A stretch of DNA of 64,000 nucleotides. Source: Rubrobacter aplysinae (GTDB taxonomy: Bacteria; Actinomycetota; Rubrobacteria; Rubrobacterales; Rubrobacteraceae). The stretch lies in contig NZ_LEKH01000005.1 in the NCBI RefSeq assembly GCF_001029505.1, forward strand, positions 1-64,000, in the 5' to 3' direction. The notes under the pieces are model-generated. The model saw nothing but the letters and a program-made list of their open reading frames with translations, was not told the DNA's origin and did no database searches. Position 1 is the stretch's first letter, and each line of letters begins with the position of its first letter. The position numbers and the translations under genes were made by a program. Below, one piece after another: positions 1 to 64,000 of this stretch.

Positions 1-1
1 T

Positions 2-103
2 GGTAAGCTCAAGTGCTTCCGGCGTATCGCCACTCGTTACGATAGGAAGGCCCTGTACTATAAGTCTTTCGTGTATCTGGCAGCTTCTCTAATGTGGCTA
101 TGA
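2..103 (+). mobile_element. IS5-family transposase, C-terminal remnant (5' side outside window)
   Basis: An open frame enters from the left edge and ends at TGA 101-103. Its last 33 residues read ...KLKCFRRIATRYDRKAL... and then a hydrophobic ...YLAASLMWL end. This matches the conserved C-terminus of IS5-type DDE transposases (FRR-A-TRY-K, then a hydrophobic L-A-..-WL tail). Codons are less G+C-rich than in the neighbouring genes, which fits an acquired element. Whether the full element is intact cannot be seen. Its stop lies only 20 bases from the murI stop on the other strand, so the insertion sits right at the 3' end of murI. Confidence 0.7.
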
Positions 104-123
104 TCCGCAAATGTCGATTCTGC

Positions 124-948
124 CTAGGCGGTAGAGTCGAAGACGGCCGCAGGGTCTACGACATGAATCTCCTCGTTCAGGAAGCGGCTGCCGAGGCTCG
201 CGAACTCATCGGGGTCCGCACTGCACACGAATGTCGAGGCACCGGTATCCTCCGGGTCGCGCGGGCGGCGCAGGTAGCCCCTGCGCGAGAGTATCCGGCC
301 GACCTCTAAAGCGGTTTGACCGGCGGAGGAGATCAAACGCACCTCCGGCCCGAGGGCGCGGTTGATGGGGGCCGAGATCAGGGGATAGTGGGTGCAGCCG
401 AGTACAACAGCGTCCACCTCGCTCTCGCGGAAGTGGCGGGTGTAGCCCTGGAGGGCCTCGTCCAGCTCCCGTCCTTCCACTATGCCCCGCTCTATAAGCG
501 GCACGAGGTCCGGCGCGGCCTGCTCGTGTACCTCGATACCGGCGTCCAGGTAATGCACCGCCCGCCGGTAAGCCCGGCTCGTGACCGTCCCCTGCGTGGC
601 GAGCACCCCGACGTGCCGGGTACGGGTCTCAAGCGCCGCCGCCCGGGCTCCGGGCTCGATCACGCCGACTACCGGCACGTCGAACTCGGTCTGGGCCGCC
701 TTGAGCGCCGCCGCCGTGGCCGTGTTACAGGCGACCACGACGAGCTTTACGTCCATCCCGATCAGATACCGGATGATCTCGAACGCAAACTCCCTCACCT
801 CCCGGAGCTGCCGCACCCCGTAAGGCACCCGAGCCGTGTCCCCGAAGTAGACGGTGTGCTCGAAGGGCAGCCGGTCCCGGATCTCCGCCAGCACCGTCAA
901 CCCCCCGACTCCCGAGTCAAAGACCCCTATGGGACGAGCGTCGCTCAC
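124..948 (-). CDS. murI: Glutamate racemase
   Basis: Converts L-glutamate to the D-glutamate used in peptidoglycan stem peptides; cytoplasmic. The 274-residue length is normal for the family. The N-terminus has the IGVFDSGVGGL motif, the first catalytic cysteine lies in VACNTATA (about residue 73) and the second in LGCTHYPL (about residue 184). The start is GTG at 948; the protein begins SDARPIGVFDSG, so an upstream start is not needed. The 3' end faces a transposase remnant, and the last residues could have been altered by that insertion, but both catalytic halves are complete. Confidence 0.95.
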   Translation of the reverse strand: MSDARPIGVFDSGVGGLTVLAEIRDRLPFEHTVYFGDTARVPYGVRQLREVREFAFEIIRYLIGMDVKLVVVACNTATAAALKAAQTEFDVPVVGVIEPGARAAALETRTRHVGVLATQGTVTSRAYRRAVHYLDAGIEVHEQAAPDLVPLIERGIVEGRELDEALQGYTRHFRESEVDAVVLGCTHYPLISAPINRALGPEVRLISSAGQTALEVGRILSRRGYLRRPRDPEDTGASTFVCSADPDEFASLGSRFLNEEIHVVDPAAVFDSTA

Positions 949-1003
949 GAGGCGGCATTATACCCGTTTACGAGTGGGGTGAGGGGTCCGGCAAAATCCC
1001 GGC

Positions 1004-1034
1004 GAAAAAGAAGCCCCGGTCCTTTGACCGGGGC
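1004..1034 (-). terminator. Rho-independent terminator of ssrA
   Basis: On the minus strand a perfect 9-bp stem (1026-1034 with 1013-1021) with a four-base loop is followed by a T-rich run (TTCTTTTT). It begins five bases beyond the 3' CCA of tmRNA, as expected for an ssrA terminator. Confidence 0.85.
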
Positions 1035-1038
1035 CTGA

Positions 1039-1394
1039 TGGTGGAGGCGGCGGGAGTTGAACCCGCGTCCGCAAGCGCGTCGTCCGTGAGATTTTACGAG
1101 CGTTGCACCCGGTTTAATCTTCGCCCTCACCAGCAGACCGGGGCGCCGCTGGAGGGGCTAGCCCGTTGAGTGTCCCCAGAGTGTCCCGGTGCCAGGACAC
1201 AAAGGGTAGAGCCTGCTAAGCGACGCCGATACCCGGATCACAGGCTATCCGGGTCGACGGCTGCTTTTATTTAAGCAGCTACAGCCATTTCATCGTTGGC
1301 GTGTCTTTTTAGACACCGGCGTTTATCGAGTCTCCGGTGAACTCGACTCGTCTCACTGGACGCTGTCCGCTTCCGTCGAAGCCATAACGCCCCC
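1039..1394 (-). ncRNA. ssrA: Transfer-messenger RNA (tmRNA)
   Basis: Rescues ribosomes stalled on non-stop mRNAs by acting first as alanyl-tRNA and then as the template for a degradation tag. The 5' end GGGGGCGTTATGGCTTCGAC (from 1394) pairs with the 3' acceptor strand, leaving an encoded CCA at 1039-1041. The T-arm GGGTTCAACTCCC follows the usual tmRNA form. A tag frame at 1300-1271 reads ANDEMAVAA then TAA, a plausible proteolysis tag that ends in VAA rather than the commoner LAA. The gene is about 356 nt, single-piece, and lies directly upstream of the terminator at 1004-1034. Its partner SmpB is encoded next door on the same strand. Confidence 0.95.
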
Positions 1395-1405
1395 ATATAG
1401 ACCAC

Positions 1406-1433
1406 ATTATACCGCCGCAAACTCTCGCTGCAA
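1406..1433 (-). promoter_or_regulatory. Sigma-A-type promoter of ssrA
   Basis: On the minus strand, TTGCAG (1433-1428), a 16-base spacer and a perfect TATAAT (1411-1406). The -10 box ends 11 bases before the mature tmRNA 5' end, which leaves a short leader for RNase P to remove. ssrA can therefore be transcribed independently of smpB. Confidence 0.75.
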
Positions 1434-1453
1434 GCCGTCGGCTACGCCGGGGG

Positions 1454-1906
1454 TCAGACCCTGGAGCGCTCCTTTATGGCCTTCTCGGTCTCGCGCTGCA
1501 TGGTCTTCTTGGCGATCTCGCGCCGCTTGTCGTACTCCTTCTTGCGGCTCGCGACCCCGATCTGGAGCTTTATCAGGCCGTTCTTGGCGTGCAAGTCCAG
1601 CGGCACTATCGTCTTGCCGCTCTCCTGACTCTTGCCCACCAGCCGCGCTATCTCCCGCTTGTTGAGTAGGAGCCTGCGCTGGCGGGTCGGGTCCTGCGTT
1701 ACGTGGGTGGCGTTCTCGTACGGAGAGACGTGCGCCCCTACGAGGAACGCCTCTCCGTCCCGGATGCGGGCGTAGCTCTCCTTGAGGTTCGCCCGTCCGG
1801 CGCGGATGGACTTTACTTCCGGACCAGTAAGCTCTATCCCGGCCTCGTAGGTCTCCTCGATGGTGAAGTCGTGCCGGGCTTTCTTGTTCTGCGCGAATAG
1901 CTTCAT
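1454..1906 (-). CDS. smpB: SsrA-binding protein SmpB
   Basis: Binds tmRNA and delivers it to the empty A site of stalled ribosomes. The 150-residue protein has the family N-terminus (NKKARHDFTIEETYEAGIELTGPEVKSIR) in the usual OB-fold order, the region with RQRRLLLN, and the basic C-terminal tail (KKEYDKRREIAKK) that mimics an mRNA helix in the decoding site. It lies between ssrA and rnr on the same strand, giving a compact trans-translation cluster. The start is ATG at 1906. Confidence 0.96.
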   Translation of the reverse strand: MKLFAQNKKARHDFTIEETYEAGIELTGPEVKSIRAGRANLKESYARIRDGEAFLVGAHVSPYENATHVTQDPTRQRRLLLNKREIARLVGKSQESGKTIVPLDLHAKNGLIKLQIGVASRKKEYDKRREIAKKTMQRETEKAIKERSRV

Positions 1907-1953
1907 CAGGCGGTTATTGTACCGCGAGAATTTTACGGATGTTACTTCAGATG

Positions 1954-3615
1954 TTACAGCCGCTTGACGACCCGGAGCTCCGCCCGGCGCATCAAGGGGC
2001 GCACGTCCAAGAGCTCCACGAGCACCCGGTCACCGACGCTGTAGGAGGCTCCTATCTCCGGGTTCGAGAGCACGACGCCGCTCTCCTCTAGCTCCCACCA
2101 GCCGGGTAGCTTGCTCACGTGGACCATGCCGGTCGCGCCCTCGTCCAGCTCGACGAAGAAGCCGAAGGACGCGGTGCCGACCACGGTGCCTTCGAGCGTG
2201 TCGCCGACCCGGTCGCGCATCAGCCACATCAGGGTGTAGTCGTCGGCGGTGCGCTCCGCGATGGTGCTCCGGTACTCACGGTCGGAGATCTCGGCTGCGG
2301 CCTCGTCGAGGTCCTCGGGCGGCGTATCCCCCAGAAGCGCCCGGTGCACGATCACGTCCGAGTAGCGCCGGATCGGGGACGTGAAGTGCGTGTAGTTCTC
2401 CAGGGCGAGCCCGAAGTGACCCATGTTGTGCGGCGAGTAGAACGCCCGCGGCAGAGAGCGCAGTATGAGGTAGTCCACCCCGGAGGCTTCGGTACCGGCC
2501 GAGATCTCTCCCAGCGTCTGTGGCGTCGGCTCGGCCTCGATGCCGAGCGCGGCGAGCCGCTCGCCGAGGGTGTCGAGGTCGTCGGCGTCGGGCTCCTCGT
2601 GCACCCGGAACACGCCGCCCTGACGCTCCAGGAGCATCCCGGCGACGGCGACGTTGGCCAGGATCATGAGCTCCTCTATGAGCTCGCGGGCCTCGGTGGA
2701 GTACCGGATGCCGGCCCTCACGGGCAGACGCTCCTCGTCTATCTCGTAGTCCGGCTCGCGCCCGGCGAAATCCAGCTTGCCCCGTTGGGCCGCCTTTTTC
2801 TTCAGCTTGTGGGAAAGCTCCTGAGCCGCTCCGACGAGCTCTTTTTGAGGCACCTTGCCCTCACCGGAGAGGAAGCGGTCCACCTCCTCGTAGGTGAGCC
2901 GGGCGTCGCTGCGGATAATGCTGCGGTACGCGCGGCTGCTCGTGAGATCCCCCGCCCCCGTGACCTCCATCTCGACCGTCACCGCCACCCGGTCCTCGTC
3001 GGGCCGTAGCGAGCACACGTCGTTTGAGAGCCGCTCGGGGAGCATCGGGGCGACGGTGCCGGGCAGGTATACGGAGTTTCCGCGCCGCCGGGCCTCCCGG
3101 TCGAGCATGCCGCCGGGCTGCACGTAGTGGGTCACGTCGGCGATGTGGACCCAGACCCGGTAGCCAGGCTGCCCGTCCTCCCCGCTCTCGGCTCCACCCT
3201 CGCCGCCGGGCGTGATCCGCTCTACCGAGATGGCGTCGTCGAAGTCCTTGGCGTCCGCGCCGTCTATGGTAACCGTGGGTAGGCTACGGAGGTCTTGCCT
3301 ATCCGACGTATCAGGCTCGCGCCCGGCGACCACTTCCGCCTCTTCGCGGGCCTTCTTTCCGAAGCCTCGTCGGGTGTCTATGGAGGCCAGGAGGGCGTCG
3401 TATACGTTGCGCGGGTCCTCAGAGGAGCCGAAAACCTTCGTGACCTCGCCCCGCAACGACCGGCCCTTCTCGCGGGCGTTGACGAGCACCAGGTCTCCGG
3501 CCTCCGCCCCGCGCCGCAGCTTGCGGGCCACGAGCACGGGCCGTCGCTCGTCGGAGAACATGGGCTCGGCGACGGAGTACTTGCCCCGGCTCACGAGCAG
3601 CGCCGGGAGTATCAC
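1954..3615 (-). CDS. rnr: RNase R/VacB-type 3'-5' exoribonuclease (short form)
   Basis: RNase II-superfamily exonuclease that degrades structured RNA and, with tmRNA-SmpB, non-stop mRNA. The RNB catalytic motif IDGADAKDFDDAISV with its aspartate cluster is at about residue 115-130, FTSPIRRYSD lies near residue 410, and an S1-like RNA-binding domain (about 470-550, GTVVGTASFGFFVEL) closes the protein. At 553 residues it is shorter than E. coli RNase R (about 800) and seems to lack part of the N-terminal cold-shock region and the long basic tail. The start is GTG at 3615 with an AGGTAA ribosome-binding site. The smpB gene follows 48 bases downstream. Confidence 0.9.
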   Translation of the reverse strand: MILPALLVSRGKYSVAEPMFSDERRPVLVARKLRRGAEAGDLVLVNAREKGRSLRGEVTKVFGSSEDPRNVYDALLASIDTRRGFGKKAREEAEVVAGREPDTSDRQDLRSLPTVTIDGADAKDFDDAISVERITPGGEGGAESGEDGQPGYRVWVHIADVTHYVQPGGMLDREARRRGNSVYLPGTVAPMLPERLSNDVCSLRPDEDRVAVTVEMEVTGAGDLTSSRAYRSIIRSDARLTYEEVDRFLSGEGKVPQKELVGAAQELSHKLKKKAAQRGKLDFAGREPDYEIDEERLPVRAGIRYSTEARELIEELMILANVAVAGMLLERQGGVFRVHEEPDADDLDTLGERLAALGIEAEPTPQTLGEISAGTEASGVDYLILRSLPRAFYSPHNMGHFGLALENYTHFTSPIRRYSDVIVHRALLGDTPPEDLDEAAAEISDREYRSTIAERTADDYTLMWLMRDRVGDTLEGTVVGTASFGFFVELDEGATGMVHVSKLPGWWELEESGVVLSNPEIGASYSVGDRVLVELLDVRPLMRRAELRVVKRL

Positions 3616-3720
3616 GGCGTTACCTGGGGCTCTGAAACTCTAGAAACGGATAACACAGGCGGAGTCTAACACGGGGCCCGGGCGCGGCTCCCGACGCGGG
3701 CCGGCGGCTGTCTGGCACCG

Positions 3721-4395
3721 CTAACCGATAGGCAGGTCGCGTACGGAGCCTTCGAGGGCGATGGTGCCCTCGCCGGTCTCGACGCCGGTGACCTCGCCGT
3801 TGAACGGCAGGTTCTCGACCGGGTAGCCGAAGTCCGTGCCGGAGAGTATGCGGTCGGTCACGTCCTCCGGCAGCGGGGTGCCGAAGGCGGCGGCCTCCTC
3901 GGGGTCGAAGACGATGCGGCCGCCTTCGACGTCCACCGGCCCCCGCACGGAGATGGGCACGCTGACGCCGAGAACCTGAGCGGCAGAACCCACGGTAAGG
4001 TTTCCGCCGGAGATCCCGATCCGGCGCACCGGCACCGACTCGATGCCTACGCTCGCGATGCGCTCTAGCTCCTCTTCCGAGAGCACGACCCGGATGTCTC
4101 CCGACAGAGGGTTATCCGTGATCAGGGTTCCCTCACGCAGGCTCCGCCACGGCTCGACCTCGAAACTACCCAGCCGCATGCGCACCCGCTCCGGCCGCAC
4201 CCCGGCGAACTCCGGCTCCCGCAGGATCACCTCCCCGGAGTCGAAACGCCCGGCGAGTATCTCGTACGCCGGGTCCGAGGAGAGGCTGACCTCTGGCGTG
4301 CGCGAGAGCCCGAGGTTGCTCTCGAGGTTCCGGGCCACCATCCCCTCGACAAGGGCGGGGAGGAAAGTGTAGGCCCCGATCACGAGCACCGCCAC
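3721..4395 (-). CDS. DUF2993 (LmeA-like) membrane-anchored lipid-binding protein
   Basis: The 224-residue product resembles the DUF2993/LmeA family of secreted or anchored phospholipid-binding proteins: a short N-terminal hydrophobic segment, then VARNLESNLGLSRTPEVSL and alternating beta-strand-like stretches (LAGRFDSGEVILREPEF). The molecular role in this organism is unknown. The first canonical start is GTG at 4395. However, a further 15 hydrophobic codons (GVLIGLITLVALVV) and a basic RK stretch continue in the same frame upstream with no ATG, GTG or TTG, back to the prfB stop at 4491-4489. The true start may therefore be non-canonical. It lies downstream of prfB on the same strand. Confidence 0.7.
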   Translation of the reverse strand: MAVLVIGAYTFLPALVEGMVARNLESNLGLSRTPEVSLSSDPAYEILAGRFDSGEVILREPEFAGVRPERVRMRLGSFEVEPWRSLREGTLITDNPLSGDIRVVLSEEELERIASVGIESVPVRRIGISGGNLTVGSAAQVLGVSVPISVRGPVDVEGGRIVFDPEEAAAFGTPLPEDVTDRILSGTDFGYPVENLPFNGEVTGVETGEGTIALEGSVRDLPIG

Positions 4396-4488
4396 GACGA
4401 GCGCGACGAGTGTGATAAGCCCGATCAGTACGCCAGACGTCCACGAGACCTTCCGCGTCGGGACGTGGGGCCGCTGCTCTGACGTGGG

Positions 4489-5592
4489 TTAGCCCCCGTC
4501 GCGGGTCTTTAGATAGGCGTAGATAAAGGAGTCGAGATCGCCGTCGAGCACCTTGTCCACGTCCGCGCCGCTAGCCTGCTCGCCGGTGCGCAGGTCCTTT
4601 ATGCGGCGGTCGGGGTGCAGGGTGTAGGACCGGATCTGGGAGCCCCAGCCTATATCCGACTTCTCACCGGCCTGCGCCGCCATCTCCCGATCCAGCTTCT
4701 CCTGCTCCAGCTCGTACAGCCGGGCGCGTAGGATGCGCATGGCGACCTCTCGGTTCTGGTGCTGACTGCGCTCGTTCTGACACTGCACCACTATCCCGGA
4801 CGGCTGATGGGTGATGCGCACGGCGGAGTCGGTCTTGTTGACGTGCTGGCCGCCAGCCCCCGAGGCCCGGTAGGTGTCCACCTTGAGGTCCTTCTCGTCT
4901 ACCTCGACCTCCACGGCGTCGTCTATGACCGGCGCGACGGCGACCGAGGCGAAGCTGGTGTGCCGCCGCCCGCCGGCGTCGAACGGGCTGATGCGCACCA
5001 GCCGGTGCACCCCGCGCTCGGCGGCCAGGAGACCGAAGCCGTAGTCTCCGTCGGAGCCGACGGTGTAGGTGGCGCTCTTGAGTCCCGCCTCCTCTCCATC
5101 GGTGTGCTCGATTACGGAGAGCTTCAGTCCCCTCGTCTCGGCCCAGCGCCGGTACATGCGGGCCAGCATCCCGGCCCAGTCCTGAGAGTCCACCCCTCCC
5201 GCACCCGAGTTTATGGTCAGGATCGCCGGCCCCTCGTCGTAGGGGCCGTTGAACATGCGAGCGGCCTCCTGCTGCTCGACGGTGGCCTCTATCTGCCCGA
5301 CCTCCCGCTCGACCTCGCCGAGCATCTCGGGGTCGCCGTCGTACAGCCCGAAGAGCTCCTCCGAGTCGTCGAGGCGTCCCCGCAGGCTCTCCAGAAGCGC
5401 GATGCGCTCCTCTATGCGCGAGAAGCGCGAGGATACCTCCCGGGCCTCCTCGGGGTCGTCCCAGAAGCCGGGGTCGCTCATCTCCTCGGAGAGCTCGGCG
5501 GCGCGCTCCCGCAGCCCTTCGAGGTCGAAGAAGGTTTCGAGCTCGCCCAGGCGGCGGTCGAGCTCCGAGATCCTCTCCGCGAGCTCTGCCAC
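4489..5592 (-). CDS. prfB: Peptide chain release factor 2
   Basis: Recognises UGA and UAA stop codons and triggers peptide release. The SPF anticodon motif is in VRISPFDAGG (about residue 200) and the catalytic GGQ in SGAGGQHVNKTDS (about 250). The length is 367 residues. The start is GTG at 5592, sharing one base with the secA TAG stop. The reading frame is continuous through the region where many bacteria have an in-frame UGA and a +1 frameshift (about codons 20-30 here, LETFFDLEGL), so the classical RF2 autoregulation is absent. RF2 must read UGA as stop, which is relevant to the selenocysteine candidate at 52692. Confidence 0.96.
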   Translation of the reverse strand: MAELAERISELDRRLGELETFFDLEGLRERAAELSEEMSDPGFWDDPEEAREVSSRFSRIEERIALLESLRGRLDDSEELFGLYDGDPEMLGEVEREVGQIEATVEQQEAARMFNGPYDEGPAILTINSGAGGVDSQDWAGMLARMYRRWAETRGLKLSVIEHTDGEEAGLKSATYTVGSDGDYGFGLLAAERGVHRLVRISPFDAGGRRHTSFASVAVAPVIDDAVEVEVDEKDLKVDTYRASGAGGQHVNKTDSAVRITHQPSGIVVQCQNERSQHQNREVAMRILRARLYELEQEKLDREMAAQAGEKSDIGWGSQIRSYTLHPDRRIKDLRTGEQASGADVDKVLDGDLDSFIYAYLKTRDGG

Positions 5593-8318
5593 TACCTCCG
5601 CTGGCTCCGGTCCTCGTGGCTTACGTCGCGGTGCCCGTTCTGGCCCTCATTCGGGTCTTCTCCGTTTGTCGCCTCCTCGCCGGAGCCCTCTGGCAGGGTG
5701 TCGTCCGCCGCGGCCCGCGTGGTGTCGCGCCGGGGCTCGCCGGAGGCGGCGGCCGCGCCGTGACACTTCTTGTACTTCTTGCCCGAGCCGCACGGGCAGG
5801 GGTCGTTGCGCCCGACCTTCTGCTCCACCCTGCGGGGGGCCTTCGGCTGCGGGTCGGGCTCCTCCCCGCCGCCGCTGTAGGAGAGTTCCTCCTCTTCCTG
5901 GGGCTCCGGCAGCTCGACGTTCTCGATGCGGTAGATGTAGGTCACGTAGTCGGCTTTAAGACCCTGCTGCATCTCCACGAACATGTCGTAGCCCTCGCGC
6001 TTGTACTCAACAAGCGGGTCACGCTGGCCGAGGCCGCGCCAGCCGATGCCCTCGCGCAGGTAGTCCATGTCGTAGAGGTGCTCGCGCCAGCGGGAGTCTA
6101 TGATGGAGAGGAGCGTGATGCGCTCGGCCTCCTCGAAGCTCGCCACGCCGTCGGTGCGCTCGAAGCCGCGCCGGGCGAGCTCCTCCATCCGCGCGTCCCA
6201 CTCGGAGCGGCGCTCCTCTAGCTTCGCCGCCGCGTCCTCGACGACCATCTCGGTTATACCCTCGGCGTCCAGGCTCTCCCGGTCCAGGTTCTCGAAGTCT
6301 ATGGAGCTCGGGTAGAGGCGGTTTACCTCCGTGGAGAGCGCTTCGAGGTCCCAGTCCTCCGGGTACTTCTCCTCCGAGACCTGCTCGGCGACGGTGTCGC
6401 GCAGGATCTCGTCGGCGTAGGCGAAGGTATCCACCTGCTCCCCGTTCAGGATCTCCCGCCGCATCTCGTAGATCACCTGCCGCTGCTTGTTCAGGACGTC
6501 ATCGTACTCCAGGATCTTCTTCCGCGTCTGGAAGTTGCGGCTCTCGACCTGCTCCTGGGCGCGGCGGACGGAGTTTGAGATCATACCCGCCTCTATCGCC
6601 TCGTCTTCTTCGAGCCCGATCCTGTTTATGAGGCCCTGCATGCGCTCGCCGCCAAAGAGCCGCAGCAGGTCGTCCTCGAACGAGAGGTAGAACCGGGACT
6701 CGCCGGGGTCACCCTGACGCCCCGAACGGCCCCGGAGCTGATCGTCTATGCGCCGGGACTCGTGGCGCTCGGTGCCGAGCACGTACAGCCCACCGAGCTC
6801 GGCCACGCCGTCGCCGAGCTTCACGTCGGTGCCGCGCCCGGCCATGTTGGTCGCGATGGTGACCGCGCCCTTCTCTCCGGCCTCGGCGATGGTCTCGGCC
6901 TCGCGCTCGTGGTTCTTGGCGTTCAAGACGTTGTGGGGTATGCCCTGCTTCTTGAGCTCGACGGAGAGCTGCTCGGAGACCTCGACCGAGACGGTGCCGA
7001 CCAGGACGGGCTGGCCCTTCTCGTGGCGCTCGGCGATGTCCTTTACGGCCTGGTTGTGCTTGCTGCCCCGCGTCTTGTACACGAGGTCTTCCTTGTCCTC
7101 CCGGATCATCTCCTTGTGCGTCGGCACGGAGACGACTTCCATGCCGTAGGTCTGGTCGAACTCGGCGGCCTCAGTGGCGGCGGTGCCGGTCATGCCGGCG
7201 AGCTTGTCGTACTGGCGGAAGAAGTTCTGGATCGTCACCGTGGCGACGGTCTGGTTCTCCTCCCTTATCTGCACGTTCTCCTTGGCCTCTATGGCCTGAT
7301 GCAGCCCTTCGGAGTACCGGCGGCCTTCCATGACGCGCCCGGTAAACTCGTCGATGATGAGGACCTCGCCGTCGCGTACCAGGTACTCGTCGTCGCGCTT
7401 GAACAGCGTGTGCGCCCTGAGCGCCTGGTTGAGGTGGTTGACGAGGTTGCGGTTCACGTCGTCGTAGAGGTTCTCGATGCCGAGCATCTTCTCTACCTTC
7501 TCCACGCCCTGCTCGGTCGGCGAGACCTGGTTTTTCTTCTCGTCGACCTCGTAGTCCTCGCCTTCCGTGAGGCGCGGCGTGATGGCGGCGAAGCGGTAGT
7601 AGGTGTCGGCGGCGCTCTCGGGCATGCCGCTAATTATTAGCGGCGTCCGGGCCTCGTCCACGAGGATGGAGTCCACCTCGTCCACTATCGCGTAGTGCAA
7701 CTCGCGCTGCACGAGACGCTCCACCGAGGTCGCAATGTTGTCGCGCAGGTAGTCGAACCCGAACTGGGCGTTGGTGCCGTAGGTGATGTCGGAGGCGTAG
7801 GCTTCCTTGCGCTCGTCGAAGCCGAGCCCATCCTGCACGATGCCCACAGTAAGCCCGAGGAAACGGTACACCTCGCCCATCCACTCGGAGTCGCGGCGGG
7901 CCAGGTAGTCGTTCACGGTGACGACGTGCGCCCCCCGGCCTTCGAGCGCGTTGAGGTATACGGGCATAGTAGCGGCGAGCGTCTTGCCCTCACCGGTCTT
8001 CATCTCGGCGATCTTGCCCTCGTGCAGCACGATGCCGCCGAGGACCTGTACGTCGAACGGGCGCAGGCCCAGGGTACGTTTCGCGGCCTCCCGGACCACG
8101 GCGAAGGCCTCGGGCAGCAGGTCGTCCACCGTCTCGCCGCCGCCTTCGCTATCCAGCCGCTCCCGGAACTCCTCCGTCTTGGCGGCGAGCTCCTCGTCTG
8201 AGAGGGTCTCGACCTCCGGTTCGAGGGCGGACACCTCTTCGACGCGGCGCTGGAGGGCCTTGACCTTGCGGCCCTCGCCCATGCGCAGTATCTTCGTTAG
8301 CAGGTTCGACAAGGGCAC
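5592..8318 (-). CDS. secA: Preprotein translocase ATPase SecA
   Basis: Motor ATPase that pushes unfolded preproteins through SecYEG. The 908-residue protein has Walker A MKTGEGKT (about residue 105), DEVD Walker B (about 210), the second nucleotide-binding domain with [11 protein letters not shown] (about 490) and a C-terminal zinc-binding SEC-C motif [14 protein letters not shown] (about residue 845). About 50 charged, low-complexity residues follow the zinc motif. It is translationally coupled to prfB (stop and start overlap by one base). The gene order comF-hpf-secA-prfB is the same as in many Firmicutes. Confidence 0.97.
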
Positions 8319-8412
8319 ACTACCTTACTGCGGCCTCCTACACTCCGGGGTTACACTCCCGGCGTGCGGCCGCCTCGCTCTACCGTGTCCGTACCGTATC
8401 AGTTGGCGGGAT

Positions 8413-8982
8413 CTATCTTACAGGCTCTATGAGGCCGTAGTCTCCGTCGCGCCGCCGGTATACCACATTTATATCGCCGGTCTCGGCGCTGGTAAAGACG
8501 AAAAAGGCGTGATCCAGGAGCTCCATCTGTAGCGCGGCCTCCTCGGAGGTCATGGGCTTCATCTGGAACTGCTTGGTACGGACTATGCGGGTCTCGAGTT
8601 CGTCCTCGGTCCTGGTGGCCGCAGGTGCGGCTCCGTCTTCGGAGACTTTCGCCTGGCCCTTCTTGCCGTGCCAGCGGTCGATCTGGCGCCCCCGGTAACG
8701 CTTTACCTGACGCTCCAGCTTCTCGTACATGCCGTCTATGGAGGCGTACATGTCCCCGGAGGCCTCGCGGGCCTTGAGGACGCTGCCGTTGATGAACAGC
8801 GTGGCCTCGGCGACCTCCGGGTCGGGTATGGAGGAGTTCCGCTGGTGGAAGAGCTCCACCTCGGCCCGCGCGTCGCTCTTCTCGTCGTCGAAGAACTTGT
8901 GTACCCGCTCGACCTTCTCTCTGGCGTGACGCTCCAGGGCCTCGGTGAGAGAGATGTTGCGCCCCTTGACCGCTACCTCCAC
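8413..8982 (-). CDS. hpf: Long-form ribosome hibernation promoting factor (HPF/RaiA family)
   Basis: Binds the 30S subunit near the decoding centre and dimerises ribosomes into inactive 100S particles in stationary phase. Residues 1-100 form the HPF/YfiA fold (MEVAVKGRNISLTEALERHAREKVERVHKFF). Residues about 130-189 form the dimerisation domain of long HPFs (IVRTKQFQMKPMTSEEAALQMELLDHAFFVF). The 189-residue length fits long HPF and not the short enteric HPF/YfiA pair. It lies between comF and secA on the same strand, with about 95 bases before secA. Confidence 0.94.
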   Translation of the reverse strand: MEVAVKGRNISLTEALERHAREKVERVHKFFDDEKSDARAEVELFHQRNSSIPDPEVAEATLFINGSVLKAREASGDMYASIDGMYEKLERQVKRYRGRQIDRWHGKKGQAKVSEDGAAPAATRTEDELETRIVRTKQFQMKPMTSEEAALQMELLDHAFFVFTSAETGDINVVYRRRDGDYGLIEPVR

Positions 8983-9089
8983 GAGCCGCTCCCTTCCTGT
9001 TACGGGACGGTGAAAAGATCGCCGGGAACCGCTCGGCCCCGTAATATCATCTCACCGGCCAGACTTCCCTTGTGCGTGTTCCCCGTATC

Positions 9090-9797
9090 TTAGCAGGCCC
9101 GGCAGAGGCTGAGGCAGTGGACCTCGCCCGCTCCGGCCTCTTTCAAAGCCCCGGCGCACTCGCTCAAGGTGGCGCCGGTGGTGAGCACATCGTCCACCAG
9201 CAGCACCCTGCCGCGCACCGGACCCTCGACCCGGAAAGCGTCCCGCACGTTATCCCGCCGCTCGGAGGCCGTTAGCTCGACCTGATCCCGGGTGGCCCGC
9301 ACCGCCCGGAGCGCCTCCGCGCATTTTGCTCCCAGGCTCGCCGCGACCTCCTGGGCGAGCACCGCGGCCTGGTTGAAGCCTCTCTTGGCCAGGCGTGAGC
9401 GGTGGAGCGGCACGGGCACCACGGTGTCGAACCCCGCCTCATCCCTGACGGAGCCCACCATCAGCGGGGCGGCGAGCCGCGGCGCGACGGTCAGGTAGGC
9501 CCGGTACTTCAGGGCGCGCACGATCTCCTCCCCCACACCCTCGTACCTGAGCGGCGCGCGGGCAGAGTCGAAAGAGAGATCACGCCCCTTGCAATCCTCG
9601 CACACCGGCGTGTCGAAGGCCGTCGGCAGCCCGCACCGGCGGCATACCGGAGGCTCAATTACGGGCAACACCCCGTGGCACCCGGCGCAGAGCAGATCGC
9701 TCGCCCGCCCACCGCAGCCGACGCACCGCTGCGGATAGAAAAGATCCGTCAGTGCTTTTACATAGCTCCCGGATATCGGCCCTGACCGGCTCCTCAT
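9090..9797 (-). CDS. comF: ComF-family phosphoribosyltransferase-like protein
   Basis: ComF proteins are linked to late steps of DNA uptake in competent bacteria, although homologues occur in non-competent species too. The N-terminus has two zinc-finger-like pairs (CVGCGG..LLCAGC and CRRCGLP..CEDCKG, residues about 20-70). The C-terminus has the PRPP-binding motif RVLLVDDVLTTGATL (about 200). The length is 235 residues, normal for the family. No other competence gene lies beside it except comEB, 22 kb away. It ends about 107 bases before hpf. Confidence 0.88.
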   Translation of the reverse strand: MRSRSGPISGSYVKALTDLFYPQRCVGCGGRASDLLCAGCHGVLPVIEPPVCRRCGLPTAFDTPVCEDCKGRDLSFDSARAPLRYEGVGEEIVRALKYRAYLTVAPRLAAPLMVGSVRDEAGFDTVVPVPLHRSRLAKRGFNQAAVLAQEVAASLGAKCAEALRAVRATRDQVELTASERRDNVRDAFRVEGPVRGRVLLVDDVLTTGATLSECAGALKEAGAGEVHCLSLCRAC

Positions 9798-9804
9798 CGA
9801 GACC

Positions 9805-10914
9805 CTAGAAGTTCAGGCTGCGCGGCTGCAAGACGACCCCTGGGTTCACCCTGAGCCCCTGATCCAGTACGTTTCCCTCCCCTATGACGGCCTCCGCACC
9901 CAGCACGGAGAGGCCGCGCACGATGGCGTCTTGCCCCACCCGGACCTCCGGCCCGATAACGGAGCCGCGCACCACGGCTCCGGGCTCTATCTCGGCCCCG
10001 TCCAGCACCACGCTGCCCTCGACCGTCGCGCCCCGGCCGATCCGGCAGCCACGGCCGAGCGAAGAACGCCCCCCGACGGTCGCACCTTCCTCGAACACGC
10101 AATCCGGCGCTATGGAGAGCGGCGGCAGGAGCTTTACGCCCTTGCCTACCTTCGTAGAGGCGTCTATCTGCAGGTACTCGAAGCCCGGCTCGGTGCCGAC
10201 TGCGCCAGAGAGCACGTCGTGGGAGGCCATGAGGTAGCTGCGAGGTGTGCCGACGTCCCGCCAGTAGGCGCTGGATACGTGGGCGCGTAGCGTGCCCCGG
10301 GCCTGTAACTCCGGGAAGATTTCACGCTCTATGGAGACTTCCTGATCCGCCGGGATCATCTCCAACACCTCGGGCTCCAGCACGTAGATGCCGGCGTTCA
10401 CGAGGTTCGTCGTCACCTCGTCGTAGGCCGGCTTCTCCAGGAAGCGATGCACCTGCATCTCCGAGTCCACCTCTACGAGCCCGTAGGCGGTCGGGTCCTC
10501 GACGCTGGTGAGGGTGATCGTGGCCTGCGCCCCGGACTCCCGGTGGGCTTCGAGCAGCTCCCCGAGATCCAACCCGGTCAGCACGTCGCCGTTGACCACC
10601 ACGAGCGGCCCGTCTCCCCGGTCCAGATAAGGCTCGGCGTTCTTGAGCCCGCCCGCCGTCCCGAGCGGTCTGTCCTCGACGGCGTAATCCAGTGAGAAAC
10701 CGTCTAGGTCTTTGCGATCGGCGAAGTAGGCCTGGATCGGGTCCGGTAGGTATCCCAGCGAGAGTACGGCCCCGTCGAGCCCGCCGCGCCGCAGGAATTC
10801 CACCATGTAGCCCATGAATGGCTGGTTGCGCAACGGCACCAGCGCCTTCGGGATGTGGTACGTGATCGGGCGCAGCCTGCTGCCCTGCCCCCCGACTAGA
10901 ATAACGGCTTTCAT
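9805..10914 (-). CDS. Sugar-1-phosphate nucleotidyltransferase (GDP-mannose pyrophosphorylase-like)
   Basis: Likely makes an NDP-sugar, most similar in architecture to GDP-mannose pyrophosphorylase. The N-terminal Rossmann-like domain starts MKAVILVGGQGSRLRPIT, the signature of the family. VVVNGDVLTGLDLGEL (about 110) and FLEKP (about 160) are the usual substrate-site motifs. From about residue 255 the protein consists of left-handed beta-helix hexapeptide repeats (IGRGATVEGSVVLDGAEIEPGAVV). Mannose, glucose and other sugars cannot be told apart from sequence alone. The 369-residue length fits. It sits eight bases upstream of comF and 32 bases downstream of nuoN on the same strand. Confidence 0.85.
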   Translation of the reverse strand: MKAVILVGGQGSRLRPITYHIPKALVPLRNQPFMGYMVEFLRRGGLDGAVLSLGYLPDPIQAYFADRKDLDGFSLDYAVEDRPLGTAGGLKNAEPYLDRGDGPLVVVNGDVLTGLDLGELLEAHRESGAQATITLTSVEDPTAYGLVEVDSEMQVHRFLEKPAYDEVTTNLVNAGIYVLEPEVLEMIPADQEVSIEREIFPELQARGTLRAHVSSAYWRDVGTPRSYLMASHDVLSGAVGTEPGFEYLQIDASTKVGKGVKLLPPLSIAPDCVFEEGATVGGRSSLGRGCRIGRGATVEGSVVLDGAEIEPGAVVRGSVIGPEVRVGQDAIVRGLSVLGAEAVIGEGNVLDQGLRVNPGVVLQPRSLNF

Positions 10915-10945
10915 ACTTTCATAGCTCCCTCATAGGAGAGCCAGC

Positions 10946-12394
10946 TTACAACAGACCGGAGGCCCCGACCAGTGCGGTTAGCGGCACGATCAGCACCGCA
11001 AACCCGACCGTCGCCGCCGCGAGAAGATACACCGAGAACCGCACCGCCCCGTCGTCGGCGTCTCCACCGCCGGACTCGCCCGGGTCGGTGGCCGGCTCCT
11101 CAAATACCATGCTGCGGAGGATGCCGAAGTAGTACGGCACCGAGAGCACGCTGTTCACCACGACCGCCCCGACTACGACGTACACCGCAACCGATCCCGA
11201 CTGCGCGCCGGCGATGATCACCCACAGCTTGCCGAAGAACCCGGCCAGCGGCGGAAAGCCGAGCAAAGACGCCATGAAGATGCCCATCGCAACCGCCACA
11301 CCGGGCCGGGTTTTTATGAGGCCGTTGTAGCTTTTTGCGTCCTCGCCGACGAGATCTATGACCAGGAACGCCCCGAGGTTCGTGACCGCGTAGGCCGCCG
11401 AGTAGATCAGGACCGCCTGCACCGCCGTCCCCAGCGCCGGACCCTGGAGCGCGGCGAAAGCCGCCAGGATGTAGCCCGAGTGCGCGACCGAGCTGTACGC
11501 GAGCATCCTTCTCACGTTTCGCTGCTGCAGGGCGAAGAGGTTGCCGACGAACATCGTGGCGATGGAGAGGAAGACCATGATCCCGGTCCACGTCGGCGTG
11601 GCCTCGGGCAAACCTTCGAGAAGTATTCTGAGTAGCACCGCGAAGGTCGCCGCCTTTGGCGCGACCGAGAGGAATGCCGCCGCGCTGGTCGGCGCGCCCT
11701 GGTAGGCGTCCGGCGTCCAGAAGTGGAACGGCACCGCCGAGATCTTGAACGCGAACCCGCTGACCGCGAGCGCGAGCCCCAGGAGCGCAACCGGGGTCAT
11801 ACCAGAGGAGAACGCCGTGCCGATCTCGGATAACGCGGCGGAGCCCGCGACGCCGTAGATCAGGACGAACCCGTACAGCAGCACCGAGGAGGCGATCACG
11901 CCGGTCACGAGATACTTCATCGCACCCTCGGAGCTCTCGCGCCGTGAACGGTCGAAGGCCACCAGAGCGTAGGACGGAATAGTCGCCAGCTCCAGCGCTA
12001 GGAAGATGCCGAACAGGTCCCTCATGGAGACCAGCAGCAGCGCCCCGACCACGACCGAGAGTATTAGTGCCAGATACTCCGGCTCGTCGTCCGTCCGGGC
12101 CGACCACCGCGACGCCGCGATGATGGCGAACAGCGCCGCGCCCGCGACGACCAGCTTGAAGTACAGCGCGAAGTTGTCCACGACGTAGCCGCCGCCGAAG
12201 AAGCTGCCGGAGAACCCGCCTACGAACAGCGCCGCCGCGGCCACGAACGTAGCCGCCGCCCCGAGCGTGGCCAGCCCGGCGGTGAGTCCCTTCGAGGAGG
12301 GCGCGAAAGCCCCCACGAGCAATACCAGCATCGTAAACCCGAACGCCACGAGCTCCGGCAGGAGCCCGAGGAAAACCGCGGGCGAGACGCTCAT
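10946..12394 (-). CDS. nuoN: NADH-quinone oxidoreductase subunit N
   Basis: Antiporter-like, proton-pumping membrane subunit of respiratory complex I. The 482 residues form about 14 hydrophobic segments. FALYFKLVVAG, LEL..IPSYALVAF, FKISAVPFHFWTPDAYQGAPT and LAYSSVAHSGYILAAF match the family; the last two carry the conserved lysine/histidine residues of the proton channel. It is the last gene of the nuo cluster; its start lies one base from the nuoM stop. Confidence 0.95.
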   Translation of the reverse strand: MSVSPAVFLGLLPELVAFGFTMLVLLVGAFAPSSKGLTAGLATLGAAATFVAAAALFVGGFSGSFFGGGYVVDNFALYFKLVVAGAALFAIIAASRWSARTDDEPEYLALILSVVVGALLLVSMRDLFGIFLALELATIPSYALVAFDRSRRESSEGAMKYLVTGVIASSVLLYGFVLIYGVAGSAALSEIGTAFSSGMTPVALLGLALAVSGFAFKISAVPFHFWTPDAYQGAPTSAAAFLSVAPKAATFAVLLRILLEGLPEATPTWTGIMVFLSIATMFVGNLFALQQRNVRRMLAYSSVAHSGYILAAFAALQGPALGTAVQAVLIYSAAYAVTNLGAFLVIDLVGEDAKSYNGLIKTRPGVAVAMGIFMASLLGFPPLAGFFGKLWVIIAGAQSGSVAVYVVVGAVVVNSVLSVPYYFGILRSMVFEEPATDPGESGGGDADDGAVRFSVYLLAAATVGFAVLIVPLTALVGASGLL

Positions 12395-12395
12395 A

Positions 12396-13856
12396 CTAGC
12401 TCCCTCCTATCGCGGATATTACCGATTGCACCGCCGGTTGCTGCACCCCGATCAGTATCCCGGGGAATATGCCGAGCACCACCACTAGCGCGGCGAGCGG
12501 CGCTATCGCGGACATCTCCGTCCGGTTCGCGTCCTTTATATTCTCGTACTCCGGGTTCTGTATCGGGCCGAAGATCACGCGCGCCAGCATGTACAGCATG
12601 TACACCGCGGACATCAGTATCCCGAGCGCCGCCAGCGCGCCCTGCACCGGGTACGCCTCGTAGCCGCCCATGATGCTCATGAACTCGCTAACGAACACCG
12701 CGAGCCCCGGCAGCCCCATCGCCGCCAGGGCCCCGAGCGCCAGCAGCCCCCCGGCCCACGGCATCCGGCCTATAAGACCGCCGAGCTCCGAGATCCGGCG
12801 TGTGCCGGTGCGGGAGGCGATCACGCCGACCAGGATAAACAGCAGCGCCGAGTAGATGCCGTGCGTCACCTGCTGCAACACCGCCCCGTTCAGCCCGAGC
12901 GCGTTCGTCGAAGCCACCCCGAGCAGGATAAACCCGAGCGTCCCGATGGAGGAGTACGCGATCAGGGCCTTGAGGTCCGTCTGGGCGAAGGCGACGAACG
13001 CCCCGTACAGGATGTTTATAACCCCGAGAGCGGCGAGATACGGCAGGAACGGCGCTACCCCCTGCGGCAGCAGCGGCAGGGCTATCGCGATCAAGCCATA
13101 AGTCCCGAGCTTCGGTAGCACCCCGGAGAGCATCACGTTCGTCGAGGTCGGGCTGGCGACGTATACGTCCAGCAGCCAGCCGTGCAGCGGAACCGCCGGG
13201 ACCTTCACCAGCAGCCCGAGCAGCACCGCCGCGGCGACGGCTATCTGGGCGGTGCGGGAGAGCCCGCCGCCGCCCTGCAGCGCGTCCATCGCGAAGCTGC
13301 CGCCGAGGATGCCGAAAGCCAGGAACCCGGCGAGCATCACCGTGCTCCCGAGGAAGGTATAGGTGAAGAACTTCGTGGCTGCGGGCCGCCGGTTCTCGTC
13401 GCCCCAGAAGCCGACCATCAGGTACATCGGCACCAGCGTAAGCTCGAAGAACACGTAGAACAGCACCAGGTCCTGGGCGGCGAAAACCCCGAGCATTCCG
13501 GCCTCCGCCACGAAAAGCAGTGCGAAGTACTGCCGGAGGCTCCGGTCCACGTCCCACGAGGCCGCCACCGCGATGATCGCGAGCAGCGCGGAGAGGGCGA
13601 ACATCCCGAACCCGAGCCCGTCCAACGAGACCCGGTATCCGACGTTTAGAGCCTCGATCCAGGTAACGTCCTGCGATAGCACGCCCGCGCCGAGTCCCGG
13701 ACCGTAGGCGAAGTAGATGAACACCACCAGCGCCAGCGGCAACGCGGCCACCCCCAGCGCGGCGCGGCGCACGGAGGACGCCCGCGTCGTCACCGGGAGC
13801 CCGAGCATGAGAAGCGTCCCGAGTAGCGGGAGCAGGATGGTTATCGTCGTGATCAC
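12396..13856 (-). CDS. nuoM: NADH-quinone oxidoreductase subunit M
   Basis: Antiporter-like membrane subunit of complex I, 486 residues with about 14 membrane segments. The motifs SLDGLGFGMFALSALL, FYVFFELTLVPMYLMVGFWG (key glutamate), KVPAVPLHGWLLDVYVASPT and LKALIAYSSIGTLGFILLG are typical. The frame is open far upstream into nuoL but the peptide there is not NuoM-like. The start is the GTG at 13856, whose GTGA overlaps the nuoL TGA by four bases, indicating translational coupling. Confidence 0.95.
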   Translation of the reverse strand: MITTITILLPLLGTLLMLGLPVTTRASSVRRAALGVAALPLALVVFIYFAYGPGLGAGVLSQDVTWIEALNVGYRVSLDGLGFGMFALSALLAIIAVAASWDVDRSLRQYFALLFVAEAGMLGVFAAQDLVLFYVFFELTLVPMYLMVGFWGDENRRPAATKFFTYTFLGSTVMLAGFLAFGILGGSFAMDALQGGGGLSRTAQIAVAAAVLLGLLVKVPAVPLHGWLLDVYVASPTSTNVMLSGVLPKLGTYGLIAIALPLLPQGVAPFLPYLAALGVINILYGAFVAFAQTDLKALIAYSSIGTLGFILLGVASTNALGLNGAVLQQVTHGIYSALLFILVGVIASRTGTRRISELGGLIGRMPWAGGLLALGALAAMGLPGLAVFVSEFMSIMGGYEAYPVQGALAALGILMSAVYMLYMLARVIFGPIQNPEYENIKDANRTEMSAIAPLAALVVVLGIFPGILIGVQQPAVQSVISAIGGS

Positions 13857-15823
13857 AGCCTGACCCCCACCGCTATGACGGCGACGGTGAAGATGGCTAT
13901 CAGACCCGCCACCAGCACCACGCCCTGCGCCCCGGCGACTACCCCGATGGCCAGAGCGCCGAGCAGCAGGAACAGCGCGTAGCTCTGCACCGCGCCCCCC
14001 TGCATCCCCCGCAGCCTCTCGCCGGTCCAGCCCACACCACGGCTCAAGCCCTCGACGGAGCCCCGGATTACGCGCCGGTCGAACGAGCCCGCCACGCGCG
14101 CCAGCCGCTTCGCGCTCCGCACGAAGAGCACGTCGTACAGCGTGTCGAAGTACCAGCCGTTCTCCAGAAAGCGGTACGTCCTCGGCAGCCGCCTCGCCAT
14201 CGCCTCCGCGAAAGCGGGCTTCCTCACGCATAGCACGTAAGCGAGCCCTATGCCGGCCAGCGCCACGAGGGTGGAGACGATAGCCATTATGTAGTTGAAC
14301 GGGTGAGGTTCGAGCCCGAGCGCCCCGCTGGCGAACTCACTCGGCGCCACGAAGCCCCCGAACCAGTCGGCCCCCGGCAGACCGACCCAGCCGCTCCCGA
14401 TAGAGAGCACGGCGAGCGCGATCATGGGCACCGCCATGACCCCCGGCACGTCCACCGCGTTCCGCGCGGCCTCGGACTTCGGCTCGCCGCCAAAGGTCAT
14501 GAAGATCGCCCGGAATATGTAGAACGCCGTGAGCAGGATGGTCACCACCGCGAGGGCGAACAGCACGTAATGCCCGCCCGCCAGCGTCTCCGAGACTATC
14601 GCCTCCTTGCTCCAGAACCCGGAGAACGGGAACACCCCGGCCAGCGAGAGTCCGGCTATGACCATCACCCAGAAGGTGACCGGCATCCGGCGCCGTAGGC
14701 CGCCCATGTCGGCCATCTTGTAGCTGGCGAGCATGTACCCGAGTCCGCCCGCTATGAGGAACAAAAGCGCTTTGAAGAACGCGTGGTTGAAGATGTGGAA
14801 GACCCCGGCGGAGTACGCCCCGACCCCGAGCGCGAGCATGATGTAGCCGAACTGCGAGATAGTGGAGTACGCGATGACCTGCTTTATATCCTTCTGCACC
14901 AGCGCCATCGTCGCCGCCATGAAAGCGGATATGGCCCCGACGTAGGCGACGGTCAGCATGGCCGCCGGGCTCTGCACGAAGATATCGTAGGTCCGGGCTA
15001 TCAGGTACACGCCGGAGACGATCATGGCCGCGGCATGGATCAGGGCCGAAAGGGGCGTCGGGCCATTCATGGCGTTCGAGAGCCACACGTGTAGCGGGAA
15101 CTGCGCGCTCTTGCCGGTACATCCGAGCAGCACCATTATTAGCGCCACCGTCAACAGCGTCGGGGCTATGAACCCGGACTGCGCCGCGTCGGAGATGCCC
15201 GTAAACGAGACGGTCCCCGCCTGCCGCCAGAAGATGATGATCCCGATGAACAGCGCCGTGTCGGCCACCCGGTTCACGATGAACGCCTTTAGCGCCGCGT
15301 AGGTCGCCGCCGGCCGCTCGAAGAAGAAGCCGTGGATCAGGTACGAAGTGGCCCCGACGAGCTCCCAGAAAAGATACAGCTGAATGAAGTTCGGCGACAC
15401 GACGAGCCCGAGCATCGAGGCGGTAAAGATGCTCGCCACGGCATAGTACCAGGCGAAGCGCGGGTGCCCTTCCATGAACCCGCCGGAGAATAGCTGCACC
15501 ATGAGGCTCACGAAGCACACCACCACCAGCATCACGGCGGCGAGCGGGTCCACGTACACGCCCATCGGGAAAGCGCCACCGTCCCCGAGCTGTATCCAGG
15601 GGACCGCGTAGTCTATGGGTCCCGCCGGCACCCCCGGCAGCCAGCCCGCAACGGAGGCCAGCACCGTTACAGAGAACACCAGCGCGCTCGCCACGGCGAA
15701 GACCGAGACGTACTGCGCGTTCTCCTTGAGATAGCGCCCGAAAAAGACCAGGATGACGAACGAGAGTATCGGCAGGGCCGGTATCGCGGCGACTATTAGC
15801 TGTCCCCCGACGCTATCCGCCAT
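13853..15823 (-). CDS. nuoL: NADH-quinone oxidoreductase subunit L
   Basis: Distal antiporter-like subunit of complex I with the long lateral helix. The length is 656 residues. YVDPLAAVMLVVVCFVSLMVQLFS, LYLFWELVGATSYLIHGFFFERP, SAQFPLHVWLSNAMNGPTPLSALIHAAAM and AYSTISQFGYIMLALG are diagnostic. Its last segment forms the C-terminal helix and anchor. Its stop overlaps the nuoM start. The start is ATG at 15823, 60 bases after the nuoK stop. Confidence 0.96.
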   Translation of the reverse strand: MADSVGGQLIVAAIPALPILSFVILVFFGRYLKENAQYVSVFAVASALVFSVTVLASVAGWLPGVPAGPIDYAVPWIQLGDGGAFPMGVYVDPLAAVMLVVVCFVSLMVQLFSGGFMEGHPRFAWYYAVASIFTASMLGLVVSPNFIQLYLFWELVGATSYLIHGFFFERPAATYAALKAFIVNRVADTALFIGIIIFWRQAGTVSFTGISDAAQSGFIAPTLLTVALIMVLLGCTGKSAQFPLHVWLSNAMNGPTPLSALIHAAAMIVSGVYLIARTYDIFVQSPAAMLTVAYVGAISAFMAATMALVQKDIKQVIAYSTISQFGYIMLALGVGAYSAGVFHIFNHAFFKALLFLIAGGLGYMLASYKMADMGGLRRRMPVTFWVMVIAGLSLAGVFPFSGFWSKEAIVSETLAGGHYVLFALAVVTILLTAFYIFRAIFMTFGGEPKSEAARNAVDVPGVMAVPMIALAVLSIGSGWVGLPGADWFGGFVAPSEFASGALGLEPHPFNYIMAIVSTLVALAGIGLAYVLCVRKPAFAEAMARRLPRTYRFLENGWYFDTLYDVLFVRSAKRLARVAGSFDRRVIRGSVEGLSRGVGWTGERLRGMQGGAVQSYALFLLLGALAIGVVAGAQGVVLVAGLIAIFTVAVIAVGVRL

Positions 15824-15883
15824 CTAGCTTCTCTCCCCGCGCATACGCCGCAACGCCACTCCTACCATTTCGCTACCACTTCA

Positions 15884-16234
15884 TTACCATTTCATCAGGT
15901 TCGCCTCGTCCAGGTCCACCGTGCGGCGCGCCCGGAACACGGCGAGCACGACCGCGAGCCCTACCGCGACCTCCGCTGCGGCGATGGCTATGATCAGGAC
16001 CGCGTAGCTCGCCCCGGCCCCGTTCGCGCCGGGCAGATAGTCCGCAAAGGCCACGAGGGTAAGGCTTACGCCGTTGATCATCAACTCCACGCACATGAAA
16101 ACCACCACGGCGTTGCGCCGGATGAGCGCCCCCCAGGCCCCGATGGCGAACATGAGCGCCCCGACCACCAGGTACGCCTGTAGCGGCAGCGCCGCCGTGA
16201 GCGTCCCGCTCGCAGACTCCAGAATCCCCTGCAC
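15884..16234 (-). CDS. nuoK: NADH-quinone oxidoreductase subunit K
   Basis: Small three-helix membrane subunit of complex I near the quinone site. The 116-residue sequence has AYLVVGALMFAIGAWGALIRRNAVVVFMCVELMINGVSLTLVAF, with the conserved membrane glutamate in VELMINGVSL and a second one in AAAEVAVGLA. The start is GTG at 16234, sharing its first base with the nuoJ TAG stop. The C-terminal RARRTVDLDEANLMKW resembles the usual end of the family. Confidence 0.95.
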   Translation of the reverse strand: MQGILESASGTLTAALPLQAYLVVGALMFAIGAWGALIRRNAVVVFMCVELMINGVSLTLVAFADYLPGANGAGASYAVLIIAIAAAEVAVGLAVVLAVFRARRTVDLDEANLMKW

Positions 16235-16758
16235 TACGCCTCCTCCTGGTCGGCGTCGCGGCGGCGGCTAATCACTATGGCCGCCACTATCGCCACGAAC
16301 AGCAGGACCGCCGCGACCTGGAAGAGCAAGGCGAAGATCTGGGGCCCACCGCCGACGCCGAGCAGGTTTTCACCGAAGGTCTGCATCTGCCGGGGACCGT
16401 TTCCGGGGCTCACGCTGCCCCAGTCCTGCACGGTGAGGAAGTACGAGAGCACGGCCCCAAAACCGAGCGCGACCGCGAGCCCGGCCCACACCTGACGGTT
16501 GAGGATCGTAGCGAACGAGCGGGCAGAAGGCCGCTGGGTGAACATGATGCCGAAAAGCATCAAGACCGTTACCGCACCGACGTAGATCAGGAGCTGAAAC
16601 GCCGCGAGCGCCGGGGCGTTCAGCATCACGAAGAACCCCGCCACCCCGAGAAAGGCCCCGGACATGAACAGCGCCGAGTGCACGATGTTACGGCTGAGTA
16701 CCACGCCGAGGGCGCAGATCAGGGTCATACACGCGAGGAAGATGTACGCGACGATCAA
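16234..16758 (-). CDS. nuoJ: NADH-quinone oxidoreductase subunit J
   Basis: Five-helix membrane subunit of complex I. The 174-residue protein starts at TTG 16758 (IVAYIFLACMTLICALGVVLSRNIVHSALF), overlapping the nuoI TGA by four bases. FQLLIYVGAVTVLMLFGIMF is the conserved third helix with its pi-bulge region. The frame remains open upstream inside nuoI, but that peptide is out-of-frame ferredoxin and was not included. Confidence 0.94.
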   Translation of the reverse strand: MIVAYIFLACMTLICALGVVLSRNIVHSALFMSGAFLGVAGFFVMLNAPALAAFQLLIYVGAVTVLMLFGIMFTQRPSARSFATILNRQVWAGLAVALGFGAVLSYFLTVQDWGSVSPGNGPRQMQTFGENLLGVGGGPQIFALLFQVAAVLLFVAIVAAIVISRRRDADQEEA

Positions 16759-17309
16759 GCCGCGTCCTCGCCGGGCTTCTCCTCGGGGCTCTTCTCGGTA
16801 TCTCCCTCGGCGGCCTTTTTGCCCTTGGGCTTTTCGCCTTTCGCGCCATCCTTGGCGCTTTTCTTGGGCTTCTTCTTGGTCGGCGGCTGCGGGTCTATCG
16901 TCGGGTCCACCGGGCGCTCGCCGAACTGCCGGGCGAGCTCGAGGCGGTTGTAGGCCTGAACCTCGAACTCCTCGGTGTGGTAGATGCAGTTGACCGGGCA
17001 GACCTCGACGCACAGGGAGCAGTACATGCAGCGCGAGTCGTCTATGACGAAGCCTATGGCGTAGGGCTTGGGCTTGCCGGAGCCGTCGAAGTCGCGTTTC
17101 TCCTGCTCGATGGAGATGCAGTGGTCCGGGCAGACCCTCATGCACTGCAGGCACGCGATGCAGCGGTCCATGTCCACGGTGAGCATGCCACGCGCACGTT
17201 CGGGCAGATCGCGCTTGTACTCCGGGTACTGGCGGGTGATCTTCTTGCTGAAGAGGTGCTTGATGGTTATACCCATACCCTTCAGCGTGCCCTGTCCTAG
17301 CTGGGGCAA
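16755..17309 (-). CDS. nuoI: NADH-quinone oxidoreductase subunit I (2x[4Fe-4S])
   Basis: Ferredoxin-like subunit that carries clusters N6a and N6b in the hydrophilic arm. The two cluster motifs are CIACLQCMRVCPDHC (about residue 52) and CMYCSLCVEVCPVNC (about 95). After about residue 140 comes a tail rich in lysine, glutamate, glycine and alanine (KKKPKKSAKDGAKGEKPKGKK) not found in the E. coli or Thermus proteins. The 184-residue total is normal only because the tail replaces other extensions. It overlaps nuoJ by four bases. Confidence 0.95.
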   Translation of the reverse strand: MPQLGQGTLKGMGITIKHLFSKKITRQYPEYKRDLPERARGMLTVDMDRCIACLQCMRVCPDHCISIEQEKRDFDGSGKPKPYAIGFVIDDSRCMYCSLCVEVCPVNCIYHTEEFEVQAYNRLELARQFGERPVDPTIDPQPPTKKKPKKSAKDGAKGEKPKGKKAAEGDTEKSPEEKPGEDAA

Positions 17310-17362
17310 TCTACGAAACCTCCATCCCTTCCGTCACTTCCTTGTCTTCAGTATCCAAGTCT

Positions 17363-18364
17363 CTAGAAGATAGCCATCCACGCGGCGGTCACGAACAGCC
17401 AGATGAGCGCGCCCGGCACGAGCACCTTCCAGCCAAAGTCCATGAGCTGATCCATGCGCAGACGCGGCACGCTCCACCGGATCCACTGGAAGGTGAACAT
17501 TATGATCGCCGCCTTCATGCCGAACCAGAACCAGTTGAACACTCCGAGGTCCATGAAAGGCAGTGGCGGCTGCCACCCGCCCAGGAAGACCGTCGCTACG
17601 ATGCCGCTCATGAGTCCCATCCCGGCAAACTCCGAGGCCTGTATGAGCCCCCAGGTCATGCCCGAGTACTCGACCATGTAGCCGCCCACGATCTCACTCT
17701 CGCCCTCGGGCAGGTCGAACGGGACGCGCTTTGCCTCCGCTATGGCGGACATGTAGAAGATGAGGAACATCGGCAGCTGCGGCCACACGTACCAGTGCCA
17801 GAATCCGCCGCTCTGGCCGTTCACCACATCAACCAGTGAGAGGCTGCCCGTGATCATGATGACCCCGAGCAGACTCAGGATCAGCGGCACCTCGTAGGAG
17901 ATCATCTGCGCCGCCCCGCGCAGGGCGCCGAGCAGCGAGAACGTCGAGCGGCTGCCGTAGCCGGCCATGATTACACCCAGAGCCCCTATGGAGGTGATCG
18001 CCACGAAGAACAGCAGCGCGATGTTCATGTCGGCGATTACGGAACGTTCCGTAAACGGGACCGTCATCCACACTATCGCCACCGGGATGAACATGGCTAT
18101 CGGGGCGGCGAGGAAGATCCACAGGTCCGCCCGCGCCGGGGAGAGATTCTCCTTGGTAAACAGCTTCAGTATGTCGGCGAGTGGCTGGAAAAGCCCCCGC
18201 GGCCCTACCCGGTTCGGCCCGTACCGGAGCTGTATGTACCCGGCGGTCTTGCGCTCGCTCATTACGAGTATCGCCGAGAGGTTCAGCGTCAGAAAGAGCA
18301 CGCCGGCAAGGCCGACTATGAAGCGGAAGGGCTCCTGGTTCAGAAAGTCGAGAAAGCTAAACAA
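17363..18364 (-). CDS. nuoH: NADH-quinone oxidoreductase subunit H
   Basis: Membrane subunit that joins the hydrophilic arm to the proton channels and lines the quinone cavity. The 333-residue protein has about eight or nine helices. KTAGYIQLRYGPNRVGPRGLFQPLADILKLFTKE and AEAKRVPFDLPEGESEIVGGYMVEYSGMTW are the highly conserved E-channel loops. It lies between nuoD and nuoI; 53 bases separate it from nuoI, the second-largest gap in the operon. Confidence 0.96.
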   Translation of the reverse strand: MFSFLDFLNQEPFRFIVGLAGVLFLTLNLSAILVMSERKTAGYIQLRYGPNRVGPRGLFQPLADILKLFTKENLSPARADLWIFLAAPIAMFIPVAIVWMTVPFTERSVIADMNIALLFFVAITSIGALGVIMAGYGSRSTFSLLGALRGAAQMISYEVPLILSLLGVIMITGSLSLVDVVNGQSGGFWHWYVWPQLPMFLIFYMSAIAEAKRVPFDLPEGESEIVGGYMVEYSGMTWGLIQASEFAGMGLMSGIVATVFLGGWQPPLPFMDLGVFNWFWFGMKAAIIMFTFQWIRWSVPRLRMDQLMDFGWKVLVPGALIWLFVTAAWMAIF

Positions 18365-18373
18365 TCCCTGCCC

Positions 18374-19561
18374 CTACTTGTCCCAGCCGCCGCTTACCGG
18401 GTCTATCAGGCCCATGATCGGCATGATGTCCGGCAGATAATGCCCGGGCACTATCTCCTGCAGAAGCTGCATGTTCACGAAGCTCGGGTCGCGGTAGTGG
18501 ACGCGGTAGGGACGGTCCGAGCCGTCGCTTACTATGTGTACCGCGAACTCCCCGCGCGCGCCCTCGACGCGGCCGAAGCCCTCACCCTCTGCGGGCCGGA
18601 TGCGGCGGCCCATGTCGGCCATGACCTCGCCCTCGGGCAGCATCTGGAGCACCTGCTTGATGATCCTGATGCTCTGCATACACTCCGCGATGCGCACCCG
18701 GTACGAGGCCTCCACGTCCCCGGCTTCGTCCGTGACGACGTCGAAGTCCACCCGGTCGTACCAGCCGTAGGGATAGTCGCGGCGCACGTCGAAGTCCACA
18801 CCGGTGCAGCGTAGGGGCGGCCCGGTAAGGCCCATCTCAAGGGCCTGCTCCGGCGTCATCTTACCGACGTTTCTGGTACGGCCGATGAAGATCTCGTTAC
18901 CCTGTATGAGGTCCACGAGGTCGGGCTGGAAACGCTCCTCAAGTCCCTCGATGAACTCCCAGATCTTCTCCGGCATTCCGGGCGGCAGGTCGGCCTTCAC
19001 GCCGCCGATGCGGAAGTAGTGGTACATCATGCGCACGCCGGTGATCTCCTCGAAGATGTTCTGCAACCGCTCCCGCTCGCGGAAGGCGTACAGGATCGGG
19101 GTGAACGCCCCGAGCTCCAGCATCAGAAAGCCTATCGAAGGTATGTGGCTCGCCAGCCGCATCAGCTCGCTCATCAGCACCCGGATGGCCTCGGCGCGGG
19201 GCGGTATCTCCGCCTCCAGCAGATCCTCTACCGCCAGCACGTACCCGTGCTCGTTGTGGATGTTCGCCAGGTAGTCGAGGCGATCCGTCAGCGGGATGAC
19301 CGCCGGATACATCCGGTTCTCGGCGATCTTCTCCTGGCAGCGGTGCAGGTATCCCATTACGGGATCGCAGCGCACCACGGTCTCGCCGTCGAGCTCGAGT
19401 ATCAGCCGCAGCAGGCCGTGCATGGCGGGGTGCTGGGGGCCCATGTTCATGTCCAGCGCCTCCAGCCCGAACTCGTCGCGCACGTCGGGACCGGAGAGCC
19501 GTCCGGTCTTTCCGCTCAGGCTCGGCTCTAGCTGGTGGTCAATGCGTTCCTTGTCGAGCAT
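18374..19561 (-). CDS. nuoD: NADH-quinone oxidoreductase subunit D
   Basis: 49-kDa-type subunit of complex I that lines the quinone-binding site; a relative of the nickel-hydrogenase large subunit. The N-terminal [22 protein letters not shown] holds the quinone-site histidine. The C-terminus ends ...[20 protein letters not shown]; the family usually ends GSIDPVFGEVDR. The length is 395 residues and it is not fused to NuoC. It begins one base after the nuoC stop, so the two are probably coupled. Confidence 0.96.
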
Positions 19562-20053
19562 CTAACGCAACCCCTCGAATGTCCGTCTGGTGCTGATCTC
19601 GAAGCTCTTTACGAGCGGGTGGTGGTCGAAGTTGTCCTGCCACATGTACGGCCGGCGCAGATCGGGGTGCCCGGCGAATGCCACGCCGAACATGTCGTAG
19701 GCCTCCCGCTCGTGCCAGTTGGCCGTCGGGTACACGGCGGTGGCGGTCCCGATCACAGGCTCCTCGCCCTCGATGGCGGTCTTGATCATCACGCGCCCGC
19801 CACGCAGGTCCAGTAGCTCGTAGGTAAACTCGAACGAGCCTTCGCGGTCAACCACGGTGATGAACGAAAGGTGGATTATGCCGAGATCCTCCTTCGCGGT
19901 GGCGAGCACGGACTGCAGGCTCTCGGGAGGTATCACGACCTTCAGGGCGTTGCCCTTCGTGTCGTGCTCTTCCAACTCGTGCCGATCCCTGAAGCCTTCC
20001 AGGTAGCGCTCCAGTCGGGTGTCGAGATCCCCCTCGGGCAGGCTTATCGCCAT
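19562..20053 (-). CDS. nuoC: NADH-quinone oxidoreductase subunit C
   Basis: 30-kDa-type hydrophilic subunit that stabilises NuoD/NuoB. The 163 residues include the family signature WHEREAYDMFGVAFAGHPDLRRPYMWQDNFDHHPLVKSFE, which lies at about 115-150. It directly follows nuoB (stop and start adjacent) and precedes nuoD. Confidence 0.95.
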   Translation of the reverse strand: MAISLPEGDLDTRLERYLEGFRDRHELEEHDTKGNALKVVIPPESLQSVLATAKEDLGIIHLSFITVVDREGSFEFTYELLDLRGGRVMIKTAIEGEEPVIGTATAVYPTANWHEREAYDMFGVAFAGHPDLRRPYMWQDNFDHHPLVKSFEISTRRTFEGLR

Positions 20054-20923
20054 CTACTCGCCGCCCCTCTTCTCTCCGTTTTCCGCGCCATCGTTCTTCT
20101 GAGAGCCGCTCTCTTCGTTCTCTTTGCCCTCAGACTTTTTCTCGGCGGTCGCGGTGGCGGACTGCGGCTCGGTGTTCTCGGCCTTCCCGGCCTCTTCCGA
20201 CTTCGCCTTCTCGGCCTCCTTGCGGGCCTTCTCCTCGGCCTTGAGCTTCTTCTTGGTCTCGGGCGGGATCCAGCCCACATCCGTCTGCGGGCCGGGCGGC
20301 ATGCCCTTGCGCTCGAACACGTAGGTGCGGGGCATCTCTTTTATGCCCGCCGGGCGGTCGGCCTTGCCCTCGCTGATGTTCGCGTACTCGCGCTCGGGCA
20401 GGTACTCCTGGATCTCACCCTCGTCGTCCACGAGCGCCGGGCGGGGCTTGTCGTAGCGCACCTGTGAGTCCCGCTCTACCTTCTTTTGTAGCGTGAGGAT
20501 ACCGTAGATCAGGGCCTCGGGCCTCGGCGGACACCCGGGGACGTACACGTCGACCGGAATCACCCGGTCCGCCCCCATGAGCACCGAGTATCCGTCGAGG
20601 AACGGACCACCCGAGATGGCGCAGGCCCCCATCGCTATCACCCACTTGGGCTCTGGCATCTGCTCGTACAGCCGGGTCATGCGCTCGGCCATCTTGGTCG
20701 ATACGGTGCCGCTGACGATCATCACGTCGGCCTGTCTCGGGGAGCTCATGAACGGGCTGCTCCCGAACCTCTCGAGATCGTTGTGCCCCATGCCCGTGCT
20801 CATCATCTCTATGGCGCAGCACGCCAGCCCGAACTGCAAGGGCCACAAAGAGTTCTTGCGGGCCCAGTTGAACACCCGATCCGTGCTCGTGGTTATTATG
20901 TTGGGCTCGCTGAAGCTCTGCAT
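20054..20923 (-). CDS. nuoB: NADH-quinone oxidoreductase subunit B with long charged C-terminal tail
   Basis: Carries cluster N2, the last iron-sulfur cluster before quinone. The ligands are in [19 protein letters not shown] and [14 protein letters not shown] (residues about 30-145). The start is ATG at 20923, overlapping the nuoA TAA by one base; the frame stays open further upstream but only as an overprint of nuoA. The conserved core ends near residue 165. A tail of over 100 residues follows, in its last 70 rich in Glu, Lys and Ala with no predicted domain. Typical NuoB has about 160-220 residues against 289 here. Confidence 0.94.
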
Positions 20924-21324
20924 TACACCCACTTTAGAGCCCCCTTCTTCCACTCGTAGATAAGCCCCACCGTAAGTATCCCGACGAAGATCGTCATCTG
21001 CACGAAGCCGTACAGCCCGAGGTCGCCGTACACCACGGCCCACGGAAACAGAAACAGCGCCTCGACGTCGAAGATGAGGAACGTCAACGCAAACACGTAG
21101 TACCGCACCGGAAACGGCCTCCAGGGGTCCGTCACCGTCTTCTCGGAGGTCTCGTAGGTGGCCCGCTTGTCTACGGAGCCCTGTCTGCTGGGAGAGAGCA
21201 ACCGAGCCAGTACCATTACCACGGCCACGAAACCCGCTATGAGCAGGAGAGATATACCGAGATAAGCATACACGGCCCCGTAAGCCATCTCCTGCTGTAC
21301 CAGCGCCAACAACACGGACCCCAA
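20923..21324 (-). CDS. nuoA: NADH-quinone oxidoreductase subunit A
   Basis: First gene of the nuo operon; three-helix membrane subunit. The 133-residue sequence has [43 protein letters not shown], the diagnostic loop and second helix. The start is TTG at 21324, with AGAGGAG seven bases upstream. A later ATG at codon 13 is less well placed. The promoter at 21380-21352 leaves a leader of only about 20 bases. Confidence 0.95.
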
Positions 21325-21351
21325 CGATCAACTCCTCTCTTATATGCCGCA

Positions 21352-21380
21352 AATATACTCGTGTCACAAACAACTTTCAA
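21352..21380 (-). promoter_or_regulatory. Sigma-A-type promoter of the nuo operon
   Basis: Minus strand: TTGAAA (21380-21375), a 17-base spacer, TATATT (21357-21352). It lies 28 bases upstream of the nuoA start and is the only good promoter seen at the head of the 11-gene cluster. Confidence 0.7.
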
Positions 21381-21473
21381 GGAGCTACTATGAGTAGCAA
21401 AATGCGTTACAAGCCCGGCGCGTACCGCCCGGCCCGGGTTTGGGGCAGCGGTTTTCCGGGCTTTACCAGAGCT

Positions 21474-22538
21474 TTATCCGAGCTGCTTGAGCGGGGGTTG
21501 CGGAGCCTCGTGTTTGGCCCGGCCGTTGCGGGAGAGTATCTGGACGAACTGGACGAGCATCTGGCGGTAGGTTTCGAGGGAGCCGGAGAGCACGTGCTCG
21601 CGGGGACCGTGGTGACCGCCGCCGACGGGCCCGAACTCCACGCCCGGGACCCCGGCTCGCTGGAAGTAGACTATGTCGGAGGCCCCGTGGCGGCCGACGC
21701 TCACGGGGTTGCCGTGAAAGTGGCGGGCGGCCACCTCGCGCAGGGCCTTGACGAAGGGGTTGCGGCGGGAGACGTAGGTCGGCTCGCGGGAGAAGAGTAC
21801 CTCGGCGTCGGCGGGGAGTTCTATGGAGCGGATCTGGCGCAGTATCTCCCGGGGCTCCTGATCCGGCAGATACCGGATGTCCAGCTCGTAGGAGCAGGTG
21901 TCGGGGACCCGGTTTATGACGTCTCCGCCGTGTATCTTTGCCAGGTTGACGCTCGGATGCGGGAAGAGGTCGCTGCGTTCGGAGGCGAACGGTAGCTCCT
22001 GCACGCGTCTGTAGTGCTCGTGGGCCAGCAGCACGGCGTTCTTGCCGAGCCAGGGCTGTGAGCCGTGGGCGCTCTCGCCGTGGGTGGTGATCTTCAAGTC
22101 GAGCACGCCCTTTGCCTGGACCCCGACGTGGAAGTCCGTCGGCTCTCCGGTTATAAGAAAATCCCCGGTGTGGCCGTTGTCTATGAGCACCTCGGCCCCG
22201 TTGGCCCCGCCGTACTCCCGCTCCTCGTCCGGCACGATGAGTAGCTCCACCGTGCCGTTGCAGCCTATGGAGTGCAGGTCCTTGACCGCGTACATCATGG
22301 CCGCTAGCGCGCCCTTCATGTCGTAGACGCCGCGGCCGTACAGCTCGCCGTGCTCCTCGACGGCTTCGAACTGCTCGTCACAGCCGGGTACCACGTCGGC
22401 GTGGCCGTGGAGCAGTATGCGCGGTCCCCCGGAGCCGACCCGGGCCACGAGCGAGGTGAGCTCGCCGGCCGGCCCCGCTCCTTTGTAGAGTGCGGTCTCT
22501 ATGCCGCGGGCGTCGAACCACCCGCTGATGAAGTCCAT
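21474..22538 (-). CDS. M20-family metallopeptidase/deacylase (ArgE/DapE/ACY1-like)
   Basis: Zinc-dependent amidohydrolase; the substrate cannot be told, ArgE- and DapE-type being both possible. LLHGHADVVPG (zinc ligands H and D), YGRGVYDMKGALAAMMYA, VPDEEREYGGANGAE and HGESAHGSQP are the M20 motifs. The ATG at 22538 gives 354 residues but starts inside the first helix of the fold. In-frame homologous-looking sequence (RGEVLSLTRRLVRYRSHHPAAVESA) continues upstream to a TAG at 22649-22647 with no ATG, GTG or TTG; only a CTG at 22631 is available. The gene is alone between the nuo promoter and murA. Confidence 0.85.
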   Translation of the reverse strand: MDFISGWFDARGIETALYKGAGPAGELTSLVARVGSGGPRILLHGHADVVPGCDEQFEAVEEHGELYGRGVYDMKGALAAMMYAVKDLHSIGCNGTVELLIVPDEEREYGGANGAEVLIDNGHTGDFLITGEPTDFHVGVQAKGVLDLKITTHGESAHGSQPWLGKNAVLLAHEHYRRVQELPFASERSDLFPHPSVNLAKIHGGDVINRVPDTCSYELDIRYLPDQEPREILRQIRSIELPADAEVLFSREPTYVSRRNPFVKALREVAARHFHGNPVSVGRHGASDIVYFQRAGVPGVEFGPVGGGHHGPREHVLSGSLETYRQMLVQFVQILSRNGRAKHEAPQPPLKQLG

Positions 22539-22745
22539 CGCAGACTCGACGGCCGCCGGGTGGTGAGACCTGTACCGGACGAGACGCCGGGTTAGAGAGA
22601 GAACCTCACCTCTGTCGAACCCGCCAACCAGAAAACCTGCACCGTCCTAGATTTCCTAACACTTTCCAACACAAGACACGAAGCCGTGTACGAAATTGTG
22701 TTCTTAACGCACGTAGACATACTATCATCCTCGCGGCGGGATGGA

Positions 22746-24041
22746 TCAGGCTTCGACCGAGGCGCCAGACTGGAAGACGACGCACGCGCCGAGCGAGGAG
22801 AGCTTTTCCTCGAAGCCGTCGTAGCCGCGGAGTATGTGACGGGCGCCGTCCACCGTCGTCGTACCCGAGGCGAGGAGGCCGGCCATCACCAGGGCCGCCC
22901 CGCCCCGCAGGTCGGGGGCCTCTACGATGGTGCCGGAGAGCTGATGAGGGCCTTTTACGAGAGCCCGGTGGCCGCCGAACAGGTCTATACCGGCGTCCAT
23001 GCGGTTAAGCTCCTCGGCGACCTGCAGCCGGTTCTCGTACACGTTCTCGGTGATGATCCCGGCCCCGTCCACCTGCGTGAGGAGCACCATCATCTGGGCC
23101 TGTAGGTCGGTGGCGAACCCCGGAAACGGCAGCGTGGAGACGTCCACGCCGCGTAGATCCCGCGGGTCCTCCACCCGGACCCGCAGGCCCCGGCCGTCGG
23201 CCACGTTTTCCACGTCCAGGCCCATGTCGTGTAGCTTCTGGAGCTCCATCTTGAGATGCTCGGGCCGCGCGCCCAGCACGGTCACGTCGCCGCCGGTGGC
23301 GGCGGTCGCCATCACCAGGGTTCCGGCCTCTATCCGGTCGGGCATCACGTCGTGCTCGGCCGGATGAAGCTCCTCGACGCCCTCTATGGTTATGAGCTCC
23401 GTACCGGCCCCCTCGACGTGGGCTCCCATGGCGTTCAGGAAGTCCGCCAGGTCCACCACCTCGGGCTCGCGGGCCCCGTTCTCTATGGTGGTGCGGCCGT
23501 GGGCGAGCACGGCCGCCATCATCACGTTCTCGGTGGCGGTAACGCTCGGGTACTGGAACACGATCTCGGCCCCGTGCAGGCCGCGCGGCGCCTCGGCCTT
23601 TATGAAGCCGTGGTCGAGCTCGATCTCGGCCCCGAGCGCCCGCAGCCCGTCGAGGTGGAAGTTGAACTTTCTGAGGCCCAGGTTGCACCCGCCGGGCGCG
23701 GAGACCTCGGCCTCCCCGAACCGGCCTACGAGGGGGCCGAGCACGACGAGACTCGCCCGCATCTGGCGCACCAGCTCGTAGGGGGCCGTGTAGGAGTCTA
23801 TGCGGGCGGCGTCCACGTGTAGGGTGTCGCCTTCGAAGTCCGCCTCCGCGCCCAGACCATCCAGCACGGCGCACATGGTGTCCACGTCCTTTATTCGCGG
23901 GACGTTGTGCAGGGTGCTCCGTCCGGGGGCGAGCAGGGCGGCCGCGATCAGCTTCAGCGCCGCGTTCTTGGCCCCGGAGACCTCCACCTCCCCGTGGAGC
24001 CTCTGGCCGCCTTCTATAAGGAACCTATCCGTGTTCTCCAA
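22746..24041 (-). CDS. murA: UDP-N-acetylglucosamine 1-carboxyvinyltransferase
   Basis: First committed step of peptidoglycan synthesis: adds enolpyruvate from PEP to UDP-GlcNAc; target of fosfomycin. GAKNAALKLIAAALL is the N-terminal signature and the fosfomycin-sensitive cysteine is kept in SAPGGCNLGLRK (about residue 115-120). The preferred start is TTG at 24041, preceded by GGGAGGGAG at proper spacing (431 residues); an earlier in-frame TTG at 24059 would use no such site. It lies downstream of atpC on the same strand, as in Bacillus. Confidence 0.95.
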   Translation of the reverse strand: MENTDRFLIEGGQRLHGEVEVSGAKNAALKLIAAALLAPGRSTLHNVPRIKDVDTMCAVLDGLGAEADFEGDTLHVDAARIDSYTAPYELVRQMRASLVVLGPLVGRFGEAEVSAPGGCNLGLRKFNFHLDGLRALGAEIELDHGFIKAEAPRGLHGAEIVFQYPSVTATENVMMAAVLAHGRTTIENGAREPEVVDLADFLNAMGAHVEGAGTELITIEGVEELHPAEHDVMPDRIEAGTLVMATAATGGDVTVLGARPEHLKMELQKLHDMGLDVENVADGRGLRVRVEDPRDLRGVDVSTLPFPGFATDLQAQMMVLLTQVDGAGIITENVYENRLQVAEELNRMDAGIDLFGGHRALVKGPHQLSGTIVEAPDLRGGAALVMAGLLASGTTTVDGARHILRGYDGFEEKLSSLGACVVFQSGASVEA

Positions 24042-24108
24042 TTTAGCTCTCCCTCCCAAGAGAGTGTGGGTAAATCTAGCTTATACAAGCCCAGTGCTTC
24101 TTACCCCC

Positions 24109-24558
24109 CTAACCCTGGCCGTACTCCCGCGCCACCCGTACCAGGCTCTCCGCCACCTTCACGCGACGGTCAAAGTCACGCTCGGCCCTTTCGGGGTCCT
24201 CGCTCTCGGAGATCCCTTCCGAGCGCTCGCGCTCTATCTCCTCTATACGGCTCTCGGCAGCCTCTACGTCTATCTCCCCGGCCTCGACCGCCTCCTCGAC
24301 CAGGATCAGGGCCAGGTTCTCGGAGACCTTGAAGAAGCCGTCGGAGGTTCCGTAAACTCGGGTCTCATTCCCCTGCTTGATGCGCACCGCCCCGGGCTCC
24401 GCGGTGGAAACCACGGGGGCGTGGTCGGCGAGGACGCCGAGGTCCCCGTCGGCTATGCGAACTATCACCCGGTCCACCTCGCCGTCGAAGACCATGCTCT
24501 CCGGAGTTATAACCCGGCAGAATAGCTGCCGGCCTCCGGTTCCGCGGCTCTCCGTCAA
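24109..24558 (-). CDS. atpC: F1Fo ATP synthase epsilon subunit
   Basis: Central-stalk subunit and intrinsic inhibitor of ATP hydrolysis. The N-terminal beta-sandwich (FCRVITPESMVFDGEVDRVIVRIADGDLGVLADHAPVVSTAEPG) is well conserved. The C-terminal helical part (about 95-149) is rich in Arg and Glu. The length is 149 residues. It follows atpD by four bases and is the last gene of the atp operon. Confidence 0.95.
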   Translation of the reverse strand: MTESRGTGGRQLFCRVITPESMVFDGEVDRVIVRIADGDLGVLADHAPVVSTAEPGAVRIKQGNETRVYGTSDGFFKVSENLALILVEEAVEAGEIDVEAAESRIEEIERERSEGISESEDPERAERDFDRRVKVAESLVRVAREYGQG

Positions 24559-24562
24559 CCTG

Positions 24563-27020
<2,458 letters not shown>

Positions 27021-27023
27021 TCT

Positions 27024-28643
27024 CTAGCCGCCCTGCTCCCCGGAACCCCCGGAGCCTTCGGAACTTTCAGCCTCGCCTTCCGGCTCGCCCGCAACGACGT
27101 TTGCGATGGTTCCGGTGTCGAGCGGCCGGTAGCTCTCGCTGAACCTGGCGAGCGCCTCGTCCAGCTTCTGCTTCGTGGCGTCCGACATCTCTTTCTCGTC
27201 CCGGATGGCGGCGAGGACCTCGCCGTGGGAGTCCCGGAGACGGTCCAGGAGCTGGGACTCGAAGTCCAGAACATTGTCGGGCTCTACGTCGTCCAGGTAA
27301 CCGTTCGAGGCGGCGTAGATCACGGCCACCTGCTCCTCGACCGGCATCGGCTCGCCCTCGTTCTGGGTCAGTATCGCCGTCAGGCGCTCGCCGCGGGAGA
27401 GCGTGGCCTGGGTGGCGGCGTCGAGGTCGCTGCCGAACTGCGCGAAGCTCTGCAGCTCGCGGAACTGCGAGAGGTCAATGCGCAGGGTGCCGGCGACCTT
27501 CTTCATGGCCCTGATCTGGGCCGACCCGCCGACGCGGGAGACCGAGTTACCGGTGTCTATGGCCGGCCGCTGGTTGGAGTTGAAAAGGTCGGCGTCGAGG
27601 AAGATCTGGCCGTCCGTGATGGAGATGACGTTGGTCGGGATGTAGCTCGATATGTCCCCGCCCTTGGTCTCGACTATGGGCAGCGCCGTTAGAGAGCCGC
27701 CACCACGCTCGTCGGAGAGCCGGGCCGCCCGCTCCAGGAGCCGCGAGTGCAGGTAGAACACGTCGCCGGGATACGCCTCGCGGCCCGGAGGCCGCCTGAG
27801 GAGGAGCATCATCTGCCGGTAGGCGGTCGCGTGCTTGGAGAGGTCGTCGTAGATCACCAGGGCGTCCTCGCCCCGCTCCATGAAGTACTCGCCGATGGCG
27901 CAGCCGGCGTACGGGGCCAGATACTGCGCCGTCGCGGACTGCGAGGCGGAGGCGTTGACGATGGTCGTGTACTCCAGCGCCCCGGCCTCTTCGAGCTCGC
28001 CCATCACACCCGCTATGGAGGAGTCCTTCTGGCCGACGGCGACGTAGATGCACTTAACGTCCTGGTCGCGCTGGTTGATTATGGTATCTATCGCGATGGA
28101 GGTCTTGCCGGTCTTGCGGTCGCCGATTATGAGCTCCCGCTGACCCCGGCCTATCGGGATCATGGAGTCTATTGCCTTGAGCCCCGTCTGCAGCGGCACG
28201 CTGACCGGCTGGCGGCGGATGATCCCGGGAGCCACGACCTCGACGTCCCGATCCTCCTCGAAATCTATCTGGCCCTTGCCGTCCATCGGCTCGCCCAGGG
28301 GCGTGACCACCCGGCCGAGCACGCCGCGACCCACGGGGATCGAGGCAAGCTCCCCGGTCCTGCGAACCGTCGAGCCCTCCTGGATGTGACGGTCGTCGCC
28401 CGCGATGATCGCGCCGACGTTGTCCTCCTCCAGGTTCAGCGCGAGCCCGAGCACCTTCTCCCCGCGGGTGTCCTCGAACTCCAGCATCTCCTGATACATC
28501 ACGTTCGACAGCCCGAATACCTGGGCGATGCCATCGCCGACCTCCAGAACCTGCCCGACCTCCTCGGTGCGGACCCGGCTCTCGTAGTCCGTTATGGCGC
28601 CCTTCAGAATGGAGGAGATCTCCTCCGGCCTCAGCCTACCCAC
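27024..28643 (-). CDS. atpA: F1Fo ATP synthase alpha subunit
   Basis: Non-catalytic nucleotide-binding subunit of the F1 head. The P-loop is [15 protein letters not shown] (about residue 170) and [14 protein letters not shown] lies near 370. The chosen start is GTG at 28643 ([15 protein letters not shown]), which has AGAGAGGTG at good spacing; an ATG 18 bases upstream would add MREVLQ. The start overlaps the atpH end by eight bases. The last 30 residues are acidic and glycine-rich ([18 protein letters not shown]), unlike most homologues. Confidence 0.96.
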
Positions 28644-29181
28644 TTGCAACACCTCTCTCAAGCATCTTGTCCCGGAGCCTCTCTAGCTGCGCCCGGACGC
28701 TACCGTCCACTCGCCTGCCGCCAAACTTGAAGACCGCGCCGCCTATGAGGCCCGGGTCCACGCTCTGCCGGAGCAGTACCTCCCGGCCCTCTAGTATCTT
28801 GCCCAGCCTCTCCTTTATGCTCCCGAGCCTCTCCTCGGAGACCTCGACCGCCGTGACCAGCTCGACCTCCATCCTGCTCAGGTGCTCCTCGACCATGCTC
28901 TCGTAGCTTCGGACCGCGTCCTCCACGATCTCGGTGCGGTCATTGTCGGAGAGCAGCTTCAGGAAGTTGCGCGAAGACAGGGTCATGCGCTCTGTAAGGC
29001 CGTCTATGGCCCGCCGCTTCTGGCTCTCCGGCAGCTGGGTGCTGTGATAGAAGAGCCTTAGCTCGTCGTTCTCGCCGAGCGACCCGATAAACCCTTGCAG
29101 GTCCTCTAGCGTCTGCTCGAGCTCCTCGCGCTCGACGGCGGCCCCGAACAACGCCTCGGCATAGGTGGATGCGGCGCTCAC
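28636..29181 (-). CDS. atpH: F1Fo ATP synthase delta subunit
   Basis: Peripheral-stalk subunit that ties the alpha/beta head to subunit b (OSCP homologue). The 181 residues start [27 protein letters not shown]. The C-terminal [33 protein letters not shown] is the family signature. It overlaps the atpA start by eight bases and follows atpF. Confidence 0.94.
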
Positions 29182-29187
29182 GCGAAC

Positions 29188-29724
29188 CTACCTACCGCCG
29201 GGAGTGCCGGAGGCGGCCATCTCGGAGTCCAGGTCGTCGAGGGCCTGTTCAATGAGCCGCTCGTGCTCGTCGCGGTCCACCGCGCGGCCCAGGACCTGCT
29301 CGGAGGCCTGTATGACCATGCCCGCAGCCTCCTGCCGTACCTCCTGGAGCGCGGCGTCCCGCTCGCGACCGATCTCCTCCCGCGCCCGCTGGATTATGCG
29401 GTCGCTCTCCTCGCGGGCCTCGGTCCGGGATCGCTCTAGCTGGGCCTGGCCCTGCTTGCGAGACTCGTCGAGAATGCGACGGCCCTCGCCACGGGCCTCG
29501 TCTATCTGCCGCCGGTACTCCTCGAGGAGGTTCTGGGCCTCGCTCCGGGTCCGCTCGGCCTCCTCTATGGCCTCCTCTATCTGACTCTGGCGCTGCTCGA
29601 TCCTGTCCCGGATCGGTGGGTACACGTACCTGTACAGGAGGAGCAGGAGGATAATGAAGGTGATTATCTCCCAGAATATGAGGCTGGTATTCGGGAGGTC
29701 AAAGATTCCGGTCTCGTCCGACAC
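29188..29724 (-). CDS. atpF: F1Fo ATP synthase subunit b
   Basis: Stator stalk: one N-terminal membrane helix (FWEIITFIILLLLLYRYVYPPI, about residues 18-40) then a long charged coiled coil rich in Glu, Arg and Ala (about 40-160). The length is 178 residues. Only one b-type gene is seen, so the stalk would be a homodimer. It lies between atpE and atpH. Confidence 0.94.
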   Translation of the reverse strand: MSDETGIFDLPNTSLIFWEIITFIILLLLLYRYVYPPIRDRIEQRQSQIEEAIEEAERTRSEAQNLLEEYRRQIDEARGEGRRILDESRKQGQAQLERSRTEAREESDRIIQRAREEIGRERDAALQEVRQEAAGMVIQASEQVLGRAVDRDEHERLIEQALDDLDSEMAASGTPGGR

Positions 29725-29768
29725 GCGCCCTCCTTTCCCTGGTTAGTTTCGCAGGTCCTTACGGGACT

Positions 29769-30059
29769 CTAAAGGACGAAAGCGATGAGAATTGCGAACA
29801 CCAGGCCGTAGAGCGCGAACGCCTCGACCAGACCTATGCCCAGGAACATCCACACCCGGGACTGCTCGAAGGCCTCCGGCTGGCGGTGGATGCTCGCGAT
29901 GGTCTGGCCCAGCAGGTATCCCATGCCCGCGCCGGGACCGATCACCGCCGCGCCGGCCGCCACGCCGGTGCCCACGTACTTCATCGCCTGCTCTATGTCG
30001 CCCGAAGCCTGGAGCAACCCTAGTATCTCCACGGTTTTTAGCAGCGCCAGTATATCCAT
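29769..30059 (-). CDS. atpE: F1Fo ATP synthase subunit c
   Basis: Ring proteolipid. The 96 residues form two helices joined by the polar loop with RQPE. The first helix has the small-residue pattern GTGVAAGAAVIGPGAGMG. The ion-binding glutamate is in GLVEAFALYG. The residues around it lack the Ser/Thr next to the glutamate and the helix-1 Gln of sodium-type rings, so proton coupling is inferred. About 20 extra residues precede the first helix. Confidence 0.94.
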   Translation of the reverse strand: MDILALLKTVEILGLLQASGDIEQAMKYVGTGVAAGAAVIGPGAGMGYLLGQTIASIHRQPEAFEQSRVWMFLGIGLVEAFALYGLVFAILIAFVL

Positions 30060-30234
30060 CTAACTTGCTCCCCTCTCTTTTCTTACTTTTCTTGACTATC
30101 TTCTTATCCGACTTACTGAACTACCTACCTTACCAATCGGCCCGGCAAGCGCGGCCGGCCTCACGCCGCCTCGACCCAAGAAACCGCGCGGACGAAGCGG
30201 CGGCGTCCGGGCCTTTGCCGCTTACCCGGGCACC

Positions 30235-31029
30235 TTAATGAGAATCCCCCGCGAACATTGCCATCTCGATGTAGACCTGGGTGAGTATAGCGAATATATA
30301 CGCCTGGAGCACGGCGACGAAGATCTCGAACGCGTAGAAAACCAGCGCTGCGGGCACCGAGACCGGAGCCATAAAGGTCCCGAAGGACAGTATGAAGCTC
30401 AGAAACACGAAGATTATAAGGTGGCCCGCGAGGATGTTGGCGTAGAGCCGCAGCCCGAGTGTCAGCGGCTTGGTGAACTCCTGCAGTATCTCGGTAAAGA
30501 ACATGAACGGGACGAAGATCGCCTTTACCGGCAGTCCCGGTATCACGAAGCTACCGAGGTACCCCTTGGGCCCGTTGCGCTTGAAGCCCTGATACTGGGT
30601 TATGAGGAACGTCAACAACGCCAGCGTCAGGGTAAAGGAGATGTTGCTCGTCACCGGATAGCTGTTCGGGATCAGCCCGATCAGGTTCAACGTCAGCACG
30701 AAGATGAAGATCGAGAGCGTATACGGGAAAAACTTCTTCCCATCCTCTCCGAGCTGCCCGCCCAGGGAGTTACGCCCGAAGCCGTATATCTCCTCCACGA
30801 TCACCTGATAGGCGCCCGGGCGATCCTTGAGCAGCCGGGAGCCGACGAACAGTATCAAAAAGGTCACGATGGCCCCGATCCACAGGAACCAGGTGATCTT
30901 GGTTATAGAGATGTCTATCGGCCCTAGCTCAAGGGGTATCTTCCAGGCATCCTGGCCCACCTCCCAGGTGTGCAGGATCTCATGCCTCACCTCTTCCTGG
31001 CTGAGTTGGGCCAGCGCAAACAGGCTCAT
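30235..31029 (-). CDS. atpB: F1Fo ATP synthase subunit a
   Basis: Membrane subunit that carries the proton half-channels beside the c ring. The essential arginine is in EFTKPLTLGLRLYANILAGHL (about residue 195). FPYTLSIFIFVLTLNLIGLIPNSYPVTSNISFTLTLALLTFL is the conserved central region. The length is 264 residues. The 175 bases between atpB and atpE hold no gene; no strong hairpin was recognised there. Confidence 0.95.
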   Translation of the reverse strand: MSLFALAQLSQEEVRHEILHTWEVGQDAWKIPLELGPIDISITKITWFLWIGAIVTFLILFVGSRLLKDRPGAYQVIVEEIYGFGRNSLGGQLGEDGKKFFPYTLSIFIFVLTLNLIGLIPNSYPVTSNISFTLTLALLTFLITQYQGFKRNGPKGYLGSFVIPGLPVKAIFVPFMFFTEILQEFTKPLTLGLRLYANILAGHLIIFVFLSFILSFGTFMAPVSVPAALVFYAFEIFVAVLQAYIFAILTQVYIEMAMFAGDSH

Positions 31030-31033
31030 CTAC

Positions 31034-31456
31034 TCACTGCCTCCACTCCGTCATGTCGTTGTCGGGCGCCGCTTTCGCGCCGGTCTCGCTCATCGCCTTC
31101 ATGAACCCTGGTAAGAGCACCGTGTTCTCCGTCAGATATACTCCGGCGAAGCCTCCGAGCATGGCGACTCCTGGCCATAGCCCGAGATAAGCGGGTATCC
31201 CGAGAGTCACGGCGACGAAAATATACCGTACAAAGAAGGTCGCCGCTCCCAGCATCCGCCACAATCCGGGACCTTTCGTTAACAAAGACACGGTTAACGC
31301 GGTAGAAAAGAGGCTCAACACCCCTATAGCCGCGCCATGCCAGAAGGCACCGGCCTGGGAACCGCCGTACACGTAGAAGAGCACGCCGCCGACGAGAACG
31401 GCCATGCCCGCTATCCAGAGCGAGGAGCGGAAGGCCAGCATCCAGTGCCGGCTCAT
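31034..31456 (-). CDS. atpI: ATP synthase subunit I (AtpI-like) membrane protein
   Basis: The 140-residue protein has about four hydrophobic segments (WIAGMAVLVGGVLFYVYGG, AIGVLSLFSTALTVSLL, FVRYIFVAVTLGIPAYLG, GVAMLGGFAGVYLTE), as in the AtpI/UncI family that helps assemble the c ring. Sequence similarity in this family is weak, so the name rests partly on position. Its ATGA start overlaps the end of the preceding small gene; five bases separate it from atpB. Confidence 0.75.
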   Translation of the reverse strand: MSRHWMLAFRSSLWIAGMAVLVGGVLFYVYGGSQAGAFWHGAAIGVLSLFSTALTVSLLTKGPGLWRMLGAATFFVRYIFVAVTLGIPAYLGLWPGVAMLGGFAGVYLTENTVLLPGFMKAMSETGAKAAPDNDMTEWRQ

Positions 31457-31686
31457 CGGCCGCGCTCCTCTTCCATCTTCTTGATGGCAAAGTAGATATA
31501 CAACATCCCCAGCGCGAACCCGGCAACCAGCCCGACGAGCATGAAAAGCGGCAACGTATCCAGCACCCGGTCGATCAGGAACCCTCCGGCCGAGAGCCCG
31601 ACGATTATCATGAAAAACGAAAACCCCACCCCGATCAGGCGCGCATAACCGCTGCCTCTGTTGGTTCGGGAGTCGGAGTTAGCCAT
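31453..31686 (-). CDS. AtpZ/AtpI-family small membrane protein, first gene of the atp operon
   Basis: The 77-residue product has two helices (LIGVGFSFFMIIVGLSAGGFLIDRVL and LFMLVGLVAGFALGMLYIYFAI) and ends in a charged KKMEEERGR tail. This is the layout of AtpZ/F0F1-ATPase gene-1 proteins, which sit ahead of atpI and help ATP synthase assembly or ion supply. The start is ATG at 31686, only eight bases after a good -10 box, so its mRNA would be nearly leaderless. It overlaps atpI by four bases. Confidence 0.75.
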   Translation of the reverse strand: MANSDSRTNRGSGYARLIGVGFSFFMIIVGLSAGGFLIDRVLDTLPLFMLVGLVAGFALGMLYIYFAIKKMEEERGR

Positions 31687-31694
31687 TGTTACCT

Positions 31695-31723
31695 AATATA
31701 ACCCAGCCTCCACATTGCGGCAA
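31695..31723 (-). promoter_or_regulatory. Sigma-A-type promoter of the atp operon
   Basis: Minus strand: TTGCCG (31723-31718), a 17-base spacer, TATATT (31700-31695). The -10 box ends eight bases before the ATG of the first gene, so transcription should begin at or within a base or two of the start codon. Confidence 0.6.
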
Positions 31724-31787
31724 AGGCTACAGTCTCTGGCGCGCGAGACGCTCGTGACAGTTTCCACGGCCTGTCCGGGCTCGCGGC

Positions 31788-32288
31788 CTAGCCGGGTTCG
31801 GGGAGTTGGATCATCTCCAGGCCGCCCTCTTCGGCGAGCTCGACGGCCAGTGGGTCCGGATATCCGCCGGTGTAGTACACCTCTGTGATACCAGCGTTCA
31901 GGATCATCTTCACGCACAGAAGGCACGGCTGGTGGGTGCAGTAGATGGATGCGTCACGCACGGATACGCCGTGATAGGCGGCCTGTATGAGGGAGTTCTG
32001 CTCGGCGTGCAGCGTGCGCTGACAGCTCTCGCGGCCATCTACGATGCGGATCAAACACCCGACGTCCTCGCAGTGCGGCATTCCGGAGGGACTGCCGTTG
32101 TAGCCGGTGGTGAGTATCCGCTTGTCGCGCACCACGACCGCCCCGACGGCGAGCCGGGGACAGGTGGAGCGGGTGGCGACCTCTCTGGCGATGCGCATGA
32201 AATACTCGTCCCAGGAGGGCCGGGCCGCCTGGACTCCGCTGGCAGAGAGCCCCTCCGGCGGCTCGGCGGGGTTCCTAGAGGGTTCCAT
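31788..32288 (-). CDS. comEB: dCMP deaminase-family protein (ComEB-like)
   Basis: Zinc-dependent deaminase of the cytidine/deoxycytidylate family; it probably converts dCMP to dUMP. The zinc site is TLHAEQNSLIQ with CTHQPCLLCVKMI (PCxxC). The N-terminal WDEYFMRIAREVATRSTCPRLAVGAVVV is typical of ComEB and dCMP deaminases. The start at ATG 32288 has GGAGACAGG upstream (166 residues); an alternative ATG lies at 32306. It overlaps the upp 3' end by 14 bases. Confidence 0.9.
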   Translation of the reverse strand: MEPSRNPAEPPEGLSASGVQAARPSWDEYFMRIAREVATRSTCPRLAVGAVVVRDKRILTTGYNGSPSGMPHCEDVGCLIRIVDGRESCQRTLHAEQNSLIQAAYHGVSVRDASIYCTHQPCLLCVKMILNAGITEVYYTGGYPDPLAVELAEEGGLEMIQLPEPG

Positions 32289-32946
32289 ACAGCCTGTCTC
32301 CGGCATCGCCCAGGCCCGGCACTATAAACGCGTTCTCGTCCAGCTCCGGGTCTAGAGCAGCGGTGTAGAAGTGTACGCCGGGGTGCTCGGCGGTTACCCG
32401 ATCCACCCCCGGCCCGGCGGAGACGGCGTGCAGGCAGGAGATCCAATCAGCCCCGTACTCTTTTAGCTTTGTCAGCGTAGCCGATAAGCTGCCGCCGGTG
32501 GCGAGCATCGGGTCCAGCACGATAACGAAGTAGCCCTCGAGGTTGCCCGGCAGGTTCACGTAGTACTCGACCGGCTGGGCGGTCTGCTCGTCCCGGAAGA
32601 GCCCGACGAACCCGACGGTCGCCTCGGGCAGGAGCGCCAGGGCCCCGTCGAGCATCCCGAGCCCCGCGCGCAGCACGGGCACCAGGCACACGGGGCCGGC
32701 TATCTCCTGGGCCTTGGTCTCCGTGAGCGGGGTGTTTATGCTCGCCGTCCTGGTCGGCATGCGGCGGGTCGCCTCGCCGACCAGTATAAGGGCCATCTCC
32801 CGCATCGCCTGCCGAAACTCACGCTGGTGCGTCCGCTCGTCGCGCAACACCGCCATCTTGTGGCGGCTCAGAGGCTCGTCAACGACGTGGACGTTGCCGC
32901 TCTCCGTCCCCGGCAAGCCTCCGGGATTTTGGGGACCTTCAGGCAT
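32275..32946 (-). CDS. upp: Uracil phosphoribosyltransferase
   Basis: Salvages uracil with PRPP to [40 protein letters not shown] (PRPP loop) and the C-terminal [16 protein letters not shown] are the family's hallmark motifs. The 223-residue length is slightly over the usual 208-210, with extra residues at the N-terminus. It overlaps the glyA end by eight bases and comEB by 14, so glyA-upp-comEB form one operon. Confidence 0.95.
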
Positions 32947-34162
32947 AAAGCGGGAAAGACTCCGTTAGCGAGGCGACGCGCCTGGAGAGGCCCTCGGTCT
33001 CGCCACGGGAAGCGTGGACGATGATGTCCGCGATCTCGCGCATCTCGGCGGTGCCCATACCGCGAGTCGTCATGGCGGCCGTCCCGAGCCTGACGCCGCT
33101 GGTCACGGTCGGGGACTCCGGGTCGTTCGGAACCATGTTCTTGTTGCAGGTGATCCCGACCCTTTCGAGGTTCTCCTCCAGCTCCTTGCCGGTGGTGTCG
33201 GACTCGCGCAGGTCCACGAGGTTCAGATGGTTGTCCGAGCCGCCGCTAACGAGGCTCAGGCCGCCTTCGAGCAGGCCGTCGGCGAGCGCCCGGGAGTTCT
33301 CGACGATGCTCTCGGAGTAAGCCTTGAAGTCCGGCTTCAGGGCCTCTCCGAAGGCCACGGCCTTGCCGGCGACGGCGTGCATGAGGGGGCCGCCCTGCAT
33401 ACCGGGGAAGACGCGACTGTTGATCTTCTTCCCGAACTCCTCGCGGGCCAGGATCATGCCGCCCCGCGCCCCGCGCAGCGTCTTGTGGGTCGTGGTGGTC
33501 ACGACCTCGCAGTGGGGCACCGGCGAGGGGTGTACGTCGGCGGCGACGAGCCCGGCGATGTGGGCCATGTCGGTCAAGAGATACGCGTCCACGGCGTCGG
33601 CTATCTCGCGGAACTTCTCAAAGTGTATGGTGCGCGGATAGGCGCTGGCGCCGGCTATGATCATGCGCGGCCTCTCCTGCTCGGCGATCTCCCGCACGGC
33701 GTCGTAGTCTATGTAGCCGTCCTCGCCGACGCCGTAGTGGACGAAGTCGTAGGTCCGGCCCGAGAAGTTGAGGTGCATGCCGTGGGTAAGATGCCCGCCG
33801 TGGGCGAGGTCCATCGCGAGCACCTTGTCGCCGGGGTCTATCAGCGCGGCGTAGGCGGCCTCGTTGGCCTGGCTGCCGGAGTGGGGCTGCACGTTGGCGT
33901 ACTCGGCCCCGAAAAGCTCCAGAGCCCGGTCTATGGCGAGGGTCTCTACCTTATCCACCTCTTCGCAGCCACCGTAGTAACGCTTACCCGGATAGCCTTC
34001 TGCGTACTTGTTGGTAAGCACCGAGCCCTGTGCGGCGAGCACAGCGGGCGAGGCGAAGTTCTCGCTGGCTATGAGCTCGATAGTGGCGCGCTGACGATCC
34101 AACTCTCCATCCAACGCCCCCTGAACCTCGGCGTCAATGACCTCCGTATACGGGCCTATCAT
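32939..34162 (-). CDS. glyA: Serine hydroxymethyltransferase
   Basis: PLP enzyme: serine + tetrahydrofolate to glycine + 5,10-methylene-THF. The PLP lysine lies in [16 protein letters not shown] (about residue 228). [19 protein letters not shown] and [13 protein letters not shown] are N-terminal signatures. The 407-residue length is typical. A promoter lies about 170 bases upstream, leaving a long untranslated leader. It pairs functionally with upp and comEB in nucleotide and one-carbon metabolism (thymidylate supply). Confidence 0.96.
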
Positions 34163-34333
34163 CTGTTAATACCTCCGGTTGGGTGTAGCGGAAGATCCGG
34201 GAACTTTCCGGCGCTGACATCCTGACTGCGGCGTTTCGAAATCCTACAATTCGCCGGGTGCGCCGGACGCGCCCGAGGACTGGCCTCTGTCTCGCGGCCG
34301 GTATCCTCCACTCCGGTCGTTTGTCCAAAATGG

Positions 34334-34362
34334 AGTATACCGGCTCCGGATACTCTGCTCAA
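34334..34362 (-). promoter_or_regulatory. Sigma-A-type promoter of glyA-upp-comEB
   Basis: Minus strand: TTGAGC (34362-34357), a 17-base spacer, TATACT (34339-34334). It lies about 170 bases upstream of glyA and just downstream of tsaC. Confidence 0.55.
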
Positions 34363-34382
34363 CGGGCTTGACCCGACCTGCC

Positions 34383-34967
34383 CTACTCCTGCTCCCGGGC
34401 CATGCGAGAGAGCGTCTCCTCGGATAGCCAGGGTGTCCGGCGCAGGAGCCGCGCCTTGCCGCCGCCGGACAGATCCACGACCGCAGAGGCCTCTCCGCCG
34501 CCGGCCGCTCCTTCCACCACGAGGTCCACGGAGCGCGAGACCTCTGAGGAGACCTCGGCGAGAGTGCCCGGCGCGGGCTGACCGGCGAGGTTGGCGCTGG
34601 TCGCGTAGAGCGGCCCACCGTACGCCGCGAGCAGCTCACGCACCACGGCGTGATCCGGCACCCGGACCCCGATGGTCCCGCCGTTTCTGGGGTCTGGCGC
34701 GTCGAGAACCAGCGTCAGGGGCCCGGGCCAGAATCGCCGCGCGAGCTCCCGAGCCAGCGGCGGAACGTCCGCGGCTAACGAGAAGGCCTCCGTGGCGGAG
34801 GCGCAGAGCGCGGCCACGGGCTTCGCAGGATCGCGGTTTTTGATCTCCGCCAATCGAGCCAGCCCGCTCTCCCCGGCCACGAGCCCGACGACCGTGTCCG
34901 TAGGCACGAGCGCCACCCCGCCGCCGCGCAGCTCCTCTCCGGCCCGGGTGGTGTCCGCGACCTTCAA
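34383..34967 (-). CDS. tsaC: Threonylcarbamoyl-AMP synthase (TsaC/YrdC/Sua5 family)
   Basis: Makes threonylcarbamoyl-AMP from threonine, bicarbonate and ATP for t6A37 modification of ANN-decoding tRNAs. VALVPTDTVVGLVA, EIKNRDPAKPVAALC, FWPGPLTLVLDAP, TIGVRVPDHAVV and YATSANLAGQPAPGT are the diagnostic motifs. At 194 residues it is the short YrdC form without the Sua5 domain. The start is TTG at 34967, ten bases after prmC. The order prfA-prmC-tsaC matches Bacillus. Confidence 0.93.
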   Translation of the reverse strand: MKVADTTRAGEELRGGGVALVPTDTVVGLVAGESGLARLAEIKNRDPAKPVAALCASATEAFSLAADVPPLARELARRFWPGPLTLVLDAPDPRNGGTIGVRVPDHAVVRELLAAYGGPLYATSANLAGQPAPGTLAEVSSEVSRSVDLVVEGAAGGGEASAVVDLSGGGKARLLRRTPWLSEETLSRMAREQE

Positions 34968-34977
34968 CGCGGGCCTC

Positions 34978-35919
34978 TCAAGGACGGCCGAGCAACACGG
35001 CTCGCACGGCTCTGGTCAGGTCGGTTCGGGTTCCGAGCGGCTCATACCCGGCGTCGCGGCCGAGACTCTGTACGGCCTCTGCCTGTCCATCCCCGACCTC
35101 TAGCACTAAACGGGCATCGGGGGCGAGAAGCGGGGAGGATTCCGCGAATATACGGCGATACAAGTCCAGGCCGTCGCCACCGCCGTCCAGCGCGGTATGC
35201 GGGTCCCAGTCCCGCACCTCGGGCTCTAGCCGGTCCAGCTCCGCCGTCGGCACGTAGGGCGGGTTGGAGACGAGCACGTCCACTCCGCCCGCCAGCGAGT
35301 CCAGACCTGCCGCGAGGTCGGCGTGGTGGAACCGGGTACACCTGCCGGCGCGGGCGGCGTTTTTGCGGGCGACTCGCAAGGTCTCTCCGGAGAGGTCCGA
35401 GGCGTGGACCTCGCATGCGGGACGCTCGTCGGCGATAGAGACGGCTATCGCCCCGGAGCCGGTCCCGAGATCCAGAACCCGGCATCCCCCGCCGAGGCGA
35501 TCCACGGCCTCCAGAGCCGCGTCCACGACGCTCTCGGTATCGGGGCGTGGGATCAGGGCCTCCGCGCCCAGCTCCAGCGTCAGGTTGCGGAAGTACGCGT
35601 GGCCCAGTATGCGCTGCACGGGCTCCCGCAGCCTCCGGCGCAGCACCCAGCTCTCGTACAACGCGGCCTTATCACCGCAGAGGGGCTCCGGGATCAGGGA
35701 GAGCTCGCCCCGTGGCCGCCCGACGAGCTCGGACATGAGTATCTCGGCCGAGGCCAGCGGCTCCGGTACGCCAGACTCCTCCAGCATGCGCGCCGCCTCC
35801 CGCACGGTGTTACGGGGAGTACCGGTGTGCACCGCGTCGGCCAGGAAGCCGGTCTGCTGCTTCGGCTGGCTCAAGATGTTTCGGCTAGGCTCCGGCACCG
35901 TTGCCCTGATGGGTCTCAT
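34978..35919 (-). CDS. prmC: Release factor glutamine methyltransferase
   Basis: SAM-dependent methylation of the GGQ glutamine in RF1 and RF2. The active-site NPPY is in VLVSNPPYVPTAELD; the SAM motif is VLDLGTGSGAIAVSIA. The longest frame (313 residues, from ATG 35919) overlaps the prfA end by 35 bases and opens with a non-conserved stretch. Start candidates GTG at 35898 and GTG at 35832 fit family length (about 280-290) better. It lies directly behind its substrate gene prfA. Confidence 0.93.
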   Translation of the reverse strand: MRPIRATVPEPSRNILSQPKQQTGFLADAVHTGTPRNTVREAARMLEESGVPEPLASAEILMSELVGRPRGELSLIPEPLCGDKAALYESWVLRRRLREPVQRILGHAYFRNLTLELGAEALIPRPDTESVVDAALEAVDRLGGGCRVLDLGTGSGAIAVSIADERPACEVHASDLSGETLRVARKNAARAGRCTRFHHADLAAGLDSLAGGVDVLVSNPPYVPTAELDRLEPEVRDWDPHTALDGGGDGLDLYRRIFAESSPLLAPDARLVLEVGDGQAEAVQSLGRDAGYEPLGTRTDLTRAVRAVLLGRP

Positions 35920-36994
35920 CTCCGGTCGAGAGCTTCTCGGACCGCTCCTGGGCCGCCAGAGCCCGGGTAAAGTCCTCCAGGTCGCCGCCCAGGGTGGCTT
36001 CGAGGTTGTGGGAGGTCACGTTCACCCGATGGTCGGTGATACGGCCCTGCGGGAAGTTATAGGTTCGTACCTTCGACGACCGCTCCGCCGTGCCGGCCTG
36101 GGCCTGGCGCAGCTCGCCCTCCTTCTCCCGCTGCTCGGCCTGCTCGCGCTCCAGCAGCCGGGAGCGGAGGATGCGCATCGCCTGCTCCTTGTTCTGGAGC
36201 TGGCTCTTCTCGTTCTGGCAGGTCACGACCACGCCGGTCGGCTTGTGGGTCAGCCTCACGGCGGAGTCGGTGGTGTTCACGCTCTGGCCGCCGGGACCGC
36301 TCGAACGGTAGGTATCCATCTCCACGTCGCTCTGATTCAGCGCGACGTCCACGCTCTCGGCGGCGGGCAGCACGGCCACGGTGGCGGTCGAGGTGTGGAT
36401 GCGGCCCTGGCTCTCGGTCTTGGGGACGCGCTGCACCCTGTGGGGACCGCCCTCGTGCTTGTACACGGAGTACGCGCCGTCGCCGGAGATCTCGACCGAC
36501 ACCTCCTTGAAGCCTCCGGACTCAGCCTCGCTGGAGGAGAGCATCCGGTGCTTGAAGCCCAGACGCTCGGCATAGCGGACGTACATCTCGTACAGCTCTC
36601 CGGCCCAGATCGCGGCCTCGTCGCCGCCGGTTCCGGCCCGAATCTCGAGGATTATGTCCTTGTCGTCGTTGGGGTCGCGGTCTATGAGCTCGAGACGCAC
36701 CCGTTCGGTGAGGTCTGTGACCCGCTCTTCGGCCGCCTCGGCCTCTGCGGCGTAGAACTCCCGCTCCTCGGTGGAGTCGGCGGAGGGCATCAGCTCCCGC
36801 GCCTCCTTCTCCTCCTGTATAGAGGAGAGCAGCGTCTCGCACATGTCCGCCCCACGCTTTAGCCGGGCGTGCTCCCGGGCGACCTCCGCGTAGCGTTTCT
36901 GGTCTGAGTAGATGTCCGGCTCCGAAAGCTCGTCATTAAGCTCCCGATAACGGGCCAGTGTCTCCTCCGCTAGTTTTACGACTTGTCGATCCAA
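35885..36994 (-). CDS. prfA: Peptide chain release factor 1
   Basis: Recognises UAA and UAG. The PxT anticodon motif is in RVPKTESQGR (about residue 190) and the GGQ in SGPGGQSVNTTDS (about 235). The length of 369 residues is slightly long because of a C-terminal tail (KLSTGDETHQGNGAGA). The start is TTG at 36994. It overlaps prmC. Confidence 0.96.
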   Translation of the reverse strand: MDRQVVKLAEETLARYRELNDELSEPDIYSDQKRYAEVAREHARLKRGADMCETLLSSIQEEKEARELMPSADSTEEREFYAAEAEAAEERVTDLTERVRLELIDRDPNDDKDIILEIRAGTGGDEAAIWAGELYEMYVRYAERLGFKHRMLSSSEAESGGFKEVSVEISGDGAYSVYKHEGGPHRVQRVPKTESQGRIHTSTATVAVLPAAESVDVALNQSDVEMDTYRSSGPGGQSVNTTDSAVRLTHKPTGVVVTCQNEKSQLQNKEQAMRILRSRLLEREQAEQREKEGELRQAQAGTAERSSKVRTYNFPQGRITDHRVNVTSHNLEATLGGDLEDFTRALAAQERSEKLSTGDETHQGNGAGA

Positions 36995-37068
36995 GAGCCT
37001 CTCAACGACTTTCCGAAGTTCCCAGGGTTCCTAGTCATCCAAACGCGGCCGGAAACGCCTATAAACAG

Positions 37069-37983
37069 CTATATAACGAGCTTGTTGGTGGCCTCGTCCG
37101 CTTTGGCCTGCGACGCCTCTTCCAGACCCACGACCTTCTGCAACGAGGCCATCGCGACCTCGACCATGTCGTCCGACGGCTCGCGGGTGGTCAGCCGCTG
37201 CATCATGAGCCCCGGCCACACCAGCACCCGCACGACGGCGTTGTCCTGGTGCCGCGCGCTCCACATGATGAACTCGAACCCGAGCCCGGCGACGAGCGGG
37301 ATCACGAGTACCCGGCTGAGCACCATGAACAACCACCCGTGCGTGCCGAGCAGGGCGAACACGAGGATGGACAGCACCAGCACGTACAGCACGAAGCTCG
37401 TGCCGCAGCGGACGTGGCTCGTGTCGAAGCGGTGTGAGCTCTCCGGCACCATCTCGTCGCCGGACTCGTAAACTTTAATGGCCTTGTGCTCCGCGCCGTG
37501 ATAGGCGAAGAAACGCTTTATATCCCGGCTAAAGGCGCTAATGACCAGGATGTAGCCTATAAACACCCCGATCCTGATAACACCCTCGACTACGTTGAAG
37601 AGCACCGGATTCTCTATGGCCTGACCAAGGAGCGCCCCGATGCCCTTCGTGCCGAGCACCGGCGCTACGAGGAAGAGCAGAAACGCGAGCCCGAGGCCCA
37701 CGAGCATGGTAAGCGCGATCTCCTTCTTGGAGAGATCCTGCTCCTCGCCGAGAGCTATGTTGGTCGATCGCGTAAGCGCCCTCATGCCGAGGAAAAGCGT
37801 CTCGCCCAGCGAGAGAAAGCCCCGCACTATGGGCAGGCGGAATAGCCGGCTCTTCTTGGTTACCGAGGTAAAGCTATCAGACTCGAGCTCTACCTCACCG
37901 TTCGGGTTCCTGACGGCGATCCCCCAGAAGTTGGGGGATCTCATCAGGACGCCCTCCATTACCGCCTGTCCGCCTACCCTCAT
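37069..37983 (-). CDS. DUF1385 family membrane protein
   Basis: A 304-residue protein with the DUF1385 opening VGGQAVMEGVLMRSPNFWGIAVRNPNGEVE, four or more hydrophobic segments (LTMLVGLGLAFLLFLVAPVLG, VFIGYILVISAFS, SFVLYVLVLSILVFALLG, LVIPLVAGLGFEFIMWSAR) and a conserved FFAYHGAEHKAI motif. The function of the family is unknown. Members commonly lie between rpmE and prfA, as here. It follows rpmE by nine bases. Confidence 0.85.
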   Translation of the reverse strand: MRVGGQAVMEGVLMRSPNFWGIAVRNPNGEVELESDSFTSVTKKSRLFRLPIVRGFLSLGETLFLGMRALTRSTNIALGEEQDLSKKEIALTMLVGLGLAFLLFLVAPVLGTKGIGALLGQAIENPVLFNVVEGVIRIGVFIGYILVISAFSRDIKRFFAYHGAEHKAIKVYESGDEMVPESSHRFDTSHVRCGTSFVLYVLVLSILVFALLGTHGWLFMVLSRVLVIPLVAGLGFEFIMWSARHQDNAVVRVLVWPGLMMQRLTTREPSDDMVEVAMASLQKVVGLEEASQAKADEATNKLVI

Positions 37984-37992
37984 GCCGGGTCT

Positions 37993-38223
37993 CTAGCTCT
38001 GGTTGTTCTGATTGCTCTTGTTGCGCTGCAGCCGGTTCTGGAACCGCTGCACCCGGCCGCCAGAGTCCACAATGCGCTGCTTGCCGGTGTAGAACGGGTG
38101 GCAATTGGAGCAGACGTCGACGCTGATCGAGCCACTCTCCTCGGTGGAGCGGGTCTCAAACTCGTTGCCGCACGTGCAGTGCACGATAGTCGTGTTGTAG
38201 TTCGGATGTATGCCGGTCTTCAT
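37993..38223 (-). CDS. rpmE: Ribosomal protein bL31, zinc-binding (C+) form
   Basis: Large-subunit protein that bridges to the 30S head. [27 protein letters not shown] and [25 protein letters not shown] match bL31; four cysteines (CTC and CSNC) mark the zinc-containing form. The 76 residues include a polar, Asn/Gln/Ser-rich tail. Expression of the C+ form is usually tied to zinc sufficiency. It lies between rho and the DUF1385 gene. Confidence 0.95.
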
Positions 38224-38407
38224 GCAAGCCTCCGCTTTCGTACTTTCGTATTTTCCAGGGTACCGGCTAATTATAACGCCGGGTAACGCTACAGGGTTAT
38301 ACCACCACTGTCCACGGGGCTCTCCGGGATCACGTACTCTCCGGGGAGCCTCGGGGAGATCACCCCTCGCACTAACTGATTCTTACGTTTTTACGCTTCT
38401 ACTGCCG

Positions 38408-40039
38408 CTACTGCCGGACCCGCTGTAGCTCGCGCAGGAACTCGGCGTTTGAACGAGTCTCCTTGAGCTTCTGGATGAGGAGCTCTATCTTCTGGCCGGA
38501 GTCCAGGGCGTTCAGGATGCTGCGCACCTGCCACACCCGCTGCGCCTCGGCGCTCTCCATAAGGAGCTCCTCCTTGCGCGTCGAGGAGTCCTCTATGTTT
38601 ATGGCCGGGTAGGTCCGCTTGTTGGCGAGCTTGCGGTCGAGGTGGAGCTCCATGTTGCCGGTGCCCTTGAACTCCTCGTAGATCACCTCGTCCATGCGGC
38701 TGCCGGTCTCCACGAGCGCGCTGCCGAGGATGGTCAGCGAGCCGCCATGCTCGATGTTGCGCGCAGCGCCGAAGAACTTCTTCGGCGGATACAGCGCCGC
38801 CGAGTCCACGCCACCCGAGAGGATGCGCCCCGAGGCCGGAGCGCCGAGGTTGTAGGCCCGGGCGAGGCGGGTAATGGAGTCGAGCAGGACCACCACGTCC
38901 TCGCCGTCCTCGACCATGCGCTTGACGCGTTCGAGCACCAGCTCGGCCACCGCGATGTGGTTGTCAGCGGGCTGGTCGAAGGTCGAGGATACGACCTCGG
39001 CCTCGGCAACGCTCCGCTCCCAGTCGGTGACCTCCTCCGGCCGCTCGTCGGCCAGGAGGACGAGGAGCTTGGTCTCCGGGTAGTTCGCCACGATGGACTG
39101 CGCGATCTGCTTCAGGATCGTCGTCTTACCGGCCTTCGGCGGCGAGACGATCAGACCCCGCTGCCCCTTGCCGATTGGCGCTACGAGGTCTATTACGCGC
39201 GGGGCCAGGTCGTTTGGCTTCCACTCCAGCCTGAGCCGGTCTTCCGGGTATAGCGGGGTGAGGTCGTCGAAGTTCTGGCGCTTGCGGCCCTTCTGCGGCT
39301 CCTTGCCGTCCACGGACTCTATACGCACCATCGCCGGGTACTTCTCGCCCTCGCGGGCCTGCCGGATCTGGCCGACCAACTTGTCTCCCCGGCGCAGGTT
39401 GAAGCGCTTGATCTGGCTCGTGGAGACGTACACGTCCTTGTTGGACTGGCTGTAGCCGCTGGTCCTCAAGAAGCCGAACCCGTCGGGCAGCACGTCGAGG
39501 ACGCCGCTCTGTAAGGACTCTTGCCCGTCCTGGGAGCCGTTCTGGGAGCCGTCCTGACGGCCCTCCTGACGCTCCTGCTTTTCCTGGCGATTCTTTCCCT
39601 TCGCCTTGCCGTTCTGCTGGCCCTGCTCCTGGCCGCCCTGCTGGCGGGGCTTTTCCCGGCGGTCCCGCTGCTCTCGGTGCTCCCGTTGCTGGCCCTGCTC
39701 CTGACGCTGTTCTTGAGACTGCTCCTGCTGAGGATCCGGCTTCGTGCCCTCCTCCGTGCCAGCCTCCTGAGGGATGAGCGGTTCCGGGTCGGGGGAGCGG
39801 GCGGGCTCCTGGGTAATCGTACCGGCCTCAGACTCGGGCGAGCCGTTACCGCCGGACCCATCCGCCGCCTGGCCGTTGCCGGCCTCATGCTGTCCACCGG
39901 CTTGCTCGGTGGCGGCCTTGTAGATCACCTCCGCCAACTCGGGCTTGCGGTACTTCCGGTACCGCGGGATACCAAGCTGGGCGGCGATCTGGTGCAGATC
40001 GCTCAGGCGCTTGTTCTCCAGGGTGCCTAGCTCCGTCAT
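38408..40039 (-). CDS. rho: Transcription termination factor Rho with long low-complexity insertion
   Basis: Hexameric RNA helicase that terminates transcription. The N-terminal Rho_N helix bundle (residues 1-43) is followed by an insertion of about 135 residues rich in Gln, Glu, Arg and Gly (44-177). The RNA-binding cold-shock domain then starts at SGVLDVLPDGFGFLRT, and the ATPase has Walker A SPPKAGKTTILKQIA. ILSGGVDSAALYPPKKFFGAARN is the Q/R-loop region. The length is 543 against 419 in E. coli, wholly from the insertion. Such insertions are typical of high-G+C actinobacterial Rho. Confidence 0.96.
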   Translation of the reverse strand: MTELGTLENKRLSDLHQIAAQLGIPRYRKYRKPELAEVIYKAATEQAGGQHEAGNGQAADGSGGNGSPESEAGTITQEPARSPDPEPLIPQEAGTEEGTKPDPQQEQSQEQRQEQGQQREHREQRDRREKPRQQGGQEQGQQNGKAKGKNRQEKQERQEGRQDGSQNGSQDGQESLQSGVLDVLPDGFGFLRTSGYSQSNKDVYVSTSQIKRFNLRRGDKLVGQIRQAREGEKYPAMVRIESVDGKEPQKGRKRQNFDDLTPLYPEDRLRLEWKPNDLAPRVIDLVAPIGKGQRGLIVSPPKAGKTTILKQIAQSIVANYPETKLLVLLADERPEEVTDWERSVAEAEVVSSTFDQPADNHIAVAELVLERVKRMVEDGEDVVVLLDSITRLARAYNLGAPASGRILSGGVDSAALYPPKKFFGAARNIEHGGSLTILGSALVETGSRMDEVIYEEFKGTGNMELHLDRKLANKRTYPAINIEDSSTRKEELLMESAEAQRVWQVRSILNALDSGQKIELLIQKLKETRSNAEFLRELQRVRQ

Positions 40040-40072
40040 ATTCTTCTACCTCTCATGGTGTCTTCGTGGTTT

Positions 40073-40100
40073 CTCTGTGATCTCTGTGATTTCTCTGTGC
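40073..40100 (-). repeat. Three CACAGAGA direct repeats in the rho leader
   Basis: On the minus strand, CACAGAGA occurs at 40100-40093, 40089-40082 and 40080-40073, 34-61 bases upstream of the rho start codon, in an unstructured, C/A-rich leader; a degenerate copy (CACGAAGA) follows. The spacing between copies is 11 and 9 bases. A role is not known; a C-containing, poorly structured leader could be bound by Rho itself. Confidence 0.7.
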
Positions 40101-40211
40101 GTTCACTGTGTACCGGCTAGCGATGGGGAGGGCTCTGGGCGAGCCTCCGGGATACTTTCTCGTCTCTATCAGGTGCGGTCCGCGGCTTCCAGCGAGGGGA
40201 GCCCGGAGGGG

Positions 40212-41240
40212 CTAGAGTTGGAAACCCTGCATGCCAGCCTCGGGTTCCAGCGCGTGAATGGTATCCAGGAATCTTATCACACGAGGCTTGGTGGACATCA
40301 CCAGGGTGTGGGTCCTCCCGCCTCCCCGGAAGTATCTTACACTCTTTAGCGTGTCTCCGGCGGTGATGCCGGTGGCCGCGAACACCACCTCCTCGCTCTG
40401 GATCATGTCGTCCAACGTCAGCTTCTTCTCGAGATCATCCATCCCCCGCTCCTTGAGCATCTCGACCTGCGACCGCTGCGTGGGCCACATCCTGGCCTGC
40501 ATCTCGCCGCCGAGGCACCTTATGACCGCGGACGCGAGTATCCCCTCCGGCGCCCCGCCGATCCCGATAACCGCGTGGAGCTCGGAGCCCCGGACCCCCA
40601 CGTCTATCGCGGGCGTAAGATCGCCCTCGGCCCGGATCTGTATCCGGGCTCCGGTCTTGCGGATATCCTCTATAAGACCTTCGTGCCGCTCCCGGTCGAG
40701 CACCGCGACCGTCATCTCGGAGGGCTTGCGGCTCAGGGCGTCGGCTATGGCCCGCACGTTCTCTTCCACCGGGGCGTCTATATCTATACACCCCTTCGCC
40801 CGGGGGCCGACGATGATCTTGGACATGTACATGTCGGGTACCTGGAGCATGCTGCCTTCGGGCGCGACCGCGACGGCCGCGATGGAGCCGGGCTGACCTT
40901 TGGTCAAAAGCTGCATCCCCTCCACGGGCTCGACGGCCACGTCTACCTCCGCCCCGCCGGCCCCCAGTTTGTCTCCGACGCCGAGGATGCCGCTTCGCAG
41001 CTTCAGGGGCTTCATGCTGCCGCTCTCGTCCAGACGCTCCTCGCGCAGTATCGCGACGTGGCAGGAGTTCGGAATCCCGCCGAGCCCCCGCTTGAAGGCC
41101 TCGGTGGCCTGGGTGTAGGTCTCCTCCGGCGAGCCGGCACCCTCCTGACGACCCGCCGTCAGGGCGACCTGCTCGGTTACCGAGGCGTACTGGATGGCCG
41201 AGTCGCCTATGGAGTTCTCATGGGAAACCCTGGTGCTCAT
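40212..41240 (-). CDS. glpX: GlpX-like (class II fructose-1,6-bisphosphatase family) protein with altered active-site motifs
   Basis: The fold is clear from VPDMYMSKIIVGPRAKGCIDIDAPVEENVRAIA, GIGGAPEGILASAVIRCLGGEMQARMWP and VVFAATGITAGDTL, so class II FBPase is the nearest family. Compared by eye with E. coli GlpX, the usual GDKxxAD helix (Lys29, Asp33) is replaced by GSPEETY, GEGxxDEAPM by REERLDESGSM, and the metal motif DPIEGT by EPVEGM. Several metal or substrate ligands thus appear changed. It may be a diverged phosphatase, a regulatory paralogue, or an enzyme with another substrate. The length is 342. It lies between rho and the cDPG synthetase. Confidence 0.75.
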   Translation of the reverse strand: MSTRVSHENSIGDSAIQYASVTEQVALTAGRQEGAGSPEETYTQATEAFKRGLGGIPNSCHVAILREERLDESGSMKPLKLRSGILGVGDKLGAGGAEVDVAVEPVEGMQLLTKGQPGSIAAVAVAPEGSMLQVPDMYMSKIIVGPRAKGCIDIDAPVEENVRAIADALSRKPSEMTVAVLDRERHEGLIEDIRKTGARIQIRAEGDLTPAIDVGVRGSELHAVIGIGGAPEGILASAVIRCLGGEMQARMWPTQRSQVEMLKERGMDDLEKKLTLDDMIQSEEVVFAATGITAGDTLKSVRYFRGGGRTHTLVMSTKPRVIRFLDTIHALEPEAGMQGFQL

Positions 41241-41489
41241 CTTAGAAGCTCCCGTATCCTCCCGTACCGGCTACGCCCCAGGATGGGCGACTCTCCGCCG
41301 CTCAGAGCTTTCGTCGGAATCGGGCGAGACGTTAATCCGGCCACTCGGCGTATCCCCTACGGGTGCGCGGAGGTAACCGGTGTCTGCCCTACACTTCTAT
41401 TCTATACCAGCCACCGGGCCCCGGCCAACGTAATCGGCCAACATAGACGACGTAAAGCCAAGGGACAGAGATCAGAATATAGAGCCGCC
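41241..41489. other. Intergenic region between the cDPG synthetase and glpX-like genes
   Basis: No gene was recognised in these 249 bases. A possible glpX promoter on the minus strand has TTGGCC (41428-41423), a 16-base spacer and TATAGA (41406-41401); this is only a weak candidate. Confidence 0.4.
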
Positions 41490-42809
41490 CTAGAACTCCG
41501 AGGCGGATGCCCTGGCGAGGCCGAGCAGCGTCGTGTCCAACCCTTCTCCCACGGGTTCGTTGTCGCAGTATATAACCGGCTTGCCCTCGCGCTCGCCCCG
41601 GCGGGCCACAACGTCTATTGCGGCGGCCTTGATCTCGGTCAGATACGCGTCGGCGGCGGCCAGCCGGTCGAGGTCCTCCTCCAGACGCCGCCGGTCGGAG
41701 AGCGAGCCCGAGACCCCGACCACCTCACAACCGTACTCGGCCTCCAGGTAACTCCCCAGACGCTCCAGTACAGACTCTGGCGCGGTCGAGACGTACGCCA
41801 CGCGCAGTCCCCGCACGTCGCCGACGGGCCTGGGCCGGAACACGGTCGATATCACCTCCATCTCCGGCTTCAGCTCCTGTACGGCGCGTGTGATCTCCTC
41901 CACCCGACCCGGTCCGGCCATCGGCTCCTCGCTCATGGTCAGCAGCAGCACGTCGCAGAGCAGAACCCGGTATGCCCCGAGGTAGCCCGTTATGTACTCC
42001 GGGTCCTGGTGGGCGCCCGCGACGAGCACCCTCCTCCCCACCTCGACCGGCGGGACCACGGCCCCGGAGCCGTCGAAGATCGTCATCCGCGTATCCAGCG
42101 CGTTGGCGAGCTTCGCGCCTTCGAGCACGTTGGACACGAAAGGCTCCCCGGCGAGCCCGCCGCCGCAGCGCCGACAGCCCACCGTCACCACCCGGCTCAG
42201 GGCCGCCGTCTCATAGTAGTCGCTCGCGGCGTGGGCCCCGCGCTCCAGCGCCTCCAGCAAAAAGCTCCCGCCCACCTCCATCTTGCCGCCCTCCACGATC
42301 TCGGGCTCCGGCGGCCCGCCCCGGCCCATCGAGACGACGCCCGGGGCGAAGCCCTCCGCATCCAGCAGCCGCGCGACATACCCGGCGACGGCCGTCTTGC
42401 CGACCCGCTTGCCGGTCCCGGCCACCGCGAGCGCGGGCTTCGTGGAGATTTCCCTGAGATCCGGCGGCCGGAGCTCGAAATCCGCCCCGATGTACCGGGC
42501 TCCAGCGCGCAACACGAACGAGGCTATCCGCATCCTCTCCCGGTAACCGATAACGGGCTCGTCCGAGAGGTCCACCACCGCCTCCACCTCGTATAACGAG
42601 AGCGCCGTACGCACTGCGGACACGGGGTCTTCTGGATCATCTCCTCTTACTAGTGGCATCCCGTAATCGGTCTCCGAGCCGATCTTCTCCGTGCCGCCGA
42701 GGAAGGCCGCCGCCACCGCCTCCGCGCCCCGGCTTTCTCCTACGCTCCGCATCGCCTCTATGACCACCGGCGGGTAGTGCTCACCGTCTATCAGGAAGAG
42801 CGTGCGCAT
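41490..42809 (-). CDS. cpgS: Cyclic 2,3-diphosphoglycerate synthetase
   Basis: Family enzyme that closes 2,3-bisphosphoglycerate to cyclic 2,3-diphosphoglycerate with ATP; the product is a thermoprotectant and phosphate store in some methanogens. The start FLIDGEHYPPVVIEAM, the segment FLGGTEKIGS, the P-loop VAGTGKRVGKTAVAGYVARLL (about residue 135) and CRRCGGGLAGEPFV match the family. The length is 439 residues against about 460 in Methanothermus. It lies 26 bases downstream of a metallophosphoesterase. No 2-phosphoglycerate kinase gene, the partner in methanogens, is seen here. The product in this organism is inferred from family only. Confidence 0.8.
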   Translation of the reverse strand: MRTLFLIDGEHYPPVVIEAMRSVGESRGAEAVAAAFLGGTEKIGSETDYGMPLVRGDDPEDPVSAVRTALSLYEVEAVVDLSDEPVIGYRERMRIASFVLRAGARYIGADFELRPPDLREISTKPALAVAGTGKRVGKTAVAGYVARLLDAEGFAPGVVSMGRGGPPEPEIVEGGKMEVGGSFLLEALERGAHAASDYYETAALSRVVTVGCRRCGGGLAGEPFVSNVLEGAKLANALDTRMTIFDGSGAVVPPVEVGRRVLVAGAHQDPEYITGYLGAYRVLLCDVLLLTMSEEPMAGPGRVEEITRAVQELKPEMEVISTVFRPRPVGDVRGLRVAYVSTAPESVLERLGSYLEAEYGCEVVGVSGSLSDRRRLEEDLDRLAAADAYLTEIKAAAIDVVARRGEREGKPVIYCDNEPVGEGLDTTLLGLARASASEF

Positions 42810-42835
42810 GCGGGCTCCGGGTACTGTCCGGTTTT

Positions 42836-43690
42836 CTAGTCGCCGGTTTCGGGGTCGCCGCCGGGCAGGCCTCCGCCCACCACGTCGGCGGGGTCTCTGG
42901 CGAGCTCCTGGGCCACGTTCTCCCCGACCCTGGTGTACTCGTGGGTCTCGGCGTTGAAGTCCACAGCGAGCTCCCGCTCCTTGAACGGGTACTTCCGGAA
43001 CACCCGCACGCGGCCGTCCTCGATCTCGATGACGTTGTAACAGGGCCGGGTGTTGCCCCTCAGGCGAGTAGTGGAGGCGGTCCCGGCGTTCACCAGGAAC
43101 ATGTTCTCCATCTTCCAGGAGTGCGGCACGTGCTTGTGGCCCATGAGCACCAGGTCCACGCCGACGTCGTTCAACAGCTCCAGCAGATCGCCCGCGTCGA
43201 AGATGATGTTCCGCTCGCGGCCCGTGCCCGGTATCGGCACGAGGTGATGGTGGACCACGAAGATCTTGAGCTTGTCCTCGGCCTCGGCAAACGCCTGCCG
43301 GATGAAACCGTAGTGCTCGCGCCCGACCCTACCGTCGTTGAGATCCGGCTCCGATGAGTCCACGCCGACCATTATCGCCTCGTTAAAGTCTATTACCGAG
43401 TAACGCTCACCGAACAACCGCTCGAAATGTATGTAGCCCACGTTGCGCGAGTCGTGGTTTCCGGGGATGACCATCACGTTGTCGCACTTGAAGCGTCTGA
43501 CGTACTCGGCGGAGGTCTCGAAGTCCTGCCGGTAGCCCGCGTCGGTGAGGTCTCCGGAGACGACTACCGCGGTAGGCTCCAGGTCGTTTATCTCCAGGAT
43601 CGAACGCTCCAACAGATCCGGTATAAAGTACGGGCTGCCGCAGTGGATGTCCGAGATCTGGCATATGGTTAGCCGACCTTGTGTGCCCAT
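42836..43690 (-). CDS. Calcineurin-like metallophosphoesterase
   Basis: Binuclear-metal phosphoesterase of unknown substrate. All five motif blocks are visible: QISDIHCGS, VVSGDLTDAG, VIPGNHDSRN, VVHHHLVP and LMGHKHVPHSW. It resembles CpdA/Icc-type enzymes. The start at ATG 43690 follows GGGGAGGG (284 residues); an upstream ATG at 43795 would add 35 unconserved residues. It is likely co-transcribed with the cDPG synthetase gene. Confidence 0.87.
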   Translation of the reverse strand: MGTQGRLTICQISDIHCGSPYFIPDLLERSILEINDLEPTAVVVSGDLTDAGYRQDFETSAEYVRRFKCDNVMVIPGNHDSRNVGYIHFERLFGERYSVIDFNEAIMVGVDSSEPDLNDGRVGREHYGFIRQAFAEAEDKLKIFVVHHHLVPIPGTGRERNIIFDAGDLLELLNDVGVDLVLMGHKHVPHSWKMENMFLVNAGTASTTRLRGNTRPCYNVIEIEDGRVRVFRKYPFKERELAVDFNAETHEYTRVGENVAQELARDPADVVGGGLPGGDPETGD

Positions 43691-43808
43691 GCCCTCCCCG
43701 AGCCTTCTACAGCGAGCAAGATCAATTTGGAGCCATCGTGGAGCAGTACGGGTTTCAGTATAGCAAAGCGCCGCCCGCACAATCCCGGCAGACACTATCC
43801 ACGTCTTC

Positions 43809-45446
43809 TTACATCTTCTCCGGCGCGACGACCCCGAGCATCCCCAGCCCCGAGGCGAGCACGGACTTCGTGGCGGCCGAAAGCGCCAGCCTGCGCCGCT
43901 GCACCTCCCCGTCGTCCACCAGCACCCGGTGCACCGTGTAGAATTGATGGTAGCGGGTGGCGAGCGTCTCCAGATAGGTCGGCAGTGGATGCACCTCCCG
44001 CTTCTCGGCGGCGTTTCGCACCACCCTCGGGAAGTCGAGCAGCTCCAGCAAGAGCGCCCGCTCCTCGGCGGCGAGCCTCCCTGTGGGAACCTCCTCCACC
44101 GACTCCGGAGAGACCCCCGCCCGGCCGAAGATGCTGGCTATCCGGGCGTGGGCGTACTGCACGTAGAAGACCGGGTTCTCCTCGGACTGCCGGATGGCGA
44201 GGTCCAGGTCGAAGTTCATCTCCGTCTTGTGAGACGAGCGGACGAAGAAGTACCGGGCCACGTCCTCCCCGACCTCGTCCACGAGCTCGTCCAGCGTCAC
44301 GAAGTTGCCGGCCCGTTTGGAGACCTTCACCTCCGCGCCCTCTCGCAACAGCTTCACGAGGCGCACTATCTCGACCTCCAGAAACTCTGCGTCCACCCCG
44401 AGCGCCGCGAGCCCGGCCCGGATGCGCGGCGGGTACCCGGCATGGTCCGCGCCCAAAATATCCACGGCGACGCCGTAGCCGCGCTCGTGTTTGTCGAGGT
44501 GATAGGCGAGATCGGGGGCCATGTAAGTATAGGTGCCGTCGCTCTTTACCAGCACCCGGTCCTTGTCGTCGCCAAGCCCCGATGAAGCGAGCCACAACGC
44601 GCCGTCCTCCTCGTAGGCGTGGCCGCTCTCCCGGAGACGCTCGACCACGCCGTCCACCGCGCCGGAGTCGTAGAGGCTCTTCTCGTTGAAGTAGCCGTCG
44701 AACGGGCTGCGGATGCGATCCAGGGTCTTCTTGATCCCGGCCATGCACCAGTCGGCGGCGAAGTCGCTAATAGCCGTCAGCGCCTCCGCGTCTTCAGGGG
44801 CGAGGTACCTCTCGCCGTGCTCGGCGGAGAGGTCCCGGGCTATGTCTTCTATGTACCCGCCCCGGTACAGGGCGTCCGGGTCCTCGACCGGCCACTGCGT
44901 TCCGTGGAGCGCGGCGTAGCGGACGGCGACGGACTCGCCGAGGAGCCGGATCTGGTTCCCCCCGTCGTTGAAGTAGAACTCGCGCGTCACGGGATAACCG
45001 GCCGCCGTCAATAGACGGGCGAGCGAGTCGCCGTAGGCGGCGTGGCGGCCGTGGGCCACGTGTACCGGACCGGTGGGGTTGGCGCTGACGTACTCCAAGA
45101 GCACCGGCTCGCCGCGAGTCTCCGTGGTGCCGTAGCCCTCCCGGTCCCGCAGGAGCACCGCGAGTTCCCCGCACAGCGCCTCGTCGGTAAGCCAGAAGTT
45201 CACGAAGCCGGGCCCCGCGACCTCCACGCGGGCGGCGAACGGGGCCTCCACGGTCTCGGCTATCTTCTCGGCAACCTCTCGCGGGTTGCGCCGGAAAGCC
45301 TTTGCGTTGGCGAGGGCGAGGTTCGAGGCGAGGTCCCCGTTTACCGGGTCGTTCGGGCGTTCGACGTGGACCTCCGTAAGCTCTACGCCGTACGCCTCTC
45401 TGGACGCCTGCCGGAGCGCCCCGGCGACCCTCTCCTCGAAGCTCAA
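43809..45446 (-). CDS. argS: Arginyl-tRNA synthetase
   Basis: Class I synthetase charging tRNA-Arg. The HIGH-type motif is in ANPTGPVHVAHGRHAAYGD (about residue 125) and the KMSKS-like motif is KVSKRAGNFVTLDELVDEVG. The C-terminal DALR helical domain ends VVAPEKM. The length is 545. The start is TTG at 45446 with GAGGAG upstream. The Add-1 N-terminal domain (residues 1-100) is present. Confidence 0.95.
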   Translation of the reverse strand: MSFEERVAGALRQASREAYGVELTEVHVERPNDPVNGDLASNLALANAKAFRRNPREVAEKIAETVEAPFAARVEVAGPGFVNFWLTDEALCGELAVLLRDREGYGTTETRGEPVLLEYVSANPTGPVHVAHGRHAAYGDSLARLLTAAGYPVTREFYFNDGGNQIRLLGESVAVRYAALHGTQWPVEDPDALYRGGYIEDIARDLSAEHGERYLAPEDAEALTAISDFAADWCMAGIKKTLDRIRSPFDGYFNEKSLYDSGAVDGVVERLRESGHAYEEDGALWLASSGLGDDKDRVLVKSDGTYTYMAPDLAYHLDKHERGYGVAVDILGADHAGYPPRIRAGLAALGVDAEFLEVEIVRLVKLLREGAEVKVSKRAGNFVTLDELVDEVGEDVARYFFVRSSHKTEMNFDLDLAIRQSEENPVFYVQYAHARIASIFGRAGVSPESVEEVPTGRLAAEERALLLELLDFPRVVRNAAEKREVHPLPTYLETLATRYHQFYTVHRVLVDDGEVQRRRLALSAATKSVLASGLGMLGVVAPEKM

Positions 45447-45558
45447 ATATACTCCTCGCTGTCTCTAGATCTCCGGCTATAGCAAGCCGTATGTTAGCAC
45501 CCGGCGCAGATATTACGTCTCCCAGCGCCCTCTCTACCCTCTGTCCCCTCTCTTCTTA

Positions 45559-46032
45559 CTACCAGTGATATTTCTCGCCCCGCTCTATCTTCACTCCACG
45601 GTACACCTGCTCCAGCAGCACCACCCGCGCCAGCGCGTGCGGCAGCGTTATCTCCCCGAAAGACCATGCTTCGTCGGCCCTCGCGAGCACCTCCGGCGAG
45701 AGGCCGAGCGGGCCCCCGAGCAGGAACGCCACGTGGCTGCGGCCGGCGGTGCCGTAGGACTCCAGCCTGTCGGCCACCGCTTCGGAGGCGAGCCTGCGCC
45801 CCCGCCCACGGTCCAGCGCCACGGTGTAGGCGCCGTCCGGCAACTTCTTCAGCAGCCGTCCGGCCTCCGCCGAGACAACCTCATCGGCAGAGCGGCGGTT
45901 CATGTCCTCCTCCGCGACCTCTATCACCTCCACCGGGAAGTGCCGTCGCAGCCGCTTTGCGTAGTCCTCGGCGCCCTCGGCGGCCCAGCCCTTCAACCGG
46001 CCGACCGCGACTATCGTGGCGCGGCGTATCAT
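45559..46032 (-). CDS. rlmH: 23S rRNA pseudouridine-1915 N3-methyltransferase
   Basis: SPOUT methyltransferase acting on the 70S ribosome in helix 69. The 157-residue length is typical. VALDRGRGRRLASEAVADRL, FLLGGPLGLSPEVL and the C-terminal HALARVVLLEQVYRGVKIERGEKYHW (knot and SAM site) are the family's hallmarks. The start is ATG at 46032, 24 bases after the preceding hydrolase gene. Confidence 0.94.
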   Translation of the reverse strand: MIRRATIVAVGRLKGWAAEGAEDYAKRLRRHFPVEVIEVAEEDMNRRSADEVVSAEAGRLLKKLPDGAYTVALDRGRGRRLASEAVADRLESYGTAGRSHVAFLLGGPLGLSPEVLARADEAWSFGEITLPHALARVVLLEQVYRGVKIERGEKYHW

Positions 46033-46056
46033 CGGGCGTGGCTCACGGGTTGCGGC

Positions 46057-46914
46057 TCATTCGACCTCGAAGAGCCTATCTCCGGCTCCTGCGGCAGAGG
46101 GCCTGGAGGAAGGCTCGTACCCCGCCGTGTAGCGGTAGACATACTCGCGCCCCGCGAGCGGCTCTCCGACCTCGATCCAGGGCGTCGGACGCCCGGCGAC
46201 GGCGGCCCGCACCCGGAGGTCCGCGTGTCCGGCACTGCGGAGCACGCTCCGGGCCGTACCGCAGGCCCGGGCGGGAGAGTTGTTTTTCTCGGAGAGATGG
46301 GCGAGCACAAGGTCCTTTAGACCGTGAGGCACCAGCGCGAGCGCGGTCCCGACGGCCTGGGCGTTCGAGAGATGTCCGACCGGCGACGCGACGCGGCGCT
46401 TCAGCTCCCGCGGGTAAGAACCGCCCCACAGCCAGTCCTCGTCGTGGTTGGCCTCGATCACGGCCGCCTCCACGCCCCGCATCCGGCTCATTGCGGCCTC
46501 CGGAACTTCGCCGAGGTCCGTGGCTATCGCGGCCGCGGTCTCGCCGTCCGAGATACGCAGGCCGTAGGTCGGGGTGTCGTGGGGCACCTCGAAGAATACG
46601 GCCTCGAGAGCACCGAGCGCGAGGGCCTCCTCCGGCTCCACCAGGCGCGCGCCGAGCTCTTCTCCCACGCCCGGCGCAGAGTAGACCGGCACACCGCACT
46701 CCCGCGTCAGCCTCGGCACCCCGGCGGTGTGATCGCCGTGTCCGTGGGTGAGCAGTAGCGCCCCCACATCGTCGAGGCTCCGGCCCACGAGGCCGAGCAG
46801 CTTCACCAACTTGCGGCAGGATACGCCCGCATCCACCAGGACCCCCGGTCCCGCAGTAGGCTCGACGTAGGCGGCGTTGCCCGAGCTGCCGCTGGAGAGC
46901 ACGGTCAGACGCAA
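46057..46914 (-). CDS. MBL-fold hydrolase (WalJ/YycJ-like)
   Basis: Metallo-beta-lactamase-fold phosphodiesterase-like protein. RLTVLSSGSSGNAAYVEPTAGPGVLVDAG is the WalJ N-terminal signature, LLTHGHGDHTAGV the HxHxDH metal site, and LVLAHLSEKNN a later metal histidine. WalJ proteins have been linked to coordination of cell division and to DNA processing in Firmicutes; the exact substrate is not known. A frame open to 47049 exists, but conservation starts near the TTG at 46914, which is the start used here; 285 residues. Confidence 0.83.
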   Translation of the reverse strand: MRLTVLSSGSSGNAAYVEPTAGPGVLVDAGVSCRKLVKLLGLVGRSLDDVGALLLTHGHGDHTAGVPRLTRECGVPVYSAPGVGEELGARLVEPEEALALGALEAVFFEVPHDTPTYGLRISDGETAAAIATDLGEVPEAAMSRMRGVEAAVIEANHDEDWLWGGSYPRELKRRVASPVGHLSNAQAVGTALALVPHGLKDLVLAHLSEKNNSPARACGTARSVLRSAGHADLRVRAAVAGRPTPWIEVGEPLAGREYVYRYTAGYEPSSRPSAAGAGDRLFEVE

Positions 46915-47014
46915 AGGGTCACACGCAAAAGAAGGCGCATTGTGGTCGTAGATAGAGGATACGAGGAGACTAGCACACCACTCTGGCGTTACGTGCGTTA
47001 CGCTGCCGCGCCGG

Positions 47015-47800
47015 TTAGCTAGCCGTGGTATCGCCCTGGATAAGCTCACCCTGGACCACGATGCGTTCCTTGTAGTCCGGCAGGGTGCAGGTCTGGAGGG
47101 TCAGAATGCTGCCGCCGCCCTCGGGCGGGTTCATCACCTGGACGTTATCCGATCCGACTACGTCCTTGCTGGTGATGCGGTACACGTACTCGCTGCCCGC
47201 GGCATCCGCGACGGTAACCTCGTCCCCGGCGGCGAGCTGGTCCAGGTCATAGAAGATCTTGTCCGAGCGAGTGCCGGGATAACCTATACGATGTCCGGCA
47301 ATGTACGTGTTCGCCCCCTGCTGCCAGGGGAACCCGGTCGCCGGGACGTGGATCACGCCCTGCTTGAGCTTCTCCTCGGTGGTGGAGTCGAAGGCCGGCA
47401 CTGACTCGAGGCCGAGCTTCGGGATGGTCAGGTAGAGGGTCTTGTCCTGCGGCCCGCCCGGGTCCCGGCCGAAGTTGAACGGCTTGACCGCCGGTACCGC
47501 GCCGGCGGAGGTGCCGGTCTGGATCTGCTTTACCTCGGAGCCGGTCTCCTTACCCCAGGCTTCCGGTTCCTGAAAGCCCGTGCGCTCCTTCTCGGAGAGC
47601 ACGTCCTCGGGCTCTACGGCCTCGACCTCCTTGCCGGAGTTGGTCGTCTCCGGGGCGGAATCCTGGCCCTGCTGGGAGCCCTGCGCCCCTTCCGAAGAGC
47701 CCTGATCCGAGCCGCCACAGGCGGAGGCTAGGAGGATGAAAAAAGACAGGAGCAGGGCGGCGATTGCGGCCCTGCTCCTTGTGTTAGCGAATCGTGTCAA
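47015..47800 (-). CDS. Sortase (class D/E-like) with N-terminal lipobox signal
   Basis: Transpeptidase that joins surface proteins to the wall or to each other. Residues 10-28 (RAAIAALLLSFFILLASAC) form a signal with a lipobox-like LASAC, so it may be lipid-anchored. Residues about 30-95 are a low-complexity linker. The catalytic set is His in YIAGHRIGYPG, Cys in ILTLQTCTLPD and Arg in KERIVVQGEL. No C-terminal membrane helix is seen. The start is uncertain: TTG at 47800 has no clear Shine-Dalgarno site, and a terminator-like hairpin covers the signal-peptide codons. No LPxTG-type substrate is encoded in the window. Confidence 0.85.
   Translation of the reverse strand: MTRFANTRSRAAIAALLLSFFILLASACGGSDQGSSEGAQGSQQGQDSAPETTNSGKEVEAVEPEDVLSEKERTGFQEPEAWGKETGSEVKQIQTGTSAGAVPAVKPFNFGRDPGGPQDKTLYLTIPKLGLESVPAFDSTTEEKLKQGVIHVPATGFPWQQGANTYIAGHRIGYPGTRSDKIFYDLDQLAAGDEVTVADAAGSEYVYRITSKDVVGSDNVQVMNPPEGGGSILTLQTCTLPDYKERIVVQGELIQGDTTAS
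47739..47779 (-). terminator. Rho-independent terminator-like hairpin inside the sortase signal-peptide codons
   Basis: On the minus strand a perfect 11-bp stem (47779-47769 with 47758-47748) with a ten-base loop is followed by TGTC and six T residues (47744-47739). It starts 38 bases after the stop of the ferritin-like gene, a natural place for an operon end, yet it overlaps the first 20 or so codons of the sortase gene. Confidence 0.7.
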
Positions 47801-47816
47801 GGTTGCGGCCGGGTCG

Positions 47817-48488
47817 CTACTGGGCGACGCCGCCGGTGTCCGGCATCTCGGCCATGCCCATGAACGGCGCTATAGCCGCGAGGACCTGATCCTTGGTAAG
47901 CGCCTCCGGGAACGCGGTGTTCGCCGGCGGCACCACACCGATCAGGTCGTTGACGGCGACGACGTGCTCGCCCTCTATAACCTCGATGCTTCCGGCCGCG
48001 GCTAGTACCTCCGGGCTCTGGATCATCGGGCCCGCGCCGAGGTACGCACCGACGCCGACAGGCTCCAGGGTGGCAGCCGTCTCCAGAATGGCGGCCTGGC
48101 TAGCGAGCGCAGAGTCCGGGAAAGTGAACTCGGGCTTGGCGACCGGGGTTCCGCCAGCGTCCTGAATCAGACTGCTTACGGCGTCTGCGTGGGCTAGCTC
48201 GTGGTCGCGGAGGTTGGTTACCACCGCGAGAGCCTCGCCCGCGAGCATGCCGGAGTTAACCGCGAGAGTGTAGAACTCCGCCTCCAGGAACTCCAGAGTA
48301 AGAGCGAAGTTGGCTATCCCGATGTCGCCGCCACTGGTGCCGTACTGGGCGAATGCCCGCGGGGTTAGCGCCGCCGCACCGGCCGCCGCGCCAAAGCCGG
48401 CGACGGCGAGGGACTTGAAGAAGTCCTTCCGGGTCCTGGGCTGCGCCAGGGCGCTAGCCTCCGGGACGTTAATTACTGGCTTGTCCAT
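47817..48488 (-). CDS. Tat-exported ferritin-like domain protein (copy 1)
   Basis: A 223-residue secreted protein of the Ferritin_2 type. Residues about 18-50 resemble a Tat signal with a variant motif (RTRKDFFKSLAVAGFGAAAGAAAL..RAFA). Two helical stretches with ALTLEFLEAEFYTLAVNSGMLAG and LRDHELAHADAVSSLI carry the Glu/His pattern of a four-helix metal-binding bundle. Function of exported members is not settled; iron/oxidative protection or desiccation-related roles have been suggested for relatives. The start is ATG at 48488 with GGAGGAG upstream. It is a paralogue of the next gene. Confidence 0.8.
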   Translation of the reverse strand: MDKPVINVPEASALAQPRTRKDFFKSLAVAGFGAAAGAAALTPRAFAQYGTSGGDIGIANFALTLEFLEAEFYTLAVNSGMLAGEALAVVTNLRDHELAHADAVSSLIQDAGGTPVAKPEFTFPDSALASQAAILETAATLEPVGVGAYLGAGPMIQSPEVLAAAGSIEVIEGEHVVAVNDLIGVVPPANTAFPEALTKDQVLAAIAPFMGMAEMPDTGGVAQ

Positions 48489-48510
48489 AGCTGGTTAGTC
48501 TCCTCCCTTT

Positions 48511-49164
48511 CTAGAGCCCGAAGGGTGCCACTGCCTGCTGGACCTCGTTCAGAGGCAGCGCCTCTCCGAAGGCCAGGTTGTTCGATGGCACGACGCCCTG
48601 CAGAATGTTGATGGCCACCCGGTGCCGGCCCTCGGCGTTGTGGATCGAGAGCGCGGGCGCCAGGTACTCGGAGCCTATGAGCGCCGGAGCGGCACCCTGG
48701 TAAGCGCCGATACCGACCGGCTCGAAGGTGGCCGCGAGATCCAGGAACGCCGCCGGATCGGCGAACACGCCCTGCGGGAACGTGAAGTTCGGCGTAGCCG
48801 GAACCGGCTCCCCGATCTCGTTCAGTATCCCGGCCAGCGCGTCGGCGTGGGCCATCTCGTTGTCTCGGATCTCCGCGATCTGCGCCTGGGCGTTACCCGA
48901 GAACAGACCGGCGTTGACGCCCATATCGTAGAACGTGCCCTCGAGCAGCTCTAGCTGATAGGCGAGCGTTACTATCGCAGCCGGCCCGGCCGCGGCGTAA
49001 CCCTCGTGCGCGGCGTGCGCCGGACGGGCCATGAAGCCTACGCCTCCGATGCCCGCCGCCGCCAGGGCCGCGCCACCGGCGGCGGTTACCTTGACGAAGT
49101 TGCGCCGCGAGAACTCCTTCTGGCTCAGGCCATCCGGAGCGAGGCGGCTCTCCGCTTCACTCAT
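48511..49164 (-). CDS. Tat-exported ferritin-like domain protein (copy 2)
   Basis: A 217-residue paralogue of the neighbouring protein, sharing the pattern YQLELLEGTFYDMGVNAGLFSG, IRDNEMAHADALAGIL, FEPVGIGAYQGAAPAL and EGRHRVAINILQGVVPSNNLAFGEALP. The Tat motif is perfect here (SRRNFVKVTAAGGAALAAAG...ARPAHA). The start is ATG at 49164, eight bases after AGGAG; an upstream ATG at 49194 has no site. It is transcribed divergently from the sigma factor gene with 305 bases between the start codons. Confidence 0.82.
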   Translation of the reverse strand: MSEAESRLAPDGLSQKEFSRRNFVKVTAAGGAALAAAGIGGVGFMARPAHAAHEGYAAAGPAAIVTLAYQLELLEGTFYDMGVNAGLFSGNAQAQIAEIRDNEMAHADALAGILNEIGEPVPATPNFTFPQGVFADPAAFLDLAATFEPVGIGAYQGAAPALIGSEYLAPALSIHNAEGRHRVAINILQGVVPSNNLAFGEALPLNEVQQAVAPFGL

Positions 49165-49300
49165 CACGCATTCTCCTCTCTTTCTTCGGCTCACAAACTC
49201 CGAATATCTTCCACTTCACCCGTCTCTACGTGTCTCGTCAGGCGCCGGATCACACCGGCTTCCTAATAATTTCCTCCCCCGGCACACGTTTCGTGCCCGT

Positions 49301-49338
49301 CGTTAACACTTAATCGCTAAACGTTAACATAGTATAGT
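49301..49338 (+). promoter_or_regulatory. Possible promoter/operator between the ferritin-like genes and the sigma factor
   Basis: Two identical CGTTAACA boxes (49301-49308 and 49322-49329), 21 bases apart (two helical turns), flank TTAATC (49310-49315). A 17-base spacer follows, then TATAGT (49333-49338), a fair plus-strand promoter. The transcript would have a leader of about 125 bases before the sigma gene. The boxes could be an operator or parts of an ECF-type promoter. The rest of the 49195-49469 gap shows no gene. Confidence 0.45.
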
Positions 49339-49469
49339 GTTTGTGGTAAGGGAGATGGTTCCCGTAATCTCCAGTAGCATGGGCAGCATAGATAAAGTAG
49401 CCGAGTTGGCGCCAGGGGTTGATCCGGCCCCGGCCCCGGTTCCGTATAGCGGATATTGGCGGACAGTAA

Positions 49470-50057
49470 TTGGCGGACAAGACCAAAAAGTATCTGCTCC
49501 TCGCGGACGAGGACCTCATCTCCCTGGTCGAGGCTGGCGACGCCGAGGCTCTGGCCGGGCTCTATGACCGGCACGGCCGTTCGGCCTACTCTCTGGCGTA
49601 CAGGATGATGGGAGAGCGGCAGTCTGCGGAGGATCTCGTACAGGACTCGTTCATCAAGGTCTGGAGATCCGCCAGAAGCTACAGGGCCGAAAGAGGCAGC
49701 GTGCGCACCTGGATACTCTCCATCACCCACAACCGGGGCATAGATCACCTCCGCTCTACGGCCAGCCGCCGCAGGACCCAGGAAAGAGTCGAGGGCTCCG
49801 CCGAGACCACGCAGCAGAGCGAGGCCTTTGCCGAGACGTGGCGCAACTCCCAGCGCAGTCAGGTCCAGGAGGCCCTGAAGACGCTTCCGGAGGAACAGCT
49901 AAAGATACTGGAGCTAGCCTACTACTCCGGCTACACCCACGCCGAGATCGCCGAGATGCTCGACCTGCCGCTCGGCACGGTCAAGGGCCGCATGAGACTC
50001 GGGATGAAGAAGATCAAAGCCTTCTTCGACGCCAAGGGCATGGCGGTGCCGCTGTGA
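49470..50057 (+). CDS. sigK: ECF RNA polymerase sigma factor, SigK-like
   Basis: Group-4 sigma factor, 195 residues. Region 2 spans LYDRHGRSAYSLAYRMMGERQSAEDLVQDSFIKVWRSARSYRAERGSVRTWILSITHNRGIDHLRS; region 4 has LPEEQLKILELAYYSGYTHAEIAEMLDLPLGTVKGRMRLG. The downstream gene encodes a membrane RskA-type anti-sigma factor, which supports the SigK assignment. The start is TTG at 49470; the upstream Shine-Dalgarno is weak, and an 11-base sequence (ATTGGCGGACA) is duplicated just ahead of it. The gap to rskA is 16 bases. Confidence 0.9.
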   Translation: MADKTKKYLLLADEDLISLVEAGDAEALAGLYDRHGRSAYSLAYRMMGERQSAEDLVQDSFIKVWRSARSYRAERGSVRTWILSITHNRGIDHLRSTASRRRTQERVEGSAETTQQSEAFAETWRNSQRSQVQEALKTLPEEQLKILELAYYSGYTHAEIAEMLDLPLGTVKGRMRLGMKKIKAFFDAKGMAVPL

Positions 50058-50073
50058 GTACCGTGAGTGAACT

Positions 50074-50835
50074 GTGAGCGAAATGGGCCGCATGGATCAC
50101 GACCGCTTCGAGGAGCTAAAGGAGGCGTACGCCCTGGACTCTCTCTCCGAGGGGGAGCGTCAGGAGGTGGAGCGTTACCTGGCCGAGAACCCTTCCGCGC
50201 GGGCGGAGGTGGAGGACCTCTCCCAGGTAGCCGCCCTGCTCGCCCTCGCCCCCCGGGAAGAGGAGCCGCCCGCCCGGTTGCGCCGGAACCTGATGAGCCG
50301 GGTACGTTCGGAGGCAGAAGATTCGGAGAGCGGCGAGACGAGCGGTAGCGCCGAGTTCTCCGGCCGTGGCCGCGAGCACCGTGGCGGCCGGGCGCGGCGT
50401 CTTCTCGGAGCCCGGAGACTGGCGGCCGCCGCTGCCGTCGTGGCCATCGTCGGGCTCGGGGTGTGGAACGTCTCGCTCCAGTCGGAGGTGCAGGACCTCC
50501 GGGACTTCCAGATGAGCGCCTACGAGCTACAGGGCTCGGGCGAGGCGGAGTCGGCGCACGGCCAGGTCGTGGAGATAGGAGACAGGGGCGCGATGATGGT
50601 GGCGGCGGACCTTCCGAGCCTCCCGGAGGGTAAAACGTACGAGATGTGGAGCATAAAGGGGGACAAACCGGAGTCCTGCGGCCTCATCAAACCGGGCAGC
50701 GGGCTCACTGTCGAGGGAGTGGACGAGCCGCTCTCGGGGGCGGAGCAGTTCGCGATCACCGTGGAGCCCGAGGGTGGATCGGAGCAACCGACGACAGAGC
50801 CCGTGATGAGCGCGGACCTCACCAGCGGAGCTTGA
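50074..50835 (+). CDS. rskA: RskA-type membrane anti-sigma factor
   Basis: A 253-residue anti-sigma factor. The N-terminal helical sigma-binding part (HDRFEELKEAYALDSLSEGERQEVERYLAENPSARAEVEDLSQVAALLALAP) has no HxxxCxxC zinc motif. One membrane helix (AAAAAVVAIVGLGVWNV) lies near residue 110-128. The outer RskA domain includes GKTYEMWSIKGDKPESCGLI and AEQFAITVEPEGGSEQPTTEPVM. Release of the sigma factor would need regulated proteolysis of this protein. The start at GTG 50074 gives MSEMGRMDHD; the later ATG codons are also possible. Confidence 0.87.
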   Translation: MSEMGRMDHDRFEELKEAYALDSLSEGERQEVERYLAENPSARAEVEDLSQVAALLALAPREEEPPARLRRNLMSRVRSEAEDSESGETSGSAEFSGRGREHRGGRARRLLGARRLAAAAAVVAIVGLGVWNVSLQSEVQDLRDFQMSAYELQGSGEAESAHGQVVEIGDRGAMMVAADLPSLPEGKTYEMWSIKGDKPESCGLIKPGSGLTVEGVDEPLSGAEQFAITVEPEGGSEQPTTEPVMSADLTSGA

Positions 50836-50863
50836 GCATCCTTCCTCCTTCCGGTCCACCGTG

Positions 50864-50892
50864 GCCGCTGCCGTGGCCGCTGTATTTTTTCG
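50864..50892 (+). terminator. Possible terminator of sigK-rskA
   Basis: A G+C-rich block with a duplicated CCGTGGCCGCTG ends directly in TGTATTTTTTC. The stem is short (GGCC repeats), so this is a weak candidate for an intrinsic terminator. Confidence 0.3.
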
Positions 50893-50925
50893 GGGCGACT
50901 CGCGGCTTCTGTGGCGCGGGTTTTT

Positions 50926-50950
50926 GCCCGGCTCGGCGGCGAGGCCGGGC
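50926..50950. other. Hairpin between rskA and uvsE
   Basis: GCCCGG-CTCG-gcgg-CGAG-G-CCGGGC can fold into a ten-pair stem with one bulge. No T tract follows it on either strand, so it is not a plain intrinsic terminator. It lies 33 bases before the uvsE start. Confidence 0.4.
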
Positions 50951-50982
50951 GTGCGGGTCCGGGTAATTCCGGGTAACAGCCC

Positions 50983-51864
50983 ATGATCCGGCTCGGCTAC
51001 CCGGCGCAGAACCTCTCGCTCCCCGCGTCCACCAACCACACGCTCCGGCTGGCCAATCTGCCGGATGCAAACCGCGTCCGGTCGCTGGTGCGGGAGAACC
51101 TCCGGGCGCTGGAGGAGATCCTGCACTGGAACGCCGGGCACGGCGTGTCGCTGTTCAGGATCGGGCAGAGCCTGATCCCCTTCGCCTCGCACCCGGACTT
51201 CCCGTACGACTGGGCCGTGGAGCACGCCCCGGATCTGGGGCGTGCCGGGAGCCTGGCGCTCTCACTCGGCGTCAGGCTCTCTTTCCATCCCGGACAGTAC
51301 ACCCAGCCCGGCAGCCCCAGGCCCGAGGTGGCGGCGCGCAGCGTGATGGAGCTGCGATACGTGGCCCGGGCTCTCTCTTTGATGGGCAGCCCGGACGGCG
51401 TCGTGGTGCTACACCTCGGCGGGGCCCACGGGGACCGGGAAGCCGCCAAGACCCGGTTCGTGGAGGCGCTAAGGCACGAGGAAGAGGTGCTCCGCTTTCT
51501 CGCCCTGGAGAACGACGAGCGCACCTGGACCGTGTCCGAGACGGTAGAGGTGTCCCGCCGGCTGGGCGTCCCGGCCATCGTGGACACCCTGCACCACGCG
51601 CTCAACCCCGGCGGCCTGAAGCTAGTGCAGGCCCTGGACCTAGGCCTCCCGACCTGGCGGACACGCGGCTCTAACCCGAAGCTCCACATCTCCTCCCAAG
51701 ACCCCGAGAAAAAGCCCGGGGCCCACGCCTGGGCGATACACTCGGAGGACTGGTCAGGCCTCGTCGAGGCGCTGGAGGCGGTAGACAGCCGGAGCGCGGA
51801 CGTTATGGTGGAAGCCAAGGGCAAGGAGTTGGGCCTGCCCGACGTCGGTGCTAGTCGGTACTAA
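50983..51864 (+). CDS. uvsE: UV damage endonuclease UvsE/UvdE
   Basis: Nicks DNA 5' of UV photoproducts, AP sites and some other lesions, opening an excision repair route separate from UvrABC. The TIM-barrel motifs are visible: [78 protein letters not shown] and PKLHISSQ (metal ligands His, Glu, Asp). The length is 293 residues, near the bacterial family's 280-310. UvsE is known from Deinococcus, Bacillus and Thermus, and fits a radiation- or desiccation-tolerant lineage. Confidence 0.92.
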
Positions 51865-51907
51865 TGAGTCACGTAGAGAGCCCTGAGGGCCAACGGAGGA
51901 GACGGAG

Positions 51908-52324
51908 ATGATGAACCCGGCGTGGGAGGAGATACGTGGGCTGCTGGGCGAGGCCCGCAACGTGGCGGTGGTTGGACTCTCCAACGACCCGTCGCGTCCG
52001 AGCCACGACGTCGCCCGGGCCCTGCAAGGCTACGGGTTCAGGATATTCCCGGTAAACCCCACCTTGAACGGTCCGGTGCTCGGCGAGAGGCCCTACGCCT
52101 CGGTGCGGGAGATACAGGAGCGGATAGACATCGTGGACGTTTTTCGCGGTAGCGAGAAGGTGATGCCCGTCGCCGAGGACGCGGTGGCGGCCGGAGCCCG
52201 GATGCTCTGGCTGCAGCTCGGCGTTATCAACGAGGAGGCGGCCTCATACGCCGCGGGCTCCGGACTGACCGTGGTATCCAACCGTTGCCTGAAGGTGGAC
52301 TACGCCGCCCTGGCCGGAGCGTAG
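51908..52324 (+). CDS. CoA-binding domain protein (YccU-like)
   Basis: A 138-residue Rossmann-fold protein of the CoA_binding_2 family. NVAVVGLSNDPSRPSHDVARALQGYGFRIFPVNPTL and VLGERPYASVREIQERIDIVDVFRGSEKVMPVAEDAV are typical, and LQLGVINEEAASYAAGSGLTVVSNRCLKVDY is the C-terminal signature. The biochemical role is unknown in most bacteria. The start at ATG 51908 follows GGAGGAGACGGAG. It stands 127 bases upstream of the AhpD-like gene. Confidence 0.88.
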   Translation: MMNPAWEEIRGLLGEARNVAVVGLSNDPSRPSHDVARALQGYGFRIFPVNPTLNGPVLGERPYASVREIQERIDIVDVFRGSEKVMPVAEDAVAAGARMLWLQLGVINEEAASYAAGSGLTVVSNRCLKVDYAALAGA

Positions 52325-52451
52325 AATGAGCTTTTTCGAGGCGCGCATCTTCGGGTAAGATGAGACGCGTAACCACATGCGGTGCGCGTAACGGCGCGCA
52401 AAACACGCAAAATACGGGAAACCGGGTCGAGACCCGGAGAAGGAGGTAGGT

Positions 52452-53000
52452 TTGCCCCGCACCCACGCTGTAGAGCCGGAGAACGCCCCGGAGCAGTCCA
52501 AGCCACTGATCGAGGAGGCCAAGAAGGCGGCCGGAGGACAGGTGGTCAACTTCCACCGGCAGATGGCGGTGGCCCCGGCGGCCTTCAAGGGCTACCTGGA
52601 CCTGGCCGGCACCCTCGCCGGAGGGGCCCTCAGCCGCAAGGATCAGGAAGCAATCGCGATAGCTATCTCGGACAAGCACGGCTGTACCTACTGACTGTCG
52701 GTCCACTCCGCAGTTGCGGAGCAGATGGGCCTCGACGAGTCCGAGCGCGGCAAGGTGCAGCGGTTCGAATCCGGTGATCCTGGCAGGGCGGCCCTGCTGA
52801 GGTTCGCCTACGAGGTAGACGAGACCCGCGGTCACCCCTCGGACGACGCGTTCGGGAGCCTCCGGGACGCCGGCTACACCGACGAGCAGACGCTCGAGAT
52901 CATCGCGCACGTCGCCCTCACGACGTACTCCAACTACATGAACGACTCCATCGGCACCGAGCTCGACATACCGGTCGTCGAGCCCGTACAAGGCTCGTAG
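52452..53000 (+). CDS. AhpD-like/carboxymuconolactone decarboxylase family protein, candidate selenoprotein (CxxU)
   Basis: Peroxiredoxin-linked thiol-reductase family. One frame runs from TTG 52452 (after AAGGAGGT) to TAG 53000, interrupted only by TGA 52692-52694 (codon 81). Both sides belong to the same protein: ahead is ...ALSRKDQEAIAIAISDKHGCTY, behind is LSVHSAVAEQMGL... The family motif CxxC-L-S-x-H therefore becomes CTY-U-LSVH, with the TGA at the second, peroxidatic cysteine in AhpD. The total of 182 residues matches ordinary Cys-containing homologues. A SECIS-like stem-loop follows at once. If TGA were a stop, an 80-residue piece without the catalytic pair would result. Alternatives are a recent nonsense mutation or an assembly error. 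Confidence 0.82.
52697..52736 (+). promoter_or_regulatory. Candidate bacterial SECIS element
   Basis: The upper stem CTCCGC (52706-52711) pairs perfectly with GCGGAG (52716-52721) around the four-base loop AGTT. The loop begins 17 bases after the TGA and has a G in its first two positions, as described for bacterial SECIS elements. A lower stem GTCCA/TGGGC (52701-52705 with 52726-52730) and GTCG/CGAC (52697-52700 with 52733-52736) extends the helix across small bulges. It is inside the coding sequence. Confidence 0.72.
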
Positions 53001-53078
53001 CCCACTTGCGGGGGCGGGCCTACCTGTCCGCTCCCGCACGTCTCCTACCAAAAGACACAAAAGACACGAAAGGCCGCG

Positions 53079-53756
53079 ATGCCCCACGCTATAGGCTTCG
53101 ACATCTACGGCACCCTGGTAGACCCCTTGGAGATGACCCACGAGCTCCGGGCGCTGGCCGGTGACCGGGCGGAGCGCATGTCCGAGCTGTGGCGGCAGAA
53201 GCAGATCGAGTACGCCCTGCGCCGGGGTCTGATGCGCGACTATCAGAGCTTCGGGGTGTGCACGGCCCAGGCCCTGAGATACGCTGCGGAAGCGGTGGAC
53301 GTGGAGCTGCCCGAGGCCGAGGAGCGGCGGCTGCTCGAGGAGTATCAGAACCTCCGCGCCTTCGCGGACGTTGGTCCAGCCTTAGAGAAGATGAAGGCGG
53401 ACGGTCACCGGATGGTCGCCTTTTCCAACGGGGTGGAAGAGACGGCGAGGACCCTGCTGGAGCGCGCCGGTATTCTGGATCACCTCGGAGGGATGGTGAG
53501 CGTGGACGACCTCGGCACCTTCAAGCCCGACCCTCGGGTATACGAGTATCTCGCGCAACGCCTACAGAGCCCGGTAGAACAGACGTGGCTGGTATCGAGC
53601 AACCCGTGGGACGTGATCGGGGCCAAGACCGCCGGTCTCAGGGCGGCCTGGATAAGGCGCTCCCCCGAGGCCGTCTTCGACCCCTGGGAGGTCGAGCCGG
53701 ACCTCGTGGCCGGGGACCTGCTGGAGCTTTCGCGCTCCCTCTCTCCCGCCTCCTGA
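53079..53756 (+). CDS. Haloacid dehalogenase, type II-like (HAD superfamily hydrolase)
   Basis: HAD hydrolase of the 2-haloacid dehalogenase subgroup. The nucleophile aspartate is in IGFDIYGTLVDP (residue 8-9), the Ser/Thr in MVAFSNGVEE (motif II), the lysine in LGTFKPDPRVYEYLA and the acidic loop in WLVSSNPWDVIGAKTAGLRAAWIRR. True dehalogenase activity would need a test; many relatives are phosphatases. The length of 225 residues is typical. It is the last plus-strand gene before the convergent que operon, with 26 bases between the stops. Confidence 0.86.
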   Translation: MPHAIGFDIYGTLVDPLEMTHELRALAGDRAERMSELWRQKQIEYALRRGLMRDYQSFGVCTAQALRYAAEAVDVELPEAEERRLLEEYQNLRAFADVGPALEKMKADGHRMVAFSNGVEETARTLLERAGILDHLGGMVSVDDLGTFKPDPRVYEYLAQRLQSPVEQTWLVSSNPWDVIGAKTAGLRAAWIRRSPEAVFDPWEVEPDLVAGDLLELSRSLSPAS

Positions 53757-53782
53757 GCGGCCGGCTGGGCCGGCTACGCCGG

Positions 53783-54523
53783 TTATACGCCGCGCTTGTT
53801 GCCCCAGAGCAGGACGTGTAGCTGGGGCAGCATCGTGGCCTCGTTCCACCCGTCGGAGATCACCTTCTCCACCAGCCACTCGTAGCGATCCAGGAGCTTC
53901 GCGTTATCCGGCTCGGTAACGTCGTCCGGCTCCGGTCCGGGCGGGTCGTCGTTACCCACCTGCAGGTACATGGGCACGTCCGGGTGGCTATGCCCGACCT
54001 CGCGGGCATACTCGTAGTCGGCGTCGTCGAATACCACGACCTTCAGAGAGGCATGCGTATCCTTACCGGCGGCGTCGAGGCAGCGCGCGAGGCGGCTCCA
54101 GTCGGTCCTCATCCCGGAGCTCGGCGGCTTCGGGGAGACGGTCAGGTAGTCGAGAGCCGCGAACCAGTCCTTGTGGATGGTGCCCTGGGTTTCGATGGCG
54201 AAGGTGTAGCCACGCTCGCGGCCGAGCCTTATAAGCTCCCCGAGTGGCTGTATAGCCGGGTTGCCGCCAGAGAGGGTGACGAGGATCGGCTCGCCGCCGG
54301 AGAGGCGCTCGACCTCGGCGAAGACCTCCTCGGGGCTCAGGCTGCGCCACTGATCGCGGTACTCCGGCAACACGGCGAACTTCGAGTCGCACCAGCGGCA
54401 CCTGTAGTCGCACCCGCCGGTACGCACGAAGACGGTCGGCTTGCCGATCACGGCCCCCTCGCCCTGTACAGTGGGCCCGAAAATCTCCGATACTGCTATC
54501 TTGTCCCGGCTGGAGCGGCTCAA
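53783..54523 (-). CDS. queE: 7-carboxy-7-deazaguanine synthase
   Basis: Radical-SAM enzyme that turns 6-carboxytetrahydropterin into 7-carboxy-7-deazaguanine. The cluster motif lies in [15 protein letters not shown] (a CxxxCxxC spacing). [24 protein letters not shown] is the N-terminal signature. The length is 246 residues. The start is TTG at 54523, three bases after queD. The gene set queC-queD-queE leads to preQ0, for queuosine in tRNA or a 7-deazaguanine secondary product; no folE or tgt is in the window. Confidence 0.94.
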
Positions 54524-54526
54524 CGG

Positions 54527-54901
54527 TTAGTTCCCCGCTCCTCCGGGACGATACTCGGCCCAGGTCTTCGGGGTCTCGCTGACGCGCACGGCGGCCACCT
54601 CGGGCCAGCGGTCGGCGGCGAACTCGTAGAGGAACCGCGCTACGTTCTCGGCGCTGGAGACCGTGCCCCCGGGCAGCACGTCGTCCAGGTGCCGGTGGTC
54701 GAGCCGCTCGTCTATAAAGTGCTTCAGAGGGCTAAGCTCGCCGTAGTCGCGGACGAAGCCGTCGGCGTTCAACTCCGCGCTCTCCAGCACGACCTCCACG
54801 ACGTAGTTGTGGCCGTGTATCCGGGCACAGGGATGGCCCTCTGGCAGATGATCCAGCCTATGACTCGCCGAGAACGAGAATTGCTTGGTGATCCGGTACA
54901 T
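54527..54901 (-). CDS. queD: 6-carboxy-5,6,7,8-tetrahydropterin synthase
   Basis: Zinc enzyme for the second step to preQ0. The zinc histidines and catalytic cysteine are in FSASHRLDHLPEGHPCARIHGHNYVVEV. The length of 124 residues is normal. DYGELSPLKHFIDERLDHRHLDDV is also typical. It lies between queC and queE on the same strand. Confidence 0.94.
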   Translation of the reverse strand: MYRITKQFSFSASHRLDHLPEGHPCARIHGHNYVVEVVLESAELNADGFVRDYGELSPLKHFIDERLDHRHLDDVLPGGTVSSAENVARFLYEFAADRWPEVAAVRVSETPKTWAEYRPGGAGN

Positions 54902-54922
54902 GGAGCTATTGTATATGCGGGG

Positions 54923-55642
54923 CTAGGCCCGGTACCGCGTGGGGTCTGGCACTCCGGCTCGGGCGAAGGCTTCCTTGCGCTCGTTGCAGGTGCCGCAGAG
55001 GCCGCAGTGGATGTCTCCGCCCTCGTAGCAGCTCCAGGTCTCCTCGAAGGGCACGCCGAGCCTCGCCCCGGTCCGCACGATGTCTTCCTTACCACCGCTT
55101 ATGAAAGGGGCATAGAGAGACAGGCTCTCGTGGCCGAAGCCCTCGACGGCCCTGGCCTGCATGGCGGCGAACGCCTCGGTGAACTCGGGCCGGCAGTCGG
55201 GGTAGACGTAATGATCGCCGGTGTGCATCGCGGCCGCCACGAGGGCCGAGCCGTCGGTCACGGCGGCGCCGTAGGCTATGGAGAGCATGATCGCGTTCCG
55301 GTTCGGCACCACGGTTATACCCATGTTCTCGGCCGCGTAGTGGCCGTGGGGGACCTCCACGTCGTCGGTCAGGGCGGAGCCGGACAGCAGCCCGCCGACC
55401 CCCCGGATGTCCACCGCGTCGAAGCCGGCCCCGAGCCGTCCGGCGCAGCGCCGGGCATAGTCGAGCTCCTTGCCGTGGCGCTGGCCGTAGTCGAAGGCGA
55501 GCAGGCGCAGCCCGTAGCCCTGACTAGCAAGCAGGTAGGCCAGGGTAACGGAGTCGAGGCCGCCGCTTACGACGGCGACGGCGGTCTCCCCGCTGGCCTC
55601 TCTACCAGCCGCCATGTTCTCCACCGTATTCTCCGGGAGCAA
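54923..55642 (-). CDS. queC: 7-cyano-7-deazaguanine synthase
   Basis: ATP-dependent conversion of 7-carboxy-7-deazaguanine to preQ0. The PP-loop is VVSGGLDSVTLAYLLASQGY. Four zinc cysteines lie in CYEGGDIHCGLCGTCNERKEAF. The length is 239 residues. It heads the que operon after the small DUF3006 gene, only eight bases away. Confidence 0.94.
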   Translation of the reverse strand: MLPENTVENMAAGREASGETAVAVVSGGLDSVTLAYLLASQGYGLRLLAFDYGQRHGKELDYARRCAGRLGAGFDAVDIRGVGGLLSGSALTDDVEVPHGHYAAENMGITVVPNRNAIMLSIAYGAAVTDGSALVAAAMHTGDHYVYPDCRPEFTEAFAAMQARAVEGFGHESLSLYAPFISGGKEDIVRTGARLGVPFEETWSCYEGGDIHCGLCGTCNERKEAFARAGVPDPTRYRA

Positions 55643-55650
55643 TCCGGGGT

Positions 55651-55845
55651 CTAGCCTTCTTCCCTGCCGGGCTCTTTCCAGGCCCCGGCCTCGGTCCGCT
55701 GTGAGAGCGCGAACTCGAAGCGCAGGATGTCGCCCTTCTCCGTGCCCTCGGGCAGCTCGGAGAGCGAGACCTGTAGCTCATCCTCACCCACGAGGAGCCT
55801 TGCCTGATCACCCTCCACATTGTCTACGGTCGCGGTAAGCGCCAA
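55651..55845 (-). CDS. DUF3006 family protein
   Basis: A 64-residue protein that reads VDNVEGDQARLLVGEDELQVSLSELPEGTEKGDILRFEF, the layout of DUF3006 (a small beta-rich family often next to MBL or DNA-processing genes). Function unknown. The start is TTG at 55845. It is the first gene of the que cluster. Confidence 0.75.
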   Translation of the reverse strand: MALTATVDNVEGDQARLLVGEDELQVSLSELPEGTEKGDILRFEFALSQRTEAGAWKEPGREEG

Positions 55846-56177
55846 CTCGTCCGTCCTTCATAATTTGGGTAGTGCACTGGATACGCCGCGACTATTCTAT
55901 GCCACGAACCCGGGTTTGCACGGTGAGCTTTCACGGTTGGCCCGGGTGGGAGCACACGATCCGGTACGGGAAGATGGATCACGATGTCTCGCAGCCGGGT
56001 CCGGAAGGCGGGATCTCTTGCGGAAGGATGAGCTCCCGGCGGCGGACTCCTCTTCGGTGAGGGCAGGGTTCCCGCGCCGGGTCAGTGCACCGCCTTTTCC
56101 CACTTACGAGCCGGGCACGGAAGCGCCGCCAGATACACCCGGCGGCGCTCGGACCCCAGGCGGAGCCGTGCGAAGCT
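55846..56177. other. Gene-free region upstream of the que cluster
   Basis: No gene was recognised here. A 68-codon frame on the minus strand (56103-55897) shows no family resemblance or ribosome-binding site. A possible minus-strand -10 (TAGAAT near 55900) has no convincing -35. No preQ1 riboswitch pattern was found. The left part of the gltA terminator hairpin lies at 56122-56149. Confidence 0.5.
56122..56149 (-). terminator. Hairpin downstream of gltA
   Basis: A perfect nine-base stem (56149-56141 with 56130-56122) with a ten-base loop starts 29 bases after the gltA stop. No T tract follows, so it may act as a 3' end stabiliser or with Rho. Confidence 0.4.
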
Positions 56178-57515
56178 CTACCGCTTGCTCATCGGGACGT
56201 AGTCGGCGTCCCGGGCGCCGGTGTAGATCTGACGCGGGCGGGCGATCTTCATCTCGGAGTCGTTCAGGAGCTCGGTCCACTGGGCGATCCAGCCCGAGGT
56301 CCGCGCCACGGCGAACATCACGGTAAACATGTCGGTCGGGATGCCCATCGCCTCGTAGATCAGGCCCGAGTAGAAGTCCACGTTCGGGTAGAGCTTGCGG
56401 CTGGTGAAGTACTCGTCGTCCAGCGCCCGCTTCTCGAGCTCGATTGCTATATCCAGCCAGGGACTCTGCTTGTTGGTCGCCTCCAGCACCTCGTCCACGT
56501 CGTCGCGGATGATCCTGGCCCGCGGGTCGTAGTTCTTGTACACCCGGTGGCCGAAGCCCATGAGCCGCTCGTCGCCCCGCTTGACGCCTTCGAGGAAGTC
56601 CGGCACGTTCTCCACGGAGCCGATGCGCTGCAGCATCCGCAGCACCGCCACGTTAGCCCCACCGTGCAGCGGCCCGTACAGCCCGGCTACGCCCGCTCCG
56701 ATGGCCGAGTACGGGTCCACCCGGGAAGACCCGGCCACCCTCACGGCGGCGGCCGAGCAGTTCTGCTCGTGATCGGCGTGCAGGATGAACAGCTTGTCGA
56801 GAGCCCTTTCGAGGCGCGGGTCCGGCTCGTAGCGCGGCTCGGCCATCTTGAACAGCATGGAGAGGAAGTTTCCGGCGTAGGAGAGGTCGTTGTCCGGGTA
56901 AACGTACGGCAAACCGAGGCTGCGGCGATAGGAGAACGCGGCGAGGGTCGGGATCTTGGCGATCAGGCGCACCGCCGCCATGTAACGCTCGCGCTCGTCG
57001 TCTATGTTCGCCGCGTCGGGGTAGAAGGTCGAGAGCGCGCCCACGCTGGAGAGGAGCATGCCCATGGGATGGGCGTCGTGCCAGAAGCTGCCCATGTGCT
57101 CCTTGATGTTCTCGTGCACATATGTGTGGTGTGTAATGTCGTGGGCCCACTGATCGTACTGCTCCTGGTTCGGCAGGCTGCCGAAGATGATCATGTACGC
57201 CACCTCTAGATAGGTGGAGTGCTCGCAGAGCTGCTCTATAGGGATTCCCCGATGCTCGAGGATACCCGCGTCGCCGTCTATGTAGGTAACGGCGCTACGA
57301 CAGGCTGCGGTATTGGTAAAGCCCGGATCGTAGGTCATCATTCCGAAATCGTCTTCGGAGACCTTGATCTGGCGCAGGTCCATCGCCCTCACGGTGCCGT
57401 CCGTGACCTCGACGTCATAGCTCTTACCGGTGCGGTTATCCGTTATGGTAAGGCTGTCGTTGCTCTCCGTCGTCGAGTCAGCGCCGCTACCCGTGCTCTG
57501 CAAACCGTCCGTCAC
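56178..57515 (-). CDS. gltA: Citrate synthase
   Basis: Condenses oxaloacetate and acetyl-CoA at the entry of the TCA cycle. The catalytic residues are the His in GPLHGGANVAVLRML, the His in MGFGHRVYKNYDPRA and the Asp in MGIPTDMFTVMFA. TYIDGDAGILEHRGIPIEQL is the N-terminal signature. The chosen start is GTG at 57515, preceded by AAGGAAGGGG (445 residues); a frame open to an ATG at 57572 would add 19 residues. The N-terminal 20-30 residues are low complexity (Ser/Thr/Asp). Confidence 0.95.
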   Translation of the reverse strand: MTDGLQSTGSGADSTTESNDSLTITDNRTGKSYDVEVTDGTVRAMDLRQIKVSEDDFGMMTYDPGFTNTAACRSAVTYIDGDAGILEHRGIPIEQLCEHSTYLEVAYMIIFGSLPNQEQYDQWAHDITHHTYVHENIKEHMGSFWHDAHPMGMLLSSVGALSTFYPDAANIDDERERYMAAVRLIAKIPTLAAFSYRRSLGLPYVYPDNDLSYAGNFLSMLFKMAEPRYEPDPRLERALDKLFILHADHEQNCSAAAVRVAGSSRVDPYSAIGAGVAGLYGPLHGGANVAVLRMLQRIGSVENVPDFLEGVKRGDERLMGFGHRVYKNYDPRARIIRDDVDEVLEATNKQSPWLDIAIELEKRALDDEYFTSRKLYPNVDFYSGLIYEAMGIPTDMFTVMFAVARTSGWIAQWTELLNDSEMKIARPRQIYTGARDADYVPMSKR

Positions 57516-57578
57516 CTCTACCGCCCCTTCCTTAACTTCTTTAAGCCTGCCTCGTCCCTTGGCAGGGAACAAAACTTT

Positions 57579-57612
57579 CGGAGTACCCGGGCTTCAGAAG
57601 CCTTGTACTCCG
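57579..57612 (-). promoter_or_regulatory. Inverted repeat/hairpin in the gltA leader
   Basis: An outer stem (57612-57605 with 57586-57579, eight pairs) encloses an inner stem (57602-57597 with 57595-57590, six pairs). On the minus strand it is followed by AAAGTTTTGTT, somewhat like an intrinsic terminator, 64 bases before the GTG. It may be an attenuator or a protein-binding palindrome. Confidence 0.45.
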
Positions 57613-57993
57613 AGATATCCAACTTACCCAATTATCGCTCACCAACCACAAAACGGAAAGCACCTCCCCCGAACAGACCCCGAACAGACCCCGAATCCCC
57701 CGGTCTGCGGCCACGGGAGTCTCTCCAGAGCCCGGCCGTAACCCAACCATAACCCGGTAAAACACGCCGGAAACACCCGATCTACTGCCACCTAAGCCCG
57801 CTACCAGAAGCAGGCAAACACTCGCCGGCTACCCACCACACCGCCCCCGCCGGCCCAGCTAGAAACCCCAACGTCCGTGCACCTCTCCCGGCTTCTTTTC
57901 CAGCTACCCTTTGGCTCTATTCGAGTGCGCTCCGGCAGCCCGATCGTGACCCGTAAGCAGGCTACCCGGGCGTTGCATAATAATTCTTAAAAC
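57613..57993. other. Gene-free region between gltA and the BCCT transporter
   Basis: No coding sequence, tRNA or repeat was recognised in this 381-base stretch. A poor gltA promoter candidate (TTTCCG, 17 bases, GATAAT, minus strand, near 57660-57635) can be drawn but is not convincing. Confidence 0.4.
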
Positions 57994-58021
57994 TTGAAAC
58001 GGAGTGGCATATCCTTATACT
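57994..58021 (+). promoter_or_regulatory. Sigma-A-type promoter of the BCCT transporter
   Basis: TTGAAA (57994-57999), a 16-base spacer, TATACT (58016-58021). A leader of about 100 bases precedes the ATG at 58131. Confidence 0.6.
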
Positions 58022-58130
58022 GTCCTCTAACTACTTCCCGCTCGGATTCGAGGGATCGCCGTAGGGAAGCCGAATCGGGGACGATTCAGAGCATCGTCCA
58101 GAGATCCCGCAGGCGACCAAAGGAAGGTAC

Positions 58131-59807
58131 ATGGGAAGATTACAGGAGCATTTCAGGCAGCACACCAACCCGCCGGTGTTCTTCATCTCGGCGGCGGTGG
58201 CCATAGCGTTTGTCTTGTGGGGAGTGCTGGCCTCCGGTAGCCTGGGAACCGTGGCGGGAGGCGTGTTCGCCTGGATCGGCGAGTACGCCGGATGGTGGTA
58301 CATGCTAGCCGCGAGCGCCTTCTTGATCGTGGCGCTATTTTTGGCGTTCAGTAAGTTCGGAAGCGTAAAGATGGGCCCGGATGACGCTAGACCAGAGTTC
58401 GGGACTTTCGCGTGGTTCTCGATGCTCTTCACCGCCGGCATGGGCATCGGGCTCGTGTTCTTCGGCGTGAACGAGCCCGTGAGCTTCCTCACGGACCCGG
58501 CCGCTCCGGTCGGCGAACCCGGAACCGCCGGTGCGGCAGTGGAGTCGTTCAGGTATACGCTCTTCCACTGGGGCCTGCATCCGTGGGCGATCTACGTCGT
58601 ACTGGGTGCCGCGCTCGGGTACTTCGCCTTCCGGCGCGGCCTACCTTTGAGGCCTTCCTCGGCTTTGTACCCTCTCATAGGCGATAGGATCCACGGCAGC
58701 GTCGGAAACGTCATAGACATCCTGGCCGTGTTCGGCACCCTGTTCGGCCTGGCCACCTCACTCGGGCTCGGTGCGGGACAGATCTCCGCCGGTCTTAGCA
58801 GCACGCTCGGTACGCCGGACAACGTCTGGGTGCAGGTCGCCGTTATCGCCACGCTGACCCTGATCGCCGTGGGTTCGGTGTTATTCGGCATTGATAAGGG
58901 GATCCGGCGTCTGTCGCTGGGTAACCTCGTTCTGGCTGCCATCCTGGCCGTAGTGGTGTTCGTCGTAGGTCCGACGCTGGTCATACTGCAGTACTTCACC
59001 TCGGGTCTCGGCAACTACCTGCAGACGCTACCGCAGACCAGCTTCAACATGTTCCCCGGAAACGCCGCCGCCCAGGAATGGAACGCCGGCTGGACCATCT
59101 TCTACTGGGGCTGGTGGATGTCGTGGTCACCGTTTGTCGGCATGTTCATCGCCCGCATCTCCTACGGCCTGACCCTGCGTAAGTTCATCGTGGGCGCCAT
59201 GATCGCCCCGACCCTGGCCTCCACTGTGTGGTTCGCCATCTTCGGCGGTGGCGCAATGAGCCTCGTCGTCAGCGGCGGCAACCAGGCCCTCGCGAACGCC
59301 GACAGTACCAGCGCCATGTTCACGTACCTGAGCGCGCTGCCGATAGCCGGAGTCCTCGCGACGGTGCTCTCACTCCTTGCCATCGTGGTAGTGGCCCTGT
59401 TCTTTGCGACTTCCTCGGACTCCGGCTCGTTGGTCGTAGACATCCTCACTAACGGCGGCGACCCGAACCCGGACTGGAAGCAGCGTCTGTTCTGGGCGGT
59501 AGCCGAGGGTACAATAGGCGCGATCCTGCTCGTGGCCGGTACGTTCGCGGGCGGCGATCCACTAAGCGCCCTGCAGTCCGCCTCCGTATCCGCCGGGCTG
59601 CCGTTCTCGATAGTCCTCGTGCTGGTGGCCATAGGTCTCCTAAAGGGACTCTCCGAGGAGAGGGCGGAGCAGGCCGCGCCCGAGCCGGGCAGGTCCGCCA
59701 CTCCTCATCCCGGCGGCGCCCGCACCTCGGGCCGCGCCACCGCGCCCCAGCAGGTGCAGCAGATGAGCTCGGAGAACCCCACGGAAGGCGGAAACCGCAG
59801 CAGCTAG
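58131..59807 (+). CDS. BCCT-family (betaine/carnitine/choline) transporter
   Basis: Secondary transporter for trimethylammonium compounds, mainly glycine betaine, for osmoprotection. The 558-residue protein has about 12 helices. FTAGMGIGLVFFGVNEPV and FYWGWWMSWSPFVGMFIARISYG are the BCCT signature loops. The C-terminus (AEQAAPEPGRSATPHPG.. to the end) is disordered and cytoplasmic, and could serve as an osmosensor as in BetP, though it is less charged. The start at ATG 58131 follows AGGAAGG. Confidence 0.93.
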   Translation: MGRLQEHFRQHTNPPVFFISAAVAIAFVLWGVLASGSLGTVAGGVFAWIGEYAGWWYMLAASAFLIVALFLAFSKFGSVKMGPDDARPEFGTFAWFSMLFTAGMGIGLVFFGVNEPVSFLTDPAAPVGEPGTAGAAVESFRYTLFHWGLHPWAIYVVLGAALGYFAFRRGLPLRPSSALYPLIGDRIHGSVGNVIDILAVFGTLFGLATSLGLGAGQISAGLSSTLGTPDNVWVQVAVIATLTLIAVGSVLFGIDKGIRRLSLGNLVLAAILAVVVFVVGPTLVILQYFTSGLGNYLQTLPQTSFNMFPGNAAAQEWNAGWTIFYWGWWMSWSPFVGMFIARISYGLTLRKFIVGAMIAPTLASTVWFAIFGGGAMSLVVSGGNQALANADSTSAMFTYLSALPIAGVLATVLSLLAIVVVALFFATSSDSGSLVVDILTNGGDPNPDWKQRLFWAVAEGTIGAILLVAGTFAGGDPLSALQSASVSAGLPFSIVLVLVAIGLLKGLSEERAEQAAPEPGRSATPHPGGARTSGRATAPQQVQQMSSENPTEGGNRSS

Positions 59808-59872
59808 CTCATACCGCAGGCGACTACAAGCGGCTACAGGCACGGCGTGCCGGACACGCCGGCTAGAGCTAG

Positions 59873-59916
59873 AGAGACCGCCCGTTGCGCAAAGCGTGCA
59901 ACGGGCGGTCTCTTTC
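59873..59916 (+). terminator. Strong terminator after the BCCT gene
   Basis: A 16-bp perfect stem (59873-59888 with 59898-59913) with a nine-base loop is followed by TTTCC. It lies 66 bases after the transporter stop. Confidence 0.8.
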
Positions 59917-59992
59917 CGTTAAACTCGAAAACGTGGGACACAAGGATGAGTAGTTGCTAGAGGCCGGATCTGGCAGACAGGAGGATTGGGAT

Positions 59993-60454
59993 ATGGCTCG
60001 GAGAAACCCTTTCAGGGGGTTCACGGACCTCATCAGCGAGACAAACCGCGCGACGGAGAACTGGATGACCGGCACTAACGCGTCGTCCGAAGACCCCAAG
60101 CAGGGTCAGGCGACGGCCTGGGCCCCGGTAACGGACATCTTCACCCGGGGCGAAGACATGGTAGTGCGGTGTGACCTGGCGGGCGTGATGCGCGAGGACC
60201 TCGACATCACTCTCTCCAACGGAATCCTCACCATCTCGGGCGAGCGCCGGGTCCCCGAGGACGAACGCGACTCCTCCTTCTACGTTAGCGAGCGCAACTA
60301 CGGGTTCTTCAGGCGCAGCATGAGCCTCCCCGAAGGCGTGGGCGAGAAGGACATAGAGGCGCTGTTCGAGGAAGGCGTTCTGGAGGTCGCGATCACGGGT
60401 GGAGCCCAGCTACCCTCGCCCCGCCGCATCCAGATAGGCGGCTCGGGCACCTAG
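59993..60454 (+). CDS. Small heat-shock protein, Hsp20/alpha-crystallin
   Basis: ATP-independent holdase. The alpha-crystallin domain (about residues 45-140) has PVTDIFTRGEDMVVRCDLAGVMREDLDITLSNGILTISGERR and the GVLEVAITGG strand. The C-terminal I-x-I motif is RRIQIGG, needed for oligomers. The start is ATG at 59993 with AGGAGG upstream (153 residues); the frame is open 39 bases more upstream without a better site. It stands alone between two terminators. Confidence 0.93.
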   Translation: MARRNPFRGFTDLISETNRATENWMTGTNASSEDPKQGQATAWAPVTDIFTRGEDMVVRCDLAGVMREDLDITLSNGILTISGERRVPEDERDSSFYVSERNYGFFRRSMSLPEGVGEKDIEALFEEGVLEVAITGGAQLPSPRRIQIGGSGT

Positions 60455-60499
60455 AGGACATGAAGCTCCGGGTATCAGAGCTTTAGGGTATTCACGGCA

Positions 60500-60535
60500 G
60501 GGGCCAGCTGGCACGGAGTCGGCTGGCCCCTTTTT
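60500..60535 (+). terminator. Rho-independent terminator of the Hsp20 gene
   Basis: A nine-base stem (60500-60508 with 60522-60530), a 13-base loop and a TTTTT run (60531-60535) lie 45 bases after the hsp20 stop. Confidence 0.85.
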
Positions 60536-60597
60536 AACTTTCGAGAGTCGAGCCAGAGTAGGGTCCGCCCCGTGGCGGCAGGCCCGCGCGGCCGCGA

Positions 60598-61140
60598 TTA
60601 TCCGCCGGCCTCGAACATCACCTCACCGGTTTTTACTCTCTTCCTTTTTACGCCGGAGACTCTAAACTCGTCGGCGTTTGCGACCACCACCGGGGTAATC
60701 GGGTCGTAGCCTGTGGAGCGTATGGTCTGGAGATCCATGCAGACTATGGGCCGTCCGGCCTCCACGACGTCACCCTCGGCGGCGAGCTTTTCGAAGCCCT
60801 TGCCGGCAAGCTCTATAGTGTCAAGCCCGAGGTGCACGATCAGCTCCATCCCGCCGCTTCCGCAGTCGGCGAGCAGGCCGAACGCGTGGCCGCCTTCGAA
60901 TAGCTTGGTGAGCCTGCCGGAGACCGGCGCCACCACCTCTCCGCCCTCATCCGGTACTATAGCGGCCCCCTCGCCCGCCATGCCTCCAGAGAACACCTCG
61001 TCGGGCACCTCGCTCAAGGGCACGACACTCCCGCTCACCGGGGCCAAAACCTCCAAGGAAGATCCTTTCTCTACGAGTTCCGGGACGGCGCCCATCATCA
61101 CACGGCGACAGGATTCACGGCACGACCGCGGTATGATCAT
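60598..61140 (-). CDS. crr: PTS glucose-type EIIA component
   Basis: Phosphocarrier that passes phosphate from HPr to an EIIB partner. The family fold is clear: VLAPVSGSVVPLSEVPDEVFSGGMAGEGAAIVPDEGGEVVAPVSGRL, GHAFGL (the His equivalent to 75 in E. coli) and MELIVHLGLDTIEL (the phosphorylated His, equivalent to 90). The first 15-20 residues (MIIPRSCRESCRRVM) are not conserved; the start is probably ATG at 61098. It is not fused to IIB/IIC and no other PTS gene is in the window, so it may serve an EIIBC elsewhere. Confidence 0.92.
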   Translation of the reverse strand: MIIPRSCRESCRRVMMGAVPELVEKGSSLEVLAPVSGSVVPLSEVPDEVFSGGMAGEGAAIVPDEGGEVVAPVSGRLTKLFEGGHAFGLLADCGSGGMELIVHLGLDTIELAGKGFEKLAAEGDVVEAGRPIVCMDLQTIRSTGYDPITPVVVANADEFRVSGVKRKRVKTGEVMFEAGG

Positions 61141-61300
61141 GGCGCAGCCGGGGCACGCCCCTCCACACCGCGCCGCCCCTACAGGCCGGAGACTCTAGCA
61201 TCAACTCCGTCTCCGGTGCAGATAGGGTACATATAGGAGACCACGCGAGGGCCGGTGGCGGGTTCGGGTGTGATCCGTGCTGTAGTAACATCTTCTGCCA

Positions 61301-62986
61301 GTGAGTCCTCCCGCCCGAAAAGTTCCCGTAACGGTAGCTAGAGAGGTGACACCGGCTCTTGCAGGAGCGGCTCTAGCCCTGCTGTTCGCCACGTTGTACC
61401 TGGGTACCCTGGCCCCCACCGTCCTCTACTTCGACTATCCGGAGATGTTCGACTCCGCCATGTTACAGGCCGCGGCTCCGGTGCTCGGCCTCGGTCACCC
61501 GACCGGGTACCCGACGTACATGATGCTGGCCCACCTGTTTACCTACCTACCGGTGGGTGACGCGGCGTACCGGGTCAACCTACTCTCCGCCGTGGCTGGC
61601 GTCGTGGCGGTCGTGCTGGTGTACCTGGTCGGGCTCAGGCTTACCCGGCGCGTCGTCGCGGCCGCGGCCGGTGCGCTCGCGTTCGGGCTCGCGCCCATCT
61701 TCTGGAGCCAGGCAGTTATCGCCGAGGTTTACACGCTGAACGCCGTCTTCATAGCCTCCGTACTGTACGTGTTGCTGGCGTGGCGAGATAGCGGGCGTGA
61801 CCGTCACCTGCTGCTCGCGGTTTTTCTGATGGGGCTCTCGCTAACCCACCACCTGACGAGCGCCCTGATGTTGCCGGCGACGCTGCTCTTCGTGTACCTC
61901 ACGGACCGGAGCCGGTTGCGGAGCGCCGGGCTCTGGATCAGGGGTACAGGGCTCTTCGTCCTCGGGCTGCTGCCATACCTGTATTTGCCGGGCCGGGCCG
62001 CGGCGGACGCCCCGCTCAACGAGGCCGACCCTTCGAGCGTCGAGCGTTTCCTGCTGCTGGTTAGCGGGGGCAGCTTTCTGCTGAAGAACCTGCTCGACGT
62101 CACTGGTAGTGCCCCGGCGGGGTCATCCGGCGGCTCGCGCCCGGATCTATGGCACGGTCTAGGTGAGGCCGGGGCCCGGGCGCTGGAGAGGCTCGCCCCT
62201 ACCGGAGTTTACGTGGTGGGCCAGTTCCCGGCGCTGGTCCTGGTTGCCGGAATAGCGGGGCTCTCGTACCTCCTGGTCACGGACCGGGCTATGGCGGCGA
62301 TGCTGGGCATCCTCTTTCTCGGCTGGCTCGCCCACGCTCTGGCGTATACCGTCTCGGACTTCTACGTGTTCTTTATCCCGGCCTATCTGATCTTCGGTCT
62401 GTTCGTGGCCTGCGGTACGGGACTTCTCATGCGGGAGACGGAATCTCTGACCCGCCGGATGTCTCGCCGGAGCGGCACCGCGCTCGTGGCCGGTCTCTGC
62501 GCGCTCGTGCTCGCCATTCCGCTGGCGCGGGCCCCGGAGACGTACGCCGCAGAGGACCGGAGCGGGGACTACCGGGGGCGCGAGATCCTGGAAACCGTCG
62601 CGGCCCAGGCCGAGCCCGACGCCACCATACTGCACCACCGCAGCTCGCTGTGGTATCTGGTGCTGGTCGAGGAGAGGAGGCGGGATCTCACGCTCGTGGA
62701 CCCATTCGAGACCTCCTGGGTCCGGCAGACCGACCTCGTGTGGCCCGACGACCTGGACGCCGGAGAGTCGGCCTCCCGCTACGGAACGGGGGATCTCTCG
62801 GGCGTGGATTCGGCCAGGATCGCCACCCGTAAAGGCCCCGTCTATCTGCTGAATCAGGGGACGGAGGACGTGGGCGAGTTCCGGGAGGCGGGGTTCAAGG
62901 TAGAGCCGGTGGATGAGAACGGAGTGCTGTACGAGCTAATACCGGGCAAAGGCACCAAGGAAGCACGGGGCGGGCGGTCGTCGTGA
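61301..62986 (+). CDS. DUF2723-family membrane protein (glycosyltransferase-like)
   Basis: A 561-residue polytopic protein with the DUF2723 opening LFATLYLGTLAPTVLYFDYPEMFDSAMLQAAAPVLGLGHPTGYPTYMMLAHLF. These proteins are related to protein O-mannosyltransferases (GT-C fold): about ten helices with a conserved acidic loop after the first helix (the Asp/Glu in FDYPEMFD). Substrate unknown. The soluble C-terminal part (about 425-561) is mixed. It is followed by another membrane glycosyltransferase-like gene on the same strand. Confidence 0.8.
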   Translation: MSPPARKVPVTVAREVTPALAGAALALLFATLYLGTLAPTVLYFDYPEMFDSAMLQAAAPVLGLGHPTGYPTYMMLAHLFTYLPVGDAAYRVNLLSAVAGVVAVVLVYLVGLRLTRRVVAAAAGALAFGLAPIFWSQAVIAEVYTLNAVFIASVLYVLLAWRDSGRDRHLLLAVFLMGLSLTHHLTSALMLPATLLFVYLTDRSRLRSAGLWIRGTGLFVLGLLPYLYLPGRAAADAPLNEADPSSVERFLLLVSGGSFLLKNLLDVTGSAPAGSSGGSRPDLWHGLGEAGARALERLAPTGVYVVGQFPALVLVAGIAGLSYLLVTDRAMAAMLGILFLGWLAHALAYTVSDFYVFFIPAYLIFGLFVACGTGLLMRETESLTRRMSRRSGTALVAGLCALVLAIPLARAPETYAAEDRSGDYRGREILETVAAQAEPDATILHHRSSLWYLVLVEERRRDLTLVDPFETSWVRQTDLVWPDDLDAGESASRYGTGDLSGVDSARIATRKGPVYLLNQGTEDVGEFREAGFKVEPVDENGVLYELIPGKGTKEARGGRSS

Positions 62987-63074
62987 TGATGTCGGGTGTA
63001 TCGCATACACTATCCGGCGACGGTATCCTGGTTACGGCCAGAGACGAGGTTCGCGAAGTTCGCGGGGTAAGACG

Positions 63075-64000
63075 TTGATTCGAGGGATTCGAGGTGAAGT
63101 TCCGCGGAAAAAGCCCGGTGCGAGGCGTAGCCGCCACCTTGGTGGCGCAGCGGTCTTCGTCCTGCTCGCGGCCGTGACCCTGCTGGTGTATCCGGTCCAC
63201 AACCTCGCGGGAGGCCTCTCCCGGGACGGGGCCATCTACCTCTACAGCGGCCAGCAGCTACTCGAAGGCGTACCACCCTACGTGAGCGTCTTCGACCACA
63301 AGGGGCCGCTCACGCCCATGATCTCGGCCCTCGCGCTCCTGGTCGCCAAGCTCTTCGGCGCCTCCCAGGTCGTTACGGTCAGGGTGATATTCCTGATCTG
63401 CGGGTCACTGACAATCGCGGCGGTTTACTTCCTGAGCCGCCACCTCCTGCGGTCCATGAGCGGTGCCGTGTTCTCCACGCTAACGTTTATCGGGTTCTTC
63501 TCCTTTGCCCGGTACGCGGTCGCGGAGCCGGAGGCCAAGACGCCGATGCTGCTCTTCCAGTCGCTCTCGCTGCTGTTTACCTTGCAGAAACGCTGGTTCC
63601 TCGCCGGGCTCTGTGGCTCTCTGGCGGCGCTCGTGTGGCAGCCGATGGCCGTGTTCGCCCTCGTAACCGTTCTCTTGGCGGCGGCCCGTCCGGGCGATGC
63701 TGGTAGACGCGCGGCCCTGTTCAGGGCCGTCGGTGGGGTGGCGGTCCCTGTGGCCGTCGTGCTGGTGTGCTTCTATCTCTGGGGGGCGCTCTATGAGCTG
63801 TTGAACGGCACCATAATCTTCAACCTCCTCTACCTGGACCAGGAGCGGCTCTCACTGGTAACCCAGATACTCGACGCCGCACAGGCGATCTTCGTGGGCT
63901 ATAGCTCCCTGCTGGTCCCGCTGACGATAGCCTCCATGCTCGTGATAGCCGTCGCGGGGTTCGCGGCGGTGATCCGGCTCTACGTGGTGAGGATCAACCG
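63075..64000 (+). CDS. Membrane glycosyltransferase-like protein (GT-C type), partial at window end
   Basis: An open frame with no stop to the window end. The start is uncertain; TTG at 63075 is used. A first hydrophobic helix (AAVFVLLAAVTLLVYPVHNL) is followed by a GT-C-like loop (GGLSRDGAIYLYSGQQLLEGVPPYVSVFDHKGPLTP) with acidic residues, then several membrane helices. It resembles the ArnT/PMT-type dolichyl-phosphate-sugar transferase fold. It probably forms an operon with the DUF2723 gene 88 bases upstream. Confidence 0.7.
   Translation, partial: MIRGIRGEVPRKKPGARRSRHLGGAAVFVLLAAVTLLVYPVHNLAGGLSRDGAIYLYSGQQLLEGVPPYVSVFDHKGPLTPMISALALLVAKLFGASQVVTVRVIFLICGSLTIAAVYFLSRHLLRSMSGAVFSTLTFIGFFSFARYAVAEPEAKTPMLLFQSLSLLFTLQKRWFLAGLCGSLAALVWQPMAVFALVTVLLAAARPGDAGRRAALFRAVGGVAVPVAVVLVCFYLWGALYELLNGTIIFNLLYLDQERLSLVTQILDAAQAIFVGYSSLLVPLTIASMLVIAVAGFAAVIRLYVVRIN

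Follow-up and report, generated by a model that had tools for sequence, protein, structure and literature searches.

The frame at 52452–53000 on the forward strand of the window (the whole 64,000-nucleotide stretch of Rubrobacter aplysinae DNA analyzed here) very probably encodes a selenoprotein of the AhpD-like (carboxymuconolactone decarboxylase fold) superfamily, with selenocysteine (Sec) insertion predicted from sequence. The computed support comprises the frame, a full Sec machinery, a conserved TGA, purifying selection downstream of the TGA, a SECIS-like element, the predicted fold, and the relay spacing. Predicted Sec insertion is almost certainly the sole explanation that fits all the evidence at this locus. 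We refer to the gene and its product as Sec-AhpD.

The gene starts with TTG, has a single in-frame TGA at 52692–52694, and ends with TAG at 53000 (Table 1). Read through the TGA, it encodes 182 residues (...SDKHGCTYU81LSVHSAVAEQ...), and the TGA coincides exactly with the codon for the second Cys in the AhpD motif (C78-T-Y-U81-L-S-V-H85). A mechanical list of open reading frames contains only an 80-residue frame and a 91-residue frame (ATG 52725) in this interval. Both observations agree with the first-pass annotation, which described two in-frame halves of one protein across a single TGA at the second motif Cys and expected normal annotation to split the gene in two. Scanning the window for additional frames interrupted by TGA returns ten further places, none of which (0/10) has a CxxU-type motif at the TGA. 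General reassignment of TGA is ruled out, because the adjacent HAD gene (53079..53756) uses TGA as an ordinary stop.

Table 1 Features at and around the Sec-AhpD gene.
Feature	Coordinates	Strand	Details and basis
uvsE, UV-damage endonuclease	50983..51864	+	TIGR00629, 174 bits over 124; synteny
CoA-binding (PF13380) protein, immediately upstream of Sec-AhpD	51908..52324	+	124 bits over 22.8; synteny
Shine-Dalgarno sequence AAGGAGGT	52440..52447	+	4 nt ahead of TTG 52452; direct reading
Predicted AhpD-like selenoprotein gene	52452..53000	+	TTG, TAG, 182 residues with Sec81; Pfam CMD, TIGR00778
UGA predicted to encode Sec81 (second member of the CxxU pair)	52692..52694	+	TGA in all orthologues
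Candidate bSECIS element	52695..52741	+	Stem-loop with outer pairing; MFE, fit to constraints of PMC13188914
Haloacid dehalogenase type II family hydrolase, downstream, ends with TGA	53079..53756	+	TIGR01428, 181 bits over 125; synteny

Sec-AhpD matches Pfam CMD (PF02627; 43.8 bits over a cut-off of 23) and the AhpD core domain (TIGR00778; 41.8 over 27.8). Its best-matching NCBIfam model is TIGR01926 (peroxidase-related enzyme), which 13/13 subfamily members match; the score of Sec-AhpD, 70.6, is below the curated cut-off of 81.8. The AlphaFold model (pLDDT 91.7) aligns with AhpD-like structures along almost all of its length; Z scores are 23.5 for 6e8l and 11.8 for M. tuberculosis AhpD (1gu9). 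S. pneumoniae AhpD (6e8l), S. mutans 3lvy, and D. radiodurans 6k40, solved homologues at 22–25% identity, give full-length fold matches over 174–177 residues (Z 23.5, 22.9, and 19.1, respectively), and the S. pneumoniae and S. mutans chains have C aligned to the Sec position. The relay E66-C78-Y80-U81-H85 has AhpD spacing, equal to that of E118-C130-H132-C133-H137 in M. tuberculosis AhpD. The same spacing is found in the E-x11-C-x-(H/Y)-C-x3-H relay of M. tuberculosis AhpD (1gu9, 1knc) and P. aeruginosa PA0269 (2o4d), the latter also having Tyr before the second Cys as in Sec-AhpD (PMC3141380). However, both proteins have Cys, not Sec, at the second position, and the motif of M. tuberculosis AhpD lies elsewhere in the chain.

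In the proposed scheme, the ribosome would start at TTG 52452. At UGA 52692, SelB with Sec-tRNA(Sec), bound to the stem-loop just downstream, would insert Sec, and translation would run on to TAG 53000. The product would fold into an AhpD-like, all-helical enzyme bearing the relay given above. E66 and H85 would activate the U81 selenolate, which would attack a hydroperoxide or other electrophilic substrate; C78 would resolve the intermediate as an Se–S bond, and a thiol or lipoyl donor would re-reduce the enzyme. In AhpD, the second Cys is the peroxidatic one. We infer the Sec insertion event, the catalytic steps, the substrate, and the electron donor, with U81 as the attacking selenolate and C78 as the resolving residue. 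Both Cys of AhpD are responsible for its activity (PMC3141380).

The first-pass annotation named the product a Sec-containing hydroperoxidase or thiol reductase. The Sec part is supported, with the TGA conserved and the sel genes present, whereas hydroperoxidase is one of several possible functions of the AhpD fold. A link to radiation tolerance is speculation. The block 50983–53756 (uvsE, CoA-binding, ahpD(Sec), and HAD type II) is kept together across Rubrobacteraceae, and the HAD type II gene adjoins ahpD(Sec) in most family members. The block is sometimes accompanied by queE (53783–54523).

Because the HAD type II neighbor is conserved and the model resembles the AhpD-fold debrominase Bmp8, a dehalogenase or another reductase activity is a live rival for the function of Sec-AhpD. 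According to this proposal, which is compatible with Sec insertion, the main role would not be peroxide reduction, and the protein might be a Sec-based reductive dehalogenase or thiol reductase acting with the neighboring HAD type II protein, by analogy with Bmp8 on a halogenated pyrrole. The neighbor scores over the TIGR01428 cut-off, and the Bmp8 structures 6ohi and 6ohj rank fourth and fifth in the fold comparison (Z 19.6 and 19.4). Nevertheless, AhpD and peroxidase-related structures match better (Z 23.5–20.3), though fold does not show function, and synteny is no proof of a shared pathway. In addition, members of the HAD type II family often act on substrates other than haloacids. We consider the dehalogenase or thiol reductase role rather unlikely.

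Orthologues of Sec-AhpD (subfamily A) are present in 14/36 Rubrobacteraceae genomes of the first search, its own genome included, and in one further genome from a phylum search; one of the 14 has the gene divided between two contigs, and L003 is the same record as L026. The orthologues, at 53–62% identity, have exactly one TGA each, and the TGA is at the same site in every orthologue where the site is present. None has TGC or TGT at codon 81, the alternative in sister strains that the first-pass annotation had singled out for checking. No orthologue departs from E66, C78, U81, or H85, and many positions past the TGA are likewise invariant. Purifying selection acts downstream of the TGA: in four pairs, dN/dS is 0.03–0.37 downstream and 0.07–0.35 upstream.

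With one TGA as the only interruption of the frame and Cys forms common in the superfamily, the locus could also reflect an error in sequencing or assembly or a nonsense mutation that arose recently, so that the gene would encode a Cys enzyme or be a pseudogene. This is highly improbable, because the same codon would have to err repeatedly in independent genomes, and residues past the TGA are conserved with dN/dS < 0.4. In practice, the conservation of the TGA refutes the error or nonsense reading. Least probable of all, although GGAG lies 3 nt before ATG 52725, is that the locus makes an 80-residue N-terminal peptide and a C-terminal protein re-initiated at that ATG, as M92 varies among orthologues (T, V, E, A, or I), the active-site pair would be halved, and residues between the TGA and the ATG (L82, H85, A89, and Q91) are conserved.

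We checked the genome assembly (33 contigs, 3.19 Mb, 98.9% complete, Rubrobacteraceae) by family searches. The first-pass annotation proposed a search for selA, selB, selC, and selD, and all four are present. The tRNA-Sec at C5:185230-185319 scores 61.1 bits (cut-off 47) and is called tRNA-SeC with anticodon TCA by ARAGORN. SelB (C5:185388-187190) scores 316 bits over 242 and SelA (C5:187258-188601) 488 over 268, so that selA, selB, and selC are adjacent on contig C5. SelD, on contig C22, scores 353 bits over 125, and its gene itself has an in-frame TGA (KAG-U-ASK).

The genome has at least seven candidate selenoproteins: two FdhA-like, two peroxiredoxin-like, two AhpD-like, and SelD. The two FdhA-like genes have TGA at typical Sec sites (RA-U-HAAS and RI-U-HSST), and the two peroxiredoxin-like genes, L152 (G000:C4) and L153 (C2), have TGA at UxxC sites (GDW-U-PYC and AGW-U-PRC). 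In the second AhpD-like gene (L002 1501-2037; G000:C3:10669-11205), TGA takes the place of the second Cys codon of the motif (CHYU-IPTH), and the stem TGATGCTC-GGTCG-GAGCGTCG comes after it; its relatives L095, L096, L141, and L146 also have TGA. AhpC/TSA-type proteins are present in the genome as well.

Immediately downstream of the TGA, the stem CTCCGC (52706–52711)/GCGGAG (52716–52721), of 6 bp, closes the loop AGTT (52712–52715), which begins 17 nt after the TGA. The stem, loop, spacing, and outer pairing are all as the first-pass annotation described them. The bSECIS criteria are a loop of 3–9 nt, an upper stem of 4–16 bp, G in the first two loop positions, a spacing of 16–37 nt from the UGA, and an MFE <= -7.5 (PMC13188914), and the element, with its 6-bp stem, AGTT loop, spacing of 17, and MFE of -24.9, agrees with every one of them. 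For 52692–52741, the MFE of -24.9 kcal/mol corresponds to z = -3.16 against dinucleotide shuffles (1/200 as low). Folding of the 40 or 45 nt that follow the TGA also gives an MFE that stands out against synonymous-codon resampling (P = 0.024 and P = 0.005 in two tests).

The apical hairpin alone is ordinary against synonymous-codon resampling (P about 0.2–0.25, or about 1 in 4–5 versions), because GC-rich coding of the peptide SAVAEQ commonly produces such a hairpin. Covariation in the stem is not above shuffled controls, the score for upper and lower stem combined being reached in 170/500 shuffles; double changes occur in 2/11 stem pairs, likewise not above shuffles. RNAalifold supports the 6-pair upper stem only, and L025 has a G-G mismatch within it. 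Synonymous conservation just after the TGA is modest (ratio 1.25 vs 1.15 elsewhere; 36th of 171 windows) and lower than just before. It is strongest at 52650–52691, just before the TGA (ratio up to 1.62). It is the conservation of the TGA in every orthologue, not the hairpin alone, that carries this sequence-based case past chance.

Better support for a SECIS element than the Sec-AhpD hairpin alone comes from two other comparisons. In L028 and L030, the peptide TGLAGQ replaces SAVAEQ and a different 7-bp stem appears (CTGGCCT-GGC-AGGCCAG in L030), with P <= 0.002 in one test and 0.044 in another against synonymous resampling. Across nine Sec subfamilies, each represented by one member, hairpins exceed synonymous resampling (Fisher P = 4.6e-6), whereas those of the Cys controls do not (P = 0.95), a small set of seven of which five are close orthologues.

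Within the Rubrobacteraceae genomes searched, no Cys orthologue of subfamily A is seen. Cys homologues include L004 and L067; Cys relatives are found in other actinobacterial families and one planctomycete, and relatives on proteobacterial plasmids are without the Sec subfamily signature. In the tree, for which a subfamily A query supplied the rows, this subfamily forms a single clade (98/99) within a 30-row clade (100/99) whose remaining rows are all without Sec, several of them having also lost the CxxC motif. Such nesting is consistent with a switch from Cys to Sec at the base of the Rubrobacteraceae clade.

Sec-AhpD is of the AhpD-like CxxU kind already known; its lineage and gene context are new. 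AhpD-like CxxU selenoproteins were described in 2005 (PMC1088965), and the Sargasso Sea and GOS surveys list AhpD-like 1 (COG2128) and AhpD-like 2 (pfam02627) (PMC1088965, PMC2398784). As in Sec-AhpD, these have Sec for the second Cys of CxxC, a bSECIS just downstream, and widespread Cys homologues (PMC1088965, PMC2398784). However, they are mostly marine metagenome sequences, whereas Sec-AhpD belongs to a clade of actinobacteria that has a conserved gene block of its own. The CxxU type is listed under TIGR01926 (PMC13188914), below whose cut-off Sec-AhpD scores (see above). The closest curated seleno-family among the Rubrobacteraceae paralogues is NF053654 (AhpD-like, YciW-related (seleno)protein), which subfamily D approaches (307.6 vs 310); Sec-AhpD differs from it in subfamily, because it scores only 31.8–33.1 bits. 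Among the papers searched, we found no description of the Rubrobacter subfamily A. Five selenoproteins are listed for R. xylanophilus in passages that do not name all of them (PMC1794560), and subfamily A may have been detected earlier among these. Sec-AhpD corrects a gene that standard ORF finding cuts in two, and adds an actinobacterial clade to AhpD-like selenoproteins known mainly from marine metagenomes.

At least nine AhpD-fold subfamilies in Rubrobacteraceae have TGA at the second motif position, and 15/23 genomes searched have at least one TGA-bearing Pfam CMD member. In addition to that of subfamily A, the motifs are CHYU-(I/M)PTH (one in this genome), CHYU-VTHH, C(E/V)FU-QDIN, CNYU-QSHG, CPFU-(M/L)DIG, CLFU-LTNH, GAPU-LG(F/L)H, and AEYU-GPHH. 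The C(E/V)FU-QDIN subfamily (L084, L086, L087, L091, and L092) is essentially NF053654, with L084 at 307.6 vs 310 bits, and the CHYU-VTHH and CLFU-LTNH subfamilies pass the TIGR01926 cut-off; the remaining subfamilies are near the cut-off of no curated seleno-family model. The GAPU and AEYU subfamilies (L093, L094, and L143) have TGA at the second position without the first Cys, and are possible candidates for one-Sec enzymes.

Tentatively, and with less than even confidence, we suggest that AhpD-fold selenoproteins have radiated within Rubrobacteraceae and that most of this radiation is uncatalogued. It would comprise at least nine subfamilies and at least three separate Sec/non-Sec changes, with Sec always at the second motif position. 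Within it, the GAPU and AEYU proteins would have to use a one-Sec mechanism, because they are without the partner Cys, and subfamily A would be fixed in the uvsE/CoA-binding/HAD block and act on something other than simple peroxide. So many subfamilies in one bacterial family make a natural set in which to ask what favors the retention of Sec in place of Cys, and if a single Sec is enough for the AhpD fold to function. The CPFU-(M/L)DIG subfamily is represented in Rubrobacteraceae by L138-L140, L142, L144, and L147, and a CPWU relative (L088) comes from another actinobacterial family.
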